A DNA stretch of 64,000 nt from positions 1-64,000 of the forward strand of contig JAUXZS010000056.1 in NCBI GenBank assembly GCA_030692515.1, read 5' to 3'. This DNA is from Bacteroidota bacterium (GTDB taxonomy: Bacteria > Bacteroidota > Bacteroidia > B-17B0 > Aurantibacillaceae). Under the pieces are notes generated by a model. That model had not been told where the DNA came from, did not search any database, and worked only from the letters and a program-made list of their open reading frames with translations. A program made the position numbers and the translations under genes. Positions 1 through 64,000 of this stretch are shown here, piece by piece (position 1 is the first letter of the stretch; every line of letters starts with the position of its first letter).

Positions 1-1974
1 TGTGGTAGTTGGCGAAACAATTATGGGCGTTCCGTTTAAGTTTCCAGGATTCCAAGTATAAGTTGAAGCCCCTACGACTGAAAGAGTTGCGGATGATCCG
101 TTGCAAATAAGGGTATTACTAGTTGATGGCGTAATTGTTGGACTAGCATTAACAGAAACGGTTACTGTTGCACTCCCCGAACAAACGCCAGTGACACCAT
201 TAATTGTATAAGTTGTTGTAACGCTTGGGTTAGCAACAACTATAGAGCCGGTAGATGGTATGAGCGAAGATGCTGGAGACCACGTATAGTTTGCAGCACC
301 TGTAACCGATAAAGTAACAGGCCCACTCGAAGAACAAATTTGTGCGCTTAATGGACTTGGAGTTAAAGTTAATGGTCCAATACCACTTTGTAAATTAAAG
401 GTAGCTGTTCCATTACCACATAATCCTGTGCTTATGATACTGACAGAATAAACACCTACTACGTTTGCCATAATTGTTGCTGTATTATTAGAGCCAACAA
501 TGCCGGGCCCAGACCACAAAATTGTATTGGTTGCAGAGTTCGGTGTGACAGAAAGTTGCGTAGTAGGATTGCTACAACTTAAAACTCCAGTCGACAAAAT
601 AACAGGGGTTAAGGTTCCTGAACTTAAAATTCCCGGAAACGACAGCCCAGTGAGAGTTCCACCGCCTTGACCTTGCACCGCTCCAAAACTTGTATTAAAA
701 TAAGGAGAACTGGGCGACAGGAAAATTCCAGGCGCACCTCCGTTTAAAAAAGCTGTTATGCCTGATTGCGATCCAGATGTCCAAATTATGCCGCCACCAC
801 CGCCTCCGCCTTTACCATGAGCATCGGAAGCATTGGCATTATCGGATCCGCCATCGCCGCCAGCAACCGAAACATTTAAAGAAGAAAAAGAAGTAACATC
901 TAACAACACGCTTCCGCCAGAACCGCCCCCACCCGCACCATCAATATTTGCAACAGGTACATCATCTCCCTCCGCGGAAATGATATTAGAGTTTCCTACA
1001 ATATTTGCTGCTTTTATTAGAACAATACCTCCACCGTTCCCCCCGGCTGTTCCGACTGCATTATTTTGATGCCCCGCCCCGCCTCCTCCGCCTAAGAAAA
1101 CTTTATTATTAGTATTAGAATAATTTAATTGTTCTCCGCCAATCCCTCCACAAAACAGAGTAAAGTTTGGCGGACATGTAATAGAAGAGCGAAAAAAACC
1201 ACCACGGCCGCCTACCCCATAATTACCACCACCGCCACCGCCGCCGTTAATATCATTACCACCTCCGCCACCATTAGCATTTTTTCCTTTTCCAAGACTG
1301 TTTAGAGGGTTAACAAAAATTCCTTCTCCTTTTTTAGCTCCAAAAGAAGAGGGTGAGGAGATTACATAATTCATGGTGTCTCCCCCACATGTATAAGATC
1401 CTGGAAGTAAATTTCCTCCTAAAAAACCTCGACCATTTACGTTTATGTTGTTATTAAATGTGACAGTACCTGAGGTTTCAAAAACTAAAACACCCCCAAT
1501 TGTTCCACTCCATGGCAAGCAGGTTAAAACACCACTAATATTTATATTGTTGTTGTAAACTGGGACTTTTATTAATTGTATTATGTCTGAAGCTGTATAT
1601 GGCCTTGTTAACGGGTTTACTAACGTAATAACGTTACCAGAAATACTTGAAATGGCTGAGAACTCATAGTTACCGGAATTATTATAATTGGAAATTGTTC
1701 CATATGAGATTGTATTAGCTGAGTTAATTGTGGCACCTTTCATTTGCATAATTAAAATTTTATCACAAACGCTAAAAGCTGCTGAGCTAGAAACAGTGAG
1801 CGATTGCGGCGCAATATTTATTACGCTTGCATAGGAATTTATTACGCCTGAAATATTGATGATTTGGGAAAACAGATTTTGTTGAGGTAAAAGAAAAAAC
1901 AAAATAAACAATAAAGTAAACACCCTATTATTAAAAATCAAATCTTTACTAAATAAAAACCTCGAGATTAGCAT
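1..1974 (-). CDS. Glycine-rich, Ig-like-repeat secreted surface protein (partial, 3' end outside window)
   Basis: An uninterrupted minus-strand frame of 658 codons runs from an ATG at 1974 to the window edge, with an in-frame TAA just upstream of the start. The protein begins with a short basic leader and a hydrophobic stretch ending in LPQQNLFSQ, a signal peptide. About 170 residues of beta-rich sequence follow, then a strongly glycine-rich segment (roughly residues 220-400, with runs of 5-7 Gly) and then Ig/PKD-like repeats of the 'TYTWSP...CSGSATVTV' kind, each about 85 residues. This architecture is typical of very large T9SS-exported adhesin-like proteins of Bacteroidota. The sorting domain, if present, lies outside the window. 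Exact function is unknown. The start and the secretion call are solid; the adhesin role is inference. Confidence 0.85.
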   Translation of the reverse strand, partial: MLISRFLFSKDLIFNNRVFTLLFILFFLLPQQNLFSQIINISGVINSYASVINIAPQSLTVSSSAAFSVCDKILIMQMKGATINSANTISYGTISNYNNSGNYEFSAISSISGNVITLVNPLTRPYTASDIIQLIKVPVYNNNINISGVLTCLPWSGTIGGVLVFETSGTVTFNNNINVNGRGFLGGNLLPGSYTCGGDTMNYVISSPSSFGAKKGEGIFVNPLNSLGKGKNANGGGGGNDINGGGGGGGNYGVGGRGGFFRSSITCPPNFTLFCGGIGGEQLNYSNTNNKVFLGGGGGAGHQNNAVGTAGGNGGGIVLIKAANIVGNSNIISAEGDDVPVANIDGAGGGGSGGSVLLDVTSFSSLNVSVAGGDGGSDNANASDAHGKGGGGGGGIIWTSGSQSGITAFLNGGAPGIFLSPSSPYFNTSFGAVQGQGGGTLTGLSFPGILSSGTLTPVILSTGVLSCSNPTTQLSVTPNSATNTILWSGPGIVGSNNTATIMANVVGVYSVSIISTGLCGNGTATFNLQSGIGPLTLTPSPLSAQICSSSGPVTLSVTGAANYTWSPASSLIPSTGSIVVANPSVTTTYTINGVTGVCSGSATVTVSVNASPTITPSTSNTLICNGSSATLSVVGASTYTWNPGNLNGTPIIVSPTTT

Positions 1975-2238
1975 ATTTTACTAAGATCTTAAAACCAAAA
2001 TGGTCAGTGCAATAAACATTAATTTTTACTTATTTGAATTTTAAATGTACATTTTAATTTTTAGTTTAAATTATAATATTGTTTAGTTAAAAGGATTTTG
2101 TAAGTAAAAACATGCCGATTGCTTAAACTATTTTATAAGTGGTAGGGTTTATTGAGTAGTTAAATTCTTGAAGTTCTGTTATTTGGTTTTATTATTGCTA
2201 ATATTGCATAGCAAAACCTTAATCTTCTCAATTAATTT

Positions 2239-3732
2239 TTGGTTAAAACAATACATATACTATTTCTTACCATTGTTTTTGCAGTAAATAATAATTTTAA
2301 ATCTCAAATTAAACCATCTGCAAAATTTACATTTGACAACAAAAATGATCTAGACGAAATAACTGGTAAAAAAATACGCTCTAACGGTGTTAGTTATACC
2401 TACGACCGATTTGGCAACGCAAATAACGCAATATATTTATTTGGCAACCAGTATAGCTATATTAACCTCGGTAATTATACGGCACTTAAGCCAACTTCCG
2501 GTAGTATTTCGCTTTGGATCAAAATAGAAAATGAAGTTTCCGCGGGAAAAGGATATAAGTTTAACCCTATCCTTTTAACCAAGTGTGCTAAAGAAGATGA
2601 TTTTTTTGAAGCATATTCTATATTTTACCTTCCCGAAACGAAAAAATTAAATGTTACCTGTACAAAAGATTCCGTAACACAAATAGGTATAACATCCATC
2701 CAACCCATTGAGCATTATGATTGGCACCACCTAGTAATAACTTATAACTATAGTTGGTTGTCGTTTTATATTGACGGGAAACTTGAAAAAAAAATGTCGA
2801 AAAATTATACTACTCAATTTCTTGAATCAGATTCTGTAGTGGTTGGTTCGACAGCCAACATAAAAAACCAACGCTACCTGATGGCAAGCGTTGATGATAT
2901 TGAATTTTTTGATCGTGTTTTAAACGATAAAGAGATTCTTGAGTTATATCATGCTCCCAACCCAAACAAAAATAAAATAATATTAAACTGGGCCTTAATT
3001 ATATTAGCAATTATTGCTTTCATTATTTTTGCTTACCATTTAATTAAACGTCAAATAAAATTAGCCGTTCAAAAAGAGAGAGTCAGGCTTGAGCTACATA
3101 ATAAATTATTAGAAACAGAGCTCAGAGTAAATAGGGCATCCATGAATCCGCATTTTTTATTTAACTCTTTAAATACGCTTCATAATTTTATTTTATTAAA
3201 TGATATAGACATCGCTAGCGATTATTTGGTAAAATTTTCTAAACTCATTCGTAAAATATTAGATAGTAATATGCACGATAATATTTCGTTAGATTTTGAA
3301 ATTGAGATTTTAGAAAAATATCTTGAAATTGAAAATTTACGGTTTGAAAAAAACATTAATTTTTCTATTATAATAGATGATGAAATTAAACCGTCATCCG
3401 TAAAAATTCCTATTATGATGTTGCAGCCCTTTGTAGAAAATGCTATATGGTATGGTTTACTTAATAAAGCTGGAGAAAAAAACATTACCATTAATTTTTC
3501 ACTTCTTGAAAAAAAATACATTTATTGCACAATTGAAGATAATGGAACCGGCAGAAAAAAAGAAAGCTTAACTAATTTGGTTGAAAAAAAATCGTTAGCA
3601 ACAAATTTTATCAAACAACGGCTTGAATTATTAAATAAAATTCATAACTTAAACTGTAGTTTAACGATTGAAGATAAACCAAATAATCAGGGCACTATCG
3701 TAAAAATTGTATTGCCAATTTTAAATGCTTAA
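2239..3732 (+). CDS. LytS-type sensor histidine kinase with periplasmic LamG domain
   Basis: Membrane histidine kinase of 497 residues, read from a TTG start because no nearby ATG gives the hydrophobic leader. Order: signal/anchor (1-22), a LamG/concanavalin-like jelly roll (about 30-235, with 'SISLWIKIE' and 'HHLVITYN' motifs), one transmembrane helix (about 249-270), a short coiled coil, then a His_kinase (PF06580-type) domain with MNPHFLFNSLN and phospho-acceptor His305, and a GHKL ATPase domain (QPFVENAIWYG, DNGTG). It overlaps the response regulator gene by a few bases, so the two form a two-component pair. Family members sense envelope signals; the LamG sensor suggests a carbohydrate or protein ligand (inference). 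Confidence 0.9.
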   Translation: MVKTIHILFLTIVFAVNNNFKSQIKPSAKFTFDNKNDLDEITGKKIRSNGVSYTYDRFGNANNAIYLFGNQYSYINLGNYTALKPTSGSISLWIKIENEVSAGKGYKFNPILLTKCAKEDDFFEAYSIFYLPETKKLNVTCTKDSVTQIGITSIQPIEHYDWHHLVITYNYSWLSFYIDGKLEKKMSKNYTTQFLESDSVVVGSTANIKNQRYLMASVDDIEFFDRVLNDKEILELYHAPNPNKNKIILNWALIILAIIAFIIFAYHLIKRQIKLAVQKERVRLELHNKLLETELRVNRASMNPHFLFNSLNTLHNFILLNDIDIASDYLVKFSKLIRKILDSNMHDNISLDFEIEILEKYLEIENLRFEKNINFSIIIDDEIKPSSVKIPIMMLQPFVENAIWYGLLNKAGEKNITINFSLLEKKYIYCTIEDNGTGRKKESLTNLVEKKSLATNFIKQRLELLNKIHNLNCSLTIEDKPNNQGTIVKIVLPILNA

Positions 3733-3733
3733 C

Positions 3734-4474
3734 ATGGAACTTAGAGCAGTAATAATTGATGATGAACAAAAAGGAATTAATACGCTTAAAATTTTGATTG
3801 CAAAACACATTGATGCTGTAAAAATTGTAGCAGAATCTATAAGCGCATCAACTGGCATTATTCATATTGAAAATTACAAACCCGACATTGTTTTTTTAGA
3901 CATAAATATGCCAGAAATGAATGGTTTTGAATTATTAGAGAAATTATCCTGGAAAGGATTTAATTTAATTTTTACTACCGCACACCAAGAATTTGGATTA
4001 AAAGCAATAAAAAACAATGCTGTGGATTATCTTTTAAAACCAATTGATTATCGCGATTTACAATTTGCTATTAATAAAATAAAAAATAATCTTGAAAAAA
4101 ATAAAATAGACTATACCGCATTATTAAATACAATTAATCAACCTCAAAAAAAGAAAATAATTATTAATTCGAAATTTGGCATTGAATCGGTTGACGCTAA
4201 CCAAATTATTTTTCTTGAATCGAAATCAAATTACACACTTATTTGGCTAAGCAATTACAAAACCATTTTAACATCTAAAACATTAAAAGAATTTGAATTA
4301 CAATTGTCTGCGCCCGAAATGAATTTTATGCGTGTTCACAATTCCTTTTTAATTAATTTAAATCATGTTTCAAGATATTTAAAAGAGCAAGAAACTATTA
4401 TCATGATAAACGAACAACTCATTCCCCTTGCCAAAAGCAAAAAATCTAGTTTTTTTGAGTGGTTACAAATATAA
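3734..4474 (+). CDS. LytTR-family response regulator
   Basis: Cytoplasmic response regulator of 246 residues. An N-terminal receiver domain shows acidic residues D9-D10, phospho-acceptor D56 in FLDINMP, the Thr of IFTTAH and the Lys of LLKPID. A C-terminal LytTR DNA-binding domain (about residues 140-245) follows, with the usual 'I.FLES.SNYT' and 'F.RVHNSFLINL' patterns. The ATG at 3734 lies one base after the kinase stop; an ATG at 3725 in the same frame would add MLN and overlap the kinase by 8 bp. It is the partner of the upstream kinase. Target genes are not visible; the divergent surface-protein gene at 1-1974 is a candidate by proximity only. Confidence 0.93.
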   Translation: MELRAVIIDDEQKGINTLKILIAKHIDAVKIVAESISASTGIIHIENYKPDIVFLDINMPEMNGFELLEKLSWKGFNLIFTTAHQEFGLKAIKNNAVDYLLKPIDYRDLQFAINKIKNNLEKNKIDYTALLNTINQPQKKKIIINSKFGIESVDANQIIFLESKSNYTLIWLSNYKTILTSKTLKEFELQLSAPEMNFMRVHNSFLINLNHVSRYLKEQETIIMINEQLIPLAKSKKSSFFEWLQI

Positions 4475-4536
4475 TTGTCTCTAAAAATTCATTTTTATTT
4501 ATCTAAGTATCTTTACTCGGTTTACGTTTAAATTTT

Positions 4537-4544
4537 TAACTTTA
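4537..4544 (+). promoter_or_regulatory. -7 promoter box (TAACTTTA) of hemCD
   Basis: TAACTTTA fits the Bacteroidota -7 consensus TAnnTTTG at 7 of 8 positions. It ends 5 nt before the GTG start of hemCD, so transcription would begin at or beside the start codon. No clear -33 TTG at the usual spacing. Confidence 0.45.
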
Positions 4545-4549
4545 CCCCC

Positions 4550-6139
4550 GTGAAACGTAAAATTATTATAGGTACCCGCGGAAGCGATTTAGCCTTATGG
4601 CAAGCCAATTACACTAAAAATTTATTAGAGGAAAAAGGTAATGAGGTTGAAATTAAAATTATTTCAACTGCCGGAGACCACTCGCAACAATTTGAAACTA
4701 GTTTTGATAAACTAGAAGGCAAAGGTTTTTTTACAAAAGAATTAGAAGAAGCCTTGTTAAACAAATCCATTGATCTTGCTGTTCATTCTCATAAAGATCT
4801 TCCTACCGAAAGTCCGGATGGGCTATTAATAGCTGGCGTTTCTAAGCGCGAAGACCCTTCTGATATTTTAATCATAAACGATAAAGCCGCAGATGATAAA
4901 CTTAAATTTGGCTTAAAGAAAGGTGCCATAGTTGGGACTTCTTCAGCCAGAAGAAAATCGCAATTATTAGCATTTAGACCCGATGTTCAAGTAAAAGATT
5001 TACGCGGTAACGTTCCAACTCGTATTAATAAATTAAGAGAAGGTGGTTACGATGCTATTTTAATTGCAACAGCAGGTGTAGAAAGATTAGAAATTGAGTT
5101 AGATGAATTTACGGTTGAAAAATTAAATCCTGAAGTATTTGTTCCTGCACCAGCTCAAGGAGTATTAGCTTGGCAAACTAGAGAAGATGATAACGAACTT
5201 TTAACTATCATAGATGAAATAAGTGATTTTGATGTTTTAATTAAAATAAATATCGAGCGTCAATTATTAAATCTATTTGATGGCGGCTGTCATTTACCCT
5301 TTGGCGCTTATTGCGATACCGAAATGGATGACGAAGATCGTTTACGTTTTAAAGTATGGGTAAGTATTGCTCCGGAATGGAATGCACAGCCAAAACAATT
5401 TTATTTTGACACTTTAGATACCGATGGCTTTGTTGATAGAATGTACGACCACATTAAATTTGCAAAACCTAAAAAAATATTTATTTCAAAAACATTTAAA
5501 GAAGGAGATTATTTTCCATCTGCACTTGGTAAATTAGGTTATGATGTTCAAGGAAAAAGTTTAATTGAGTTTAAACAAATTGCCATTCGTTTTTTACCAA
5601 GAACAGAGTGGATATTTTTTAGCAGCAAACACGCTGTGCGATTCTTCTTTAATCAAAAACCTGAATTGTGGCCTGGTGTAAAATACGGTTGTGTTGGAAG
5701 CTCTACCAGCGCTGAATTGCGCTCGTTCGGACACCGTGCCGATTTTATTGGTCAAAGCACCGATATTAAATTAGTTGGCAAACAATTTAGCAGTAAAGTA
5801 GGTAACGCTCGTGTTTTATATCCCATTGCAAGAGGCAGTATGCAAAGTATACAATGGCAAATGGTAAAAAGAGATAGCGTAGTTAATTTAGAAGTATATG
5901 CCACATTACACCTAAGCGAAGAAATTCCAACAGAAAATGAAATCTTAATTTTTACCAGTCCAAGTAATGTAGAATCTTATTTTGAAAAAAACACTATCCA
6001 TCCGCATCAAAAAATTATTGCTATGGGCGAAGCAACCGGTAAAGCTTTAGAAAAATTAAAATTTAAAAAGTATACTATGCCAAGAAGTTTTGATGACCTT
6101 GGTTTGATTCAAGCAGTGATGGCTTTGCCTAATAATTGA
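4550..6139 (+). CDS. hemC: Fused hydroxymethylbilane synthase / uroporphyrinogen-III synthase
   Basis: The 529-residue protein carries two consecutive haem-pathway enzymes. Residues 1-300 are porphobilinogen deaminase (HemC): IGTRGSDLALWQ start, HSHKDLPT, TSSARRKSQL, LRGNVPTR and the dipyrromethane-cofactor cysteine C247 in GGCHLP. Residues 310-529 have the two-lobed pattern of uroporphyrinogen-III synthase (HemD), with 'IFFSSKHAVRFF' and 'IFTSPSNVESY'. HemC usually has about 310 residues, so this is a HemC-HemD fusion that would channel the unstable hydroxymethylbilane. The GTG start is fixed by alignment of the GTRGS motif. hemE, a later step, lies 7.5 kb away on the other strand. HemD is divergent as a family, so its call is weaker than HemC. 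Confidence 0.93.
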   Translation: MKRKIIIGTRGSDLALWQANYTKNLLEEKGNEVEIKIISTAGDHSQQFETSFDKLEGKGFFTKELEEALLNKSIDLAVHSHKDLPTESPDGLLIAGVSKREDPSDILIINDKAADDKLKFGLKKGAIVGTSSARRKSQLLAFRPDVQVKDLRGNVPTRINKLREGGYDAILIATAGVERLEIELDEFTVEKLNPEVFVPAPAQGVLAWQTREDDNELLTIIDEISDFDVLIKINIERQLLNLFDGGCHLPFGAYCDTEMDDEDRLRFKVWVSIAPEWNAQPKQFYFDTLDTDGFVDRMYDHIKFAKPKKIFISKTFKEGDYFPSALGKLGYDVQGKSLIEFKQIAIRFLPRTEWIFFSSKHAVRFFFNQKPELWPGVKYGCVGSSTSAELRSFGHRADFIGQSTDIKLVGKQFSSKVGNARVLYPIARGSMQSIQWQMVKRDSVVNLEVYATLHLSEEIPTENEILIFTSPSNVESYFEKNTIHPHQKIIAMGEATGKALEKLKFKKYTMPRSFDDLGLIQAVMALPNN

Positions 6140-6147
6140 AGCAACTA

Positions 6148-6210
6148 TTTTGTCATCCCGAAGAATGAGGGATCTCAAAACAGATTCCTACTATCGTCGG
6201 AATGACAAAA
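6148..6210. repeat. Intergenic palindromic element, possible bidirectional terminator
   Basis: The arms TTTTGTCATCCCGA (6148-6161) and TCGGAATGACAAAA (6197-6210) pair at 13 of 14 positions. Inside them GAGGGATCT and AGATTCCTA pair at 7 of 9, so the whole 63 nt can fold into one long hairpin. It lies between the convergent hemCD and phoH genes. REP-like palindromes with GTCAT...ATGAC ends are common between genes in many bacteria. A terminator role is inference. Confidence 0.65.
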
Positions 6211-6214
6211 ACTT

Positions 6215-7567
6215 TTACAGCAAATCGTTTGCTAAATTAGCCAATGCACTACGCTCACCTTTTTCTAAAGTAATGTGCGCGTACAGGCTTTGACCCTTTA
6301 CTTTGTCAATCAAATAACTTAAACCGTTACTTTGGGCGTCCAAATAAGGCGTGTCAATTTGATTAATGTCACCAGTAAAAATAATTTTAGTATTCTCCCC
6401 TGCTCTAGTAATAATTGTTTTTACTTCATGCGGTGTTAGGTTTTGCGCCTCATCAACAATAAAAAACACATTACTTAAACTTCTTCCGCGGATATAAGCT
6501 AAAGGACAAACAACTAATTTTTGAGACTCTATCATCTCAGCAATTTGTTTATGCTCTTTATCTTTTTCGCTAAACTGACTGCGAATAAATTTTAAATTAT
6601 CCCATAATGGTTCCATATATGGATTTAACTTGCTATTAACATCGCCCGGTAAATAACCAATATCTTTATTGCTTAAAGGAACAATTGGACGAGCTAAATA
6701 AATTTGATGATAATTTCTCCTTAACTCTAATGCTCCGGCAAGGGATAATAAAGTTTTTCCGGTTCCGGCAACACCTTGTATTGATACTAATCTAATGTCC
6801 TGATTCATTATGGCATCCAATGCAAACGACTGCTCTGCATTTTTTGGAATAACTCCAAATGCCGACGTTTTTATTACGCGATTAAGAGTGTCGTCTTCCG
6901 CATTATAACGGGCCATAACACTTTGAGAACCGTTTTTTAAAACATAATAATGATTTGGTAAACTCTTGTGATTTTTTAAAATAGGTTTTGCTTTGCAGCT
7001 ACCCGTATTATAGATAGCAGTAATTTGTTCTGCTGTTGCTTTAATACCTTCGGTATTTCCGGTATACAGCTCATCAATCGTTTTTATTTTTCCGGTCTCA
7101 TAATCCTCGGCATTTAAACTTAAACTTTTTGCTTTTATGCGTAGGTTAATATCTTTAGTAACTAAAACTACCTTTCTATCGGGATGCATTTCTGCAGTAT
7201 ACAAAGCCGTATTTAAAATACGATGATCAGCTTTTCTATCTGCAAAAATTCGTTCGGCGTTTATTTTAGAAGAGAAATTCATCTCTATCTTAAACATCCC
7301 TCTGTTGGGACCATTAATTCTCGTCCACTCTTGCAGAGTATTATTACCACTTAATTTATCAATATACCGAGTAAATTCGCGTGCCGAATAATTTTTGGTA
7401 TCGTTTCCCTTTTTAAAGTTATCCAATTCTTCTAAAACAGTTATTGGAATTACCACATCGTGTTCTGCAAAATTTTTAATTGCTGTGTGATCGTAAATAA
7501 TAACAGAGGTATCTAACACAAATATTTTTTTGTCGTTGATACTTGCCTTGCTAGTTCTTTTGGCCAT
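6215..7567 (-). CDS. PIN domain + PhoH-like ATPase (PhoH2-type)
   Basis: 450-residue cytoplasmic protein. The N-terminal PIN nuclease domain (about 15-150) has acidic residues in FVLDTSVIIYD and in the EELDNFK and DRKADHRIL segments. The C-terminal PhoH ATPase domain (about 225-450) has Walker A GVAGTGKT near residue 265 and Walker B FFIVDEAQN, followed by FTGDINQID. PIN-PhoH (PhoH2) proteins have been described as RNA helicase/ribonucleases in mycobacteria; the substrate here is unknown. The gene is monocistronic downstream of typA, separated by a terminator hairpin. Length and domain order are normal for Bacteroidota. Confidence 0.95.
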   Translation of the reverse strand: MAKRTSKASINDKKIFVLDTSVIIYDHTAIKNFAEHDVVIPITVLEELDNFKKGNDTKNYSAREFTRYIDKLSGNNTLQEWTRINGPNRGMFKIEMNFSSKINAERIFADRKADHRILNTALYTAEMHPDRKVVLVTKDINLRIKAKSLSLNAEDYETGKIKTIDELYTGNTEGIKATAEQITAIYNTGSCKAKPILKNHKSLPNHYYVLKNGSQSVMARYNAEDDTLNRVIKTSAFGVIPKNAEQSFALDAIMNQDIRLVSIQGVAGTGKTLLSLAGALELRRNYHQIYLARPIVPLSNKDIGYLPGDVNSKLNPYMEPLWDNLKFIRSQFSEKDKEHKQIAEMIESQKLVVCPLAYIRGRSLSNVFFIVDEAQNLTPHEVKTIITRAGENTKIIFTGDINQIDTPYLDAQSNGLSYLIDKVKGQSLYAHITLEKGERSALANLANDLL

Positions 7568-7665
7568 ATAGTAAATTAAATAACTTATGGTAAAGCTATT
7601 AATCCAAAAATGGTTTTAGCAATAAGTAATAAATTAATTTTAACAATGAATTGTTTATTTAAGCA

Positions 7666-7698
7666 AAAAGCCCTCTGGCAATTAACCAGAGGGCTTTT
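7666..7698 (-). terminator. Intrinsic terminator of typA
   Basis: A perfect 13-bp stem pairs AAAAGCCCTCTGG (7666-7678) with CCAGAGGGCTTTT (7686-7698) around a 7-nt loop, with a T-run on the minus strand. It lies just past the typA stop and upstream of phoH, so it ends typA transcription. Confidence 0.9.
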
Positions 7699-7717
7699 AA
7701 TATTTTATTGTGAACAA

Positions 7718-9529
7718 TTATTGGGCTTCTAATTTTTTACCCATGCGTTTTCTTTCGTTCTCTTCAAGATAAATTTTACGAAGACGGATATGCGAAGGAG
7801 TAATTTCTACATACTCATCACCTTGAATATATTCCATTGCTTCTTCTAAACTGAATTTAATTTTTGGAACAATACGCATTTTTTCATCAGTACCAGAGGC
7901 GCGCATATTTGTTAATTGTTTTTCAGTACAAACGTTTACTACTAAATCATCAGGACGAATGTGCTCACCGATAATCATACCGGGATAAATTTCATCACCA
8001 GCTTCGATAAAAAATTTACCACGATCTTGTAATTTATCAATACTATAAGCAACTGCCGACCCTTTATCTTTGCTAATTAATACTCCTGCAATACGACTAG
8101 GGATTGGTCCTTTCCAAGGCTCATAATCTTTAAAACGATGCGCCATAATAGCCTCACCTGCTGTGGCAGTTAAAACATTATTACGTAAACCAATAATACC
8201 ACGAGAAGGAATTTCAAACTCAATATGAGTTAAATCTCCTTTAGGTTCCATAATTAGTAAATTACCTTTGCGTTGGCTTACTAAATCAATTACTTTGCTT
8301 GAGGATTCTTGGGGTACATCAACTGTTAACACCTCAATAGGCTCACACTTTTGACCATCAATTTCTTTAATAATAACTTGTGGTTGACCTAATTGTAATT
8401 CATAACCCTCACGACGCATTGTCTCTATCAATACAGATAAATGAAGAATACCACGACCAAACACTAAGTAAGAATCAGGAGATCCTGTTTCTTCAACACG
8501 CATGGCTAAGTTTTTTTCTAACTCTTTATATAAACGATCGCGTAAGTGACGTGAAGTAACAAATTTACCATCTTTACCAAAAAACGGTGAGTTGTTAATT
8601 GTAAACAACATACTCATTGTAGGCTCATCAATATGCATGGTTGGCATACCTTCTGGATTTTCAAAATCAGCAACCGTATCACCAATTTCAAAACCTTCAA
8701 TACCCGTAAACGCACATATATCTCCAGTTGTAGCCTCAGTCACTTTAAGTTTACCTAAACCTTCAAAAACAAACAATTCTTTAATGCGAGATTTTTGAAT
8801 TCTACCATCGCGTTTTACCACACTTACTGGCATGTTTTCTTTTATAATGCCACGAAAAATACGGCCTACCGCAATACGACCTATAAATGAAGAATAATCT
8901 AAAGAAGTAATTTGAATTTGTAAAGTTCCCTCTCTTTTTGGGGCAGTAGGAATATTTTTAATAATAGTATCTAATAAATAAGTTACATCTGTAGTTGGTG
9001 TTTTATAATCTGGGCCCATCCAGCCTTGCTTACTTGAACCGTAAACAGTAGGAAAATCTAATTGATCTTCATTTGCATCAAGATTAAAAAATAAATCGAA
9101 AACATTGTCATGAACTTCTTCAGGACGACAATTTGGTTTATCTACTTTATTAATAACTAAAATTGCTTTTTTACCGGCAGCAATCGCTTTTTGAAGCACA
9201 AAACGCGTTTGTGGCATTGGCCCTTCAAAAGCATCCACTAATAAAATAACACCGTCAGCCATGTTCATCACACGCTCTACTTCACCTCCAAAATCCGCGT
9301 GACCAGGAGTATCAATAATATTAATTTTTGTTCCCTTGTATGTAACAGAAACGTTTTTCGCAAGAATTGTAATTCCGCGCTCACGCTCTAAATCATTATT
9401 ATCAAGGATAAGTTCGCCGGTTGCTTGGTTATCGCGGAACAAATTACATTGATGTAAAATTTTATCTACTAAGGTAGTTTTACCGTGGTCAACGTGGGCA
9501 ATAATGGCAATGTTTCTAATTTCAGACAT
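7718..9529 (-). CDS. typA: Translational GTPase BipA/TypA
   Basis: Ribosome-associated GTPase of 603 residues, the standard family length. The GTPase domain starts at [14 protein letters not shown] (G1), with RGITI (switch), DTPGHADF (G3) and NKVD (G4). EF-Tu-like domain 2, two EF-G-like alpha/beta domains and the TypA-specific C-terminal domain follow. TypA assists 50S assembly and translation under stress. On the minus strand a TATCTTTG box (9557-9550) lies about 20 nt before the ATG and is a good -7 promoter candidate. The gene is divergent from the ECF sigma factor gene, with 99 bp between starts. Confidence 0.98.
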
Positions 9530-9628
9530 ATTTTGTTTTTTAAGCGCCGCAAAGATACGTCTTTTATTGGTTAAAACACTTTATTACAAAGGATTATATA
9601 GATTTTTATTTCTACTTTTAACAAATAA

Positions 9629-10222
9629 TTGGAAAATAGAACTAATATTCAAAACTCTTTAAACCCAAACAAATGGGTAGAACTGTATTCGGATTATTTA
9701 TATAAATACGCCTATTACCGTGTTAATAAGGATGAATTGGCGCAGGATCTTGTTCAAGACTGTTTTTTAGCCGCTTTAAAATCTTGTGAATCCTATAAAG
9801 GAGAAGCTTCGGAAAAAACTTGGCTGGTTAGTATTTTAAAAAACAAAATTATTGATCATTATAAAAAAGCTTCAACCCGCAACGAATCTCCTCTTCAAAT
9901 AAACAGTTATAATGTTCCTTCTTACGATCATTTTTTTAATAGCAAAAAAAATGGCCATTGGCAAAGCGAAGCTAAACCTAAGAATTGGGTCGCTAATGAA
10001 AATACTTTTGATGCGAAAGAATTTCACAAAACCCTAGAAACCTGCCTTGAAGAACTGCCCGAAAAATGGAAAGGAGTTTTTACAATGAGTTTGTTAGATG
10101 ATACAGATTCAAAACTCGTTTGTAAGGAGTTTGCCTTAAGCTCGTCTAACTTCTGGGTAATAATACATAGAGCCAAATTGCAGATGAGAGAATGTCTCGA
10201 AAAAAATTGGTTACAGTTGTGA
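9629..10222 (+). CDS. ECF-type RNA polymerase sigma factor of the RiPP operon
   Basis: 197-residue sigma-70 family protein. Region 2 is at about residues 10-85 (YSDYLYKYAYYRV...LAQDLVQDCFLAAL, then TWLVSILKNKIIDHYKK) and region 4 at about 130-190 (LEELPEKWKGVF and the 'SSSNFWVIIHRAKLQMRECL' recognition segment). An unusually long linker of about 45 residues containing GHW joins them. The TTG start is the only one that includes all of region 2. The next gene, for a zinc-type anti-sigma protein, begins inside this stop codon (TGATG), so the pair is translationally coupled. The peptide precursor and maturase genes follow directly, which suggests this sigma factor controls them, as SigF does for the gig operon in Caulobacter (known example; inference here). 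Confidence 0.93.
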   Translation: MENRTNIQNSLNPNKWVELYSDYLYKYAYYRVNKDELAQDLVQDCFLAALKSCESYKGEASEKTWLVSILKNKIIDHYKKASTRNESPLQINSYNVPSYDHFFNSKKNGHWQSEAKPKNWVANENTFDAKEFHKTLETCLEELPEKWKGVFTMSLLDDTDSKLVCKEFALSSSNFWVIIHRAKLQMRECLEKNWLQL

Positions 10223-10500
10223 TGGAAGAATTAAAAGAACATACACATAAATGGTACACTTTTGGTTGTAAAGATGCTACCTACCTTACTGTTAAAGCAG
10301 ATTATGGCCCTCTTTCGTTTTCAGAAAAAATCCAGTTAGGTATTCATACGCTTATGTGCAAGTATTGCCGTCGATTTGCGCTTCAAAGTAAAAAAATAAA
10401 CGAGTTTTTAAAAATTTCGTTCGAAAAAGATAATGTAACGCTTTCTCAGATTAAAAAAGAAGCTCTAAATCAAGTGATTACAGAAAACTCGAAAAAATAA
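10222..10500 (+). CDS. Zinc-binding (ZAS/zf-HC2-like) anti-sigma factor
   Basis: Small 92-residue protein when started at the ATG overlapping the sigma factor stop; an upstream ATG at 10192 would add 10 residues and overlap by 31 bp. It has a first cysteine (GCKDAT) and then HTLMCKYC, which is the H-x3-C-x2-C zinc motif of ZAS anti-sigma factors. No transmembrane helix is present, so it is probably soluble. In ZAS proteins the zinc site can respond to metal or thiol stress and release the sigma factor, which would suit a metal-handling operon. Identity rests on the motif, size and position after the ECF gene; sequence similarity to known members was not measured. Confidence 0.75.
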   Translation: MEELKEHTHKWYTFGCKDATYLTVKADYGPLSFSEKIQLGIHTLMCKYCRRFALQSKKINEFLKISFEKDNVTLSQIKKEALNQVITENSKK

Positions 10501-10510
10501 CCAATATTTT

Positions 10511-10540
10511 TGTAAGCATTTGGAATCTATTTCGACTATA
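10511..10540 (+). promoter_or_regulatory. Candidate ECF-dependent promoter of the RiPP precursor gene
   Basis: A -35-like TGTAAG (10511-10516) is separated by 16 nt from a -10-like CGACTATA (10533-10540). These resemble ECF sigma-type elements (AAC-like -35, CGnCTA -10) rather than the housekeeping TAnnTTTG box. The 5' UTR would be about 35 nt and ends in an A-rich stretch just before the ATG, as in highly translated Bacteroidota genes. No similar pair was seen upstream of the sigma gene itself. The assignment is by eye. Confidence 0.45.
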
Positions 10541-10579
10541 ATTACGTAAATTCATATAAACCTTAAAACAAAAATTAAA

Positions 10580-10966
10580 ATGGAAAAAAAATCAGCATTA
10601 ATTACTTGCTCTATGATTGCAGGTGCTTTATTAAGCGTTTCAGCTGTTAAAGCTAACACAAACAACTTATTAAGCTACAACGGTTTGGGAACTGCCGGAG
10701 AAGTTCGTACGTCATTAGTTAAAACAATTGAATTAACTTGTGGTGAGAAAAAAGGTGATGCTGCTAAAGCAGACACTAAAACTAAGGATGCTAAGTGTGG
10801 TGAGCACAAGGCTAAAGACGGTAAGTGCGGTGAGCACAAAGCAAAAGATGGTAAGTGCGGTGAGCACAAAGCAAAAGATGCTAAGTGTGGTGAGAAAAAA
10901 GCAAAAGATGGCAAATGCGGAGAAGGCAAATGCGGAGAAAAGAAAAAAACTGAAACTCCAAAATAA
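10580..10966 (+). CDS. hvfA: Cys-rich repeat RiPP precursor peptide (HvfA/BufA-like)
   Basis: 128-residue exported peptide. A signal peptide (residues 1-25, ending SAVKA) is followed by a linker, then a core with seven cysteines each in the context CGE: one TCGE, then KCGE six times. Four decapeptide repeats of the form D-(A/G)-KCGE-(H/K)-KAK occupy residues 70-109, and the tail ends GKCGEGKCGEKK. KCGE/EGKCG motifs are the hallmark of HvfA oxazolins and BufA bufferins, in which an MNIO enzyme converts cysteines into oxazolone/thioamide or thiooxazole groups that bind copper. The maturase genes follow at once. The product is presumably periplasmic. Naming as HvfA-like is by motif and context; the actual modification is unproven. 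Confidence 0.85.
   Translation: MEKKSALITCSMIAGALLSVSAVKANTNNLLSYNGLGTAGEVRTSLVKTIELTCGEKKGDAAKADTKTKDAKCGEHKAKDGKCGEHKAKDGKCGEHKAKDAKCGEKKAKDGKCGEGKCGEKKKTETPK
10787..10921 (+). repeat. 30-bp tandem repeat array in precursor gene
   Basis: Four consecutive 30-bp units (10787, 10817, 10847, 10877) plus a half unit encode D-(A/G)-KCGE-(H/K)-KAK. Units 2 and 3 are almost identical in DNA, so the array can expand or contract by slippage in 10-residue steps. Each unit supplies one modifiable Cys. Confidence 0.9.
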
Positions 10967-10972
10967 TTAAAC

Positions 10973-11008
10973 TTAACCCCTCTTCAAAAAAGAGGGGTTA
11001 ATTTTTTT
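10973..11008 (+). terminator. Intra-operon terminator/attenuator between precursor and maturase
   Basis: A perfect 12-bp stem pairs TTAACCCCTCTT (10973-10984) with AAGAGGGGTTAA (10990-11001) around a CAAAA loop and is followed by seven Ts. The ATG of the DUF692 gene lies only 4 nt past the T-run and no new promoter is visible. Partial readthrough would give much precursor and little enzyme. Confidence 0.88.
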
Positions 11009-11012
11009 AGTT

Positions 11013-11858
11013 ATGAAGCTAATAAGCAATAAGCATATAGGTATAGGTTTTAGAAAAGATTTTTCTGAGGAACTTTTGGATTCGGATACCCTTAAGCCGG
11101 CGTTTATTGAATTGGCGCCCGAAAATTGGATTGGTATGGGGGGTTACTGGAAAAAACAATTAGATAAAGCCGCGGAAAAATATCCTATCACCTGCCATGG
11201 TTTATCATTATCAATTGGAAGTCCGGACGAATTGGATTTTGATTTCCTAAACAAAATAAAAAAATTTATTAAGCAATATAATGTGCAGATTTACTCTGAA
11301 CATTTGAGTTATGCAAAATGCGATAATGCACACTTATATGATTTGTTACCAATTCCGTTTAAAAAAGATGCGGTAAAACATATTGTTGCTCGCATTAAAC
11401 AAGTACAAGAAATTTTGGAAATGCCCTTGGCTATTGAAAACGTTTCTTATTACACACCGGTTGCTGCCGAAATGGATGAAGCAACTTTTATTTCAGAAAT
11501 CGTAAATGAATCTGGCTGTAATTTATTATTAGATGTTAATAATGTTTACGTTAATTCATTCAACCATAACTATAGCGCAAAAGAATTTATAAATAAACTG
11601 CCCCTTAACAAGGTAAGTTATATTCACATGGCGGGGCACGAACAAATTTCAGATACCGTTATTATTGATACGCATGGCCAAGCGGTCATCGAAAAAGTGT
11701 ATGAACTATTTGAGTACACAACAGCTTTAATTAAACCCGTTCCGGTTTTATTAGAACGAGATTTTAATATTCCTGAATTAGAAGAATTACAAACAGAACT
11801 TACAAGAATGGAAACGATTGTTTCTAAGACTTGGCGAAAGGAACATTCACTTGCTTAA
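11013..11858 (+). CDS. hvfB: MNIO (DUF692) RiPP maturase, HvfB/BufB-like
   Basis: 281-residue DUF692 / multinuclear non-haem iron-dependent oxidase of the TIM-barrel fold. Motifs seen in order: GIGFR, IELAPENW, CHGLSLSIG, YSEHLSY, AIENVSYY, LLLDVNNVYVN, YIHMAGH, IDTHGQ and LLERDFNIP. The His, Glu and Asp residues of these motifs are the iron ligands in characterised members (MbnB, HvfB). These enzymes oxidise cysteines in precursor peptides with a DUF2063-type partner, which is encoded next here. The gene starts 46 bp after the Cys-rich precursor and overlaps its partner gene. Family membership is very clear; the exact product chemistry is inferred from KCGE/EGKCG precursors elsewhere. Confidence 0.95.
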   Translation: MKLISNKHIGIGFRKDFSEELLDSDTLKPAFIELAPENWIGMGGYWKKQLDKAAEKYPITCHGLSLSIGSPDELDFDFLNKIKKFIKQYNVQIYSEHLSYAKCDNAHLYDLLPIPFKKDAVKHIVARIKQVQEILEMPLAIENVSYYTPVAAEMDEATFISEIVNESGCNLLLDVNNVYVNSFNHNYSAKEFINKLPLNKVSYIHMAGHEQISDTVIIDTHGQAVIEKVYELFEYTTALIKPVPVLLERDFNIPELEELQTELTRMETIVSKTWRKEHSLA

Positions 11859-12597
11859 AGAATCTACACATATTCAGCAGTCAAGATTAGCCAGCTATTG
11901 CAAAACAGGCATTAAACCCGAATTAATTGGCGTAATTGAAGAAAACCTTCATCATTATCGCCGCCTAGTTTTTAATATTGGTGTTGATACAATTGAAACC
12001 GCTTATCCTATTACTCACAGTTTTTTACCGTCTGATGTTTGGAATAAACTACTTCATGATTTTTACGCAGAACATAAATGTCAAACACCTCAGGTATGGC
12101 GAATGCCTTTAGAGTTTTATGAATATTGTGTAGAAAAAAATATTCAAGCACAATTAAACATTCCATTTTTAAATGATTTATTATACTTTGAGTGGCTTGA
12201 GCTAGAAATTCATACTATGGATGATATTGCTTATCCTCAAATTAATATCGAAGGTGACATTCTTTTAAACACAATAGCCTTGAACCCTGAGCACAAACTA
12301 ATAAAATTAAATTATCCTGTTCACATCGTTGCACCAACAGAAATGAAAGATGAGGCAGGGGATTATTTTTTATTGATGTATCGCGAAAAAGAAACTGGCA
12401 ACATTCAATTTATTGATGTTTCCATTTTATACGCTTACATTATTGAGCAATTACAAAGTGGCATTCGTTTACAAGACATTTTAGCTGAGGCAGATTCCTT
12501 ATTTCAAATAAATAATTTTGAACAATTAAAAGAACATGTTCTTATTTTTATCGACGATTTAAAAAAACGTAACTTTATTCTTGGATTTTTAAACTAA
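11818..12597 (+). CDS. hvfC: DUF2063 RiPP maturation partner (HvfC/BufC-like)
   Basis: Partner protein of the MNIO enzyme. The N-terminal DUF2063 domain (about residues 15-125) shows 'RLASYCKTG', 'LHHYRRLVFNIG', 'ETAYPITHSFLP' and 'YFEWLELEIH'. The C-terminal half is a winged-helix-like region seen in HvfC proteins, which bind the precursor and deliver it to the oxidase. The frame is open from an ATG at 11818, overlapping the maturase by 41 bp. A TTG at 11851 with GAAAGG 10 nt upstream overlaps by only 8 bp and may be the true start. Either way translation is coupled to the maturase, which fits 1:1 complex formation. Confidence 0.9.
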   Translation: MFLRLGERNIHLLKESTHIQQSRLASYCKTGIKPELIGVIEENLHHYRRLVFNIGVDTIETAYPITHSFLPSDVWNKLLHDFYAEHKCQTPQVWRMPLEFYEYCVEKNIQAQLNIPFLNDLLYFEWLELEIHTMDDIAYPQINIEGDILLNTIALNPEHKLIKLNYPVHIVAPTEMKDEAGDYFLLMYREKETGNIQFIDVSILYAYIIEQLQSGIRLQDILAEADSLFQINNFEQLKEHVLIFIDDLKKRNFILGFLN

Positions 12598-12602
12598 AAA
12601 AC

Positions 12603-13049
12603 ATGATAAAACTATACTTCAAAATCAGAGCCATATTAAACAACGCGCAAGACTTGCCCTTATTATTTTTACGTTTAATATTAGCCTATGGCTTTTGGGA
12701 ACCTGCTAAAATGAAATGGGCGGATATTAACGGAATTGCAGAATGGTTTGATAGCATGGGTATTGTTGCGCCAAAGCTAAGCGCTTACCTTGCAGCATCT
12801 ACAGAAATGGCCGGTGTATTTTTATTGATTTTTGGTTTAGGTACGCGCATAATAAGTATTCCATTAATAATTACTATGCTGGTTGCCATTAAAACCGTGC
12901 ATTGGGAAAATGGTTTTGCATCATCAGATAATGGATATGAAATTCCATTATATTATATGCTGATGCTTATAACGCTTTTATGTTTTGGTCCAGGGAAAAT
13001 AAGTGCGGATTATTTTATTGGTAAAAAAATGAGAAACTTTCTTAGCTAA
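12603..13049 (+). CDS. DoxX-family membrane protein of the RiPP operon (HvfX/BufD-like)
   Basis: 148-residue inner-membrane protein with four predicted helices (about 15-35, 60-82, 86-100, 115-130) and DoxX-type motifs: 'LRLILAYGFWEPAKMKW' in helix 1 and 'EMAGVFLLIFGLGTR' in helix 2. It begins 5 bp after the DUF2063 gene and closes the operon. DoxX proteins are regular members of Hvf/Buf/Gig clusters, although their job in maturation, redox supply or export is not settled. The 3' end overlaps the convergent Rossmann-fold gene by 8 bp, so the operon ends here. Confidence 0.9.
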   Translation: MIKLYFKIRAILNNAQDLPLLFLRLILAYGFWEPAKMKWADINGIAEWFDSMGIVAPKLSAYLAASTEMAGVFLLIFGLGTRIISIPLIITMLVAIKTVHWENGFASSDNGYEIPLYYMLMLITLLCFGPGKISADYFIGKKMRNFLS

Positions 13050-13680
13050 TTTTATCCGACTCAACAATAACTTTTCCTGTTAAATTTTCGTTAGCAAGCT
13101 TTATCATTGTTTTTGCAATACTACTTGCCTTAACACCTTTGTATTTTTTTAATCCTCCTATAAAAAGTGGACTTAATAATTTAAACAAAACAACTCCAAT
13201 TTTTTCTCCCAATCTAAATTCTTTTCTATCTCCAAGAATTAAAGATGGACGAATAATTATAAACGTTTCAAAATTTAAATCAGAAATTTTTTCTTCTAAG
13301 TCGCCTTTTGTTTTTAAATAAAAATTAGACGATTTTGCATCGGCACCCAAAGAAGAAACTAAAATAAATTGTTTTACATTATTTCGCTTTGCAATTTGTG
13401 CTATCTTAAATGGGTATTCGCAATCAATTTTATATTGATTTTCCTTTGAACCAGCCTTTTTTATTGTTGTGCCAATCGCACAAAAAATATCATCTCCCTT
13501 AATTATTGAAGCATCGATGTTATCAAAATCAATAATTTTTTCTTCAATTTTTAAGTGGTTTAGCTCAGACTTTCGCCTCACCAACAAAATAATTTTTGAA
13601 TAAAATTTAGAGTCGTTAAGTTGATTTACCAAATTGCTTCCTACTAAACCTGTTGCGCCAACCACTAAAGCTGTTTTCAT
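13042..13680 (-). CDS. NAD(P)-binding Rossmann-fold oxidoreductase (HTATIP2/TIP30-like)
   Basis: 212-residue atypical short-chain dehydrogenase. The N-terminal nucleotide-binding motif GATGLVGSN is at residues 8-16. 'FCAIGTTIKKAGSKE', 'FILVSSLGAD' and the Y-x3-K catalytic pair in FYLKTKGDLE follow, then 'IIIRPSLILGDR'. This pattern matches the NAD(P)H-binding family that includes human TIP30/HTATIP2 and bacterial YbjT-like proteins. Substrate unknown. It lies 11 bp downstream of hemE on the same strand, so the two are probably co-transcribed, but no haem role is known. Confidence 0.85.
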   Translation of the reverse strand: MKTALVVGATGLVGSNLVNQLNDSKFYSKIILLVRRKSELNHLKIEEKIIDFDNIDASIIKGDDIFCAIGTTIKKAGSKENQYKIDCEYPFKIAQIAKRNNVKQFILVSSLGADAKSSNFYLKTKGDLEEKISDLNFETFIIIRPSLILGDRKEFRLGEKIGVVLFKLLSPLFIGGLKKYKGVKASSIAKTMIKLANENLTGKVIVESDKIS

Positions 13681-13691
13681 AATTTTTAGTT

Positions 13692-14717
13692 TTACTTCCA
13701 GCTGTAATCTTTAACTACATCAACAAAAAACTTTACTTTTTCTTTATCAATATCAGGATATAAGCCATGCCCCAAATTACAGATGTAGCGTTGTTTTCCA
13801 AACGCGCTTAGCATTGCTTGAGTTTCTTCTTTAATTTTTTTCTCGCTAGCATATAATAAACAAGGGTCGGCGTTGCCTTGCAATGTTTTATTTCCGGCAA
13901 GATTTCTGGCAACTAGCGGGTTGATTGTCCAATCAAGGCCAATAGAATTACAGCTGGTTTCAGAAATTTTTTGAACAGCATAATGCGCATCTTTTGCAAA
14001 AACAGTTATGGGAACTAATGGCGATAAGGCGTCGCAAATTTTTGAAATATACTTTAAAGAAAACTCATAAAACATTTGTTCACTTAAAACACCAGCCCAA
14101 GAATCAAACAATTGCAAAATATCAGCGCCTGCAGCAACCTGGCCTTTCAAATAATTAATAGTACTTAGGGTTATTTTCTCTAACAGTTGATGAGATAATT
14201 CTGGCTGGGTATATAAAAATTGTTTGGCTTTGCTAAAAGTTTTGCTTCCGCTTCCTTCAATCATGTAAGCAAATAAAGTCCATGGAGCACCAGCAAAACC
14301 AATTAAAGGCACGCGGTTGTTTAATCCTTTTTTAGTTAGTTTAAGAGCTTGCATTACATAATCTAAATCTCCTGCATCGGCAATTTTTAAATTATCAATA
14401 TCTGTTTTGTTTTTAATAGTATTCTCAAACCACGGCCCTTTTGCCTCTATCATTTGATAAGGTAAACCCATTGCCTCGGGAATAACCAATATATCACTAA
14501 AGATTATTGCAGCATCAACGCCTAAAATATCCACTGGTTGAATGGTAACTTCACAAGCCAAGTCAGGCGTTTTAACAAACTCTATAAAGTTTTTTGCTTT
14601 TGCTCTTGTTGCCCTGTATTCCGGTAATATTCTTCCGGCCTGGCGCATTAACCATACAGGCGCGCGCTCAACATCCAATCCTTTGGCTGCTCTTAATAAT
14701 AAATCGTTTTTTAACAT
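13692..14717 (-). CDS. hemE: Uroporphyrinogen decarboxylase
   Basis: 341-residue cytoplasmic enzyme that decarboxylates uroporphyrinogen III to coproporphyrinogen III in haem synthesis. Family motifs are plain: '[16 protein letters not shown]' near residue 21, '[14 protein letters not shown]', '[17 protein letters not shown]', 'LFDSWAG' and the C-terminal '[10 protein letters not shown]'. The substrate-binding Arg and the Asp of FSDI are present. Length is normal. It follows the product of HemCD functionally but is not in the same operon. Confidence 0.97.
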
Positions 14718-14841
14718 CTCCGTAAAGTTACATTCAAATTTCAGATTACATAAAAATTATTTTTTTTACGACTTAAAATAATGATGAGCGGTTTTTAACG
14801 TCAGCTTAAATGGGTGTATATTGCGAGTATAAATTATTGTA

Positions 14842-16827
14842 ATGAAAAAATTATTATTATCTATCGCCATTTTTGGAGCATTCATAACTAATGCGCAACA
14901 ACATTTCTGTTCAAAATCAAAACAATCATCAATGGCGGCACACATTAATCATCAGGCAAGGACATCGGCTTTAGTGCCGCACATTTCGCATGAGTTAAAA
15001 TACGATATAAAATTTGTACACCTAAACTTAAATTGCGAACGCACTAATAAATTTGTTAGCGGTAATGTTAAAACAGTTGCCACAGTTACAATGGCTGCCT
15101 TGGATACATTTATGACCATTCTACACGTGAATCATTCTGTAGATTCTGTACGTTTTAATGGCGCATTATTACCCTCCGTAAGAAAAGACAGCGCAGTAAA
15201 AGTTGGCTTACCCTCGCCACTTGCAAATGGTGCAACATTTACTGTAGTTGTATTTTATAAAGGAACAGCGCCCGTTGGCGGCTCAGCAATTGGCAGCGGT
15301 TATAGTTTTGGAACTTCCGCTTCTTGGGGAAATCAAGTAAGTTGGAGTTTAAGTGAGGCAATTGCAGGCTATCATTGGTGGCCTTGCAAACAAATACTAA
15401 CAGATAAAATTGATTCAAGTTGGGTATTTGTAACAACAGACTCTACAAATAAAGTTGGCTCAAATGGAAAATTAGAAAATGTAGTTGTAGTTGGAAACAA
15501 AAAACGCTATGAGTGGAAATCAAGAACACCAATTAATTATTATTTAATTTCTGTTGCTACTGCAAAGTATAAAGAATATAATTTATATGCTCATCCGTTG
15601 TATTTACCTAATGATTCTATTTTAATTCAAAATTATATTTACGACAACGCAATTAATAATCCCCTCTTTAACACTCAAAAAACTGCTCTAAATAAAATGC
15701 CGGGTGTTTTAGAGTTTCAAAGTAAAATATTTGGCATGTACCCTTTTTACAAAGAAAAATATGGTCATTGCATGGCGCCATTTGGTGGCGGGATGGAGCA
15801 TCAAACAATGACAAGTTTAGGTTTTTTTGAATATTATTTAGATGTACACGAGCTGGGGCACCAATGGTGGGGAGACAATGTGACATGTGCGAGTTGGTCG
15901 GATATTTGGATTAACGAAGGCTTTGCTTCTTATACCGAACATTTAGTGGCACAATATTTAGATGTTACAAATTTTGCTCCTAATTTAAATTCTGCGCACA
16001 ATAGTGTTATGTCGCAACCTGGAGGAAAAGTGTTTGTAACAGGTCCAGACACAATGAATTCGAATATTATTTTTGATTCTCGTTTAAGTTACGATAAAGG
16101 TGGTTCAATTATTAGAACCTTACAATTTTTAACTAATAATGATAGTGTTTGGTTTAACACATTGCGTGGTTTTCAAAATACTTATAAAAATAGTACCGCA
16201 TCGGTTATTGATTTTAAAAATTATTACCAAACGCAAACTGGCATTAACGCAACACAATTTTTTAACCAATGGTATTATGGCGAAGGATATCCAACATTTA
16301 ATGTAAAATATTATTTTGGAGGAAACACTTGTACAATAAAAAGCACCCAAACTACGAGCTTTCCTTCTTCAGTGCCGATATTCATAACTCCAATGGAATA
16401 CAAAATTACCCGCGCGGCTTTACCCGACACTACAATAAGAGTTATGCATAGCAACACTGTAGAAACCTATACTTTTAATTTATTAGGAAATGTTACTGGA
16501 GTTACTTGCGACCCAAATAATTGGGTTATTAATAAAGTGATTGGGCCAGCGTTTGATCCATCTTTAGGAATGGCAGAAAATGAAAAATTAGTTTACGATT
16601 TTAAAATTGGGCCAAATCCAACGAAAGGTGTTTTTACGATAACTAACAATAACAATTTAGAAGGCAAAACACAATTGTTTGATATTACTGGTAAATTAAT
16701 TTTGGAGAAAAAACTAGAATCAGAAATGAGTTTTGATTTAAGCAATTATCCTAATGGAATTTATATTATTAAGATTTCGGATTTAAACGGAGCCGAAAAA
16801 TATTCTCAAAAGATAATTAAACAATAA
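14842..16827 (+). CDS. Secreted M1-family aminopeptidase-like metalloprotease with T9SS sorting domain
   Basis: 661 residues. Signal peptide MKKLLLSIAIFGAFITNAQ. The N-terminal beta domain of M1 peptidases is at about 45-220. The catalytic domain has the substrate motif GGGMEHQT (a GAMEN variant) and the zinc site HELGHQWWG followed 18 residues later by NEGFASY, an intact gluzincin HExxH-x18-E. A helical segment follows and the last 80 residues are a type A sorting domain ('IGPNPTKGVFTI', 'DITGKLI', 'GIYIIKI', KIIKQ end). The N-terminal amine-binding Asn of GAMEN is replaced by His, so exopeptidase specificity may differ. Exported by the Por secretion system. Confidence 0.93.
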   Translation: MKKLLLSIAIFGAFITNAQQHFCSKSKQSSMAAHINHQARTSALVPHISHELKYDIKFVHLNLNCERTNKFVSGNVKTVATVTMAALDTFMTILHVNHSVDSVRFNGALLPSVRKDSAVKVGLPSPLANGATFTVVVFYKGTAPVGGSAIGSGYSFGTSASWGNQVSWSLSEAIAGYHWWPCKQILTDKIDSSWVFVTTDSTNKVGSNGKLENVVVVGNKKRYEWKSRTPINYYLISVATAKYKEYNLYAHPLYLPNDSILIQNYIYDNAINNPLFNTQKTALNKMPGVLEFQSKIFGMYPFYKEKYGHCMAPFGGGMEHQTMTSLGFFEYYLDVHELGHQWWGDNVTCASWSDIWINEGFASYTEHLVAQYLDVTNFAPNLNSAHNSVMSQPGGKVFVTGPDTMNSNIIFDSRLSYDKGGSIIRTLQFLTNNDSVWFNTLRGFQNTYKNSTASVIDFKNYYQTQTGINATQFFNQWYYGEGYPTFNVKYYFGGNTCTIKSTQTTSFPSSVPIFITPMEYKITRAALPDTTIRVMHSNTVETYTFNLLGNVTGVTCDPNNWVINKVIGPAFDPSLGMAENEKLVYDFKIGPNPTKGVFTITNNNNLEGKTQLFDITGKLILEKKLESEMSFDLSNYPNGIYIIKISDLNGAEKYSQKIIKQ

Positions 16828-16831
16828 ATTT

Positions 16832-16862
16832 AAAAAGCCTTCTCTAACCAGAAGGCTTTTTT
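16832..16862 (+). terminator. Intrinsic terminator of the M1 peptidase gene
   Basis: AAAAAGCCTTCT (16832-16843) pairs perfectly with AGAAGGCTTTTT (16850-16861) around a 6-nt loop, with a T-run, just past the stop codon. Confidence 0.9.
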
Positions 16863-16927
16863 GTTTCGTTAGTGGCCATCAATTTCACTTTGAATAACGT
16901 ATGCAAAAAACATTAAAAAAAATTATG

Positions 16928-16999
16928 TAGTCTCGGCGGGAATCGAACCCGCATTTAGCGTTTAGGAAACGCTCGTTCTATCCATTGAACTACGAAACC
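16928..16999 (-). tRNA. tRNA-Arg (anticodon CCT)
   Basis: The minus strand folds into a full cloverleaf of 72 nt. The acceptor stem GGTTTCG/CGAGACT has two G-T wobbles. The D-arm is GTTC/GAAC, the anticodon stem AGCGT/ACGCT with loop TTCCTAA, and the T-arm GCGGG-TTCGATT-CCCGC. Anticodon CCT reads AGG Arg codons. CCA is not encoded (the genome has ACA after the discriminator A), as usual for Bacteroidota. Confidence 0.95.
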
Positions 17000-17027
17000 A
17001 TTAAAAACTACATCTTCTCATTCTATC

Positions 17028-17100
17028 CCCGCCCGAACGACTTATTTGATTGATTCATCTATGCAAGCGTTCAGTCGGGCGGGCATTGAACTACGGTGCC
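17028..17100 (-). repeat. tRNA 5'-fragment and inverted repeat beside tRNA-Arg
   Basis: CATTGAACTACG occurs in the tRNA-Arg 5' half (16983-16994) and again at 17084-17095, where no cloverleaf follows. Just before it CCCGCCCGA (17028-17036) and TCGGGCGGG (17075-17083) form a perfect 9-bp inverted repeat. The segment looks like a relic of a duplicated or rearranged tRNA. Nothing else is seen between 16862 and the selU start. Confidence 0.5.
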
Positions 17101-17237
17101 AGTTTTAATAAGAGCACAAAAGTACTAAAAAAATCACCGTTTTCTTTGAAAACCTGCTTTAATAACTCCTTATTGTGCTCCGCTCAGAATACTTTAAAAA
17201 CTACTTTTCACTTTTTTATCCGCATATTTGTGTGCAA

Positions 17238-18296
17238 ATGCCAATTACAAAATTAGATATTCAACAATTTCTTCAAACAACACAAAATCAAATTATTTTA
17301 GATGTAAGAAGTCCCGGAGAGTTTGAACACGCCCATATTCCTGGAGCAATATCTATTCCCCTATTTACAAATGAAGAAAGAAAAATAGTTGGTACTGCAT
17401 ATAAACAAGAAAGCAGAGAGCGTGCCATAAAAATTGGTTTAGATTATTTTGGTTTAAAAACCGTAAAAATAATTGAAGAAGTAGAAAAAATTATATCAGA
17501 AAAAAAATCAACTTCAAAAGAAATTGGCGTTCATTGTTGGCGCGGAGGCATGCGTAGCGCGGCTATTGCTTGGCTTTTGGACCTTTATGGTTTTAAGGTT
17601 TATATATTAAATGGGGGATATAAAGCTTATCGTAATTGGATAATTAAACAATTTTATAAACCATTTGACATTCGAATTATTGGCGGTTATACAGGAAGTA
17701 ATAAAACCGGAATAATTAATGAGCTAAAAAATTTAAAAGAAAAAACAATAGATTTAGAAGGTCTCGCTTCTCATAAAGGTTCCGCCTTTGGTAATTTAGA
17801 TCAACACCCACAACCATCTCAAGAAATGTTTGAGAATTTATTAGGTGGGGAATTAGATAAACATTTAGCAAATAAAAATTCTTCCATTATTTGGATTGAA
17901 GACGAAAGTCAACGCATCGGAAATATTAATATTCCCAATCCATTTTATGAAACTATGCGTCAACATCCTGTTTTGTTTTTAGTTATTCCTTTCGAAGAAA
18001 GACTAAATCATATTTTAAATGATTATGGAAAATATCATAAAGAAAAAATTGTAAATGCAATTATACGCATCAAAAAAAAATTAGGTGGCTTAGAAACAAA
18101 AAATGCCGTCAATTTTATTTTGGAAGATGATTTAAAAAGTTGCTTTTCTTTATTACTAAGTTATTATGATAGACTCTATTTAAAAAGCACATACAAAAGA
18201 GAAGATGCGGATATAAAAATTAAACAGTTAGAATTTAATTCTGTAAACGCAAATACAAACACTCAAAAAATACTTCAACATGTCTACAACCGATAA
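17238..18296 (+). CDS. selU: tRNA 2-selenouridine synthase
   Basis: 352 residues from the ATG at 17238; the frame is open further upstream (17175) but the extra 21 residues are unlike the family. The N-terminal rhodanese domain has DVRSPGEFEHAHIPGA and the catalytic loop CWRGGMRS with C100. The C-terminal P-loop-like domain begins IIGGYTGSNKT and has 'IDLEGLASHKGSAFG' and 'WIEDESQRIG'. SelU (MnmH) replaces the sulfur of 2-thiouridine at the wobble base with selenium from selenophosphate. The next gene, selD, makes that donor and overlaps by 17 bp, so the pair is an operon for tRNA selenation. No selA/selB is seen here. Confidence 0.95.
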   Translation: MPITKLDIQQFLQTTQNQIILDVRSPGEFEHAHIPGAISIPLFTNEERKIVGTAYKQESRERAIKIGLDYFGLKTVKIIEEVEKIISEKKSTSKEIGVHCWRGGMRSAAIAWLLDLYGFKVYILNGGYKAYRNWIIKQFYKPFDIRIIGGYTGSNKTGIINELKNLKEKTIDLEGLASHKGSAFGNLDQHPQPSQEMFENLLGGELDKHLANKNSSIIWIEDESQRIGNINIPNPFYETMRQHPVLFLVIPFEERLNHILNDYGKYHKEKIVNAIIRIKKKLGGLETKNAVNFILEDDLKSCFSLLLSYYDRLYLKSTYKREDADIKIKQLEFNSVNANTNTQKILQHVYNR

Positions 18297-19341
18297 CACC
18301 ATTGCCCTAACACAATATGCTCACGGTGCGGGCTGTGGTTGTAAAATTGCGCCGCAAGTATTAAAAGAAATTTTACAAAGTTCAATTTCTCAACCATCAA
18401 AAAATTTATTGGTTGGTAATAGCAGTAATGACGATGCCGCAGTTTACGATTTAGGAAATGGAAGCGCGTTAATTTCTACCACAGATTTTTTTATGCCTAT
18501 TGTTGATGATGCTTTTGATTTTGGAAGAATTGCTGCGGCAAATGCTATTAGCGATGTTTATGCCATGGGAGGAAAACCAATTATGGCATTAGCTATTTTA
18601 GGCTGGCCCATTCAAAAATTATCAACTGCATTGGCGCAAAAAGTAATTGAAGGTGCAAGAACAGTTTGTGCCGAAGCCGGAATTGCCTTGGCCGGAGGCC
18701 ATAGTATTGATAGTTTGGAACCCATGTTTGGGCTTTCTGTAAACGGACTAGTCGAAATAAAAAATCTTAAAAAAAACAACACTGCTCAAGAAGGTGATTT
18801 TATTTTTTTAACTAAAGCTATTGGCGTGGGTGTTTTATCAACTGCCCAAAAAAGAGGCTTGCTAAAAGAAGAGGATAGATTAACATTAATAAAACAATTA
18901 ACCCAATTAAATAATTTCGGAGAAAAGTTAGGTGCACTAAAAGGTGTAACTGCTTTAACCGATGTTACAGGTTTTGGTCTTTTAGGGCACTTAATCGAAA
19001 TGGCTCAGGGCAGCAACTTATCCGCCATCATCAATTATTCATGCGTGCCAAAAATAGATTGTCTTGCTTCTTATTTAAGTCAGAATACAATTCCAGATGC
19101 TACGTTTAGAAATTGGAATGCTTATAGCTCAGTAACAGAAATTAGTGCAGACGTAAATGTAATGGAAGCTTTTAATTTATTGCCAGACCCTCAGACTAAT
19201 GGAGGTTTGTTGTTTACCGTAAGTCCTGAATCTTTAGATGAAATAAAAAATTTACTAAAAGAAAACGGGCTAGAAAAATTCATAATTCCAATAGGAGAAA
19301 TGATAAAAAAAGAAGAAAAAGTAATCAGAGTGGAGAAATAA
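18280..19341 (+). CDS. selD: Selenide, water dikinase (selenophosphate synthetase)
   Basis: 353-residue enzyme making selenophosphate from selenide and ATP. The N-terminal 'AHGAGCGCK' carries the catalytic Cys19 and Lys22 pair (equivalent to Cys17/Lys20 in E. coli), so this is a Cys form and not a selenocysteine form. 'DDAAVYDLGNGSALISTTDFF', 'ISDVYAMGGKP', 'GGHSID' and 'DVTGFGLLGHL' are the usual ATP- and metal-binding motifs. Start is the ATG overlapping the selU 3' end. Here it serves the adjacent tRNA selenouridine synthase. Confidence 0.97.
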   Translation: MSTTDNTIALTQYAHGAGCGCKIAPQVLKEILQSSISQPSKNLLVGNSSNDDAAVYDLGNGSALISTTDFFMPIVDDAFDFGRIAAANAISDVYAMGGKPIMALAILGWPIQKLSTALAQKVIEGARTVCAEAGIALAGGHSIDSLEPMFGLSVNGLVEIKNLKKNNTAQEGDFIFLTKAIGVGVLSTAQKRGLLKEEDRLTLIKQLTQLNNFGEKLGALKGVTALTDVTGFGLLGHLIEMAQGSNLSAIINYSCVPKIDCLASYLSQNTIPDATFRNWNAYSSVTEISADVNVMEAFNLLPDPQTNGGLLFTVSPESLDEIKNLLKENGLEKFIIPIGEMIKKEEKVIRVEK

Positions 19342-19350
19342 ATTTATTAG

Positions 19351-19358
19351 TATCTTCG
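19351..19358 (+). promoter_or_regulatory. -7 promoter box (TATCTTCG) of nadK
   Basis: TATCTTCG matches TAnnTTTG at 5 of 6 fixed positions and ends 4 nt before the nadK ATG, which would give a leaderless or nearly leaderless mRNA. Confidence 0.4.
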
Positions 19359-19362
19359 TAAA

Positions 19363-20241
19363 ATGACAATAGCAATTTACGCTCGTTCAACAAAAGATAA
19401 TCATTCAACTTATGTTGAGCAGATTTATTCAATTTTAAAAAACGAAAAAGTAGATTTAATTATTCATGAACCTTATTACAATTTTTTAAAAGAAAATTAT
19501 AATTTCACAATTCCAATTGCCACGTTTTCCGATTCCGACGATTTAATTTCTAAAGCTTTTTACTTAATTTGTTTAGGTGGCGATGGAACAATGCTTGAAA
19601 CACTTTCTCTTGTAAGAAACTCAGGTATTCCGGTATTGGGAGTAAACACAGGTAGGTTAGGCTTTTTAGCTTCGGTTAATAAAGATGATTTAGCAAAAGC
19701 CTTAGGACAATTATTAAATGAAAAATTTACATTAGATAAAAGAGAATTAATAGAAATTACCGGTTGCGCTGAATGTTTTCAAGATGTTAATTATGCTTTA
19801 AATGAATTTACAATTCATAAAAAAGATAGTAGCGCAATGATTAATATTGACACGTATATTGATGATGTTTTTCTTAACTCCTATTTTGCTGACGGGCTAA
19901 TTGTTGCTACACCAACCGGTTCCACTGCGTACTCTTTAAGTTGCGGAGGACCGATTATGATGCCGGACTCTGATAATTTTATTATCACACCTATTGCTCC
20001 ACATAATTTAACAGTAAGACCCATTGTAGTTTCAAATAATAAAAAAATTAGTTTTAAAGTGAGTGGCAGAAGCGATAGTTTTAATATTGCTCTTGATTCA
20101 AGAAGTGCGCAAATACCTTCAGATTCTGAAATAATCATTAAGAAAGCTGATTTTAGAATTAACTTAATTAACCTTGAAGGACAACATTTTTTTACAACAC
20201 TTCGTAATAAAATGATGTGGGGTATAGATAGGCGTCATTAA
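19363..20241 (+). CDS. nadK: NAD kinase
   Basis: 292-residue ATP-NAD kinase, making NADP from NAD. The GGDGTMLE motif lies near residue 73. Other family motifs are 'GVNTGRLGFLAS', 'NEFTIHKKDSSAMI', 'DGLIVATPTGSTAYSLSCGGP' and 'ITPIAPHNLTVRPIV'. Length and start are standard. It lies 21 bp after selD but has its own -7-like box, so it may be transcribed independently. Confidence 0.97.
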   Translation: MTIAIYARSTKDNHSTYVEQIYSILKNEKVDLIIHEPYYNFLKENYNFTIPIATFSDSDDLISKAFYLICLGGDGTMLETLSLVRNSGIPVLGVNTGRLGFLASVNKDDLAKALGQLLNEKFTLDKRELIEITGCAECFQDVNYALNEFTIHKKDSSAMINIDTYIDDVFLNSYFADGLIVATPTGSTAYSLSCGGPIMMPDSDNFIITPIAPHNLTVRPIVVSNNKKISFKVSGRSDSFNIALDSRSAQIPSDSEIIIKKADFRINLINLEGQHFFTTLRNKMMWGIDRRH

Positions 20242-20313
20242 ATTTTAAATCTAAATTTTTTTAGTTGTTTTTTTAGCTTTTATACTTTAAATTTGGTTAT
20301 AACTAAAAAACAG

Positions 20314-22608
20314 ATGAAAAAAACTACTCTATTATTATCAATTAGTTTATTGTTTTCAGCAAGTATAAATGCTCAAAGTAATAACGATAAATTTTGGTCG
20401 CCTATTAGCGAAAGCGCAATTAAGCAAACCGGAAAAAGACAAATAGTTCCCAATAAATATTTAGCTTTTCAGTTAAATGCCAACGAACTAAAAATACAAT
20501 TGTCTACTGCGCCTCATGAAAACAATGTGAGAATAAACGAAAGTACATGTATCGTTTCTCTACCATTGCCAAATGGAACAATTCAAAAATTTAAAGTAGT
20601 TGAAAGTCCAATAATGGAACAAGGACTAGCGGCTCAATTTCCAGACATAAAAACATACAGTGTAAAAGGTATTGATGATGTTTATGCTAATGGAAAATTA
20701 GATTGGAACGAATTTGGGTTTCACGGAATGGTTCGTTCTATAAATGGTGATTTTTTTATTGATCCGTATTGTGTAGAAAACGTTATGGATTACATAACAT
20801 ATTATACCGCAGATTTTGTGAAAGACCCTTCACAAAGATTACCAGAAGTTGGTGTTTTAGATAATACAGATAAAGAATCAGATACTACCCCGAAAAAAAA
20901 AGAAGGAAGTGGCGCAAAAACAAATAGTGCTCCACCAGCAACTTGTGTGGGAGCCCAATTAAGAACTTACCGTTTAGCTGTTGCGTGTACTGGAGAGTAT
21001 GCTGTTGCCGCTACCGGATTTGCTTCTCCAACTATTGCGCAAACATTAGCAAAAATTGTAACAAGTGTAAATCGTGTAGATGGTGTTTATGAAACTGAAG
21101 TTGCTGTGCGTTTAGTTTTAGTGGCAACTGAAACAAATGTTATTTATACAGTAGCTGCAACTGATCCATTTACAGGAAACAACAATGCAACCACTTTAAT
21201 TGGAGAAAGTCAAACTGTAATTACCTCAAATATTGGCACCGCAAATTTCGACATTGGTCACACTTTTAGCACCGGCGGTGGTGGTTTAGCTGGCTTAGGT
21301 GTTGTTTGTAACGCTACTCAAAAAGCGCGTGGCATTACTGGTAGCCCTAGTCCTGTAGGCGACCCATACGATATTGATTATGTAGCTCATGAAGTAGGAC
21401 ATCAATTTAAAGGTAATCATACGTTTAATTCAACTGTAGGTTCTTGTGGTGGCGGTAATAGAAATGCATCTACCGCTGTTGAACCAGGAAGTGGTATTAC
21501 AATTATGGCTTACGCCGGAATTTGTGGCTCACAAGATTTAGCGCCAAATAGCATTGCTTACTTTCATGCAATTAGTTACGATGAAATTGTAAACTTTACT
21601 AATATAAGTACTGGTAACGCCTGCGCGGCAAATACTGCGAGTGGCAATAACCCTCCTGTAGTTACCGGTTCAGGAAATTACATCGTTCCTAAATCAACTG
21701 CCTTTATGCTAACAGGAAGTGCAACAGACCCAAATAGTGACCCATTAACATATTCTTGGGAAGAAACAGATTTAGGTGTTTCAGGAAACTGGAATTCAGG
21801 AAACAAAGTATTTTTTCGCTCTTATGCTCCTACAACATCACCAACAAGAAGTTTTCCGAGTAATGCTGTTGTGTTAACAGGAAATTATACTGGAACAAAA
21901 GGAGAATACGTACCTGCAACGGCACAAACTTTACAATTTAGATTGACCGCTCGCGACAATAAAATGGGTGGAGGCGGAGTATGCTATGCCATTAATAGTG
22001 TTACTATAGATAATTCTGGTCCATTAACCGTTACCAACCCAAATATTGCCGGTCTTGTTTGGGGCTCAGGAACTCCACAAACAATTACATGGGCAGTAAA
22101 TGGGACAAATGCAGCTCCTGTTTCTTGCGATACTGTTAGAATCCTAATATCGTATAACAGCGGCACAACGTATAGTGTGTTATCAAATTCTACGCCAAAT
22201 GATGGGACAGAATTAATTACTGCACCAACAGTAACTGCAAACATCACCACTTGCAGAATTAAAATTGAAGCAAAAGGAAATATTTTTTATGATGTTAGTA
22301 ATTTTAATTTTGAGATTTCTATCAATGTTGGTTTAAATCAATTATCAAAAAATAATCCTGTTGGTTTATCCGTTTGGCCAAATCCTTTTACAAACCAAAT
22401 TAGTTTTGCTGCTGGTAATTTAAATAGCGAAAGCATTACCGACGTTAAAATTATGGACGTTTTAGGAAAAACAGTTTTTCAAACTAAATACAACAATAAA
22501 ACAGAATTAAATGAAACTCTGGATATTTCAAATGTAAGCGCAGGTTTATATTTTATTAGTGTTACAAACAATAATAAACAATCTGTATACAGAATTGTAA
22601 AAAATTAA
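20314..22608 (+). CDS. Secreted reprolysin-like metzincin protease with T9SS sorting domain
   Basis: 764 residues from the ATG at 20314, giving signal peptide MKKTTLLLSISLLFSASINAQ; a TTG at 20293 would only lengthen the leader. A propeptide-like region (25-200) and a metalloprotease domain (about 215-450) follow. The zinc motif is HEVGHQFKGNH and the Met-turn is ITIMAYAGIC. The third-His metzincin spacing is kept, but the usual Gly at position 8 of HExxHxxGxxH is Lys, with Gly one later. After an Ig-like fold region the C-terminal 75 residues form a type A sorting domain ('VWPNPFTNQISF', 'DVLGKTVF', 'GLYFISV'). Role: extracellular protein degradation (inference). Confidence 0.92.
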   Translation: MKKTTLLLSISLLFSASINAQSNNDKFWSPISESAIKQTGKRQIVPNKYLAFQLNANELKIQLSTAPHENNVRINESTCIVSLPLPNGTIQKFKVVESPIMEQGLAAQFPDIKTYSVKGIDDVYANGKLDWNEFGFHGMVRSINGDFFIDPYCVENVMDYITYYTADFVKDPSQRLPEVGVLDNTDKESDTTPKKKEGSGAKTNSAPPATCVGAQLRTYRLAVACTGEYAVAATGFASPTIAQTLAKIVTSVNRVDGVYETEVAVRLVLVATETNVIYTVAATDPFTGNNNATTLIGESQTVITSNIGTANFDIGHTFSTGGGGLAGLGVVCNATQKARGITGSPSPVGDPYDIDYVAHEVGHQFKGNHTFNSTVGSCGGGNRNASTAVEPGSGITIMAYAGICGSQDLAPNSIAYFHAISYDEIVNFTNISTGNACAANTASGNNPPVVTGSGNYIVPKSTAFMLTGSATDPNSDPLTYSWEETDLGVSGNWNSGNKVFFRSYAPTTSPTRSFPSNAVVLTGNYTGTKGEYVPATAQTLQFRLTARDNKMGGGGVCYAINSVTIDNSGPLTVTNPNIAGLVWGSGTPQTITWAVNGTNAAPVSCDTVRILISYNSGTTYSVLSNSTPNDGTELITAPTVTANITTCRIKIEAKGNIFYDVSNFNFEISINVGLNQLSKNNPVGLSVWPNPFTNQISFAAGNLNSESITDVKIMDVLGKTVFQTKYNNKTELNETLDISNVSAGLYFISVTNNNKQSVYRIVKN

Positions 22609-22625
22609 TTTCGAATTTGAGCATT

Positions 22626-22662
22626 AAAAAGGGTTACTTAAATTATTAAGTAACCCTTTTTT
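22626..22662 (+). terminator. Intrinsic terminator of the metzincin gene
   Basis: AAAAAGGGTTACTTAA (22626-22641) pairs perfectly with TTAAGTAACCCTTTTT (22646-22661) around a 4-nt loop. Confidence 0.9.
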
Positions 22663-22681
22663 ATTTACACATTATAAATAC

Positions 22682-23884
22682 ATGAAATTATTTTTAATTT
22701 TTTTCCCTTATTTTATTTTCTCGCAACAAATAAAAAAGTTGGATTCCGTTTTTTGTGATTGCCTTAATTCAAGAACTGTTCTGTTAAAAGGGAATTCAAA
22801 AATTGGTCCAACAATACCCCCACCAAATAGTAGAAATGTAAATGAAATAAGTGAGCTCAAACAAAAAACAAAATTTGCTTTCGAAAAAGAACACAATAGC
22901 GCTTGGTATAAATTAATTATTAAATCAAACGGCAATTTGGTATTTGATATTATTCCCACAAATGCTAATGATGATTACGACTTTATGCTATTTAAGGGGG
23001 CTAGTAAAGACTTTTGCGATAGCATGCAAAAATTTCACATAAAACCCATCCGCGCTTGCATCTCGCGTAATAAAGAAAAGATAAAAGGTTTAACAGGTTT
23101 AAAATATTCCGCCAATAAAGAAATGATAAAAGAGGGCTTAGGCGATGCTTATGCAAAACCAATAGAAGTAAAAGATGGAGAAATCTATTATTTAGTTTTA
23201 GATAATGTATATAAAGATGGTGCTGGACACAGCATTAATTTTTATTTTGAAGAAAACATTACCATTAATGGCTTAGCATTGGATGAAAATAAAAAGCCAG
23301 TAAAGGCCGAGATTACAATAACCTCGCAAAAAGGAGATACTATTAAAAAATTAAACAGTGATAAAAACGGCAAGTACAATTTTGACGTTGCCTTGAGAAG
23401 AAACTTTAAATACTCTCTTAATTTTTATAACGATAGTACATTTTTTGATTCGAAGGAAATTACAACCAAAACAAATAAAGACACCCTTAAAAACATTATT
23501 ACTCTTTTACCCACTTTAAAAAAAGGAAATAAATACACCATTCAAAATATTAATTTTTATCCCGGACACGCGAACGTTTTACCCTCTGCATTCCCCTCTT
23601 TAAAAAATTTAGTAAGGCTTATGCGTAAAAACGAAGGTTTAAAATTGTTAATTGTAGGCCACGTAAATGGTTGTGAGGGCGAACCAAAAAGCGTTAAAGA
23701 TCAACTGTCAAAAAGCAGAGCCATTACCGTGAAAAAATTTTTAGTGACAAACTCAATTGCAAATGGTAGAATAACAACAGATGGAAAAGGTTGCGACGAA
23801 ATGCTTTTTCCTTTAAACAACGAAACACCAGAATGGCAACAAGTACTTAACAGAAGAGTAGAGATTTTTATAGTAGAGAAATAA
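22682..23884 (+). CDS. OmpA-family protein with PPC-like and carboxypeptidase-regulatory domains
   Basis: 400 residues. A short signal peptide (MKLFLIFFPYFIFSQQ) precedes a beta-rich PPC-like domain (about 55-185) with 'AWYKLIIKSNGNLVFDI' and 'DYDFMLF'. A carboxypeptidase-regulatory-like beta sandwich (about 195-260) and a C-terminal OmpA-like peptidoglycan-binding domain (about 280-400) follow, with 'SKSRAITVKKFLV', 'ITTDGKGCDEML' and 'NRRVEIFIV'. The Asp/Arg contacts to diaminopimelate appear kept. Such proteins link the outer membrane to the cell wall in Bacteroidota. Ligand unknown. Confidence 0.85.
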   Translation: MKLFLIFFPYFIFSQQIKKLDSVFCDCLNSRTVLLKGNSKIGPTIPPPNSRNVNEISELKQKTKFAFEKEHNSAWYKLIIKSNGNLVFDIIPTNANDDYDFMLFKGASKDFCDSMQKFHIKPIRACISRNKEKIKGLTGLKYSANKEMIKEGLGDAYAKPIEVKDGEIYYLVLDNVYKDGAGHSINFYFEENITINGLALDENKKPVKAEITITSQKGDTIKKLNSDKNGKYNFDVALRRNFKYSLNFYNDSTFFDSKEITTKTNKDTLKNIITLLPTLKKGNKYTIQNINFYPGHANVLPSAFPSLKNLVRLMRKNEGLKLLIVGHVNGCEGEPKSVKDQLSKSRAITVKKFLVTNSIANGRITTDGKGCDEMLFPLNNETPEWQQVLNRRVEIFIVEK

Positions 23885-23886
23885 AC

Positions 23887-24606
23887 CTAATACTGCGTTT
23901 TCATTTCTATATACTTTAAAAATTCTTGTTTTGTTATTTCATTTTCAAATTTTCCTCCGTAAAAAGAAGTGACCGTTGCCGCATCACCATCTTGCACTCC
24001 TCTTGAAGAAACGCATAAATGTTTGGCATCAATTATTATTGCAACATCATTTGTTTTTAAAACTTTCTGCAGTTCTTTTGCAATTTGGATGGTTAATCGT
24101 TCTTGTACTTGCGGGCGCTTTGCATAGTATTGTACTACTCGGTTTAATTTTGACAAACCTATTACTGTTCCATTTGAAATATAAGCTACATGAGCCTTTC
24201 CGAAAATTGGCACAAAATGATGCTCGCAATTACTATAAAATGAAATGTCTTTTTCAACCAACATTTGATTGTATTGATACTTGTTTTCAAACAAAGTAAT
24301 TTTTGGTTTATTGTCCGGCTTCAACCCACTAAATATTTCTTGAACATACATTTTTGCAACACGGTTAGGTGTTCCTTTTAAACTATCGTCCTTTAAATCC
24401 ATTCCAAGAGTATCCATTATCTCAGCAAAATGAAACTCAATTTTTTTTATCTTTTCAGTATCGCTTAAATCAAACGCATCCTTTTTTAAAGGCGTTTCTA
24501 TATTAGCGCTTGCATGGTCTTCGCCAACTTCGTCGGTATTTAAATTCATGGGCAAAACTTTTTTATCTTTAAGCAGGGTATTCAACATAGTTTCTTTCTG
24601 TTTCAT
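23887..24606 (-). CDS. folE: GTP cyclohydrolase I
   Basis: Enzyme converting GTP to 7,8-dihydroneopterin triphosphate, the first step to folate and biopterin. Motifs: 'TPNRVAKMY', the zinc-binding Cys/His segment 'FYSNCEHHFVPIFGKAHVAYI', 'GLSKLNRVV', 'AKRPQVQERL' and 'HLCVSSRGVQD' with the second zinc Cys. ATGs at 24606, 24588 and 24549 are possible; I chose 24606. The first two overlap the upstream PTPS gene, the last leaves a 19-bp gap. The N-terminal 45 residues are not conserved. It forms an operon with the PTPS gene upstream. Confidence 0.96.
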   Translation of the reverse strand: MKQKETMLNTLLKDKKVLPMNLNTDEVGEDHASANIETPLKKDAFDLSDTEKIKKIEFHFAEIMDTLGMDLKDDSLKGTPNRVAKMYVQEIFSGLKPDNKPKITLFENKYQYNQMLVEKDISFYSNCEHHFVPIFGKAHVAYISNGTVIGLSKLNRVVQYYAKRPQVQERLTIQIAKELQKVLKTNDVAIIIDAKHLCVSSRGVQDGDAATVTSFYGGKFENEITKQEFLKYIEMKTQY

Positions 24607-24982
24607 ATAAAACAATTTTTAAGTCGTATTTTTTATCAAGTTTAGTTCGCAGGATATTATATATTACAATTGCAATATTTTCTGCAGTAGGATTTAAATT
24701 TTTAAATTCTATCGTGTCTAAATTCAAGTTTTTGTGATCAAATTTTTCGATTACGTGCTCCTTAATTAAATCGCTTAATAATTTCAAATCGATAACAAAT
24801 CCCGTTTTTGGATCAACTTCCCCTATTACTTTTACAATTAATTCATAATTGTGACCGTGATAGTTTGGATAATTACATTTACCAAACAAAGAAGCATTTT
24901 CAACATCGCTTAAATCAGTATTGTGAAGTCGATGGGCTGCATTAAAATGTTCTTTTCTGTAAACAGCAATTTTATTTTCCAT
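24569..24982 (-). CDS. 6-pyruvoyl-tetrahydropterin synthase-like protein (PTPS copy 1)
   Basis: 137 residues. The T-fold family motifs are present: the zinc histidines in HFNAAHRL and HGHNY, the catalytic Cys in FGKCNYPNYHGHNY and the Asp-His of EKFDHKNL. Cys and HGH are separated by five residues (C-x5-HGH), as in eukaryotic-type PTPS (PTPS-II), whereas QueD of the queuosine pathway has C-x3-HGH. With folE immediately downstream it most likely acts on dihydroneopterin triphosphate. An annotation as QueD is possible but less supported by the motif. Confidence 0.88.
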   Translation of the reverse strand: MENKIAVYRKEHFNAAHRLHNTDLSDVENASLFGKCNYPNYHGHNYELIVKVIGEVDPKTGFVIDLKLLSDLIKEHVIEKFDHKNLNLDTIEFKNLNPTAENIAIVIYNILRTKLDKKYDLKIVLYETERNYVEYPA

Positions 24983-25033
24983 TTTATCTTGTTAAAATCA
25001 GAAATAGTTGGTTAAGCTATACTAATTAATTTT

Positions 25034-25073
25034 ACAAACATTGTGTAAGAAGTTTGCTTACAAAGTAGTTTGT
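25034..25073. promoter_or_regulatory. Imperfect dyad upstream of PTPS copy 1-folE
   Basis: Outer ACAAAC...GTTTGT and inner TGTAAG...CTTACA repeats form nested dyad symmetry in the 167-bp gap between the two PTPS genes. On the minus strand TGTAAG and CTTACA are spaced by 7 nt. This could be an operator for a dimeric repressor or a hairpin. No regulator gene is adjacent. Confidence 0.3.
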
Positions 25074-25149
25074 CAATTCTTGAATAAACAACTTTTAATT
25101 TAAATTGTTTAGCGAAAATAAAGTTAACAAATATTTTTTAGAAAAAAGG

Positions 25150-25560
25150 CTATTCGCCAAAGTATTCTACACAAATACGCGGGGTTTCGTATAATTTTAC
25201 ACAGTGCAAAGCAACGCCAACAGGTAAATGAGGCACTATTTGATGCCATATAGCAATTGCCAAATTCTCAGTGCTAGCAAGCTTTCCCGACATAAAATCT
25301 ACATCCAAATTTAAATTTTTATGGTCTAATTTTTCACAAACAAATTCCTGAAGGATAGAACTCAGCACTTTTACATCCATTAAAAACCCCGTGTCTTGAT
25401 TTACTTTGCCTTTTATTGTAATTATCAGCTCGTAATTATGTCCGTGCCAATTAGAATTGGCGCATTTTCCAAAAACTTCATTGTTTTTTTCTTCACTCCA
25501 ATTAGGATTGTATAATTTATGGGCAGCATTAAAATGTTCGTGTCGAGTTAAATAAACCAT
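25150..25560 (-). CDS. 6-pyruvoyl-tetrahydropterin synthase-like protein (PTPS copy 2)
   Basis: 136 residues from the ATG at 25560; the frame extends two codons to a TTG. Zinc and catalytic motifs are complete: HEHFNAAHKL, FGKCANSNWHGHNY (C-x5-HGH) and EKLDHKNLNLD. 'TENLAIAIW', 'LPVGVALHCVKLYET' and the EYFGE end recall eukaryotic PTPS as I remember it. About 45% identical by eye to the neighbouring copy 1, so the two are old paralogues, one of which may have a different pterin substrate. Divergently placed from mqnB with 77 bp between starts. Confidence 0.88.
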   Translation of the reverse strand: MVYLTRHEHFNAAHKLYNPNWSEEKNNEVFGKCANSNWHGHNYELIITIKGKVNQDTGFLMDVKVLSSILQEFVCEKLDHKNLNLDVDFMSGKLASTENLAIAIWHQIVPHLPVGVALHCVKLYETPRICVEYFGE

Positions 25561-25626
25561 GAGCAAATTTACATAAATATTTTTGTGAAATCCTTATAAT
25601 TAATGGCTTATTAAACGGGGAATTCT

Positions 25627-25634
25627 TAATTTTG
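25627..25634 (+). promoter_or_regulatory. -7 promoter box (TAATTTTG) of mqnB
   Basis: Perfect TAnnTTTG match ending 3 nt before the mqnB ATG at 25638. It overlaps the alternative TTG start at 25632, which argues for the ATG and for a leaderless mRNA. Confidence 0.5.
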
Positions 25635-25637
25635 AAT

Positions 25638-26300
25638 ATGCCCAAAGTGTTAATAGTTGCCGCAACCCAAAATGAAATTCAACCACTATTAAAAATATTT
25701 AAGATAGATGTAAGCGGCGCTGAAGGTTTATTTGAAAGTAATTCTGAACCAAATTTATTTGTACTTATTACAGGCGTTGGAATGGTAAATACTGCCTACT
25801 ATTTAGGTAGATATTCTCACAATTTATATGATATTGTAATTAATGTTGGAATCTGCGGCTCATTTAATAAAAACATTAAAATTGGGGAAGTCGTAAATGT
25901 TGTTACTGATACATTTAGTGAAATGGGCGCCGAGGATGGTAAAGAATTTATAAAATATGTTGATTTAAATTTGGGAGGAAACACGCTATTTAATAATCAA
26001 GTAACCATAGATTTTACAAGTTTAAATGAATTAAAAAACGTAAATGGTATTACAGTTAATACAATTCATGGCAACGAAGAAAGTATTCAGAAAACAACAA
26101 AACTTTTTAATGCCGATGTTGAAAGCATGGAAGGAGCCGCTTTTTTTAAAGGCTGTCATCGTTTATCAGAAAATTATTTTCAAATAAGAGCAGTATCAAA
26201 TTATGTTGAGAAACGTGATAAAAGCAAATGGGATATTCCTTTAGCAATAAACAATTTAAATAATTTTGTAACAACATTACTTAAAGAACTAATCAAATGA
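25638..26300 (+). CDS. mqnB: Futalosine hydrolase
   Basis: 220-residue nucleosidase-fold enzyme that splits (6-amino-6-deoxy)futalosine in the alternative menaquinone pathway. Motifs: 'VLIVAATQNEIQPL' at the N-terminus, 'LITGVGMVNTAYYLG', 'VINVGICGSFN', and the active-site 'ADVESMEGAAFF' with Glu and Asp. Start chosen at the ATG because the -7 box covers the upstream TTG. The next gene, mqnD, overlaps by 4 bp (ATGA), which confirms the pathway. Confidence 0.95.
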   Translation: MPKVLIVAATQNEIQPLLKIFKIDVSGAEGLFESNSEPNLFVLITGVGMVNTAYYLGRYSHNLYDIVINVGICGSFNKNIKIGEVVNVVTDTFSEMGAEDGKEFIKYVDLNLGGNTLFNNQVTIDFTSLNELKNVNGITVNTIHGNEESIQKTTKLFNADVESMEGAAFFKGCHRLSENYFQIRAVSNYVEKRDKSKWDIPLAINNLNNFVTTLLKELIK

Positions 26301-27130
26301 GGCTTACACTAGGCTTTTCTCCTTGCCCAAACGATTGTTTTATTTTTGATGCATTAGTGCATAATAAAATAGATACCGAAGGCTTACAATTTAACGTGCT
26401 TTTGGATGACGTTGAAACGCTAAATAAAAAAGCGTTAAAGGGCGAATTGGATATTTCAAAACTAAGTTATCACGCTTTAGCTCATACATTAAACAATTAT
26501 ATTTTATTGAAAGCGGGAAGCGCATTAGGATATAATTGCGGACCGATATTAATTACTAATCAACCTGAACTTATTCAAAAAACAGGCGATAATTTAAAAA
26601 TTGCAATTCCTGGAAAACTAACAACCGCTAACCTTCTATTATCTATTGCCTATCCTAACTTAACTAATAAAAAAGAATACGTTTTTAGTGAAATTGAAGG
26701 TGCCGTATTGTCTGGTGAAGTTGATGCAGGGTTAATCATTCACGAAAATAGATTTACTTATCAAGAAAAAGGTCTAAAAAAAATAATCGATCTTGGAGAA
26801 TACTGGGACTCTTTAATTCATGCCCCAATTCCTCTTGGAGGCATCGTCATAAAAAGAAATATAGATACAGAAATACAACAAAAAGTAAATCGTTTAATTA
26901 AAAAAAGTGTTGAGTATGCTTTTGCTAATCCCAAAAGTAGCATGCCTTATGTTAAGGAGCACGCGCAAGAAATGAGCGAAGAAGTCATGAAAAAACACAT
27001 TGCCCTTTACGTTAATGATTTTTCGATTGACCTTGAAGAGGTTGGAATAAATGCCGTTAAATTACTTTTTGCAAAAGCAAAAGAATTAAACTTAATTAAA
27101 TTTGAAGAAAATAAAATAATGATAGATTAG
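26297..27130 (+). CDS. mqnD: 1,4-dihydroxy-6-naphthoate synthase
   Basis: 277-residue periplasmic-binding-protein-fold lyase that converts cyclic dehypoxanthinyl futalosine to 1,4-dihydroxy-6-naphthoate. Motifs: 'LGFSPCPNDCFIFDALV' start, 'DISKLSYHALAH', 'GSALGYNCGPIL' and 'IHENRFTY' with the catalytic His. ATGA overlap with mqnB marks an operon. The other mqn genes (mqnA, C, E) are not in the window. Confidence 0.96.
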   Translation: MRLTLGFSPCPNDCFIFDALVHNKIDTEGLQFNVLLDDVETLNKKALKGELDISKLSYHALAHTLNNYILLKAGSALGYNCGPILITNQPELIQKTGDNLKIAIPGKLTTANLLLSIAYPNLTNKKEYVFSEIEGAVLSGEVDAGLIIHENRFTYQEKGLKKIIDLGEYWDSLIHAPIPLGGIVIKRNIDTEIQQKVNRLIKKSVEYAFANPKSSMPYVKEHAQEMSEEVMKKHIALYVNDFSIDLEEVGINAVKLLFAKAKELNLIKFEENKIMID

Positions 27131-27156
27131 TCTGTTTAATCTACCAGATTTAATTT

Positions 27157-27642
27157 TTATTTAACCCTTTCCCACTTCTGAAACTTATAATCGCATTTAT
27201 TTTTCTCGTCCGCTTTATGTGGCTCTTCCCAAACTAATTTAAATTCTTTTTCATTTATCTCTGGAAAAAAAGTATCTGCTTCAAAACTATGATTAATAAC
27301 GGTTCGATAAATTTCATTAACTAGGTGCATAGAGTTATTAAAAATTTCTGCGCCTCCCGTAATAAAAACTTTTTCTTCGGTACAATATTTTAAGGCGCCT
27401 TCAACAGAGTGAAAAATTTCTCCGCCTTCAACTTTATAATCACTGCTTCTTGTGATTATTAAATTTCTACGTCCAGGCAAAAGTCTACCAATACTTTCAT
27501 AAGTCTTCCGTCCCATAATAATTGGGCAACCCATGGTGGTGGCCTTAAAAAATTTAAGGTCGGCCGGCAAATGACAAAGTAACTGATTGTTTTTTCCTAT
27601 GCCATTTTTTAAATCTGTTACAACTATAGCTGCTATTACCAT
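27157..27642 (-). CDS. folA: Dihydrofolate reductase
   Basis: 161-residue enzyme reducing dihydrofolate with NADPH. Motifs: 'IAAIVVTDLKNGIGKNNQLL' start, 'HLPADLKFFKATTMG' with the catalytic Asp, 'IIMGRKTYESIGRLLPGRRN', 'VFITGGAEIF' and 'ADTFFP'. The start is 21 bp from the divergent glycosyltransferase gene. It works with folE, 3 kb away, in pterin metabolism. Confidence 0.97.
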   Translation of the reverse strand: MVIAAIVVTDLKNGIGKNNQLLCHLPADLKFFKATTMGCPIIMGRKTYESIGRLLPGRRNLIITRSSDYKVEGGEIFHSVEGALKYCTEEKVFITGGAEIFNNSMHLVNEIYRTVINHSFEADTFFPEINEKEFKLVWEEPHKADEKNKCDYKFQKWERVK

Positions 27643-27663
27643 AATAAACTTAATTTTGTATGC

Positions 27664-28908
27664 TTGAATATTTTACAATTAATACTACAAACCTATTTAA
27701 ATAAGTTTAGCAACACAATAAAACTTATTAATGATGCAATTAACAATGATTGCAAACAAATCATCATTATTCCATCTTATTGCGAACCTGATTTACAAGA
27801 AACATTAAAATCATTAACAAACTGCCTTCCGCCAAGTTATACTACAGAAATAATTATAGTTTTAAATTGTTCAGAATCAGACATTGAAGCGCAACAATTT
27901 CACGAAAAACAAAAAAAAGAATTAGAACAAATCTATTCGGTACACGGCAATTTAATTTTTCATTTTATATTAATTTCTAATCTTCCCTTAAAACATGCTG
28001 GTGTAGGCTTAGCCCGAAAAATTGGAATGGATGAAGCCATCAGACGTTTTCATTCTATTAATTACGATGGCTTGCTTACTTGTTTAGATGCAGATTGTTT
28101 GGTAAGTAAAAATTATTTGCTGGAGCTTGAAAAAATTGCTGTTGTTCCCGAAAACTACAATACAATCTGCCTAAACTTTGAGCATGAAATTATTACTGAA
28201 AAAAATGAAGAATTAAAAACCGGTATTATTTTTTACGAATTATTTTTACGTTATTATAAAGAAAGTTTAAGTTATTGTGGCTTTGAATATCCATTTCACA
28301 CCATCGGAAGCAGCATGGCAGTTAAGGCGAGTATATATTGTAAAGCAGGTGGCATGAATAAACGAAAAGCTGGCGAAGATTTTTATTTTTTAACTAAGGT
28401 GTTTTCTTTTGGTAAAGTAATCGAATTAAATAATGTTACAGTTGTTCCAAGCGCACGAATAAGCACCAGAGTTCCTTTTGGAACCGGTAGAGCGCAACAA
28501 AATTTTATTGAGACAAAGGATGAAACATATACAAGTTATTCTTTTCAAACCTTTGAAGATTTAAAGCAATTTTTTACAATAGATTTTTACGAAGCAGAAT
28601 TTGACTTTACTTCGCTTCCATTATCTTTAAAACAATTTATACCGGAAGCTGATCTTATAAATAAGCTAAACGAAATAAAAAACAACACCTCTTCAAAACA
28701 ACAATTTCAGAAACGTTTTTTTGATTGGTTTGATAGTTTTATGGTTTTAAAGTTTGTGCATTTTGCCCGAGATAATTATTATCCCAAATCGGACATTTTA
28801 CTTGAAGTAAAAAAATTAATTGCCAAAAAAGAAAAGCAAATAAACCTAGTTTCAAAAGAAGACGTTCTCATATATTTGCGAGAAATTCAGAGGAAAACTA
28901 ATTTTTAA
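27664..28908 (+). CDS. Glycosyltransferase family 2-like protein
   Basis: 414 residues. The GT-A fold is indicated by the N-terminal 'IIIIPSYCEPDLQETLKSL', the DxD-like 'GLLTCLDADCLVSKNYL' that binds nucleotide-sugar metal, and 'GSSMAVKASIYCKAGGMNKRKAGEDFYFL' with an acceptor-site ED motif. The C-terminal 130 residues are helical and not assigned. No transmembrane helix is evident, so it is cytoplasmic. Start TTG; an ATG at 27660 is in another frame. A TAATTTTG box (27651-27658) ends 5 nt before the TTG. Acceptor and sugar unknown. Confidence 0.82.
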   Translation: MNILQLILQTYLNKFSNTIKLINDAINNDCKQIIIIPSYCEPDLQETLKSLTNCLPPSYTTEIIIVLNCSESDIEAQQFHEKQKKELEQIYSVHGNLIFHFILISNLPLKHAGVGLARKIGMDEAIRRFHSINYDGLLTCLDADCLVSKNYLLELEKIAVVPENYNTICLNFEHEIITEKNEELKTGIIFYELFLRYYKESLSYCGFEYPFHTIGSSMAVKASIYCKAGGMNKRKAGEDFYFLTKVFSFGKVIELNNVTVVPSARISTRVPFGTGRAQQNFIETKDETYTSYSFQTFEDLKQFFTIDFYEAEFDFTSLPLSLKQFIPEADLINKLNEIKNNTSSKQQFQKRFFDWFDSFMVLKFVHFARDNYYPKSDILLEVKKLIAKKEKQINLVSKEDVLIYLREIQRKTNF

Positions 28909-28926
28909 AGGGAAAATAAATTTTAT

Positions 28927-28934
28927 TAACTTTA
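28927..28934 (+). promoter_or_regulatory. -7 promoter box (TAACTTTA) of the YqgE gene
   Basis: TAACTTTA fits TAnnTTTG except for the last base. It ends 4 nt before the TTG start of the YqgE/AlgH gene, the same spacing as at nadK and dusB. Confidence 0.4.
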
Positions 28935-28938
28935 ATTA

Positions 28939-29478
28939 TTGGAAGGAAATATTATCATAGCCCACCCTTTATTACAAGATGGTTTTTTTAACCGCTCGGT
29001 AGTATATATTACAAATCATAATTCTGTCGAATCTCTTGGTTTTGTTTTGAATTTTAAAACCCAATTTAAACTTAGTGATGTTAAACCGGATGTAAAGAAT
29101 GGAAATTTTGCAATTTATGAAGGCGGTCCGGTTGCTAAAGATCAATTATTTTATATTCACAGACTAGGCGAAAACTTAAGCGATTCTATTAAAATAAAAG
29201 ATGATATTTATTTTGGCGGCAACTTTGAGGAATTAATGCATCTAATTAATCAAGGAAAAGTAAAATCTTATGATATACGATTCTTTGCAGGATACAGTGG
29301 TTGGTCTGATGGTCAATTAGAAAACGAAATAAAAAAGAATCATTGGTTAATCAATGAAAAAGTAGAGTCAGGGTTTTTTGGAAATGACGCAGAAGATTTA
29401 TGGGGATTACAACTTACTGAAATAAAAAACACTTATAGCATTTTCGCGGATTTTGGGAATACACCTTCGGTAAATTAA
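28939..29478 (+). CDS. YqgE/AlgH family (DUF179) protein
   Basis: 179 residues with the DUF179 pattern: 'IIIAHPLLQDGFFNRSVVYI', 'SLGFVLNF', 'YEGGPVAKDQLFYIHR', 'GGNFEEL', 'RFFAGYSGWSDGQLENEI' and a C-terminal 'DLWGLQL'. Structure is known for relatives but the biochemical role is not. TTG start gives the canonical N-terminus. Convergent with the lipoprotein gene, overlapping by 4 bp. Confidence 0.93.
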   Translation: MEGNIIIAHPLLQDGFFNRSVVYITNHNSVESLGFVLNFKTQFKLSDVKPDVKNGNFAIYEGGPVAKDQLFYIHRLGENLSDSIKIKDDIYFGGNFEELMHLINQGKVKSYDIRFFAGYSGWSDGQLENEIKKNHWLINEKVESGFFGNDAEDLWGLQLTEIKNTYSIFADFGNTPSVN

Positions 29479-29936
29479 TCCCTGCTATTCATATCCACTT
29501 TTTGTTTCACTTTTACAGGGAACCGTTTTTTTAAATAAAATTTTCCTGCTTTTAAATCTCCTGTAACTTCAATAACACTTTTTGCTCCACCACTCATTAA
29601 TTTCATAACATCCATTGGATTAGCATCTTTAAAATTACTTTTTAAATTAAAGCTGTAATTTTTTTCAGTATCACCATTTATATAAACTCTTTTTGTAAGT
29701 TTAGCTTTTCCTAGATTTATCCCGCTATAAACTACATCAAACTCACTTCTATAAATAGAAAAGCCCATGTGATTTGGATTTTTTATTCCTAATATAATAT
29801 CGGCGTCAATACCTTGAGCACTTATTTTATTAATCTTAAAACCTTTCACACCTGTACATTGCGCTTCTTTAAAATCTTTACAACCCAAAAAGACAAAAAA
29901 GAATATAACTGTGATAATTAAATTTAAAACTCTCAT
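29475..29936 (-). CDS. LEA14-like lipoprotein
   Basis: 153 residues. Signal peptide with lipobox VFLGC (Cys19), so probably lipid-anchored. The mature part is a WHy/LEA type 2 beta sandwich, recognisable from 'DADIILGIKNPNHMGFSIYRSEFDVVYSGINLGKAKL' in pieces: the NPN motif and following strands. LEA14 proteins are linked to desiccation or stress in plants; bacterial roles are unclear. It overlaps the upstream small membrane protein gene by 4 bp (operon). Confidence 0.82.
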   Translation of the reverse strand: MRVLNLIITVIFFFVFLGCKDFKEAQCTGVKGFKINKISAQGIDADIILGIKNPNHMGFSIYRSEFDVVYSGINLGKAKLTKRVYINGDTEKNYSFNLKSNFKDANPMDVMKLMSGGAKSVIEVTGDLKAGKFYLKKRFPVKVKQKVDMNSRD

Positions 29937-30169
29937 TTTTTAGTTGGTTTAATTAATGCTAATAAACTTGCCAGAACCCAAACACTTTCTAAAACAACAA
30001 AGGGCCAGAAATTTATCATATAGCTAGAAACACCCGCCAATCCAGCTCCTAAAATATTTAATATAAGATAACTCGATGATTCAGGCGTAATTTTTTTTGC
30101 AATGTTTAATGCAAATGCTATTAAGAGTAAGGTAACTCCAATCGTTCCAATCCAATCACTTAAATTCAT
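29933..30169 (-). CDS. Small CBU_0592-like inner-membrane protein
   Basis: 78 residues with three hydrophobic helices (about 6-24, 34-52, 54-70) and the 'DWIGTIGVTLLLIAFALNI' start seen in CBU_0592-family membrane proteins. Function unknown. Overlaps the lipoprotein gene downstream and lies 11 bp after the M20 peptidase gene, so the three probably form one transcript. Confidence 0.78.
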   Translation of the reverse strand: MNLSDWIGTIGVTLLLIAFALNIAKKITPESSSYLILNILGAGLAGVSSYMINFWPFVVLESVWVLASLLALIKPTKK

Positions 30170-30180
30170 CTTTCTTTAAA

Positions 30181-31578
30181 TTATTTTGAAGATAATTCAG
30201 TGTAATACTTATAAAACAAAGGGATTGTTTCTATGCCTTTATAATAATTAAACAAACCATAATGTTCGTTCGGAGAATGTAATGCATCTGAATCTAAACC
30301 AAAGCCTAGCAAAACACTATCTAACCCTAATTCTTTTCTGAATAAAGCAACAATTGGAATACTTCCACCACCACGTGTAGGTACTGGTTTTTTACCATAC
30401 GTTTCTTGCATTGCCATACTTGCAGCTTTGTAGCCGGTATTTTCAGAACTCAAATAATAGGGTTCTCCTCCATGGTGAGGTTTTACGTTTACTGTAACTG
30501 ATTTTGGCGCGATTGATTCAAAATACTTTTGAAAAATGGCACTAATTTTTTCGGAATTTTGATTAGGAACTAAACGCATACTTATTTTAGCAAATGCTTT
30601 TGAAGGCAAAACTGTTTTTGCACCTTCGCCTATATAACCGCCCCAAATGCCGTTAACATCAAGTGTTGGTCTAATACCAGTGCGTTCAATTGTAGAATAA
30701 CCTTTCTCTCCTAAAACATCGTCAACATTTAAATCTTTCTTAAACTCATTTAAATCAAATGGTGCCTTTGCCATTTCAGCGCGTTCCTCTATGCTTAACT
30801 CCATTACATCAGCATAAAAATCAGGAATTGTAATGTGATTATTTTCATCATGACAACTCGCAATCATTTTACATAAAATATTTATTGGATTTGCAACTGC
30901 TCCACCATATACACCACTGTGTAAATCACGATTTGGTCCAACTACTTCAACTTCCATATAAGCTAAGCCGCGTAATCCTGTATCAATACTTGGAGTATCA
31001 TTTGCGATGATAGACGTGTCTGAAATTAAAATAACATCGCCTTTTAATCTTTCTTTGTTGGCAATTATCCATGGCCCTAAACTTGGCGATCCAACTTCTT
31101 CCTCACCTTCAATCATAAATTTTACATTACACGGCAAAGTATTTGTCTTCATCATTAATTCAAAAGCTTTCACGTGCATGTACATTTGCCCTTTATCATC
31201 GCAAGCACCACGTGCAAAAATTGCACCTTCCGGATGAACCTCCGTTTTTTTAATTATCGGTTCGTATGGTGGAGAATCCCATAACTCAAGTGGCTCTGCG
31301 GGTTGCACATCATAGTGTCCATAAACTACCACAGTAGGTTTTTTTGGGTCGATAATTTTTTCTCCGTAAACAACTGGAAAGCCCTTTGTTTCGCACAACT
31401 CTACTTTATCGGCTCCGGCATCAATTAAGCGTTGCTTCACTGCCTCAGCCGTTTTAATAACGTCTGCTGATTTTGTGCTATCTGCACTTACAGATGGGAT
31501 TCTCAAAAGTTCGAAAAGTTCGCTTAACAAACGCGCTTTGTTTTGCTCTATATAAGCAGTAATTATAGATTTTTCCAT
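30181..31578 (-). CDS. M20-family dipeptidase
   Basis: 465-residue metallopeptidase. Zinc-site motifs: 'VVVYGHYDVQPAEP' (His and catalytic Asp), 'GACDDKGQMYMHVKA' (bridging Asp), 'IEGEEEVGSPSL' (catalytic Glu and zinc Glu), 'LISDTS' and the C-terminal 'ALHSPNEHY' His. A dimerisation domain sits in the middle (about 205-360, 'LHSGVYGGAV'). No signal peptide, so cytoplasmic. Likely hydrolyses dipeptides (carnosinase-like CNDP subfamily); substrate unproven. Confidence 0.94.
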   Translation of the reverse strand: MEKSIITAYIEQNKARLLSELFELLRIPSVSADSTKSADVIKTAEAVKQRLIDAGADKVELCETKGFPVVYGEKIIDPKKPTVVVYGHYDVQPAEPLELWDSPPYEPIIKKTEVHPEGAIFARGACDDKGQMYMHVKAFELMMKTNTLPCNVKFMIEGEEEVGSPSLGPWIIANKERLKGDVILISDTSIIANDTPSIDTGLRGLAYMEVEVVGPNRDLHSGVYGGAVANPINILCKMIASCHDENNHITIPDFYADVMELSIEERAEMAKAPFDLNEFKKDLNVDDVLGEKGYSTIERTGIRPTLDVNGIWGGYIGEGAKTVLPSKAFAKISMRLVPNQNSEKISAIFQKYFESIAPKSVTVNVKPHHGGEPYYLSSENTGYKAASMAMQETYGKKPVPTRGGGSIPIVALFRKELGLDSVLLGFGLDSDALHSPNEHYGLFNYYKGIETIPLFYKYYTELSSK

Positions 31579-31763
31579 ATAAAATTAAAAGTTTAAAGAT
31601 AGGATTTTGAAGGAGATATAAAAAGAAAAAGTAAATTCCCTATAAGCCTTTCAAAACAAGGAAACTGAAAAACCTTTTCATGTCCTTTTAAAAATATGAG
31701 ATTTTTCATTATAAAAAATATACAAGCAATTTATATTACTTTTGTTATAAGAATCTCTTTTGT

Positions 31764-33347
31764 ATGAAGACACTTATTAAATATTTTATTTTGTTTTCCG
31801 TACTATTTTCTTGCGAAAATTTTCTGTCGCAAATCCAAAATATTAAAATTAGTAGTCAGTTTGATCCAGAAGAAGTTACGATCGCAATAAACCCTAAAAA
31901 TACTAATCAAATTATTGCAGGCTCAAATCTTGCAAGCTCTTACTATAGCCACAATGCTGGTTATACTTGGCAGCGTAATAGTTTGATTTGTAAAGATTTT
32001 AATGTTTACGGCGACCCAGTGGTATTCTGGGATACCACACAGGCTGCTTATTTTATGCATTTATCAAATCCTAATCCAAAAACTACTCCGAATGGCAGCT
32101 GGGTAGATAGAATAGTTGTAAATAAATCAACCGACTTTGGCCTAAGTTATCCTGATTGTTTTGCTTTTGGAAAAAACAATAAAAAAGTTCAAGACAAACA
32201 CTGGGCATGTGTAGATGAAAAAACAAATACCATTCACGTAGCCTGGACGCAATTTGATGTTTATGAAAGTTCAGATCCAAAAGATACTTCTATCATCCGA
32301 TATTCAAATTCAAAAGATGGAGGCGTTACATGGGCTGAACCAAAAAAAATAAGTGCTTTTACAGGTGATTGTAAAGATAATGATAACACTGTTGAGGGCG
32401 CTGTTCCTTGCATGGGGCCGAACGGCGAAGTGTACATAGCTTGGGCGGGTCCAAGGGGATTAGTGTTTCAAAAATCATTAAATGGCGGGGCTAGCTTTTT
32501 ACCTCAAGAAAAAATAATTGCGCCTATAAAAAATGGCTGGGAATATAAAGTAAACGAAGTTTCAAGAGCTAACGGTTTACCGTTTACCGCATGTGATATA
32601 AGTAATGGGCCTAATAGAGGGCGTGTTTATGTTTGCTGGGGCGACGAAAAAAACGGAGAAACAAATAAAGACGTGTTTATTGTTTATAGCGATGATAAAG
32701 GAGAAACATGGTCGGATCCAATTATTGTAACCTATAGACCAAACCATAAAGAGCAATTTATGCCCTTTATGACCATCGATCAAAAAACAGGGTTTGTCTA
32801 TGTTTTATATTATGATAGACAAAATTATCTAGATGATGTAACAACAGATGTTTACTTAGCAGTGAGTAAAAATGGCGCGCTAAAATTTGATTACTATAAA
32901 ATAAATGAAGCATCTTTTAAGCCTGATAAAAAAGTTTTTTTTGGAGATTATATTGGGATAAGCGCTGTTAATAATGTTATAAGGCCAATTTGGATGCAAA
33001 TGGACGAAAGCAAAATATTGAGTATATACACGGCTATAATTAACGACAGTGTTTTGTCTAACTACCAAAAAAAACAGGTGCCAGAAATTAAAATGGAAAA
33101 AATGACCAAGTTTTTACCAAAAATTAAAATAAATTATAGCGTTGAATCTGCAGGAGTTATCTCTGCAGCAATCACCAAGCCGCTAGAGCCAGGCTTTGAA
33201 AAAGTTGTCGCGAAAGATGTTCGAATTAAAAAAGGCGCCAACCAACTAATAATAAATACAAGAAAACTTTCGTTGAAAAAAGGAAATTACGTTGTAACTT
33301 TATACTACAATGGAAAAAACGATTACGTTTGGATAACCGAAGAATAA
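31764..33347 (+). CDS. Secreted BNR/Asp-box beta-propeller protein
   Basis: 527 residues with signal peptide and a possible lipobox Cys at residue 17 (LFSC). Repeated Asp boxes mark a sialidase-like six-blade propeller: SHNAGYTW, SKDGGVTW, SLNGGASF and SDDKGETW. The conserved sialidase Arg triad and Asp/Tyr catalytic set were not recognised, so enzymatic activity is uncertain. The C-terminal 100 residues form a beta domain without a type A sorting motif. The next gene, a small T9SS protein, starts 1 bp after its stop, so they are co-expressed. A TACTTTTG box (31737-31744) lies 19 nt before the ATG. Confidence 0.82.
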   Translation: MKTLIKYFILFSVLFSCENFLSQIQNIKISSQFDPEEVTIAINPKNTNQIIAGSNLASSYYSHNAGYTWQRNSLICKDFNVYGDPVVFWDTTQAAYFMHLSNPNPKTTPNGSWVDRIVVNKSTDFGLSYPDCFAFGKNNKKVQDKHWACVDEKTNTIHVAWTQFDVYESSDPKDTSIIRYSNSKDGGVTWAEPKKISAFTGDCKDNDNTVEGAVPCMGPNGEVYIAWAGPRGLVFQKSLNGGASFLPQEKIIAPIKNGWEYKVNEVSRANGLPFTACDISNGPNRGRVYVCWGDEKNGETNKDVFIVYSDDKGETWSDPIIVTYRPNHKEQFMPFMTIDQKTGFVYVLYYDRQNYLDDVTTDVYLAVSKNGALKFDYYKINEASFKPDKKVFFGDYIGISAVNNVIRPIWMQMDESKILSIYTAIINDSVLSNYQKKQVPEIKMEKMTKFLPKIKINYSVESAGVISAAITKPLEPGFEKVVAKDVRIKKGANQLIINTRKLSLKKGNYVVTLYYNGKNDYVWITEE

Positions 33348-33348
33348 A

Positions 33349-33948
33349 ATGAAAAAACTTTGTGCAATTATATTCGTCCTTTTATCATTTTATGGTTTTA
33401 CTCAACGTATAACTAATTTTAGAGTTTTTTTGGCAGGAACTGGTGTTGGCGTAAAGTTCACAATTACAACAGGCACTTCTTGCAACGGCTATAATATTTT
33501 TCACAGTACAGACTCTATTAATTTTATACCAGTTTATAATTTCCCTGGTATTTGTGGTAACTCTCCTGATGATGAAAATATAAGCTTTTTGCATTCTACC
33601 CCAAACTATAACAAAACAAATTATTATAAAATCGAATTAATTCCGATTGAAGAATCTCCTGTATTAAGGATTTTTGTCCCTGAGATTCCCAATAAAAATT
33701 CAGTGATATATCCAAATCCTATTCAAACAAATTCAGATCAAATAAGCTTTAGAGTTTTTTATTCAAATAGCTTAAAATTAAATGGTTTTATTTATAATCA
33801 AAATGGTCAACCATTGCGCTCTTTAGAATTAACAACCATTTTTGATACTGCTACAATTGGAGTTAGTGATTTGGGTAATGGCTTTTACATACTAAAATTA
33901 ACAGATGGAGAGAAAACCTATTTTCACAAATTTATTATTAATCGTTAA
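33349..33948 (+). CDS. Small secreted protein with T9SS sorting domain
   Basis: 199 residues: signal peptide (MKKLCAIIFVLLSFYGFTQ), a roughly 100-residue fibronectin-III-like beta domain ('GYNIFHSTDSINFIPVY', 'YYKIELI') and a C-terminal type A sorting domain ('IYPNPIQTNSDQISF', 'NQNGQPL', 'GFYILKL', KFIINR). Function unknown. It lies between the BNR protein gene and the S4 gene with 1-bp junctions on both sides. Confidence 0.85.
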   Translation: MKKLCAIIFVLLSFYGFTQRITNFRVFLAGTGVGVKFTITTGTSCNGYNIFHSTDSINFIPVYNFPGICGNSPDDENISFLHSTPNYNKTNYYKIELIPIEESPVLRIFVPEIPNKNSVIYPNPIQTNSDQISFRVFYSNSLKLNGFIYNQNGQPLRSLELTTIFDTATIGVSDLGNGFYILKLTDGEKTYFHKFIINR

Positions 33949-34325
33949 TGGAAATTAGGGCTGATTCATATTTGTGGGCAATAAGAATGTATAAGTCCAG
34001 AACACTTGCCTCTGAAGCAATTAAGGGTGGAAAAGTAAAATTAGATGGAGAAAATTTTAAACCATCGCATATTGTAAAAATTGGAGAGCGTTATACCCTA
34101 TCAATTGGCGACACAAAAAAAATAATTGAAGTAACCGCTCTAATTGAAAAACGCGGGAACTTTGAGTTGGCTCAAAAACATTATACCGACCATTCTCCAA
34201 TACAAACAAAACAAGAAAAATTAGACTCCGTTTTTTATTCCCCTAATATCAAACGCGAAAAAGGTTCAGGAAGGCCAACAAAAAAAGATAGAAGAGATAT
34301 TTTTGGTTTTAACGAATCAGACTAA
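33948..34325 (+). CDS. S4-domain RNA-binding protein (Hsp15-like)
   Basis: 125 residues. The S4 fold is at about residues 3-65 with 'RADSYLWAIRMYKSRTLASEAIKGGKVKLDG' features (cited in part: YLWAIRMYKSR, GGKVKLDG). The basic C-terminal tail with KREKGSGRPTKKDRR is typical of Hsp15/HslR, which binds nascent-chain-blocked 50S subunits. Its ATG overlaps the stop of the preceding secreted-protein gene by one base (TAATG). Confidence 0.88.
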   Translation: MEIRADSYLWAIRMYKSRTLASEAIKGGKVKLDGENFKPSHIVKIGERYTLSIGDTKKIIEVTALIEKRGNFELAQKHYTDHSPIQTKQEKLDSVFYSPNIKREKGSGRPTKKDRRDIFGFNESD

Positions 34326-34326
34326 T

Positions 34327-35514
34327 TTATTTAATAACGCCCAGCTCTTTGCCAACTTTCTCAAAAGCCTTTATCGCTTTATCTAAATGTTCTTGTGTGT
34401 GCGCCGCACTTAATTGAACACGTATACGCGCCTTATCTTTTGGCACAACCGGAAAAAAGAATCCAATCACATAAATGCCTTCGTCTAACAATTTATTAGC
34501 AAATGTTTGCGCTAATTTGGCGTCATATAACATTACCGGTACAATCGCGCTATCACCATCTTTTATTTCTAGTCCGGCAGCCTTAATCCCTTTTTTAAAG
34601 TAATTTACATTCCATTCTAATTTATCGCGTAACTCTGTTGTTTTACTTAATAAATCAAATACTGCAATACTTGCACCAACAATACTTGGCGCTAATGAAT
34701 TACTAAATAAATACGGACGAGAACGTTGGCGTAACAATTCAATAATTTCTTTTCTACCAGAAGTAAAACCACCCATTGCACCGCCTAAAGCTTTACCAAG
34801 AGTTCCGGTAATAATATCAACGCGACCAATTACATTTTTTGCTTCAATAGTTCCTCTTCCTGTCTTACCAATAAATCCACTTGCATGACATTCGTCAACC
34901 ATAACTAAAGCGTTGTATTTATCTGCTAAATCACATATTTTATCCAATGGGGCAACAAAGCCATCCATACTAAACACTCCGTCAGTTACAATAATTCTAT
35001 GACGTTGCGCTTGCGATTTAATTAGCTGCTCTTCTAAATCTGCCATGTCACAATTTTTATAACGGTAACGTTGTGCTTTACACAAACGAACTCCATCAAT
35101 TATACTCGCGTGATTTAATTCATCACTTATAATAGCATCTTGCTCATCAAATAATGGCTCAAAAACACCACCATTCGCATCAAAAGCTGCAGCATATAAA
35201 ATGGTATCTTCTGTGCCTAAAAATTCCGCTATCTTTTTTTCTAAAGTTTTATGAATGTCTTGTGTGCCACAAATAAAACGAACGCTGCTCATACCAAAAC
35301 CATGAGTATCCAAAGCACTTTTAGCGGCTTCCAAAACTTTTGGATGAGATGATAATCCCAAATAGTTATTTGCACAAAAAATAATTACATCTTTTCCGTT
35401 TACTTTAACTACCGCATCCATAGGAGTTGTTATAACACGCTCGCGCTTAAATAAACCATTGCTTTCAATTTCCGCTAATGTGCTTTGTAGTTGTTCTTTT
35501 AATTTACCGTACAT
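34327..35514 (-). CDS. kbl: Glycine C-acetyltransferase (2-amino-3-ketobutyrate CoA ligase)
   Basis: 395-residue PLP-dependent alpha-oxoamine synthase. Motifs: '[10 protein letters not shown]', '[16 protein letters not shown]', '[11 protein letters not shown]', '[15 protein letters not shown]', the PLP Lys in '[14 protein letters not shown]' and the C-terminal '[14 protein letters not shown]'. These identify Kbl over KAS or BioF, especially the '[10 protein letters not shown]' segment. It cleaves 2-amino-3-oxobutyrate to glycine and acetyl-CoA in threonine breakdown. No threonine dehydrogenase gene is adjacent. Confidence 0.94.
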
Positions 35515-35566
35515 AATTTTAGTATTTTTACAGGGATAAATTTACCAAAAGTTTTATTAGTACACT

Positions 35567-36625
35567 ATGGATTATATAATTTCAGGCATTCAACAAGTTG
35601 GGATTGGCGTTGCCAACGTTCACGAAGGTTTTAAATGGTACAATAACAACTTCGGAATGGATATTCCCATTTTTGAAGAGGCTGCTGAAGCAAATTTGAT
35701 GCTGCCCTATACTGGCGGTAAACCACATAAACGTCATGCTATTTTAGCGATTAACATGAAAGGCGGAGGTGGCTTTGAGATTTGGCAATACACAAGCCGC
35801 ACACCTCAACCAGCAGCTTTTAAACCTCAACTTGGGGATTTAGGTTTGTTTTGTGCGAAAATAAAAACAGAAAACATTAATGCTTCTTTTGAATTTTTAA
35901 AATCAAAAGGTGTAAAAATGTTGGGCACTATTTCTAAAAATCCTATTGGCAAACAACATTTTTTTATTGAAGATGCTTTTGGAAATTTATTTGAGATTAT
36001 TGAAGATGACGTTTGGTTTGGAAGTGGGTTGAAGGAAACCGGTGGGCCGGTGGGCATGATTATAGGTGTGAGTAACATCGAAAAATCCATAAAATTTTAC
36101 TCAAATATTTTAGGATACGATAAGGTTTTGTATAATGGCGAAGGAAGTTACGAAGATATTGCTGTTTTACCAGGCGGCTCAGTAACCACTAAGCGCGCCA
36201 TTTTAACGCACAGTAAAGAACGCGTTGGCCCGTTTTCAAAATTATTTGGTACTAGTTATATCGAATTAGTGGAAGCAAAAAATTATACCCCACGCAATAT
36301 TTTTGAAAATCGTTTTTGGGGAGATTTAGGTTTTATTCATTTATGTTTTGATATAAAAAACATGGCCGCTTTAAAAACCGCTTGCGAAAAAGCCGGACAC
36401 CCATTTACAGTTGATGGCGGTTCTGGTTTTGAAATGGGCGAAGCAGCAGGACATTTTACTTACATAGAAGACCCAGATGGAACATTAATAGAATTTGTTG
36501 AAACCAAAAAAATACCAATCATGAAAAAATGGGGCTGGTATTTAGATCTTAAAAAACGCGCTCCCGAAAAACCCCTTCCTAACTGGATGTTAAAGGCTTT
36601 GGCAATGAACAGGAAAAAGGTTTAG
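35567..36625 (+). CDS. VOC-superfamily protein with two glyoxalase-like domains
   Basis: 352 residues. Two vicinal-oxygen-chelate domains are visible: residues 5-145 ('ISGIQQVGIGVANVHEGFKWY', metal-type residues near 'FEIIEDD') and 160-320 ('GMIIGVSNIEKSIKFYSNILGY', 'LGFIHLCFDI', 'DPDGTLIEFVE'). Size is close to 4-hydroxyphenylpyruvate dioxygenase, but the usual HPPD C-terminal motifs are absent, so I call only the superfamily. Substrate unknown. Monocistronic, divergent from kbl. Confidence 0.8.
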   Translation: MDYIISGIQQVGIGVANVHEGFKWYNNNFGMDIPIFEEAAEANLMLPYTGGKPHKRHAILAINMKGGGGFEIWQYTSRTPQPAAFKPQLGDLGLFCAKIKTENINASFEFLKSKGVKMLGTISKNPIGKQHFFIEDAFGNLFEIIEDDVWFGSGLKETGGPVGMIIGVSNIEKSIKFYSNILGYDKVLYNGEGSYEDIAVLPGGSVTTKRAILTHSKERVGPFSKLFGTSYIELVEAKNYTPRNIFENRFWGDLGFIHLCFDIKNMAALKTACEKAGHPFTVDGGSGFEMGEAAGHFTYIEDPDGTLIEFVETKKIPIMKKWGWYLDLKKRAPEKPLPNWMLKALAMNRKKV

Positions 36626-36727
36626 TTTGTAATGAATGACAAATGTCACAAACCAAAATGTTATAGCAGTTAAAAATTTATAATACATTAAGCAGATTTA
36701 CCATGCATTTTGTGTATCTTCATGTAT

Positions 36728-37339
36728 ATGAAACGATTTCTATTAGTTTTTATTCTACTTATTTCCACAAAACTTTCTGCGCAAGAAATTATTTCTTCAA
36801 GTACTTCTATTGAATCCTGTTCTGATAGCGCTAATTGCTATACGGTGAAAGGTCCGGCGTATTTATTTTATGACGAAAGCAAAAACAATTTCTTTTTAAA
36901 AGTCAATTTTGAAGATTTTAAAAAGCAAGGCGATACAAGTAAAGTTTGGTTATATAATTCCCATGCCAAAACATTATATTTTAAAGCGGACCTTCAAAAG
37001 GAGCAGTTTCCACCCCTAAGCAACCACAGCAATAAAACTTTTGAAATTAACGGTCAAATTTTCTTTGAAAATAAATGGCAAGACCAAACTGTAGAGTTAA
37101 CTATTTTTAGTTCGGAAAACAGCATCGTAAACACGAGCAACACTAACGCAAATTATAAATATGATGACTACAAAGTAAACTTTAGTTTGCCTTTTGTGCC
37201 TACGCATTTTAAAACTTATAAAAAACCTTCTTACGCCCGTCAAACACTTTTAATAAATGTAACAATGGGAAGAATTAATCTTCTAAAACCAGGATTGGAA
37301 AATCTTTTAAAGGACATTTATTACCAATCTTCAAGGTAA
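36728..37339 (+). CDS. Exported protein of unknown function (YceI-like size)
   Basis: 203 residues from the ATG at 36728, which gives signal peptide MKRFLLVFILLISTKLSAQ. Upstream in-frame starts at 36722 (ATG) and 36710 (TTG) exist, but a TATCTTCA box (36715-36722) covers them. The mature protein is beta-rich, with two Cys near the N-terminus (SCSDSANCYTVKG). The C-terminal third includes 'VNFSLPFVPTHFKTY', reminiscent of YceI-type lipocalin folds, but this is not firm. Periplasmic; role unknown. Confidence 0.75.
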   Translation: MKRFLLVFILLISTKLSAQEIISSSTSIESCSDSANCYTVKGPAYLFYDESKNNFFLKVNFEDFKKQGDTSKVWLYNSHAKTLYFKADLQKEQFPPLSNHSNKTFEINGQIFFENKWQDQTVELTIFSSENSIVNTSNTNANYKYDDYKVNFSLPFVPTHFKTYKKPSYARQTLLINVTMGRINLLKPGLENLLKDIYYQSSR

Positions 37340-37888
37340 TCTCAGCATACCGATTTTAAACACATAGACACATAGCTTTAATTAATCTCGGTTTTAAAGT
37401 TTACCTAATTAGTCGTCCCTCAAAAAGTTAATTTAGAAAATAAATTTTATTAGCGCACAGTTTTTCAACGTAATGTTATTTTGATTTTTTGCAGAGATAA
37501 ATGCTGTCTAAACTTTGCGGTTAGTTGAATCGGCATGCAGACAAGAGTTTAGACAGACAATGGTTTTATTTTGGCTGCCTCTACATCGCCAAAATAAAAA
37601 TCTCCTTCAAAAAATCGAAAGCTCCCGATAGCTATCGGGATTGGTTACTTTTGAGCGCCAAAAGTGACAAAAAAATACCGAAAAATTAAGACGTTGTAAA
37701 TATTTTCGGCAGATATTTATCCGATAATTTAAAGTTTAAATCAATAAAGATAGGCGTTACAGAGAATTTGATGTTCGACTAATTACTTCGTTATCTAGAT
37801 CTGAAATCTATGCTTTCTCTTTTTTAAATGCGCCTGTTTCTATGTGGTTTAATCATTAATTATTGTGTTTTTTACCTACCTTTGCCTA
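37340..37888. other. 549-bp gene-free region rich in inverted repeats
   Basis: No convincing ORF. Structures seen: an 11-bp inverted repeat CTGTCTAAACT (37504-37514) / AGTTTAGACAG (37546-37556), an 18-bp perfect palindrome TCCCGATAGCTATCGGGA (37623-37640), and a near-perfect stem GTTACTTTTG (37644-37653) / CAAAAGTGAC (37659-37668). These may act as terminators or be remains of dispersed repeats. The last part holds the dusB promoter box. Confidence 0.7.
37877..37884 (+). promoter_or_regulatory. -7 promoter box (TACCTTTG) of dusB
   Basis: Perfect TAnnTTTG match ending 4 nt before a GTG at 37889. It lies inside the longer open frame that begins at 37865, so that upstream start cannot be on the same transcript. 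Confidence 0.5.
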
Positions 37889-38881
37889 GTGATAAAAATT
37901 GGTGATAATATTGAGCTTCCAGATTTTCCTTTGTTGCTCGCTCCTATGGAGGATGTAAGTGATCCACCTTTTAGATTGGTATGCAAGCAATACGGTGCTG
38001 ATTTAATGTACACCGAATTTATTAGCAGCGAAGGGCTTATTAGAGATGCCATTAAGAGCAGAAAAAAACTAGATATTTTTGATTACGAACGTCCTATTGG
38101 CATTCAAATATTTGGAGGGGATGAAGAGGCAATGGCCATGTCGGCAAAAATTGTTGATGCAACTAACCCCGATTTATTAGATATTAATTTTGGTTGTCCT
38201 GTAAAAAAAGTTGTTTGTAAAGGTGCAGGCGCTGGTGTTTTAAAAGATATTGATTTAATGGTTCGTTTAACTAAAGCCGTAATTAAAAGCACTAATTTAC
38301 CAGTTACCGTTAAAACTCGCTTAGGCTGGGATGACGCAACAATCAATATTATGGAAGTTGCAGAACGATTGCAGGATGTTGGAATAAAAGCTTTAGCCAT
38401 CCATGGTCGTACTCGCCAGCAAATGTATAAAGGCTCGGCAAACTGGAAACACATTGCAGATGTAAAAAACAATCCACGAATTAAAATTCCCATTTTTGGT
38501 AATGGCGATATTGATAGTCCGGAAAAAGCGCTTGAATATAAAAATACTTACGGTATTGATGGCATCATGATAGGAAGAGCCGCCATAGGTTACCCATGGA
38601 TATTTAACGAAATAAAACATTTTTTTAAAACCGGCGAACATCTTCCAAAACCAACTATTGTAAACCGTGTAGAAGTTTGTAAAACGCATTTACAAAAATC
38701 GGTTGAATGGAAAGGTGAAAAATTAGGTTTATTAGAAATGCGCAATCATTATTCTAATTACTTTAAAGGAATCCCAAACTTTAAAGAAACACGTACTAAA
38801 TTAGTTACACTTAATTCGTCTCAAGAATTATTTGATTTGTTGGATACAATTTGTCAAATGCCAGAGTTGCAAGCGATTTAA
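37889..38881 (+). CDS. dusB: tRNA-dihydrouridine synthase (DusB-type)
   Basis: 330 residues from the GTG at 37889. FMN-dependent TIM-barrel enzyme reducing uridines in the tRNA D-loop. Motifs: 'LLAPMEDVSDPPFR', 'QIFGGDEEAMAMSA', 'DINFGCPVKKVVCKGAGAGVL' in part (catalytic Cys in FGCPV), 'VKTRLGWD', 'IHGRTRQQMYKGSANW', 'FGNGDIDSPEKA' and 'MIGRAAIGYPWIF'. The C-terminal helical tRNA-binding domain is complete. The open frame continues 8 codons upstream but the promoter box covers that part. It is monocistronic. Confidence 0.94.
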   Translation: MIKIGDNIELPDFPLLLAPMEDVSDPPFRLVCKQYGADLMYTEFISSEGLIRDAIKSRKKLDIFDYERPIGIQIFGGDEEAMAMSAKIVDATNPDLLDINFGCPVKKVVCKGAGAGVLKDIDLMVRLTKAVIKSTNLPVTVKTRLGWDDATINIMEVAERLQDVGIKALAIHGRTRQQMYKGSANWKHIADVKNNPRIKIPIFGNGDIDSPEKALEYKNTYGIDGIMIGRAAIGYPWIFNEIKHFFKTGEHLPKPTIVNRVEVCKTHLQKSVEWKGEKLGLLEMRNHYSNYFKGIPNFKETRTKLVTLNSSQELFDLLDTICQMPELQAI

Positions 38882-38930
38882 GCACTTCAATTGAATCTTT
38901 AGCGGCACTCTGAGACCCCATTAAACAAAA

Positions 38931-38961
38931 ACGCCCAAAAATCTATAAGACTTTTGGGCGT
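38931..38961. terminator. Bidirectional intrinsic terminator between dusB and purL
   Basis: ACGCCCAAAA (38931-38940) pairs perfectly with TTTTGGGCGT (38952-38961) around an 11-nt loop. It lies between two convergent genes, with A-rich sequence on both sides that would give T-rich runs on either transcript. Confidence 0.75.
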
Positions 38962-38979
38962 AAATAAAATGCTATATAT

Positions 38980-41214
38980 TTATGAATTCATTACACTTTC
39001 AATACTCGTATCAAAAGAATGTTTGTATTCACTAACGGTTCCGTAATTTACGGTATCAATAATTACATCTTTACCTTTTACTGTTCCTAATTTTGCAAAG
39101 TGTACATTTTCTTTCTTTAATTCTGTTTCAAATTTAAGTTTGTTTGTTTCCGAAACAGTTACCACTACTCTGCTTTGCGCTTCGCCAAACAAAAATGCGT
39201 CTTTACGAATTGCAATGTCTGTTGCGATTTCAAAACCTAAATTATTTACCATAGAACTTTCTAGTAAAGTCATAAACAAACCCCCATCACTAATATCGTG
39301 AGCAGATTTAATTAATTTATACTTAATAACCGCCTTCACTGCTTCTTGTATGCTGTGTTCAGTTTCTAAATCAAAAAACGGCGCGGGACTATTTTTTATT
39401 TTACAAAAACTATATAAATATTCAGAAGAAGAAATGTCGTTTTTGCTTTCGCCAATTAAATAAATAGTATCGCCTTCATTTTTAAAATCTAAAGTTGTTT
39501 GAGATGCCTTATCTAATAAAATACCAATCATACCTATAGTAGGTGTCGGAAAAACAGGTCCTTCATAACTCGATTGATTATAGAAACTAACGTTTCCACC
39601 CGTTACGGGGGTTTCAAATTTTAAACAGGCACTACTCATTCCTTTAATAGAGCCAACAAATTGCCAGTATACTTCAGGATTATATGGATTTCCAAAATTT
39701 AAACAATTAGTTACTGCGCTTGGTATTCCCCCACTACATACAATATTACGAGCAGCTTCACTAACAGCTATAGCGCAGCCTACTTCTGGATCAGCATTAA
39801 CGTAGCGCGCGTTGCAATCAACCGTCATTGCCAAGGCTTTTTCACTTCCCTTAATGTTTACTATGGCCGCATCGCTTGGTTTATTCGTACTCATGTTAAC
39901 CGTTCCAACCATACTATCATACTGATTGTATACCCAACGTTTACTTGCTAAATTTGGGTGTTTCACCAAATGTTTCATAATTGGTTTTAAATCTGTAGGT
40001 TCAAAAACAGAATTAATATCAAATTTTTTAGACTCAGCATAATAAGCTGGTTCTTTATAATCACGCTTGTAAACAGGGGCTCCGCCACCTAAAACTAAAA
40101 CATCAGCCGGCACATCCGCCACTAACTCATCATGCATATAATATTTTAGACGATCTCCAGCAGTAACCTCACCAATTTGTTCGCAATTTAAATCCCATTT
40201 ATCAAAAACTGTTTTTACTAAGTCTTCTTTTCCTTTTTCAACAACAACCAACATACGTTCTTGCGACTCTGATAATAATATTTCGAAAGGATGCATTCCT
40301 GCCTGACGGGTTGGAACTTTATGCAACCAAATGTTCATTCCATGCTCACCTTTAGCGCTCATTTCTGAAGTGGAACATGTAATGCCTGCCGCTCCCATGT
40401 CTTGCATACCGATAACTGCACCAGTTTTAATAACTTCTAAGGTTGCTTCTAATAATAATTTTTCTTGAAAAGGATCTCCAACTTGCACAGAAGGAAGATC
40501 TTTTGCAGAGTCTTCTGTTAAATCTTTACTAGCAAATGCGGCTCCAGCAATACCATCTTTTCCTGTAGCAGACCCAACAATAAACACTGGATTACCCACA
40601 CCATAAGAAGTAGCGCTAACTGTTTCGCCCTGCTTTACAATACCAACACTCATAGCATTTACCAATGGGTTAACATTATAACACTCATCAAAAAACACTT
40701 CTCCTCCAACGGTAGGAATGCCAAAAGCGTTACCATAATCACCAATTCCCTTTACAACGCCTTTAAGTAACCATTGTGTTTTAGGTGAATTTAAATCTCC
40801 AAAACGCAAAGAATTTAATTGGGCGATTGGGCGCGCGCCCATAGTAAAAATATCTCTGTTAATTCCCCCAACGCCGGTTGCGGCTCCTTGATAAGGCTCT
40901 AGTGCGCTTGGGTGGTTATGGGACTCTATTTTAAAACAACAAGCTAAGCCGTCACCAATATCCACTAAACCTGCGTTTTCTTCCCCAGCCTTTGCTAACA
41001 TATGTGGGCCATCTTTCGGTAAGGTTTTTAACCATGTTATTGAATTTTTATAAGAACAATGTTCGCTCCACATAACTGAAAAAATAGAAACCTCAGTAAA
41101 ATTTGGTGTTCTTCCAAGAATAGATATAATTCTATCAAATTCCTCAGGAAGTAATCCTAAATTTTTTGCTGCTTCTAAATCAGCCAATTGTTCTGAATAT
41201 TTTATAGTTGTCAT
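38980..41214 (-). CDS. purL: Phosphoribosylformylglycinamidine synthase subunit PurL
   Basis: 744-residue small-type PurL (needs separate PurQ and PurS subunits), purine pathway step four. Motifs: 'FSVMWSEHCSYKNS', 'FKIESHNHPSALEPYQGAATGVGGINRDI' in parts, 'GVKRGxGD'-like 'VGIGDYGNAFG', 'QDMGAAG', 'LSESQERML', 'SAHDISDGGLFMTLLES' and two PurM-like ATP-binding halves. Length is standard. Monocistronic; the start is 143 bp from the divergent phosphatase gene. Confidence 0.97.
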   Translation of the reverse strand: MTTIKYSEQLADLEAAKNLGLLPEEFDRIISILGRTPNFTEVSIFSVMWSEHCSYKNSITWLKTLPKDGPHMLAKAGEENAGLVDIGDGLACCFKIESHNHPSALEPYQGAATGVGGINRDIFTMGARPIAQLNSLRFGDLNSPKTQWLLKGVVKGIGDYGNAFGIPTVGGEVFFDECYNVNPLVNAMSVGIVKQGETVSATSYGVGNPVFIVGSATGKDGIAGAAFASKDLTEDSAKDLPSVQVGDPFQEKLLLEATLEVIKTGAVIGMQDMGAAGITCSTSEMSAKGEHGMNIWLHKVPTRQAGMHPFEILLSESQERMLVVVEKGKEDLVKTVFDKWDLNCEQIGEVTAGDRLKYYMHDELVADVPADVLVLGGGAPVYKRDYKEPAYYAESKKFDINSVFEPTDLKPIMKHLVKHPNLASKRWVYNQYDSMVGTVNMSTNKPSDAAIVNIKGSEKALAMTVDCNARYVNADPEVGCAIAVSEAARNIVCSGGIPSAVTNCLNFGNPYNPEVYWQFVGSIKGMSSACLKFETPVTGGNVSFYNQSSYEGPVFPTPTIGMIGILLDKASQTTLDFKNEGDTIYLIGESKNDISSSEYLYSFCKIKNSPAPFFDLETEHSIQEAVKAVIKYKLIKSAHDISDGGLFMTLLESSMVNNLGFEIATDIAIRKDAFLFGEAQSRVVVTVSETNKLKFETELKKENVHFAKLGTVKGKDVIIDTVNYGTVSEYKHSFDTSIESVMNS

Positions 41215-41369
41215 AATTAAAATTAAGCCATAAAGATATTGATTTTAAAAGTTTTAAAAGTAGTTTTTTAATGAACAATATGTGAGAAATATTAGGTTTA
41301 AGTGTTAAAAATTATGCAATGGGTGCACAAATTTGTGCTAATTTTGATTTTTATTAATTGTTTAGGGTA

Positions 41370-43577
41370 GTGAAATTTATTTTAAAAAACATCTGCGCAT
41401 TTTTAGTTTTCCTTCTTCTTTTTGGAAGAGGTGTATTGAATGCCCAAGAAACTAGAGTTGATTCTTTATTGCAAATCATTAAAACTTTAAACACAGAATC
41501 TTCATCGGCAAGTTTAGATGATACAGTTAGAATTAATGCGCTAATTAATCTAAGCAAAGAACATGTGAAGGAAAGACGTTTTTCAAAAGCCATAAAATAT
41601 GCTAGCATTGCAAAACTAATTTCAGAAAAACTTGTTAAAGCTGTAGATATTTCGAAGTCGAAAATCTGGTTAGCAAACTCACTACAAACAATAGCTTACA
41701 CTTTCGAAAATCAAGAAAATTACGGGAATTCCTTGGCCCATTATAAAAAAGAATTATTATTAAGGGAAGAGATCGGCGAAAAAGATGAAGTTGCAGATTG
41801 TTTAAATAAAATTGGGGAGTTATATAACTTACAAGATAATGTTGCCGCCTCATTTGAATATTATTATAAAGCATTAGCAATTATTGACGATTTAAATTTT
41901 AAAGACAAAGCTTTAACTGTGTATAATAATATTGGCATTGCATATGACAGACAAAAAAACTATTCTAAAGCTTTAGAATATTACAACAAGGTTTTAACGC
42001 TAAGCAAAGAGCAAGGTGATAAAAACACAATGGGCATTTCCTATTCTAACATTGGTACCGTTTACGCCGAGCAGGGAGAAAACAAGCAGGCATTGGACTA
42101 TTTTTACAAGTTTCTAAAAATAGCGGAAGAAGCTAGCGATAAAAAAAATGTTGCCATAGCTTATTTAAATATATCAAACGTATATGATGTAGAAGGAAAT
42201 TTTAAAAAATCTTTTGAAATGCAGTTTAAGGCGATAAAAATATTCGAAGAATTGGGCAATACAGCTGAACTTGCTTTGATGAAAGCAAATATTGGAGCAT
42301 CTTATCTTTCATTAGCAAAAACAACTAGCAACAAAAGTGAAAAAAATCAAAGCCTGCGAAATGCAAAAGTATACTTAAACGATGCGCTTGCTTTATATCA
42401 GAAAACTGGGCAAACAGAAAGTATAAGTCAAATTTATTTCGATCTTTCTGAGTTGGAAAAACTATCTGGTAATTTTGAAAATTCTCTTGTTAATTATAAA
42501 GCACACATTCAATACAGAGATAGTTTAGCGAAAGTTCAAGATAATGAGAAAAGCATTCGCGCAGAGATGAACTATGAATTTGATCAAAAAGAAAGTTTAA
42601 CAAAATTAGAGCAGGAAAAGCTACAAGCGATTGCAAAAGAAGAAAGTCAAAAGCAAAAAACTTTAATTGTTTTATTTATGGCTGCGTTTGTTTTTATGGC
42701 AATTTTAGCAGTATTTATTTTAAGAAATAACCGCCATAAACAAAAGGCAAATAGAATTATTACTAACCAAAAACACGAAGTAGAAAGACAAAAAAATTTA
42801 ACGGAAGAAAAACAAAGGCAAATATTATCAAGTATTAGCTATGCAAAACGAATACAAGATTCTATTTTGATTTCAGAAAACGAAATAACTAAGCACATTC
42901 CAGAATTTTTTATCACTTATATTCCAAAAGACATAGTTAGCGGAGATTTTTATTGGTATTCAAAGCAAGGAGATGACTCGTTTATTGTTGTTGCTGATTG
43001 CACTGGCCATGGTGTACCTGGCGCATTTTTAAGTATGGTTGGTAGCACTTTATTAAATGAAATCATAACCCATAAAAAAATATCAGACCCTTCTTTAATA
43101 ATTAAAGAGTTAGCAATTTCTTTATCAAATACTTTAATAAACAAAGAAAAAGAAGAGTTTAACCAAGACGGCATGGATATTTCAATTTGCCGAGTTAATC
43201 ACAAAACCAGAAAGATTTACTTTGCAGGAGCTAATCAATCGATTTACATTGTTGATCAAAAATCTACTAACGAAATAAAAGCGCAAATTAGTTCGATTAA
43301 CGGCATTTTTGCAATGAACAAAACTGAAGAGATTACAACTTTTGAATGGGATTTAAAGCCCGGAACAATGGTTTATATGGCAACTGATGGTTATGTTGAT
43401 CAAATAAGCGAGATTACAAACAAAAAGTTTTTAAGTTCTCGTTATGAAAAATTATTGCGCGAAATAAATGCTTCACCAATAGAAAAACAAAGTCAAATGA
43501 TTGAAGAAACTTTTGATGAATGGAAAGGAGATTCTAAACAAATTGATGATGTACTAGTAATAGGGTTTAAAATTTAA
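41370..43577 (+). CDS. TPR-repeat SpoIIE-family PP2C phosphatase (SiaA-like)
   Basis: 735 residues from the GTG at 41370, which gives the signal-like N-terminus MKFILKNICAFLVFLLLFGRG; a TTG at 41358 adds 4 residues. About eight TPR repeats (residues 60-400) should be periplasmic. A transmembrane helix (about 430-452), a coiled coil and a cytoplasmic SpoIIE phosphatase domain (about 500-735) follow, with 'VSGDFYWY', 'VVADCTGHGVPGAFLSMVG', 'QDGMDISIC', 'ATDGYVDQIS' and 'DDVLVIGFK'; the metal-binding Asp residues are present. It overlaps the convergent siaC-like gene by 4 bp. In Sia systems such a phosphatase dephosphorylates SiaC; that pairing is inferred from neighbourhood. Confidence 0.9.
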   Translation: MKFILKNICAFLVFLLLFGRGVLNAQETRVDSLLQIIKTLNTESSSASLDDTVRINALINLSKEHVKERRFSKAIKYASIAKLISEKLVKAVDISKSKIWLANSLQTIAYTFENQENYGNSLAHYKKELLLREEIGEKDEVADCLNKIGELYNLQDNVAASFEYYYKALAIIDDLNFKDKALTVYNNIGIAYDRQKNYSKALEYYNKVLTLSKEQGDKNTMGISYSNIGTVYAEQGENKQALDYFYKFLKIAEEASDKKNVAIAYLNISNVYDVEGNFKKSFEMQFKAIKIFEELGNTAELALMKANIGASYLSLAKTTSNKSEKNQSLRNAKVYLNDALALYQKTGQTESISQIYFDLSELEKLSGNFENSLVNYKAHIQYRDSLAKVQDNEKSIRAEMNYEFDQKESLTKLEQEKLQAIAKEESQKQKTLIVLFMAAFVFMAILAVFILRNNRHKQKANRIITNQKHEVERQKNLTEEKQRQILSSISYAKRIQDSILISENEITKHIPEFFITYIPKDIVSGDFYWYSKQGDDSFIVVADCTGHGVPGAFLSMVGSTLLNEIITHKKISDPSLIIKELAISLSNTLINKEKEEFNQDGMDISICRVNHKTRKIYFAGANQSIYIVDQKSTNEIKAQISSINGIFAMNKTEEITTFEWDLKPGTMVYMATDGYVDQISEITNKKFLSSRYEKLLREINASPIEKQSQMIEETFDEWKGDSKQIDDVLVIGFKI

Positions 43578-43945
43578 ACTTCTGTATAAACAAACTTTAA
43601 ATTTGTCAGCTTCTCCAATCTATTCCCTGTTTGTAACATATCCGTATCGCCTTGATCATAATTCCATTTTAAAATTACTTTTTTTGTTTTAGCGAGTTCA
43701 TTAAATAATAAAATTATTTTCATAATTTGTTTTGTTGAAGATGTACTAATATAGTCAAAATGAAAAACAACAGTTGTCTCCTCTTTAGGCGCTTTAATAT
43801 ACTCATTGATATATTCAATTAAAGGCTCAAAAAAAACAATCGCATTTTCAGGCAAAGATCGTTTTGATATTTGAAACATACCTTTGTAATCCTCAAAAAT
43901 TACACTTGGCAAATCTTCTGTTGCATCAATTTTTAAAGTCGTCAT
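43574..43945 (-). CDS. siaC: SiaC-family (DUF1987) regulatory phosphoprotein
   Basis: 123-residue soluble protein. DUF1987 pattern: 'ATEDLPSVIFEDYKGMFQISKRSLPENAIVFFEPL' (parts), 'FHFDYISTSSTKQIMKIILLF'. The Ser/Thr in YISTSSTK is where SiaC of Pseudomonas is phosphorylated (Thr68 there). SiaC cycles between SiaB kinase and SiaA phosphatase and, when unphosphorylated, activates the diguanylate cyclase SiaD. The kinase gene lies 4 bp upstream on the same strand. No SiaD gene is nearby, so the output here is unknown. Confidence 0.9.
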   Translation of the reverse strand: MTTLKIDATEDLPSVIFEDYKGMFQISKRSLPENAIVFFEPLIEYINEYIKAPKEETTVVFHFDYISTSSTKQIMKIILLFNELAKTKKVILKWNYDQGDTDMLQTGNRLEKLTNLKFVYTEV

Positions 43946-43949
43946 ATTA

Positions 43950-45080
43950 CTAATAACTTATATTTGCTTTTATAATAATAAATGTCTTGTTTTCAGTGTA
44001 AGGTATCATTTCAACCTCAATTTTATTTTTACTTTTTATTCTTATGTCAATAAATCCTAAGCCTGCCCCTTGCCTGTTGTCGTCCTGCTCCATTACAATA
44101 GTTTCTAAGTACAATTTCTCAATCTCTTGATCATCTAAAGAATTTACATAATCAATTCTTTTTATTAATTCATTAATTTTAGGGTTTTCAATATAATTTC
44201 CTGTAATTAATGAGCAAATATTATTATTATCTGCAACCATAAATAAACCGGGTCTATCCTCAGTATTATTTATACCTGTAGCATGATAGCTAATGTTTTG
44301 CAGTAACTCTATCATTATTGCAACTGAGGTCTTTTTAAAATTAAATTTTTCGGTAAGGTAAATACTTCCTTCTGCCATTGAGAGCAAGCTCCTAACATTT
44401 TCATGTTTAAACTGTCCTTGAAAAAATATTTTTAAATTATTGTCTGTTACTACTTTGTGAACGTTTTTTACAATGTCATAATTCGTTTTTTCTTCGGGAT
44501 TATTATTTAAATCTGTCGCCTCTGTGATTTTTGCTTGAAAATAAAAATATGAATTTTGACTATCCACATTTATAAAATCGTAGGAAAGTTTGTTTCCGCT
44601 TTTCCTTACTATTTCAATTAAACCAAGCCCCGCCCCACCCTTTTCAGAAAAATCTCCAGCGCTCAAAACACTTTTTTGATATTCCTTTAATTCTTCAGCA
44701 TTTAATGAGTTTACTTTTTCTAATTTTTGAGAAAGGGATTCGATGTTTTTGTTTTCAATGGTATTTCCCGAACCAATAAGATATCCGCCTGAAAACTTAT
44801 GAATAGAAAAGAAGCCATCCATCAACCCATTACTCTTACTTACGCCTTGGTGTCTTGTTATATTTTGAAGAGATTCAACAATAATAAAATAAACCTTTTT
44901 CTTCATTTTTAATGACTCGCTCTCCACTTCCATATTTGTTTCTGCCAAAGACAAAATACGCTCTGTAAGATCGTTGGTGAAATCGCCACTATATGCATAG
45001 TTCAATTGAAAATTATTTAGAATATTAAATAATTCAGCAATAGTTAAATATTTTTCGTTTTTTGATAAAGACATAATCAA
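43950..45080 (-). CDS. Tandem two-domain SiaB-like (DUF6272) protein kinase
   Basis: 376 residues, about twice the usual SiaB length of near 180. The two halves repeat the same layout: residues 15-195 (N-box 'FIIVESLQNITRHQ', 'GYLIGSGNTIENK', ATP-lid-like 'GGAGLGLIEIVRKSGNKLSYDF') and 200-376 (N-box 'IMIELLQNISYHA', 'CSLITGNYIENPK', 'RQGAGLGFIDIRIKSKNKIEVEM'). The Glu and Asn of the GHKL-type N-box are kept in both halves, so both may be active. It would phosphorylate the SiaC-like protein encoded next. Internal duplication in one chain is the unusual point. Start is the ATG at 45080; an ATG two codons later is possible. Confidence 0.88.
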   Translation of the reverse strand: MIMSLSKNEKYLTIAELFNILNNFQLNYAYSGDFTNDLTERILSLAETNMEVESESLKMKKKVYFIIVESLQNITRHQGVSKSNGLMDGFFSIHKFSGGYLIGSGNTIENKNIESLSQKLEKVNSLNAEELKEYQKSVLSAGDFSEKGGAGLGLIEIVRKSGNKLSYDFINVDSQNSYFYFQAKITEATDLNNNPEEKTNYDIVKNVHKVVTDNNLKIFFQGQFKHENVRSLLSMAEGSIYLTEKFNFKKTSVAIMIELLQNISYHATGINNTEDRPGLFMVADNNNICSLITGNYIENPKINELIKRIDYVNSLDDQEIEKLYLETIVMEQDDNRQGAGLGFIDIRIKSKNKIEVEMIPYTENKTFIIIKANISY

Positions 45081-45231
45081 ACTTAGAATTTTACTGCAAT
45101 TTATAAAATAATATTATAATAACTCATAGAAATTGTACTCCAATTAAGATATACAGCATATTATCAAAATATTTGGATTTTATTATTAATTCCCTAATTG
45201 ATTAATTATATTTGGTTAAATTAATATAGCT

Positions 45232-48200
45232 ATGCAATTTAAGTTTCACAAACACATCTTTATTTTCCTTTTTTCGCTGGTTTCCTTTATCGCAAGTTCT
45301 CAGAAAGGAAGCCAACTATCTAATGATACAATGAAATTTATTTCAGACTTAAACAATTATTTTATCGAGAACACCTCTAACAGACTTGAGGCTGAAACCT
45401 ATATGCGCACGTTTACCCAGCGTTGGGAGGATAACTATATAGCGGGTTATTATAAAGAAGCCACTATAAAAGCTTGTAACCTAATGGCCGTTAAGCGTCT
45501 AAAGCCCAACCCCTACCTTATTGGTTATTTTGCCGCTTTGTATGCTTCTATCGAAAAAAAATTGCCAGATGAAACTTTTAAAAATTGGCAGCTTTGTTTA
45601 GAAAAATTATTAGCAAAAAAAGGCATTGGTGGTGTTCAGGAGCTTGTTGTTATGGGCGAGAATATGTTCAATTACAATGCTTTTTACAAAACTCCATCTT
45701 ACATCTACTATTCTATTCAGCCAAACTACAAGTTTGAATATGATTCCATTTTAAAGATAACATTTAAAGACATTACTTTAATTGGAGTTAATCCGCGTGG
45801 TGACAGCATTGCAATTGAAGAAACAAATGGAATTTTTTACCCCAGTTCAGGAAACTTTGTTGGTAAAGGTGGTAAAATTAGTTGGGAGCGCTCTGGTTTA
45901 AGTAAAGATGTGTACGCCACTATTAAACGGTATAAAATTGATTGCAAAACGGGAAATTACGCAAGTGACACCGCTACTTTTGTGGGAAAACAATTTTTTG
46001 ATAAACCACAAATAGGCAGGTTTTCTGATAGAATTATTACAGAAAATGGAGAGTTAAGCTATCCACGTTTTGATTCTTACAGCAAACGCTTGGTTGTAAA
46101 AAACATTTATCCCGATGTGGATTATGATGGAGGATTTGGTATGCGAGGCCCAAAATTTGTAGGCTCGGGCACTAATAGTAATCCTGCAAGAATTATTTTT
46201 AAAAAAAACGGACTTAAGTTTTTAGAAATCAGCGCGCGTTCTTTTGGGATGAGTAAAGATAGAATTGTTGCTAACCCCGGTGCTGTTAAATTTTATTTAA
46301 ATAAAGATACTATTTATCATCCCGGATTGAGCTTTACCTATCAAGTAGAAAAACGGCTTGTAACTATTTTACGCGGGGATGATGGCTTGCAAAAAACGCC
46401 ATTTTCTAATTCATTCCATAAATACGATATGTACTTTGAACAAATTGTATGGCAATTAGATGAGCCCATTCTAGCTTTTAATTTTTTACCTAACAATTTT
46501 CAAGGCGAAGCCTATTTTGAATCTACCAATTTTTATAACAAAGAAAAAGCTGAAGCAATAAGAGGCAAAGAAAACATAAGTCCAATCGCTAAGATGATAG
46601 AGTATCATAATTTAATGGATAAGCCACTTGAATTTACTGTAGTTGATTTTGCAAAATATATAAAATATATGGCAATAGACTTGCGTCCAATCATTTTTAA
46701 AATGGCAATTTATGGTTTGATCTATTACGACCCGGAAACTGACATGATAAAAGTTAGGCAACGTTTATTTGATTATGCCGACAACTTAAAGCATAAACAC
46801 GATTACGATGTTATTACTCTTCATTCGGTAATTCAAGGTAAAGATAATGCCAGTTTAAATTTATTAAATTACGACCTAACGGTTCGTGGAGTAAAGCAAG
46901 TATTACTCAGCGATACCCAAAAAGTATTTATGTTTCCAAGAAACGGAGAACTAACTCTAAGAAAGAATAGAGAGATTGATTTTAGCGGCACCCTGTCGTC
47001 GGGAAAATTTGAGTTTATTGGGAAAGATTTTATTTTTGATTACGATGAGTTTAAAGTAAAAATGAAAACCATCGACTCCATTAAAATATATGTAGAAGCC
47101 TTTGAACCTGATGTTAACGGTAATATTCCTTTCAAAAAAGTAAGGACTTTAATTGAAAATGTAAATGGCGAATTACGAATTGATGCGCCTAAAAATAAAA
47201 GTGGTTGGGGCAGAGCTCCCACGTTTCCTTCATTTCAAAGCTTTAAAGAAAGTTATGCTTTTTATGATAAACGAACCATTTTTAAAGGCGCTTACAATAA
47301 AGACAAGTTTTATTTTAAATTGGATCCTTTTTCCATTGATAGTTTAGATGATTTTAGAAACGAGGCCTTGCGTTTTGATGGCACATTTGTGTCTGCAGAT
47401 ATCTTTCCTGTTTTTAAAGAAATTCTTACATTGCAATCAGACTATTCGTTAGGATTTATTAGACAAACCCCGCCCGGAGGATTCCCTATTTATGGTGGCA
47501 AAGGTAATTTTAATCAAGAAATCAGATTAAGTAACAAAGGATTACGAGGCGGTGGTGATTTTAATTTCAGTTCAAGCACCTCTAAAGTGTCTGATCTTAT
47601 TTTCTTTCCTGACAGCGCAAACGGAAATGCAAATACGTTTGACGTAAAAGAAGGAGATGCCCCCGAGTTTCCAACAGCACACGGAGATACCGTTCGTTTG
47701 CATTTTATGCCGTATAAAGATTTATTACAAGCCCACGACCAAAAAACTCCATTTATTGCCTATAAAGAAAAATTAGAGTTTAGAGGAAGGTTTGATCTTA
47801 CCTATAAACAACTTACAGGAAATGGCAGAGCAGATTTTGAAAAAGCTGACCTTACATCGGGAAAAATATTATTTGTAAAGCGTAGGTTTTTTAGCGACAC
47901 TGCTAATTTTCACTTAAAAGCCTTTAACGAAGATGGCTTTACCTTTAGTACAGTAAACGTAAACGCAAAAATAGATTTTGATAATCGAGTGGGAGATTTT
48001 ATTACTAATGGCGCAGGTTCTTATGTAAAGTTTGATAAGAATCAATATATCGCATTTATGGATCGCTTTAAATGGTATATGGATAGTGAAGAAATGGAGC
48101 TGGGAGACACACAGAAAAAAATTGATACCGAAGCCGCAGAAAAAGGTTTAGACTTAGAAGGGCCAGAGTTTATTAGCGTTCATCCAAAACAAGATTCACT

Positions 48201-49722
48201 AAGGTTTTTTGCACCTGGAGCAAAATACAATCTAAAAAAATACATTATTAAATGTAAAAATGTTCCTTACATAAATGTGGCTGATGCAAGAATATTTCCA
48301 GACAACGGAGATGTTACAATATTTAAAAATGCCGTAATGGATACTTTAAGGAAGTCGAGCATTCTTGCAAATACGGTTACAAAATTCCACACCATCAGAA
48401 ATACAACAACAAATATTTTTAGTAGAAGAAATTATCTCGCTTCTGGCGAATATCAATATCTTGACGAAAATGATAAGCCCTATTTAATTAAATTTAATAC
48501 AATTAGTCCGGATACTACTGGGCAAACAATTTCGGAAGGATTAATTAGCGAAAAAGAAAAATTTCAATTCAACGATCATTTTAGCTTTGCAGGAAAAGTT
48601 TATTTATTTGCAACTAACGAATTTTTGTTTTACGAAGGAGGAACTAAAATTGTAAACAACTGTAAAAAAATTGGAAAAGCTTATTTGCAATTTACAGGAG
48701 AAATAAATCCTAAAGATATTCAAATACCAATTCCTAAAAGAGCTTTAGATGTGCAGGGAGCACAAATTGGCACTGGCTTATTTTATAACCAAGATACAAA
48801 TATGGTTTACTCTTCTTTTTTATCTCTTCAAGGTGCAAGAAGCTCAAAAGTAATAATTGAAGCGGATGGGATATTAACCTACGATAAAGAAAATCAAACC
48901 TATGAGATATCAAATAAAGAAAAACTATTAGAAATGAGTTTGCCGGGCAACTATGTTAGTTTAAATACAGCCAATTGTGAAATATATACTGAGGGTAGTT
49001 ATGATATTAGTTCGGATTTAGGACAGGTAAAAATAAAAAGTGTAGGTAATGCGTTGTATAGTACTCAACATGACAGTATTAATTTTAATTTGATGATGGT
49101 GGTAGATTTCTTTTTTGAAAATAGTGCAATTAAAAAAATGGCTAAAGATTTTGAAATCTATCTAGGTGCTTTAAACCCAACTCCTTTTGAAGGAGATCTT
49201 TTTAACCATGGTTTAATTGAGCTCTTAGGAAAAGATAAGGGGGATAGAGCCTTATCTGAACTAAATTTATATGGAAACTTCAAAAAATTTCCTGATCAAT
49301 TAGAAAAAAATATTGTCTTTAATGATGTAAAATTAAATTACAACCGCACCGCAAAAGCTTTTTTATCCGAAGGTGAAATGCTTGGTATTGGAAATATCCT
49401 AAAAACTGAGATTTTTCGCTATATGAAAGGTAAAATTCAAATTAAAAAACAACGTGGTAAAGATGTTTTAGACATTTACCTTGAGGCCGATCCAAATACA
49501 TGGTATTATTTTAATTACTATAATGGGATGATGCTTGCCGTAAGCAGTAACGACCTATTTAATAAAGACATTAAAGAGCTAAAAAGTAAAAATAAAAAAA
49601 TGGATGTAGAAAAAGGCCCCTCTTATAGATTTGATGCAACAAGCGTGAAAAAGAAAGACGACTTTCTAAGAAAAATGAAGCAGTTAGGGGCAATGGGACA
49701 AGAAGAAAAGAATGAAGAATAA
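45232..49722 (+). CDS. Giant exported beta-rich protein of unknown function
   Basis: 1496 residues. Signal peptide (MQFKFHKHIFIFLFSLVSFIASSQ), then a helical region (about 25-165) and more than 1200 residues of predominantly beta sequence with patterns such as 'NGELRI', 'GELTLRKNREIDFSGTLSSGKFEFIGKDF' (parts), 'GKILFVKRRFFSDTANFHL' and 'GQVKIKSVGNALY', which recall beta-jellyroll/OstA-like stacking, and a basic C-terminal tail (KKKDDFLRKMKQLG). No T9SS domain and no known catalytic motif. I do not recognise a family with certainty. The next gene encodes a TerB-ABCG transporter 59 bp downstream, so the two may form an export system. A TATATTTG box lies at 45207-45214, 17 nt before the ATG. Confidence 0.75.
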   Translation: MQFKFHKHIFIFLFSLVSFIASSQKGSQLSNDTMKFISDLNNYFIENTSNRLEAETYMRTFTQRWEDNYIAGYYKEATIKACNLMAVKRLKPNPYLIGYFAALYASIEKKLPDETFKNWQLCLEKLLAKKGIGGVQELVVMGENMFNYNAFYKTPSYIYYSIQPNYKFEYDSILKITFKDITLIGVNPRGDSIAIEETNGIFYPSSGNFVGKGGKISWERSGLSKDVYATIKRYKIDCKTGNYASDTATFVGKQFFDKPQIGRFSDRIITENGELSYPRFDSYSKRLVVKNIYPDVDYDGGFGMRGPKFVGSGTNSNPARIIFKKNGLKFLEISARSFGMSKDRIVANPGAVKFYLNKDTIYHPGLSFTYQVEKRLVTILRGDDGLQKTPFSNSFHKYDMYFEQIVWQLDEPILAFNFLPNNFQGEAYFESTNFYNKEKAEAIRGKENISPIAKMIEYHNLMDKPLEFTVVDFAKYIKYMAIDLRPIIFKMAIYGLIYYDPETDMIKVRQRLFDYADNLKHKHDYDVITLHSVIQGKDNASLNLLNYDLTVRGVKQVLLSDTQKVFMFPRNGELTLRKNREIDFSGTLSSGKFEFIGKDFIFDYDEFKVKMKTIDSIKIYVEAFEPDVNGNIPFKKVRTLIENVNGELRIDAPKNKSGWGRAPTFPSFQSFKESYAFYDKRTIFKGAYNKDKFYFKLDPFSIDSLDDFRNEALRFDGTFVSADIFPVFKEILTLQSDYSLGFIRQTPPGGFPIYGGKGNFNQEIRLSNKGLRGGGDFNFSSSTSKVSDLIFFPDSANGNANTFDVKEGDAPEFPTAHGDTVRLHFMPYKDLLQAHDQKTPFIAYKEKLEFRGRFDLTYKQLTGNGRADFEKADLTSGKILFVKRRFFSDTANFHLKAFNEDGFTFSTVNVNAKIDFDNRVGDFITNGAGSYVKFDKNQYIAFMDRFKWYMDSEEMELGDTQKKIDTEAAEKGLDLEGPEFISVHPKQDSLRFFAPGAKYNLKKYIIKCKNVPYINVADARIFPDNGDVTIFKNAVMDTLRKSSILANTVTKFHTIRNTTTNIFSRRNYLASGEYQYLDENDKPYLIKFNTISPDTTGQTISEGLISEKEKFQFNDHFSFAGKVYLFATNEFLFYEGGTKIVNNCKKIGKAYLQFTGEINPKDIQIPIPKRALDVQGAQIGTGLFYNQDTNMVYSSFLSLQGARSSKVIIEADGILTYDKENQTYEISNKEKLLEMSLPGNYVSLNTANCEIYTEGSYDISSDLGQVKIKSVGNALYSTQHDSINFNLMMVVDFFFENSAIKKMAKDFEIYLGALNPTPFEGDLFNHGLIELLGKDKGDRALSELNLYGNFKKFPDQLEKNIVFNDVKLNYNRTAKAFLSEGEMLGIGNILKTEIFRYMKGKIQIKKQRGKDVLDIYLEADPNTWYYFNYYNGMMLAVSSNDLFNKDIKELKSKNKKMDVEKGPSYRFDATSVKKKDDFLRKMKQLGAMGQEEKNEE

Positions 49723-49781
49723 TCAATTATTTCTTTTCACAAAACAAAAAAAATATTTAACTTAAAGCCTATTTTAATTTT

Positions 49782-52700
49782 ATGAGTGAGGAAATTCTTA
49801 GGGCGTTAATGCAATTGTTCGCAATTATTGCGAAACAAGATGACGGCAGTGGCGAGTCTGAACGTAACTTTGTTCGCTCCTTTTTATCCTTCCAATTAAA
49901 TAAAACTAAAACCGAAGAGTATCTTTTGCTTTATGATAATTATTTACTTGGAAAAGATGATAAGCCAAATAAATCAGACGATGGTGAAGACGCGCCTGCA
50001 CGTCCGCGCAAAAGAAAACTAACCTCTGTTTCAGATTCTTTAAAATCGCTTACTATTTGTATAAAAATTAATAAAACACTTGCGCAAAAACAAAAAGTAA
50101 TTGTACTAGTTCGTTTATATGAATTATTAAAAGCAAACAATTCCTTTACTGAACAACGCATCGATATTATTAATACCGCGGCAGAAACGTTTAATATCCC
50201 TGAAGAAGAAAGACGAGTTGTAGAAACTTTTTTCACTCAGGCTCAAATTCCGGATGATATAGCTCAACACTTTGTAATAATAGATGATAATGCTGATAGG
50301 TTATCAAAAGCAAATCATATTCATTCTGAGGGATTAGATGGTGTTATTTTAACTATCCGTTTTCCAAGTGTAAATTTGTTATTTACAAGTTATTCCGGAA
50401 ACAGCGAATTACATATCAACGGTATTCCGGTAAACAAATCCATTGTTTATTTATTAGCTCCAGGAAGTACCATCCGAGTTCCAAGAGGCACAATCTATTA
50501 CTCAGATATCGTTGAACAATTTCTCCAAAAAACCCAAGACAATAAATTAAGTTTTGTAGTAGAAAATTTAGAATATAAATTTCCCGGTGGCAAAATTGGT
50601 TTAAGGGATATTAATATTTCTGAATCTCACAGTGCCTTAGTTGGAATTATGGGAGCAAGCGGTGCGGGCAAAACAACTTTGTTAAATGTTTTATCGGGTA
50701 TTGAAACTGCTAGTGCGGGAAGTATTCGAATCAATGGCTTAGACGTTACAAAAGATAAAACACAAATAAAAGGCTTAATCGGTTATATCTCACAAGATGA
50801 TCTTTTAATTGAAGAACTTACTGTTTACCAAAATCTATACATTAATGCGCAATTATGTTTTAAAGATAAATCACCCGAAGAATTAAAAGAAGTTGTTTTA
50901 GCGACTTTAGAAAATTTAGGCTTACTTGAAACAAAAGATATTATTGTTGGTAATGCTCTTAATAAAAAAATTAGTGGTGGTCAGCGTAAACGCTTAAACA
51001 TTGCGCTAGACCTTATAAGAGAGCCAGCAATTTTATTCGTTGATGAACCCACTTCAGGTTTATCATCTCGCGATTCTGAAAATGTAATGGATTTACTTAA
51101 AGAATTATCTCTTAAAGGAAATTTAATTTTCGTAGTTATACATCAACCATCATCAGACATTTTTAAAATGTTTGACAAAATTTGTGTTCTAGATGTTGGG
51201 GGTTATAATATTTATTATGGTAATCCGGTTGAAGCTGTTATGTACTTTAAACAAGCTGCAAATCATGCTAATTGCGATGTTGGGGAGTGTGAGTTATGTG
51301 GCAATGTTAATCCTGAATTAATATTTAATATTTTAGAAAGTCAGGAAGTAGATGAATATGGAAACTATACTGGTTTAAGAAAAGTGCAGCCTGAGGAATG
51401 GCACAGTTTATTTAAATCAAACATTACTTTTCCCGATTTTAAAGAAGTAACCGATAAAATAGTTAACGCATTTAAAATCCCCAGCATTTTAAAACAACTT
51501 TTAGTTTTTATTAAGCGAGATGTACTTTCTAAAATTGGCAACAAACAATATTTACTGATTAATTTTTTAGAGGCGCCGGTTTTAGCGTTATTACTCTCTT
51601 TTGTTATACGTTATACATCCAGAGTAAAAGGTTCTGAATATATTTTTAGAGATAATGATAATGTGCCAGCTTATATTTTTATGTGCGTTATTGTTATGCT
51701 CTTTATTGGCTTAACTGTTAGTGCCGAAGAAATTTTTAAAGATCGTAAAATTTTAAAGCGCGAACGATTCTTAAACCTTAGTCCGTTTTCATATTATTTT
51801 TCTAAAATCATTATTTTATTTATTCTCTCTGCAATTCAGAGTTTATTGTTTGTTTTAATTGGAAATTACGTTATAGAATTAAAAGGCATGAACATACAGT
51901 GTTGGTTTATGCTATTCACAGTTGCCTGTTCAGCAAACCTTATAGGCTTAAATATTTCAAGCGCATTTAATTCTGCAGTTACTATTTATATTTTAATTCC
52001 TCTTTTGATTATTCCTCAATTAATTTTAGGGGGCGCAATGTTTACTTATGATAAGCTAAACTCATCTATTGGCGGGGGCTCCGGTGTTCCTTTTGTAGCA
52101 AGCATGATGCCCTCGCGCTGGGCATACGAAGGCCTAATGGTACAACAGTTTAAATATAACAACTATCAAGGTCCATTTTTTGAGTTCGACAAAAGTATTA
52201 GTCAGGTAAATAATAAAATGACTTATTATATTCCCGAATTGGTTCAAATTAGCACAGATGCTATAAGATTATCAAAAGAAAAAACTCCAGAATCTCAAGA
52301 AAAATTAAAAGATAAATTAGCTATCCTAAAAAATGAATTAACTAGGGAAGCCAAAATAAATAAAGATGTTGTGTTTAATAATATGGATTATTTAACGCCC
52401 GAAAAATATTCAAATATTACTTTCGAAAACTTAAACAATCATTTCCTTAGACTAAACCGTTATTATAACTTCCAATTCATTCGTCATGATTTAAAAAGAA
52501 ACCTAAAACTTTCGAATATTTTAGATAGTAAAGAGGGGCAGGAGATGTTTCAAAGAATAAAAAATAAATATTCTAACGAGTATTTAGAGGATGTTGTTAA
52601 AAAGGAATATGTTAAAAACAAATATATTATTGAGGATAATCACTTAAATCAACAAATTGATGCAATTTACATTGATCCACCAAAACAATACATTTCTCAC

Positions 52701-52859
52701 GATATTCACTTCTTTTCGCCCTATAAATACCTTTTTGGTAAAGAAATTAGCAGTTTTTGGTTTAATTGTGTTGTGATTTGGGTCATTTCTTTTGTATTGT
52801 TTATTCTTTTATATTTTGAAGTTCTTAAAAAAACTTTAAATTTGTTTAACAAGCGATAA
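49782..52859 (+). CDS. ABCG-type ABC transporter with N-terminal TerB-like domain
   Basis: 1025 residues. The first 165 residues have TerB/DjlA-like helices ('ILRALMQLFAIIAKQDDGSGE', 'VIVLVRLYELLKANNSFTEQR'; shown in pieces). An FHA-like or linker region follows, then a complete ABC domain (about 260-500): Walker A GIMGASGAGKTT, signature ISGGQRKR, Walker B ILFVDEPTSGL, His switch FVVIHQPSS. This domain order (ATPase first, then an ABC2-type membrane domain at about 590-790 with six helices, then a cytoplasmic segment and a final helix near 1000) is that of half-size ABCG exporters. The 250-residue soluble insert before the last helix is atypical. Substrate unknown. Confidence 0.93.
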   Translation: MSEEILRALMQLFAIIAKQDDGSGESERNFVRSFLSFQLNKTKTEEYLLLYDNYLLGKDDKPNKSDDGEDAPARPRKRKLTSVSDSLKSLTICIKINKTLAQKQKVIVLVRLYELLKANNSFTEQRIDIINTAAETFNIPEEERRVVETFFTQAQIPDDIAQHFVIIDDNADRLSKANHIHSEGLDGVILTIRFPSVNLLFTSYSGNSELHINGIPVNKSIVYLLAPGSTIRVPRGTIYYSDIVEQFLQKTQDNKLSFVVENLEYKFPGGKIGLRDINISESHSALVGIMGASGAGKTTLLNVLSGIETASAGSIRINGLDVTKDKTQIKGLIGYISQDDLLIEELTVYQNLYINAQLCFKDKSPEELKEVVLATLENLGLLETKDIIVGNALNKKISGGQRKRLNIALDLIREPAILFVDEPTSGLSSRDSENVMDLLKELSLKGNLIFVVIHQPSSDIFKMFDKICVLDVGGYNIYYGNPVEAVMYFKQAANHANCDVGECELCGNVNPELIFNILESQEVDEYGNYTGLRKVQPEEWHSLFKSNITFPDFKEVTDKIVNAFKIPSILKQLLVFIKRDVLSKIGNKQYLLINFLEAPVLALLLSFVIRYTSRVKGSEYIFRDNDNVPAYIFMCVIVMLFIGLTVSAEEIFKDRKILKRERFLNLSPFSYYFSKIIILFILSAIQSLLFVLIGNYVIELKGMNIQCWFMLFTVACSANLIGLNISSAFNSAVTIYILIPLLIIPQLILGGAMFTYDKLNSSIGGGSGVPFVASMMPSRWAYEGLMVQQFKYNNYQGPFFEFDKSISQVNNKMTYYIPELVQISTDAIRLSKEKTPESQEKLKDKLAILKNELTREAKINKDVVFNNMDYLTPEKYSNITFENLNNHFLRLNRYYNFQFIRHDLKRNLKLSNILDSKEGQEMFQRIKNKYSNEYLEDVVKKEYVKNKYIIEDNHLNQQIDAIYIDPPKQYISHDIHFFSPYKYLFGKEISSFWFNCVVIWVISFVLFILLYFEVLKKTLNLFNKR

Positions 52860-52894
52860 TTTCTAATATACAAACAAAACAGAAAAAACTTTAC

Positions 52895-53305
52895 ATGAAA
52901 ACAAAATTATTTATTGGGTTAAGTTTAATTATTTCGAGTTACTTTTTAAAAGCTCAGTGTGTTTCGGATAACTGTAACTCAAAACTAGGAAACTTTACTT
53001 ATTTAAAAACTATTTATGTAGATAATACTAAACTTGAGAGTAAACCCAACATGGTTACCTATCTATTTAGTAAAGGTTCGACCTACATGCTTTTATGTTG
53101 CGATCAGGCGATAAAAGGAAGCCGCCTAATTGTAAATGTTTACGATAAAGAAAAGAATTTGATTGCTACTAATAAATTGAAAAAGAAATTCTACCCTTCA
53201 ATTCAATACCCATGCACAGCAACCGGTATTTATTATATTGAATCTTTTTATGAAGACTCTAAAGACCCATGTGGCGTAAACGTTTTAGGTTTCTCTAAGT
53301 CTTAA
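52895..53305 (+). CDS. Small exported protein of unknown function
   Basis: 136 residues with signal peptide MKTKLFIGLSLIISSYFLKAQ. The mature part contains six Cys (CVSDNC, LLCCD, YPC, DPC), which suggests disulfides, and beta strands. Unrecognised. It follows the ABCG gene by 35 bp and precedes the lipoprotein gene by 26 bp on the same strand, so all three genes may share a transcript. Confidence 0.7.
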   Translation: MKTKLFIGLSLIISSYFLKAQCVSDNCNSKLGNFTYLKTIYVDNTKLESKPNMVTYLFSKGSTYMLLCCDQAIKGSRLIVNVYDKEKNLIATNKLKKKFYPSIQYPCTATGIYYIESFYEDSKDPCGVNVLGFSKS

Positions 53306-53331
53306 TTTTCTTTTATCTACAAAAAACTATT

Positions 53332-54240
53332 ATGAAAAATTTTAGCCGTTTTGGTATTATTATACTCGCAACAGTGTTTGTATTAACAAGCTGTGGAGGC
53401 GATGACGAAAAGTTTATTGAAAAGAAGGAAAATAGCGACACAATTCCGGTTAAAATAAAGCCGGATATTTCGGCTGAAGTAATCAATGACATCATAATGT
53501 CAATTCCTTCGCCGCTCGAAATGGCAACCATGCTTAAAGACAATGGACAAGGCTATGATGCTAATTTACTAAATCCATCAACTAACATCATAAAGTACAA
53601 CACAAATTATAAAATTGCTTTTAATATTGGAGTTTATAGTGCAGATTTAGGTTATATCAACATCTACGAAAAAACTTTTTCTGCAATGAGCTATTTGCAA
53701 AACATTAAAAAGTTAGGAGACGACATTCATATTGGTCAGTTTTTTGATTTTGAAACGCTTAAACGTTTAGCAACCAATACTAAAAATTATGATTCATTAA
53801 TTTTTATTAGTACAGATAATTTTAATAAAATGGATGCGCACTTAAGAACTCAAAACAGAAACGAACTAAGCGTATTAATGATTAGTGGCGCCTGGCTAGA
53901 AGGTGTTAATATTGCATGCCAAGTAGCCAAATTAAAGCCAAACAAAGATTTAACGGAGCGTTTAGGATTTGAAAAAATAAATCTGGATAATATTTTAGTT
54001 ATTTTAAATGCATATAAAAACGATGAGTATTTTGGTAAAATTGTTACTGAGTTCGAAAAATTAAAACAAATTTATAGTCAAATAACAATTAGCTATACAT
54101 ACGTGGAGCCTGAAACAAAAGAGGTAAACGGACAGTTAGTTATTGTAAACAAAAGCAAAAGCACTGTAGATATTACTGATGAGCAGCTTAAGCAAATTAT
54201 TGATGAAATTGCGAGAGTTAGAAATACGATGATTAATTAA
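53332..54240 (+). CDS. Lipoprotein of unknown function
   Basis: 302 residues. Signal peptide with lipobox LTSC (Cys21) followed by GGDDE, so an exported lipoprotein. The rest is mainly helical with 'IPSPLEMATMLKDNG', 'YKIAFNIGVYSADLGYINIYE' and a C-terminal helical segment. I do not recognise the family. The stop overlaps the stop of the convergent DUF58 gene by 4 bp. Confidence 0.75.
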   Translation: MKNFSRFGIIILATVFVLTSCGGDDEKFIEKKENSDTIPVKIKPDISAEVINDIIMSIPSPLEMATMLKDNGQGYDANLLNPSTNIIKYNTNYKIAFNIGVYSADLGYINIYEKTFSAMSYLQNIKKLGDDIHIGQFFDFETLKRLATNTKNYDSLIFISTDNFNKMDAHLRTQNRNELSVLMISGAWLEGVNIACQVAKLKPNKDLTERLGFEKINLDNILVILNAYKNDEYFGKIVTEFEKLKQIYSQITISYTYVEPETKEVNGQLVIVNKSKSTVDITDEQLKQIIDEIARVRNTMIN

Positions 54241-55586
54241 ATCATTCCTCTAGTTTTAATTTCCAGATACTTATTTAAAGAATTTACAGTTAATTGTTTG
54301 GGTGTGGTATAAACACTCAGTATGCCGTAGCGTTGCAATTCTAAAGTTATTTGTCGCTTTTCGAAGTCAAATTTTTGCGCGATAGTTTGTTCGTATATCT
54401 GAAAAGTGTTTTTTGGTTTCTGCGCTAACACTTCCTTTAACTCAGTGTTTTCAAAAAATATAACAACAACTAAATGTTGTGTTGCCATTTTGCGAATATA
54501 TTTTAATTGTCGCTTTAGTCCGCTTAAGGTTTCAAAATTAGTAAACAATAATAATAAACTTCGTTGTGTTATTTTTGCGCGCGCGTAGGATAGTAAATTT
54601 TCATAATTTGTTTCTTCAAAATTTGTTTTGGCATTATACAAACCTTCTTGTAATCGTAAAAGTTGATTCCCTTTTCTGTCGGCATTAACGGCCACATTTA
54701 TTTTATTCGAAAATCCAATTAGCCCTGGTTTATCCTGTTTTATCCAAGCAACGTGTCCTAAAACTAAACTTGCATTAATAGCGTAATCCAATAATGTTAA
54801 CTCATCAAAAGGCATTTTCATAATCCTTCCCATATCTACCAAACAATAAACTTGTTGTGCGCGTTCATCACGATAATGATTAATCATTAACTGACTTCTC
54901 CGCGCTGTTGCTTTCCAGTTAATGGTTCTAACATCATCGCCATTTACATATTCTTTAATTTGCTCGAACTCTGTGCTATGCCCAATTCTTCTTATTTTTT
55001 TTACGCCAAGTTCAGATAAACGATTACTTATTGCTAAAAGTTCAAACTGTCGCAATTTCAAAAAAGATGGATAACACTTCATCATAAAGTTGTTTTCTAT
55101 TTTTATATGCCTTTCAATTAAATAGATTGGTGAACGCACAAATAAATTAATTAAACCAAATTGATACTCGCCCCTTTCAACAGGACGTAATTGAAATGAA
55201 AAAGATTTAGCTTCCGCTTTATTTATAACAGTATCTATTTTAAAATTTCGTATTTGAAACTGAAAAGGTAATTCATCTACAATAGAAATATTTACTGTAA
55301 AACTATAAAAACTTTGAAGTTGCAATTCAACTTCATTCAAATCTCCATTACTTAAACGCTCATATTTTGATTTTCGTAAAGCGCTAAGAGGATGTTTATT
55401 CCTAAACAGAATAAAAATATCTATGCCGGCAACAAAAATCAACAACACTAATAAAACAAACGCTATGTCATAAACAACCTCAAACAAAAAAGAAAGAATA
55501 AACAACAAGATTAGGCTAAAAACAGCTCTGTAAAACCATTTTGTTAGGCGTATCTGTTTAAATATTTTCGAAAATTTATTTAACAC
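54237..55586 (-). CDS. DUF58 domain membrane protein
   Basis: 449 residues with two N-terminal helices (about 17-35, 37-55) and a cytoplasmic DUF58/vWA-like domain: 'DVRTINWKATARRSQLMINHYRDER' (pieces), 'VYCLVDMGRIM', and a C-terminal vWA-like fold. DUF58 proteins are MoxR partners. It forms an operon with MoxR, DUF4350, DUF4129 and membrane genes upstream. Confidence 0.92.
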   Translation of the reverse strand: MLNKFSKIFKQIRLTKWFYRAVFSLILLFILSFLFEVVYDIAFVLLVLLIFVAGIDIFILFRNKHPLSALRKSKYERLSNGDLNEVELQLQSFYSFTVNISIVDELPFQFQIRNFKIDTVINKAEAKSFSFQLRPVERGEYQFGLINLFVRSPIYLIERHIKIENNFMMKCYPSFLKLRQFELLAISNRLSELGVKKIRRIGHSTEFEQIKEYVNGDDVRTINWKATARRSQLMINHYRDERAQQVYCLVDMGRIMKMPFDELTLLDYAINASLVLGHVAWIKQDKPGLIGFSNKINVAVNADRKGNQLLRLQEGLYNAKTNFEETNYENLLSYARAKITQRSLLLLFTNFETLSGLKRQLKYIRKMATQHLVVVIFFENTELKEVLAQKPKNTFQIYEQTIAQKFDFEKRQITLELQRYGILSVYTTPKQLTVNSLNKYLEIKTRGMI

Positions 55587-55635
55587 CTTTTGTTTTTAGA
55601 ATAAAAAAAATTAGTTTTTGTTTTATAAAAATTAA

Positions 55636-56610
55636 TTAACGTGGCACTTCTACTTTATCAATAATTTGTTGAATGATAGAATCAACTTGCACTCCTTCCA
55701 TTTCTTTTTCGGGAGTTATGATTACTCTGTGGCGAAGAACAGGAAATGCAACAAACTTAATATCATCCGGCGTAACAAAATCACGGTTTTGAATACAAGC
55801 ATTAGCCTTTGCCGAATTTAAAATTGCAATAGACGCTCTTGGTGATGCTCCCAAATACAATCCTGAGTTTTTTCTAGTGGCATTTACTATTTGTGTAATA
55901 TAATTTATTAGATTTTCTTCAATAACTATTTTAGTGATTAACTTTTTAAACTCGTTAATTTCTGTTTTAGATATTATTTTATTTATTGTGTTCAAATCAA
56001 TAATGTGCGAATTATTATGAAAATTCATAAGCATTTTGCTTTCATCTTCTAAAGAAGGATAACTCACATGAATTTTAAATAAAAATCGATCCAATTGTGC
56101 TTCTGGTAAACGGTAAGTTCCTTCTTGCTCAATAGGATTTTGAGTTGCCAACACCATAAAAGGTAAATCTAACGGATATGTTTTTCCATCTACGGTAATT
56201 TGTCTTTCCTCCATGGCTTCAAAAAGTGCGGCCTGTGTTTTGGCAGGAGAACGATTTATTTCATCAGTTAAAACGATGTTAGCAAATAACGGGCCCTTTT
56301 TAAATTCAAAATCCGAAGTTTTAGCGTTGAATATAGATGTGCCAATTATATCACTTGGCATTAGATCTGGCGTAAACTGAATTCGTTTAAACTCAGTATC
56401 AATTGTTTTTGCGAGAAGTTTTGCTGTTAAAGTTTTTGCAACTCCGGGAACTCCTTCAATTAACACATGTCCATCTGCCAACAATGCAATAAGTAATAAA
56501 TCTATTAATTGTTGTTGGCCAACAATGTACTTAGAGATTTCATTTTTAATCTCTTGTGTTTTGCTAACCAATTTGGTTAAGTCTATTCGGTTTTCAAATT
56601 GATTTTCCAT
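55636..56610 (-). CDS. MoxR-family AAA ATPase
   Basis: 324 residues. Walker A GVPGVAKT near residue 48, Walker B VLTDEINR, 'KTQAALFEAMEERQITVDG', sensor-1 'VLATQNPIEQEGTYRLPEAQLDRFLF' (parts) and the C-terminal lid domain with 'LYLGASPRASIAI'. MoxR ATPases act as chaperones with vWA/DUF58 proteins, here encoded downstream. Its start overlaps the stop of the DUF4350 gene. Confidence 0.96.
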   Translation of the reverse strand: MENQFENRIDLTKLVSKTQEIKNEISKYIVGQQQLIDLLLIALLADGHVLIEGVPGVAKTLTAKLLAKTIDTEFKRIQFTPDLMPSDIIGTSIFNAKTSDFEFKKGPLFANIVLTDEINRSPAKTQAALFEAMEERQITVDGKTYPLDLPFMVLATQNPIEQEGTYRLPEAQLDRFLFKIHVSYPSLEDESKMLMNFHNNSHIIDLNTINKIISKTEINEFKKLITKIVIEENLINYITQIVNATRKNSGLYLGASPRASIAILNSAKANACIQNRDFVTPDDIKFVAFPVLRHRVIITPEKEMEGVQVDSIIQQIIDKVEVPR

Positions 56611-57809
56611 TATCGTAAACTATTTTTATTAAAATTATGTATTTGACGGTTTAATTCTATTAATTCATTTTCAGTAATTTCTATGGGCTCTCTTAATTTT
56701 TCGCAGTAAGTAAATAATTGTTTAACCATTTTTATTTCTATGCCACTTAATGTAGAAATTTCGTTTAAAAATTCACCATTAATTTTATTTGTATTTACTT
56801 GAAATTTTGCTCTTACAGTTTCGTAAAAAAATCGAATTTTTTCGGCCGCAATACTTTGATGATTTTTACTATTATAATAAACATGGCTAACCACGTTTAC
56901 AAATTCTAAAGTGCTATTTTTCGGCGTTTCAACAATAGGTATTGCACGTTGTCGTCTACGACCTTCAAAAATCATATAAAAGATAAGCACAATAATAATG
57001 AGCAAATATGCAGCGTACAATGAATCGTTCTCTAAAATAAATTTGATGAAGGAATAGTTGCTAACGTTATAGGTTTTATAATATTCGTCCCAAATTAATA
57101 CATCATTTTTAAGTAAGGACAAAATTGCATAGACTAAAAATCTGTTCGGATTGTCTACTACAAAATAGTTTCCAAACACATCGGGCATTGTCATCAAATA
57201 TAATTTTCCTTTTCCTACACTCGTAGAAATTAAACAAGCTTTGTTTTTAGAAAATTGAGCAAGCACTTTAAAGCGAGATGTATCAAACTTTTTAAAGTAG
57301 GAAGCAACAGCAACGCGTGAATATAAAAAGGGTTTGTTTTTTAAATTTTCCGCCTCTAACTTTATTTTTATTCCGTCTTTTTTTATTAGCGAATCTATTG
57401 AAACAAAATAATCGTTATAGTCGTAAGAGGTTTGTAAATGAAAAGTATCGGCAAAGGCGCCGCTAAATTGATTTACGGAAATAAAAGCGGTATTTCCCTT
57501 GTTTAAAAATTCAAATATTGCTTTAATATCATTTTTATTAAAGTTAAGTTTGTCATCAATAATGATTATGGATGTTTTTTTGGAGCTATCTGTATTTAAA
57601 TTATACAAGGTTTTATTATTGATTAAGTAACCTTTTGAATATACATTATCCATTAAATTATAAATAGCAAAACAACCAAAGGGCGATTTGTCTTTGCTTA
57701 AATATGTTCTTGCCCAATTTGTTGGCTTAGGCATAAAATATTGCACAGCAATAACAATAGCAAAAATGCCACAAAAAATGTAAATAAATTTTTTATTCCC
57801 TTTAAACAC
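56610..57809 (-). CDS. DUF4350 domain membrane protein
   Basis: 399 residues with an N-terminal helix (about 7-24) and a second helix (about 266-282, 'YAAYLLIIIVLIFYMIFEG'). The region between is a periplasmic DUF4350-like fold with 'NWARTYLSKDKSPFGCFAIYNLM'-type start and 'VGKGKLYLMTMPDVF'. A cytoplasmic tail of 110 residues follows. Such proteins accompany MoxR/DUF58 loci. Function unknown. It overlaps the upstream DUF4129 gene by 8 bp. Confidence 0.85.
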   Translation of the reverse strand: MFKGNKKFIYIFCGIFAIVIAVQYFMPKPTNWARTYLSKDKSPFGCFAIYNLMDNVYSKGYLINNKTLYNLNTDSSKKTSIIIIDDKLNFNKNDIKAIFEFLNKGNTAFISVNQFSGAFADTFHLQTSYDYNDYFVSIDSLIKKDGIKIKLEAENLKNKPFLYSRVAVASYFKKFDTSRFKVLAQFSKNKACLISTSVGKGKLYLMTMPDVFGNYFVVDNPNRFLVYAILSLLKNDVLIWDEYYKTYNVSNYSFIKFILENDSLYAAYLLIIIVLIFYMIFEGRRRQRAIPIVETPKNSTLEFVNVVSHVYYNSKNHQSIAAEKIRFFYETVRAKFQVNTNKINGEFLNEISTLSGIEIKMVKQLFTYCEKLREPIEITENELIELNRQIHNFNKNSLR

Positions 57810-58548
57810 CTAATTCCTTTTCAAAATTAATAAACTCAGTTTCTCTTTCAGAATAATCACTACTACTTATCACAAATTTTCCATACCAAACAAATTCATA
57901 GATGTAACTAAGGCGAACAAAATCTATTTGATGTTTTTTATTTTTTAATTCGTACTTATAATCAATATTAGTTTTATAAGAAGCAAATTCTATTAATTTA
58001 TTTTTATCTAAAAGAAATAATATTTTTAGGTAAGCCCAACGAGTTGCCAGTCGATAATCCTCTTCCTTAAGTGCGGCTTTAATTTTCTCTTCAAAATTAA
58101 TTTTATTTAGGTCTTCCACAACATCTATAAAATTAAAGCTTGTGGCTTTGGGTTTAGGTTTTATTAAACTCACCATTTCCGACTTTGAAAGAAGCCATAT
58201 TAAAAAAATCATGGCGCCAATACTAATCGTCCAAATAATAATTTTACGTGCCGTTAATACATTATCATAGCCGGCATTTCCAAAAAGTTTTTCGGCAAGC
58301 CAAGCCAAAAATCTTTCTATTATTCCACGTTGAGCAATTATGTTTTTTTTATATTTTAATTTACTGTCTGAAAATAATTTTGTTTCTTTTTCTTTTGATG
58401 GAGAAGTGACAGTAATGTCAGAGGAATCAATTTGGTTATTTAAATTGGCCTGAACATTTACAGTAATTTTTGTTGGCGGTACAGCAAAAACTTGAGCGCC
58501 AAAAATCAGAAACAAAAATCCAATTAAACTATGCTTAAGAAAGTACAA
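57802..58548 (-). CDS. DUF4129 domain membrane protein
   Basis: 248 residues: signal peptide (MYFLKHSLIGFLFLIFGAQVFA), a periplasmic linker, one transmembrane helix (about 105-122) and a cytoplasmic DUF4129 helical domain with 'LATRWAYLKILFLLDKNKLI' and 'YEFVWYGKFVISSSDY'. DUF4129 commonly occurs with MoxR/DUF58 genes, sometimes fused to transglutaminase. Part of the six-gene minus-strand operon. Confidence 0.87.
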   Translation of the reverse strand: MYFLKHSLIGFLFLIFGAQVFAVPPTKITVNVQANLNNQIDSSDITVTSPSKEKETKLFSDSKLKYKKNIIAQRGIIERFLAWLAEKLFGNAGYDNVLTARKIIIWTISIGAMIFLIWLLSKSEMVSLIKPKPKATSFNFIDVVEDLNKINFEEKIKAALKEEDYRLATRWAYLKILFLLDKNKLIEFASYKTNIDYKYELKNKKHQIDFVRLSYIYEFVWYGKFVISSSDYSERETEFINFEKELGV

Positions 58549-58553
58549 ATTAA

Positions 58554-59522
58554 TTATTGTATTTGATTTATTTTTTCGATAATCGCACTTCCTTCTTTTT
58601 TCTCCTCGAGGTTTGTGTACTGATAAACCGTCATTAAGTAGTAAACGGACATTACCCCATAAGATAATAAGTTACTAATTATAATTACTGCAACTAAAAG
58701 CAGAGGTGTTGTATCATCTGCTTGCCCATAAGCTATTGTAGATTTTGCTCTGGAAAAAGTAGTTGCCAAGGTTATTATTAAAACAGGTATTTGAACAATA
58801 AAACCCATCACCATATAACTAACTATTCCTACTAAGCTAACAACCCAGGTCATCCAAAAATTTCCTTTTAAATAATAAAATACTTTTTTTATGGCTGCAA
58901 AAATTCCAATTCTATCTCTTTGGCAAACAAACAAGGAGGCCATTGGAACAAACGAAAGTATAGGACCAAAAAGTAATAAAGCCACAAATATTAAAATTAC
59001 GAGCAGCACCATTAATATTACAAAACCCCCTGATTTGGCGTTTCCACCGGTTAAGGCAAAAAGGCCTGCAAAAATTAAACCAATAAATAAAAGCGCCAAA
59101 ATAGAAACTACAACAAGCAAAAGTGTGTTTCCTAAAATGCGCCAGAAGTCGCTAAAAAAACCGGTGATTGAATGATTGATGGTTAATGATTCGTGGTTTT
59201 GTAATTTTTCATTTTCGATTAAATTTTTATTTAAAATAACATTGTAAACCGTTACTCCAATAAATATAAACATCATCGAAAAAAAGTACGAGATTAATAA
59301 ATTCCCATAAAACGAATCGAAATTTCTAACTAATCGCGTAAAGGTCATAGAAGAACCCATCATATAGGCAGATATTGCTGAACCTACAATAATAAACGGT
59401 CCGGCTAAAAATAATAAACTTCCATAAAAAGGTTTAAAGTTTTGTTTTATAAAGCCAAACGCAGCTGTAAAAATGCCGCCTAAATCACGAACTTTTCTGT
59501 AATAAATTTTTTGCTCAGTCAT
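58554..59522 (-). CDS. Polytopic membrane protein of the MoxR locus
   Basis: 322 residues with six or so transmembrane helices (for example about 35-55, 78-100, 132-158, 166-192, 220-245, 265-290) and a short charged C-terminus. It starts MTEQKIYYRKVRDLGGIF and overlaps the SpoIIM gene by 8 bp. No enzymatic motif. Similar proteins sit in the same place in other Bacteroidota loci; function unknown. Confidence 0.78.
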   Translation of the reverse strand: MTEQKIYYRKVRDLGGIFTAAFGFIKQNFKPFYGSLLFLAGPFIIVGSAISAYMMGSSMTFTRLVRNFDSFYGNLLISYFFSMMFIFIGVTVYNVILNKNLIENEKLQNHESLTINHSITGFFSDFWRILGNTLLLVVVSILALLFIGLIFAGLFALTGGNAKSGGFVILMVLLVILIFVALLLFGPILSFVPMASLFVCQRDRIGIFAAIKKVFYYLKGNFWMTWVVSLVGIVSYMVMGFIVQIPVLIITLATTFSRAKSTIAYGQADDTTPLLLVAVIIISNLLSYGVMSVYYLMTVYQYTNLEEKKEGSAIIEKINQIQ

Positions 59523-60483
59523 AAATTGGTTGATGTTTTTGTTTTAAATAAATTGGTAATACAATAAAATAGCCAACAATAAATGCAAACGATAATCCAA
59601 TAATACTTGCGCTTAAGGCAATATGCATTTCGGTATAACGTGTAACAAAACTTTCTAAAAATCCTGCCGCTATAAATACCGGAACCAAGCCAATAACAAT
59701 TTTTAAACCATCTTTGCCACCTCGTGCAAAAGCTTTTATGCGCGTATGCGTGCCCGGAAAAATAAAACTATTTCCTAAAACAAATCCTGCGCAACCAGCT
59801 ATAATAATTGCTGATATTTCTAATGCGCCGTGTATCCAAACAACTTTTAAAGCCTTATCTAAAACATTGTGTTGGTAAAACATCGCAAAAAAGCAACCTA
59901 GCATTACGCCATTATAGGCAAGAAAAAAAGAGGTGCCAAATGCTGTACACAAGCCAAAAACAAAAGCAATAAAGGAAACGCGTATGTTATTAATAGTAAT
60001 TTGCACAAACATTAACAGCTGGTTTGATTCTCCATAAATAGCTAAAGGATTGCCTTCTTTAATATTCTCTAAAGTATAATCAACATAATAATCTCCTAAA
60101 ATTAGTCGAACAAAACTATCGTCGTAAATTTGCGACAATACGCCAACCAATGTTGCAATTGCTGTAACTAAAAAAGAAAAAAATAATTGTTTATGATAAC
60201 GCCCAAAAAGCAAGGGCAACTCTTTGGTATAAAAAGTTACAAATCTATTCCCGGTTTCTTTTTTATTTTTATAAACTAAATGGTGCACTCTAGATGCAAT
60301 ACCATTTACATAGGCATTTGTATTTGTATTATCATAATTTGTATTGGCATAAGACAGGTCGTCGGTTAACTCAATAAACATTTCAGTAATTTTTGCCGGA
60401 TGTGCAAATTGCTCGTTATCCAATACTTTTTCGTACTCTTCCCACTTTTTTTCGTTTTGTTTTAAAAAAGTAATTTCCTTCAT
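59515..60483 (-). CDS. SpoIIM/DUF95-family membrane protein
   Basis: 322 residues. The N-terminal 95 residues are soluble and helical; the membrane part has five or six helices with 'NNIRVSFIAFVFGLCTAFGTSFFLAYNGVMLG' (pieces) and 'WIHGALEISAIIIAGCAGFVLG', the stage II sporulation protein M pattern (IHG.LE). In non-sporulating bacteria such genes travel with RDD and MoxR genes. Divergent from the RDD gene, 78 bp between starts. Confidence 0.9.
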   Translation of the reverse strand: MKEITFLKQNEKKWEEYEKVLDNEQFAHPAKITEMFIELTDDLSYANTNYDNTNTNAYVNGIASRVHHLVYKNKKETGNRFVTFYTKELPLLFGRYHKQLFFSFLVTAIATLVGVLSQIYDDSFVRLILGDYYVDYTLENIKEGNPLAIYGESNQLLMFVQITINNIRVSFIAFVFGLCTAFGTSFFLAYNGVMLGCFFAMFYQHNVLDKALKVVWIHGALEISAIIIAGCAGFVLGNSFIFPGTHTRIKAFARGGKDGLKIVIGLVPVFIAAGFLESFVTRYTEMHIALSASIIGLSFAFIVGYFIVLPIYLKQKHQPIYD

Positions 60484-60561
60484 CTTATTGATTGCCGGAT
60501 TTTTTTACCTTAGCAATTACATAAATGTAAATATTTTAATAGAAATAGTCAATAACTATTC

Positions 60562-61308
60562 ATGGATAAAATAAAAATAACCACTTCGCAAAATGTAAAT
60601 CTTAATTATACCGCTGCTGGTGTTGGACCTAGGATATTAGCGGCCTTGCTAGACTTGGTTTTTATATACTCTTATGTTGCCATTATTGCTACCATATTTA
60701 CATTTGCCATTCGTAAAAAACAATATAGCGGAGATTATGATACGAGCGAAAACTATAACCAAATAATGATTGGAATCTTGATTCTTATATTATTACCAGC
60801 ATTTTTATATAATCTATTGTGCGAAACCTTTTTAAACGGACAAAGTTTTGGTAAAAAAATTGTAAAAATAAAAGTCATTAAATTAGACGGTACCCAGCCT
60901 AATTTTGGTTCTTATTTAATACGCTCAATGTTTAGATTGATTGACAAACCAATTGTAGCTTTAATTACGGTGGCTGTTACAAAAAACGCTCAGCGCTTTG
61001 GCGATATGGTTGCCGGCACAACAGTTATTCTTTTAAATAAACGAATATCGTTAGACCAAACTATCCTTAGCAAACAAGTATCTAATTACAAACTAGTTTA
61101 TCCTCAAATTTCGTTAATGAGTGATGCGGATGCAAACACAATTAAAGAGGTTTTAGATTTTGGAACAAATCAAAATCAACCACAACATATTGCTTTACTT
61201 GCTAAAAAAATTAAAGAAAAATATGGCATAACCGCCCTTAATCAAAGCGATGCCGACTTTTTGAACACCCTCTTAATGGACTATACGCATTATCAATTTG
61301 AAAAATAG
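60562..61308 (+). CDS. RDD-family membrane protein
   Basis: 248 residues. The RDD domain (about 18-155) begins 'AAGVGPRILAALLDLVFIY' with the conserved Arg and Asp, followed by three membrane helices and 'GQSFGKKIVKIKVIKLDG' and 'QRFGDMVAGTTVI'. The C-terminal 80 residues are soluble. RDD proteins are thought to be transporters; role here unknown. It faces the SpoIIM gene divergently and belongs to the same locus functionally. Confidence 0.92.
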   Translation: MDKIKITTSQNVNLNYTAAGVGPRILAALLDLVFIYSYVAIIATIFTFAIRKKQYSGDYDTSENYNQIMIGILILILLPAFLYNLLCETFLNGQSFGKKIVKIKVIKLDGTQPNFGSYLIRSMFRLIDKPIVALITVAVTKNAQRFGDMVAGTTVILLNKRISLDQTILSKQVSNYKLVYPQISLMSDADANTIKEVLDFGTNQNQPQHIALLAKKIKEKYGITALNQSDADFLNTLLMDYTHYQFEK

Positions 61309-61329
61309 CGTTTATTATAACCCATCGAT

Positions 61330-61359
61330 TTGTATTGGCATAAAAATTTTGTAGATTTA
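61330..61359 (+). promoter_or_regulatory. Bacteroidota-type promoter of the T9SS protein gene
   Basis: TTG (61330-61332), a 19-nt spacer and TAGATTTA (61352-61359) match the -33/-7 layout TTG-N19-TAnnTTTG except for the last base. The ATG follows 18 nt later. Confidence 0.5.
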
Positions 61360-61377
61360 AATATCTAAACAATTAAT

Positions 61378-63237
61378 ATGAAATTTATTTACAGTAGTTT
61401 ATTTTTAGCATGCCTGATATTTTCAAGCAATGCTCAAGAAACAAAAACCAAAAAAACATCTTTTACTTTTAAAAAAGAAGCCGTAGTTAATTTAAGCTCT
61501 AATCAACCAGATTATAGTCCAAAATTATTACTGCGCGAAATGCCTAAACAGCGTTCAGAAAAAATAGAGACGTATAATTATCCTGAAGATTATAAAACCA
61601 ATCAAGCTAATAAAATGGCTGCGGCTATTTTACCCACTCTTTCTATTGGGCAATCTTTTGTTGGAAACCCTTGGGGATTAAGCACTCCAAACGATAACGA
61701 CATGGCTATCTCCAATTCGGGAATGGTAATTTCTGTAATAAATACAAATATTTTTGTGAGAAATACTGTTACAAATGTTAACTCTCCTATAAAATCTTTA
61801 GCATTATTTACAACGCCTATAAATAATTTACATCAGGAATTTGATCCTAAAGTAATGTACGATCCAAATACGGATAGATTTGTTTTAGTATGTTTAGTTG
61901 GCTTTGTTGATACAACTAGTAAAATAATTGTAGGTTTTTCACAAACCAATAACCCTGCCGGAAACTGGAATTTATATAGCTTACCGGGCAATCCCTTAAA
62001 TAATAATCTTTGGTCGGATTACCCAATGATAAGCATGACGGATAAAGAATTGTTTTTAAGCATTAATTTACTTTATAATAATCAGCCTTGGCAAACGGGT
62101 TTTGTTGAAACATTAGTTTGGCAAATGAAAAAAGATAGCGGTTATGCGGGCTTACCGTTAAACAGTGTTTTACATTCAAATATTAAATTTAACGGAAAAC
62201 CTATTCGTAATTTGTGTCCGGTTAAAGGTGGAAGTCAGTTGTATTCTCCAAACATGTATTTTATTTCAAACCGAAATCTTGCCAACCAAAACGACACAGT
62301 GTTTTTAGTAAACGTTACAGATACAATTGGCGCACCAACTGGAACTGTAACTACAAAAGCCTTGGTTTCTAACCAACCTTATTATTTCCCTGTAGATGGA
62401 AGGCAAACAAATACTTTGCAAACACTTGCTACAAATGATTGCAGAAACCTTGGTGCCTTTTACGAAAACGGTAAAATACAATATGTGCACAACACTAATC
62501 ATCCAACTAATAATACACCAACAATTTATTATGGTATTATAAACAACCCCGCAGCCGTTAGTCCAACTGCAACCGGTTACATTATACAAAATGATACCAT
62601 GGATTTTGCTTACCCAAACATTTCCTATGCGGGAAATTCTTCAACAGATAACACTTCTATTTTTTCGTTTAACCATAGTTCAAACAAAGTGTTTGCGGGC
62701 ACTTCGGCAATACGAGCAGATGGCTTAGGCGATTTTTCGCCAATACTGAGAGTTCAAAATGGCACCACTTACGTAAATCTTTTATCATCTAATCAAGAAA
62801 GGTGGGGCGATTATTCTGGTTCGCAAAGAAGATACAACAATCCCGGAAAAGTTTGGATGAGTGGCTATAATAGCTATGTTTACAGTGGCTCATACCCTTG
62901 GGCTCATAGAGCTTGGATTACAGAACTATCTTTAACCCAAACAATTTTTACTGGTATAAAAAACGAAACAATAACAGAAGAAGTTTCGGTAAAAGTTTTT
63001 CCAAACCCAGCAAAAGATATTTTTAGTGTTGAATTAAATTTAAGCCAACCAGAATATTTAAGTTTTGAATTGTACGACCAACAAGGCAAATTGGTGGTGC
63101 TATTATTAAGAGACTGGGTTAAGGTAACACAAAACACATTTAGCTTTAGCACACAATCTTTAAGCCAAGGTGTTTATCTTTTAAAAATAAAAGGCAATTA
63201 CAATACAGCTATTTCTAAAAAGGTAGTTGTAGAGTAA
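61378..63237 (+). CDS. Large secreted protein with T9SS sorting domain
   Basis: 619 residues: signal peptide (MKFIYSSLFLACLIFSSNAQ), a long beta-rich central region (about 90-530) with motifs such as 'DNDMAISNSGMVISVINTNIFVR' (parts), 'HQEFDPKVMYDPNTDRFVLVCL' and 'ERWGDYSGSQRRYNNPGKVWMSG', typical of beta-propeller proteins, and a type A sorting domain ('VFPNPAKDIFSVEL', 'DQQGKLV', 'GVYLLKI', KVVVE). Substrate or function unknown; extracellular. Confidence 0.85.
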   Translation: MKFIYSSLFLACLIFSSNAQETKTKKTSFTFKKEAVVNLSSNQPDYSPKLLLREMPKQRSEKIETYNYPEDYKTNQANKMAAAILPTLSIGQSFVGNPWGLSTPNDNDMAISNSGMVISVINTNIFVRNTVTNVNSPIKSLALFTTPINNLHQEFDPKVMYDPNTDRFVLVCLVGFVDTTSKIIVGFSQTNNPAGNWNLYSLPGNPLNNNLWSDYPMISMTDKELFLSINLLYNNQPWQTGFVETLVWQMKKDSGYAGLPLNSVLHSNIKFNGKPIRNLCPVKGGSQLYSPNMYFISNRNLANQNDTVFLVNVTDTIGAPTGTVTTKALVSNQPYYFPVDGRQTNTLQTLATNDCRNLGAFYENGKIQYVHNTNHPTNNTPTIYYGIINNPAAVSPTATGYIIQNDTMDFAYPNISYAGNSSTDNTSIFSFNHSSNKVFAGTSAIRADGLGDFSPILRVQNGTTYVNLLSSNQERWGDYSGSQRRYNNPGKVWMSGYNSYVYSGSYPWAHRAWITELSLTQTIFTGIKNETITEEVSVKVFPNPAKDIFSVELNLSQPEYLSFELYDQQGKLVVLLLRDWVKVTQNTFSFSTQSLSQGVYLLKIKGNYNTAISKKVVVE

Positions 63238-63308
63238 AAATATCATTTAACCGATTACTTACAAATGCATTTTTTATTTACAAATAACCAAAGTGCTTTT
63301 AGCGAGTA

Positions 63309-63323
63309 GTTAGCGGTAATTTA
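63309..63323 (+). repeat. Left 15-bp inverted repeat of the terminal gene cassette
   Basis: GTTAGCGGTAATTTA ends on the A of the cassette gene's ATG and matches the reverse complement of 63896-63910 at 14 of 15 bases. It begins with GTTAGCG, similar to an integron R' core (GTTRRRY). Confidence 0.75.
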
Positions 63324-63895
63324 TGAGGACACCGAAATTTATAATGATTTTTTTCTTCGGACTTAGCTTCCTCGCCTTTACTTACACTAAACCAGACAAA
63401 ATTAAGTCGGGACAAATTTCTTTCTCCTATTATTGTAACGTTCCCAAAGACATTGTTGTAAAAGGTATTTCTCGCTTCGACAATTACGGCGAAAAACAGC
63501 TTATTGAATTTGACAAAAAAGCCGACACTGAAACTAAAAAGACTCTTAAGCTCGACACTTGTGAGTTTAATTACATTTCCAAAACACAATTTATTTCAAA
63601 ATCAAAGAGGGAGACCGACGTGTTTTTCGACCCTGTTATTGACCTGGACGGAACTGACAAATCATGGGGCAAGTACAACACGACAAATAAGCGCGACACA
63701 ATTTATCTTGGCATTAAATGTCATGCTTACGACATAATTTTTACCAAACATAAAATTCAAGGACTTTTAGTTACTTTGAAAAATATAAAGCTTTATCTTA
63801 ATGTAGACATTGGTGATATTATAAATAGGTACTCGGCGACAAAAGTGGACACTCTTCTTGCAGACACAAAAGCGGACATATTTGCGAGACCTTAA
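63323..63895 (+). CDS. Exported protein of unknown function, probable gene cassette
   Basis: 190 residues with an N-terminal signal peptide (MRTPKFIMIFFFGLSFLAFT). The mature part has 'GQISFSYYCNVPKDIVVKGIS', 'KLDTCEFNYISKTQFISKSKRETDVFFDP' (pieces) and a C-terminal segment with no known motif. Not recognised. Codon use is unlike the neighbours: 17 of 18 Asp codons are GAC, whereas surrounding genes mostly use GAT. With 15-bp inverted repeats hugging both ends and an attC-like palindrome after it, it looks like a horizontally acquired cassette. The start is the ATG directly beside the left repeat. Confidence 0.75.
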   Translation: MRTPKFIMIFFFGLSFLAFTYTKPDKIKSGQISFSYYCNVPKDIVVKGISRFDNYGEKQLIEFDKKADTETKKTLKLDTCEFNYISKTQFISKSKRETDVFFDPVIDLDGTDKSWGKYNTTNKRDTIYLGIKCHAYDIIFTKHKIQGLLVTLKNIKLYLNVDIGDIINRYSATKVDTLLADTKADIFARP

Positions 63896-63910
63896 TAAAC
63901 TACCGCTAAC
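63896..63910 (-). repeat. Right 15-bp inverted repeat of the terminal gene cassette
   Basis: TAAACTACCGCTAAC starts one base after the TAA stop and is the inverted partner of 63309-63323. Its last bases GCTAAC begin the 91-nt attC-like palindrome. Confidence 0.75.
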
Positions 63911-63997
63911 ACCAAGCAAGCGACCACTTTTTGCGGGTTAGCGCTCAAATGTGTAACTTGACAAAGCAAAAAGCGGACGCCTGCTTGGAGAACGTTA
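63907..63997 (+). other. attC-like imperfect palindrome (integron recombination-site candidate)
   Basis: TAAC (63907-63910) and GTTA (63994-63997) bound a 91-nt imperfect palindrome. Inside, 63912-63934 and 63966-63988 pair at 20 of 23 positions (CCAAGCAAGCG... with ...CGCCTGCTTGG), with a 31-nt central loop. Outer core plus inner arms of this kind, 57-141 nt long, are how integron attC sites fold. No integrase gene is in the window. Confidence 0.5.
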
Positions 63998-64000
63998 CAA

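Follow-up and report, generated by a model that had tools for sequence, protein, structure and literature searches.

This RiPP class and its control by a sigma factor and a ZAS anti-sigma factor are already known from Pseudomonadota. In Neisseria meningitidis, a six-gene operon (NMB2140-2145) includes sigmaE and its soluble ZAS anti-sigma factor MseR (PMC2893595; PMC3240639). This operon is reported to be autoregulated, with the sigmaE consensus GTMAGBWTT-N12-13-CGTCTAAH (PMC2893595), and the gonococcal cluster is described to make gonophorin (PMC13097082). In Haemophilus influenzae, RpoE2 and the cytoplasmic anti-sigma factor HrsE (67 residues) reportedly control a DoxX-precursor-DUF692-DUF2063 cluster on hypochlorite (PMC7907618). 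The Caulobacter SigF-NrsF pair governs the bufferin 1 cluster, again an ECF sigma factor over MNIO, DUF2063 and DoxX genes (PMC12452194; PMC3511200). A precedent for the wiring is SigH/RshA of C. glutamicum, where the sigma factor of thiol stress is expressed from housekeeping promoters and paired with a ZAS anti-sigma factor. An extra sigma-dependent promoter lies inside the sigma coding region, and its transcripts begin 62 and 66 nt upstream of the anti-sigma gene (PMC3489674).

An operon of this type is present in the window, the whole stretch of 64,000 nucleotides that was analysed. Between positions 9629 and 13049 six genes on the plus strand encode an ECF sigma factor, a ZAS anti-sigma factor, a precursor with KCGE repeats, a DUF692/HvfB maturase, a DUF2063 partner and a DoxX/HvfX protein.

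9613-9620, plus strand: weak housekeeping-like element TACTTTTA, just 5' of the sigma start
9629-10222, plus strand: ECF sigma factor (SIG), 197 residues from a TTG start; TIGR02943 is the closest NCBIfam model, with a score below cut-off
10122-10148, plus strand: promoter-like GTAAG-N16-CGTCTA in the sigma region 4.2 codons (TGT AAG GAG ... TCG TCT AAC)
10222-10500, plus strand: soluble ZAS-type anti-sigma factor; ATG 10222 by homology, longest ORF from 10192
10512-10538, plus strand: sigma-type promoter GTAAG-N16-CGACTA, 5' of the precursor gene
10580-10966, plus strand: RiPP precursor, 128 residues; signal peptide, leader with LGTAGEVR, seven Cys
10973-11001, plus strand: terminator-like hairpin in the precursor-MNIO gap; 12-bp stem, then T7
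11013-11858, plus strand: MNIO maturase (DUF692, HvfB family), by HMMs and PDB 3bww (E=1.5e-71)
11851-12597, plus strand: PME1 partner (DUF2063 and NGO1945_C), by HMMs and PDB 3dee (E=1.1e-5); TTG 11851 is the probable start, the longest ORF begins at 11818
12603-13049, plus strand: DoxX-family membrane protein (HvfX), by HMMs

The six same-strand genes with overlaps or short gaps described in the original prediction are all present and supported by HMMs. The ATG of the ZAS gene overlaps the TGA stop of the sigma gene, and the gaps measure 79 nt (ZAS-precursor), 46 nt (precursor-MNIO) and 5 nt (partner-DoxX). Pfam matches above cut-off (bits/cut-off) are Sigma70_r2 (58.8/24), MbnB_TglH_ChrH (338.1/25), DUF2063 (51.1/27.2), NGO1945_C (35.5/27) and DoxX (73.8/23.6); Sigma70_r4_2 falls slightly short (24.3/25.7). 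The NCBIfam models HvfB (385/360), HvfX (124.3/80), anti-sigma NF052368 (51.2/50) and KCGExKCG_twice (30/19.5) are passed, and HvfC (122.3/142), the HvfA equivalog (27.8/95) and TIGR02943 (151.8/162.2) are not reached. Rfam gave no match at the gathering threshold in 9400-13200. A proposed survey of Bacteroidota for the same six-gene order had a positive outcome: the order recurs in 52 of the best 80 named loci, and in 23 of 32 same-family MNIO loci, the 32 being taken from 43 other places. It is therefore no accident. SIG was detected (E<=1e-25) in 34 of the 87 genomes of the family.

An MNIO beside a DUF2063 (PME1) partner, with their HMM and PDB matches, and a precursor in which a Sec signal peptide (judged by eye) precedes six KCGE and one TCGE repeats characterize captophorins. 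By its genes, the operon is a captophorin cluster of the Lys-Cys type (HvfA/gonophorin kind) of Bacteroidota, in agreement with the predicted MNIO-type RiPP operon with DUF692, DUF2063, DoxX and a KCG precursor. It is filed in this class and not as HvfA/HvfC orthologs because the HvfC and HvfA cut-offs are missed and KCGExKCG_twice is passed. Neither the MNIO survey nor the captophorin paper uses any word starting with 'bacteroid' in its main text. Most precursor cysteines follow a 10-residue period (73, 83, 93, 103, 113), and 118 comes next; the spacing within an AEGKCGEGKCG motif is 5 residues, a difference from the Haemophilus system. The hairpin behind the precursor gene has a calculated energy of -17.5 kcal/mol (z -4.1), and comparable hairpins occur in 35 of 84 gaps (0.7 expected from shuffled gaps).

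Residues C16, H42, C46 and C49 of the ZAS protein do not vary among the 26 sequences aligned. HxxxCxxC is found in 64 of 65 ZAS proteins and the upstream Cys at the exact MseR/RsrA spacing in 56; the Cys/His spacing reported for MseR (PMC2893595) is identical to that of the window protein. The maximal 19-residue hydropathy is 0.43 (-0.18 to 1.82 among the 65 proteins), which indicates that there is no membrane segment. HMM searches suggested earlier succeeded for DUF692, DUF2063 and DoxX but not for zf-HC2, since the ZAS protein has no Pfam match. It has no NrsF match in Pfam or NCBIfam either and matches NF052368 instead. Its sequence finds no significant match in the PDB. The predicted structure (pLDDT 84.5) consists of four helices; Foldseek gave no match at E<=0.001, and VIA-align lists SigE-ChrR (2q1z) at no more than Z 3.0, with 76 residues aligned at an rmsd of 10.2. 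The original prediction rightly set a soluble zinc-motif anti-sigma factor apart from SigF-NrsF: a DUF2282 precursor and NrsF in Caulobacter (PMC12452194) contrast with a KCG precursor and a soluble ZAS protein here. The pair itself is not new, because the same parts with a soluble ZAS protein have been described around sigmaE/MseR in Neisseria and RpoE2/HrsE in Haemophilus.

What does appear to be new is the promoter layout. A sigmaE-like motif, GTMAG-N16-CGWMTA, is placed before the precursor gene and not before the sigma gene. It was initially recognised by eye in the precursor promoters of the family, and the SIG, msrB, CPPC and non-family tests came later. The score is at least 10 of 11 in 49 of 59 ZAS-precursor gaps (0.72 expected; 61 loci minus two without a usable gap) and below 10 in the other 10. 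In non-family loci the motif precedes the precursor in 28 of 38 cases with SIG beside it and in 6 of 24 without. The whole genome contains 7 matches to the pattern versus 16 to a reversed control, so single matches mean little without position and conservation. Matches on contigs C11, C41 (271548) and C55, and on C58 with the first pattern, lie inside other genes and were rejected as promoters.

In none of 27 loci do the 200 nt upstream of SIG contain a sigmaE-type motif (top scores 8-9 of 11), which speaks against positive autoregulation through a promoter fronting the sigma-containing operon. TACTTTT[AG] is close to the SIG start in 13 of 27 SIG loci; TACTTTTA of the window weakly resembles the Bacteroidota housekeeping element TAnnTTTG. 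A scan for housekeeping sigma-70 promoters was uninformative (15 found, 15.8 expected).

Judging from sequence, a promoter that activates the anti-sigma brake seems to be hidden among the codons of the sigma gene. The embedded element ends 73 nt upstream of the ZAS ATG. It scores at least 10 in 59 of 61 loci (two are below 10), compared with 3.0 expected from synonymous resampling. In 23 family SIG genes, codon bias is strongest of 89 columns at its -10 and -35, and these are again the top two of 172 columns in 38 independent SIG genes, a set that leaves out 15 named loci belonging to the same family. The codon and resampling tests exclude L045, L055 and L056 (other gene order) and L051 (truncated SIG). 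Of 10 SIG-ZAS loci beside which no MNIO was seen, 8 have the element as well.

If the operon were a mere Bacteroidota copy of the Neisseria/Haemophilus system, the embedded element would be a by-product of codon usage and ancestry in the CKE..SSN helix-turn-helix of region 4.2. The element indeed sits in a conserved protein motif, the loci are related and the statistics ignore kinship. However, AAG and TCG have low backgrounds in the family (0.17 and 0.118), and the independent loci keep the codon NCG in 33 of 38 cases although the residue changes (P in 14, S in 13, A in 8, T in 2, E in 1). The codon bias G is 80-86 for the -10/-35 columns versus about 4.6-5.0 for the median SIG column. Of the 4 loci with a K-to-Q change in the sigma factor, 3 have GTCAG in the precursor promoter, and the two elements covary (p=2e-4; all p-values given here ignore kinship of loci and genomes). 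Furthermore, L045, L055 and L056, in which the precursor promoter comes ahead of SIG, lack the element. Such a by-product is thus quite improbable, and codon bias and synonymous resampling disfavour mere protein conservation. Positive autoregulation as in Neisseria, via a deviating promoter upstream of SIG to which the embedded one merely adds, is also unlikely. The autoregulated neisserial operon (PMC2893595) is a model for it, and in the precursor-first loci L045, L055 and L056 the precursor promoter (score 9-10) does precede SIG. Against this, the best score upstream of SIG in the 27 loci is 9 of 11, whereas most precursor gaps reach at least 10.

A putative embedded anti-sigma promoter distinguishes the operon from the neisserial one. 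The N. gonorrhoeae locus contains all six gene kinds, and GTCAG-N16-CGTCTA starts 62 nt before its DoxX ORF. Neisseria shares the promoter, the KCG precursor and, as reported, MsrA/MsrB in the regulon, which corresponds to an msrB promoter here. Its order is DoxX-PRE-MNIO-PME-SIG-ZAS with a promoter before all genes and positive feedback as described; in the window SIG-ZAS comes first and the promoter is inside. The gonococcal SIG has no embedded element, whereas the window has one, and a CPPC protein in addition. In Haemophilus the homologous cluster (hvf by family) is likewise under an ECF/ZAS pair, there with msrAB (PMC7907618; PMC13419390), but by the published locus tags the regulators are apart from the cluster and do not form one operon with it. 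SigH/RshA differs in its promoter sequence and has no RiPP, and the available text describes no cross-genome codon constraint (PMC3489674).

The sigmaE-like motif also precedes msrB and the gene of an exported CPPC protein. At msrB it scores at least 10 of 11 in 21 of 32 SIG-positive genomes and in 3 of 31 without SIG (p=3.9e-6, kinship ignored), and is absent in the remaining 11 SIG-positive genomes. The three exceptions without SIG found are G001 (78% complete), G014 (99%) and G054 (84%). This comparison covers 63 of 79 msrB genomes, with 16 of genus g10 left out and SIG labels based on HMMs. Second msrB copies of G004, G013, G049, G067 and G077 (scores 7, 9, 8, 8, 8) were omitted; the copy of G049 that was kept scores 11. 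Within genus g1 the promoter is present in 13 of 17 genomes with SIG and 1 of 22 without; g7 (3 of 4 versus 1 of 2) and g9 (4 of 5, none without SIG) do not strengthen the contrast. All seven CPPC orthologs of at least 63% identity are from SIG-positive genomes and have a promoter score of 11. At 47-49% identity, the ortholog of G001 scores 10 and that of G018 has no motif (no SIG was found in either); none of the homologs L148-L162 reaches 10. The G001 cluster is not a contig-cut captophorin locus: its MNIO is of another type and 2.1 kb of upstream sequence contain no SIG. msrA was rejected as a regulon member (no motif across the locus on either strand by regular expression). As far as sequence can tell, the window shares the consensus promoter and an msr regulon member with the sigmaE/MseR and RpoE2/HrsE kind.

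Genes, conserved order, promoter elements and promoter conservation are thus in the DNA itself; the circuit is a proposal. In the unstressed cell, the zinc-bound ZAS protein would hold the sigma factor. Oxidation of its Cys/Zn site by hypochlorite, disulphide stress or perhaps Cu may free the sigma factor, which would read GTMAG-N16-CGWMTA before the precursor, the exported msrB and the exported CPPC gene. MNIO and partner would convert KCG cysteines to putative 5-thiooxazoles prior to Sec export, and the exported peptide may bind copper in the envelope. The hairpin would keep the precursor in excess over the enzymes. By reading the promoter in its own region 4.2 codons, the sigma factor would raise its anti-sigma factor and not itself. 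Since it would boost its own inhibitor without controlling itself, feedback would be negative and the response should be pulse-like, another shape than that of the Neisseria circuit. We consider this whole account, from captophorin operon and ZAS-held sigma factor to the promoter set with embedded anti-sigma promoter and negative feedback, to be likely. It is also fairly probable that, across Bacteroidota and Ignavibacteria, the target promoter of an ECF sigma factor is embedded in the region 4.2 codons of its own gene and serves to make its anti-sigma factor. This DNA constraint would limit the helix-turn-helix to residues mostly coded by NCG and turn a positively autoregulated cross-phylum regulon (captophorin, MsrB, thiol protein) to negative feedback; the module would also occur next to different exported proteins, Cys-rich or thioredoxin-like, where no MNIO is in view. 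If so, an envelope stress regulon is common to several phyla, with cultured hosts (Chitinophaga) for study, and the same DNA encodes a helix-turn-helix and the promoter read by it, a testable case.

Copper or metal stress had been predicted as the signal. Known systems and the msrB/CPPC promoters point at least equally to thiol/oxidative envelope stress, and the claim stands only in part. Copper or another thiophilic metal could act directly on the ZAS Cys/Zn site, with oxidant repair being secondary. Captophorins are reported to bind Cu (PMC13097082), the Legionella GIG operon to respond to gold and copper and Caulobacter SigF to heavy metals; by contrast, the promoters before msrB and the CPPC gene and the hypochlorite induction of the Haemophilus cluster via RpoE2 (PMC7907618) speak against this. 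Direct metal action is therefore possible but doubtful. According to the published account, meningococcal sigmaE expression is unchanged on exposure to oxidative stimuli (PMC2893595). Bulbicupramide gene products are reported as not detected on copper, and the authors hesitate over a protective role (PMC12538549). A copper-acquisition chalkophore like methanobactin is very improbable: it would share the MNIO superfamily (Pfam MbnB_TglH_ChrH), but the MbnB model scores 60.9 bits (cut-off 325) against the passing score for HvfB. The DUF2063 partner, Sec signal peptide and stress sigma factor do not fit it, and none of the six genes is importer-like. Acinetobacter SigAb, a copper-responsive ECF sigma factor, was dismissed as a counterpart, its direct regulon being described as different. 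On an Acinetobacter and a Moraxella plasmid, GTAAT-N16-CGTCTA precedes the precursor gene, and GTAAT-N16-CGACTA is found before the Acinetobacter DoxX gene.

All six genes of the operon that had been proposed from the sequence were found at the predicted positions. Pfam and NCBIfam models name an ECF sigma factor (SIG, 9629–10222), an anti-sigma family protein (ZAS, 10222–10500), a KCGExKCG-type precursor (PRE, 10580–10966), an HvfB-family MNIO (11013–11858), a DUF2063/NGO1945 partner (PME, 11851–12597) and an HvfX-family DoxX protein (12603–13049), which includes the predicted MNIO, DUF2063 and DoxX matches. The Pfam score of sigma region 4 is marginally below the cut-off. The window proteins also score below the cut-offs of the HvfC and HvfA equivalog models and by that rule are relatives rather than orthologs. 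In sequence comparison, PDB entry 3bww matches the MNIO, and 3dee, the gonococcal NGO1945, matches the partner. Residues C16, H42, C46 and C49 of ZAS are invariant across 26 aligned sequences. They are spaced 26-4-3, and PMC2893595 gives the same spacing for MseR (C4-H30-C34-C37) and RsrA (C11-H37-C41-C44). No membrane-like segment was found in the ZAS protein. Altogether, the operon is a typical and well-supported example of an established class, found here in a phylum that has received less study. Around it (4550–14717) lie typA-like, phoH-like, hemC/hemD-like and hemE-like genes, identified by eye on the translations.

The regulator pair differs from SigF-NrsF, as originally inferred, and ZAS-type pairs are already published for Neisseria (sigmaE/MseR) and Haemophilus (RpoE2/HrsE). 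According to excerpts of PMC2893595 and PMC3240639, the meningococcal operon NMB2140-2145 encodes sigmaE, the ZAS anti-sigma factor MseR, a DoxX protein and three proteins unknown at the time; its genes are transcribed together under autoregulation, and msrA/msrB are likewise controlled by sigmaE. The product of the gonococcal counterpart is gonophorin, which carries 5-thiooxazoles and binds copper when expressed with CuSO4 (PMC13097082, in part); the gene order in one gonococcal record is DoxX-PRE-MNIO-PME-SIG-ZAS. In Haemophilus, RpoE2 with HrsE, a ZAS protein of 67 residues, governs the response of msrAB and of a DoxX-DUF692-DUF2063 cluster to hypochlorite (PMC7907618, in part). Given these precedents, neither the parts list nor the regulator type is new. 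In sections 14 and 15 of their survey (PMC12452194), Antoine et al. describe Buf1 clusters with sigma and NrsF genes and give no regulator with EGKCG clusters. No literature on this operon in Bacteroidota was found in open-licence PMC; the accessible text of PMC12636315 names Bacteroidota 16 times, its topic being ChrH-type MNIOs.

The interesting part is the control region, which comparative sequence strongly supports as a new variant. A family-wide element, GTMAG-N16-CGWMTA, lies upstream of the precursor gene (10512–10538 in the window). It resembles the neisserial sigmaE consensus and an element before the gonococcal DoxX gene. GTAAT variants precede the precursor on one Acinetobacter and one Moraxella plasmid, and DoxX on that same Acinetobacter plasmid. 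Of 59 ZAS-precursor gaps, 49 score at least 10 of 11, against an expectation of 0.72 from shuffled gaps. Upstream of sigma this motif is absent from the 27 loci examined. A further copy, GTAAG-N16-CGTCTA, is embedded in the sigma gene:

10122–10148, forward strand: embedded element, within the codons for C-K-E-F-x-x-x-S-S-N of sigma region 4.2

In 23 family SIG genes, codon bias among 89 conserved columns is strongest at its -10 and its -35, with TCG in 20/20 (-10 column, background 0.118) and AAG in 23/23 (-35 column, background 0.17). The same two columns rank first for codon bias among 172 in 38 independent SIG genes, where the third base is G in 34/38 and 38/38, respectively. In the -10 column of these genes the residue varies (P14, S13, A8, T2, E1) and the codon is NCG in 33/38. 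Scores of at least 10 were observed at 59 of 61 loci versus 3.0 by synonymous resampling, and the full score of 11 at 36 loci versus 0.27. Across 55 pairs, the embedded element covaries with the precursor element (p=2e-4, a value that ignores phylogeny). The embedded element is absent from three loci in which SIG sits behind the precursor promoter (L045, L055, L056) and from the three Pseudomonadota sigma genes examined, two of them nearly identical. It is kept in eight of ten further SIG-ZAS loci in which no adjoining MNIO was seen; one of the ten is cut directly behind ZAS. From its end to the anti-sigma ATG there are 73 nt in the window (median over the loci 74 nt to the ORF start). The simplest reading of this pattern is that the embedded element is a sigma-dependent promoter of the anti-sigma gene. 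The same wiring is proven for SigH/RshA of C. glutamicum (PMC3489674, in part), beyond which no sigma-gene-internal anti-sigma promoter was met in the partial texts that the literature search reached.

The whole-genome pattern scan gave seven matches versus 16 with the reversed control. Three of the seven lie within other genes and four are sensibly placed: one precedes the precursor, one is the copy within the sigma gene, one precedes msrB (motif start 34 nt upstream of the ATG) and one precedes a gene for a CPPC protein, judged by eye to be exported. The msrB motif is present in 21 of 32 genomes with SIG versus 3 of 31 without (13/17 versus 1/22 within the genus). The exceptions are G001, G014 and G054, which have the motif though SIG was not found, and 11 SIG-containing genomes that lack it. 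The CPPC-gene motif is present in all seven orthologs of at least 63% identity and in one of two at 47–49%. Because the motifs are conserved, both promoters are supported as regulon members. A putative regulon with MsrB follows the same logic as in Neisseria and Haemophilus and argues for oxidative envelope stress as the inducing signal. At the msrB gene (L066) just 7 nt separate the -10 element from the ATG, so the transcript may be leaderless. The CPPC protein gene (G000:C50:85820-86842, minus strand; L101/L140) looks thioredoxin/Omp28-like by eye and has a perfect sigma-type promoter.

Between the signal peptide and the KCG core, precursors carry a leader motif like LG[ST]GxxVR (strict form in 73 of 90, the window and 89 others), at which the DUF2063 partner might dock. 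A terminator-like hairpin follows the precursor gene (10973–11001, z -4.1) and recurs in 35 of 84 gaps versus 0.7 expected.

Genes, order, elements and conservation are observed directly; from these and from relatives we infer the remaining steps. By analogy, thiol oxidation of ZAS would free sigma, the KCG cysteines would become 5-thiooxazoles, and the peptide would be exported by Sec and bind copper. The layout suggests that the embedded promoter would exert negative feedback on sigma and that the hairpin would leave the precursor in excess. Sigma itself may be transcribed from a weakly supported housekeeping promoter, TACTTTTA, ahead of its start.

The gene order is widespread in Bacteroidota, as a survey proposed with the original prediction now indicates. 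Among the best 80 named loci of a GTDB contig scan, which is not a census, 52 have SIG-ZAS-PRE-MNIO-PME, 31 of these with DoxX too; they include Chitinophaga, Marinilabiliaceae, Carboxylicivirga, Phaeocystidibacter and also Ignavibacteriales. The remainder are mostly PRE-MNIO-PME without SIG. Two cultured soil bacteria that are not known to be pathogens, Chitinophaga polysaccharea (L200) and C. arvensicola (L196), carry the operon. In the organism's own family, MNIOs are present in 32 of 87 genomes, at 44 places. The order SIG-ZAS-PRE-MNIO occurs at 23 of the 32 loci fetched (from 43 places other than the window), two of them ending at a contig edge inside SIG or MNIO. Of the others, three are PRE-SIG-ZAS-MNIO, one lacks SIG, one is cut before MNIO and four have other MNIOs.

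At the loci with a SIG-ZAS module and no adjoining MNIO (L253-L262), small exported Cys-rich or thioredoxin-like proteins adjoin in six of ten (by eye). A second, longer MNIO type (frames of 322–401 aa, 105–129 bits) is present in ten family genomes (G001, G005, G011, G015, G016, G024, G034, G046, G057 and G067), in nine as a second match. L031 (G001:C792) is a different MNIO cluster, with a long exported-looking Cys-rich protein, an MNIO and the start of a possible partner gene; its MNIO has an HvfB-like Pfam score, yet only 3e-69 to the family model built here. Two N. gonorrhoeae records filed as plasmids (NZ_CP119142.1, NZ_CP119140.1) look like chromosomes at 2.17 Mb. In a plasmid-borne cluster of Moraxella sp. 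DOX410 (L267), an IS4-family transposase gene separates the MNIO and partner genes.
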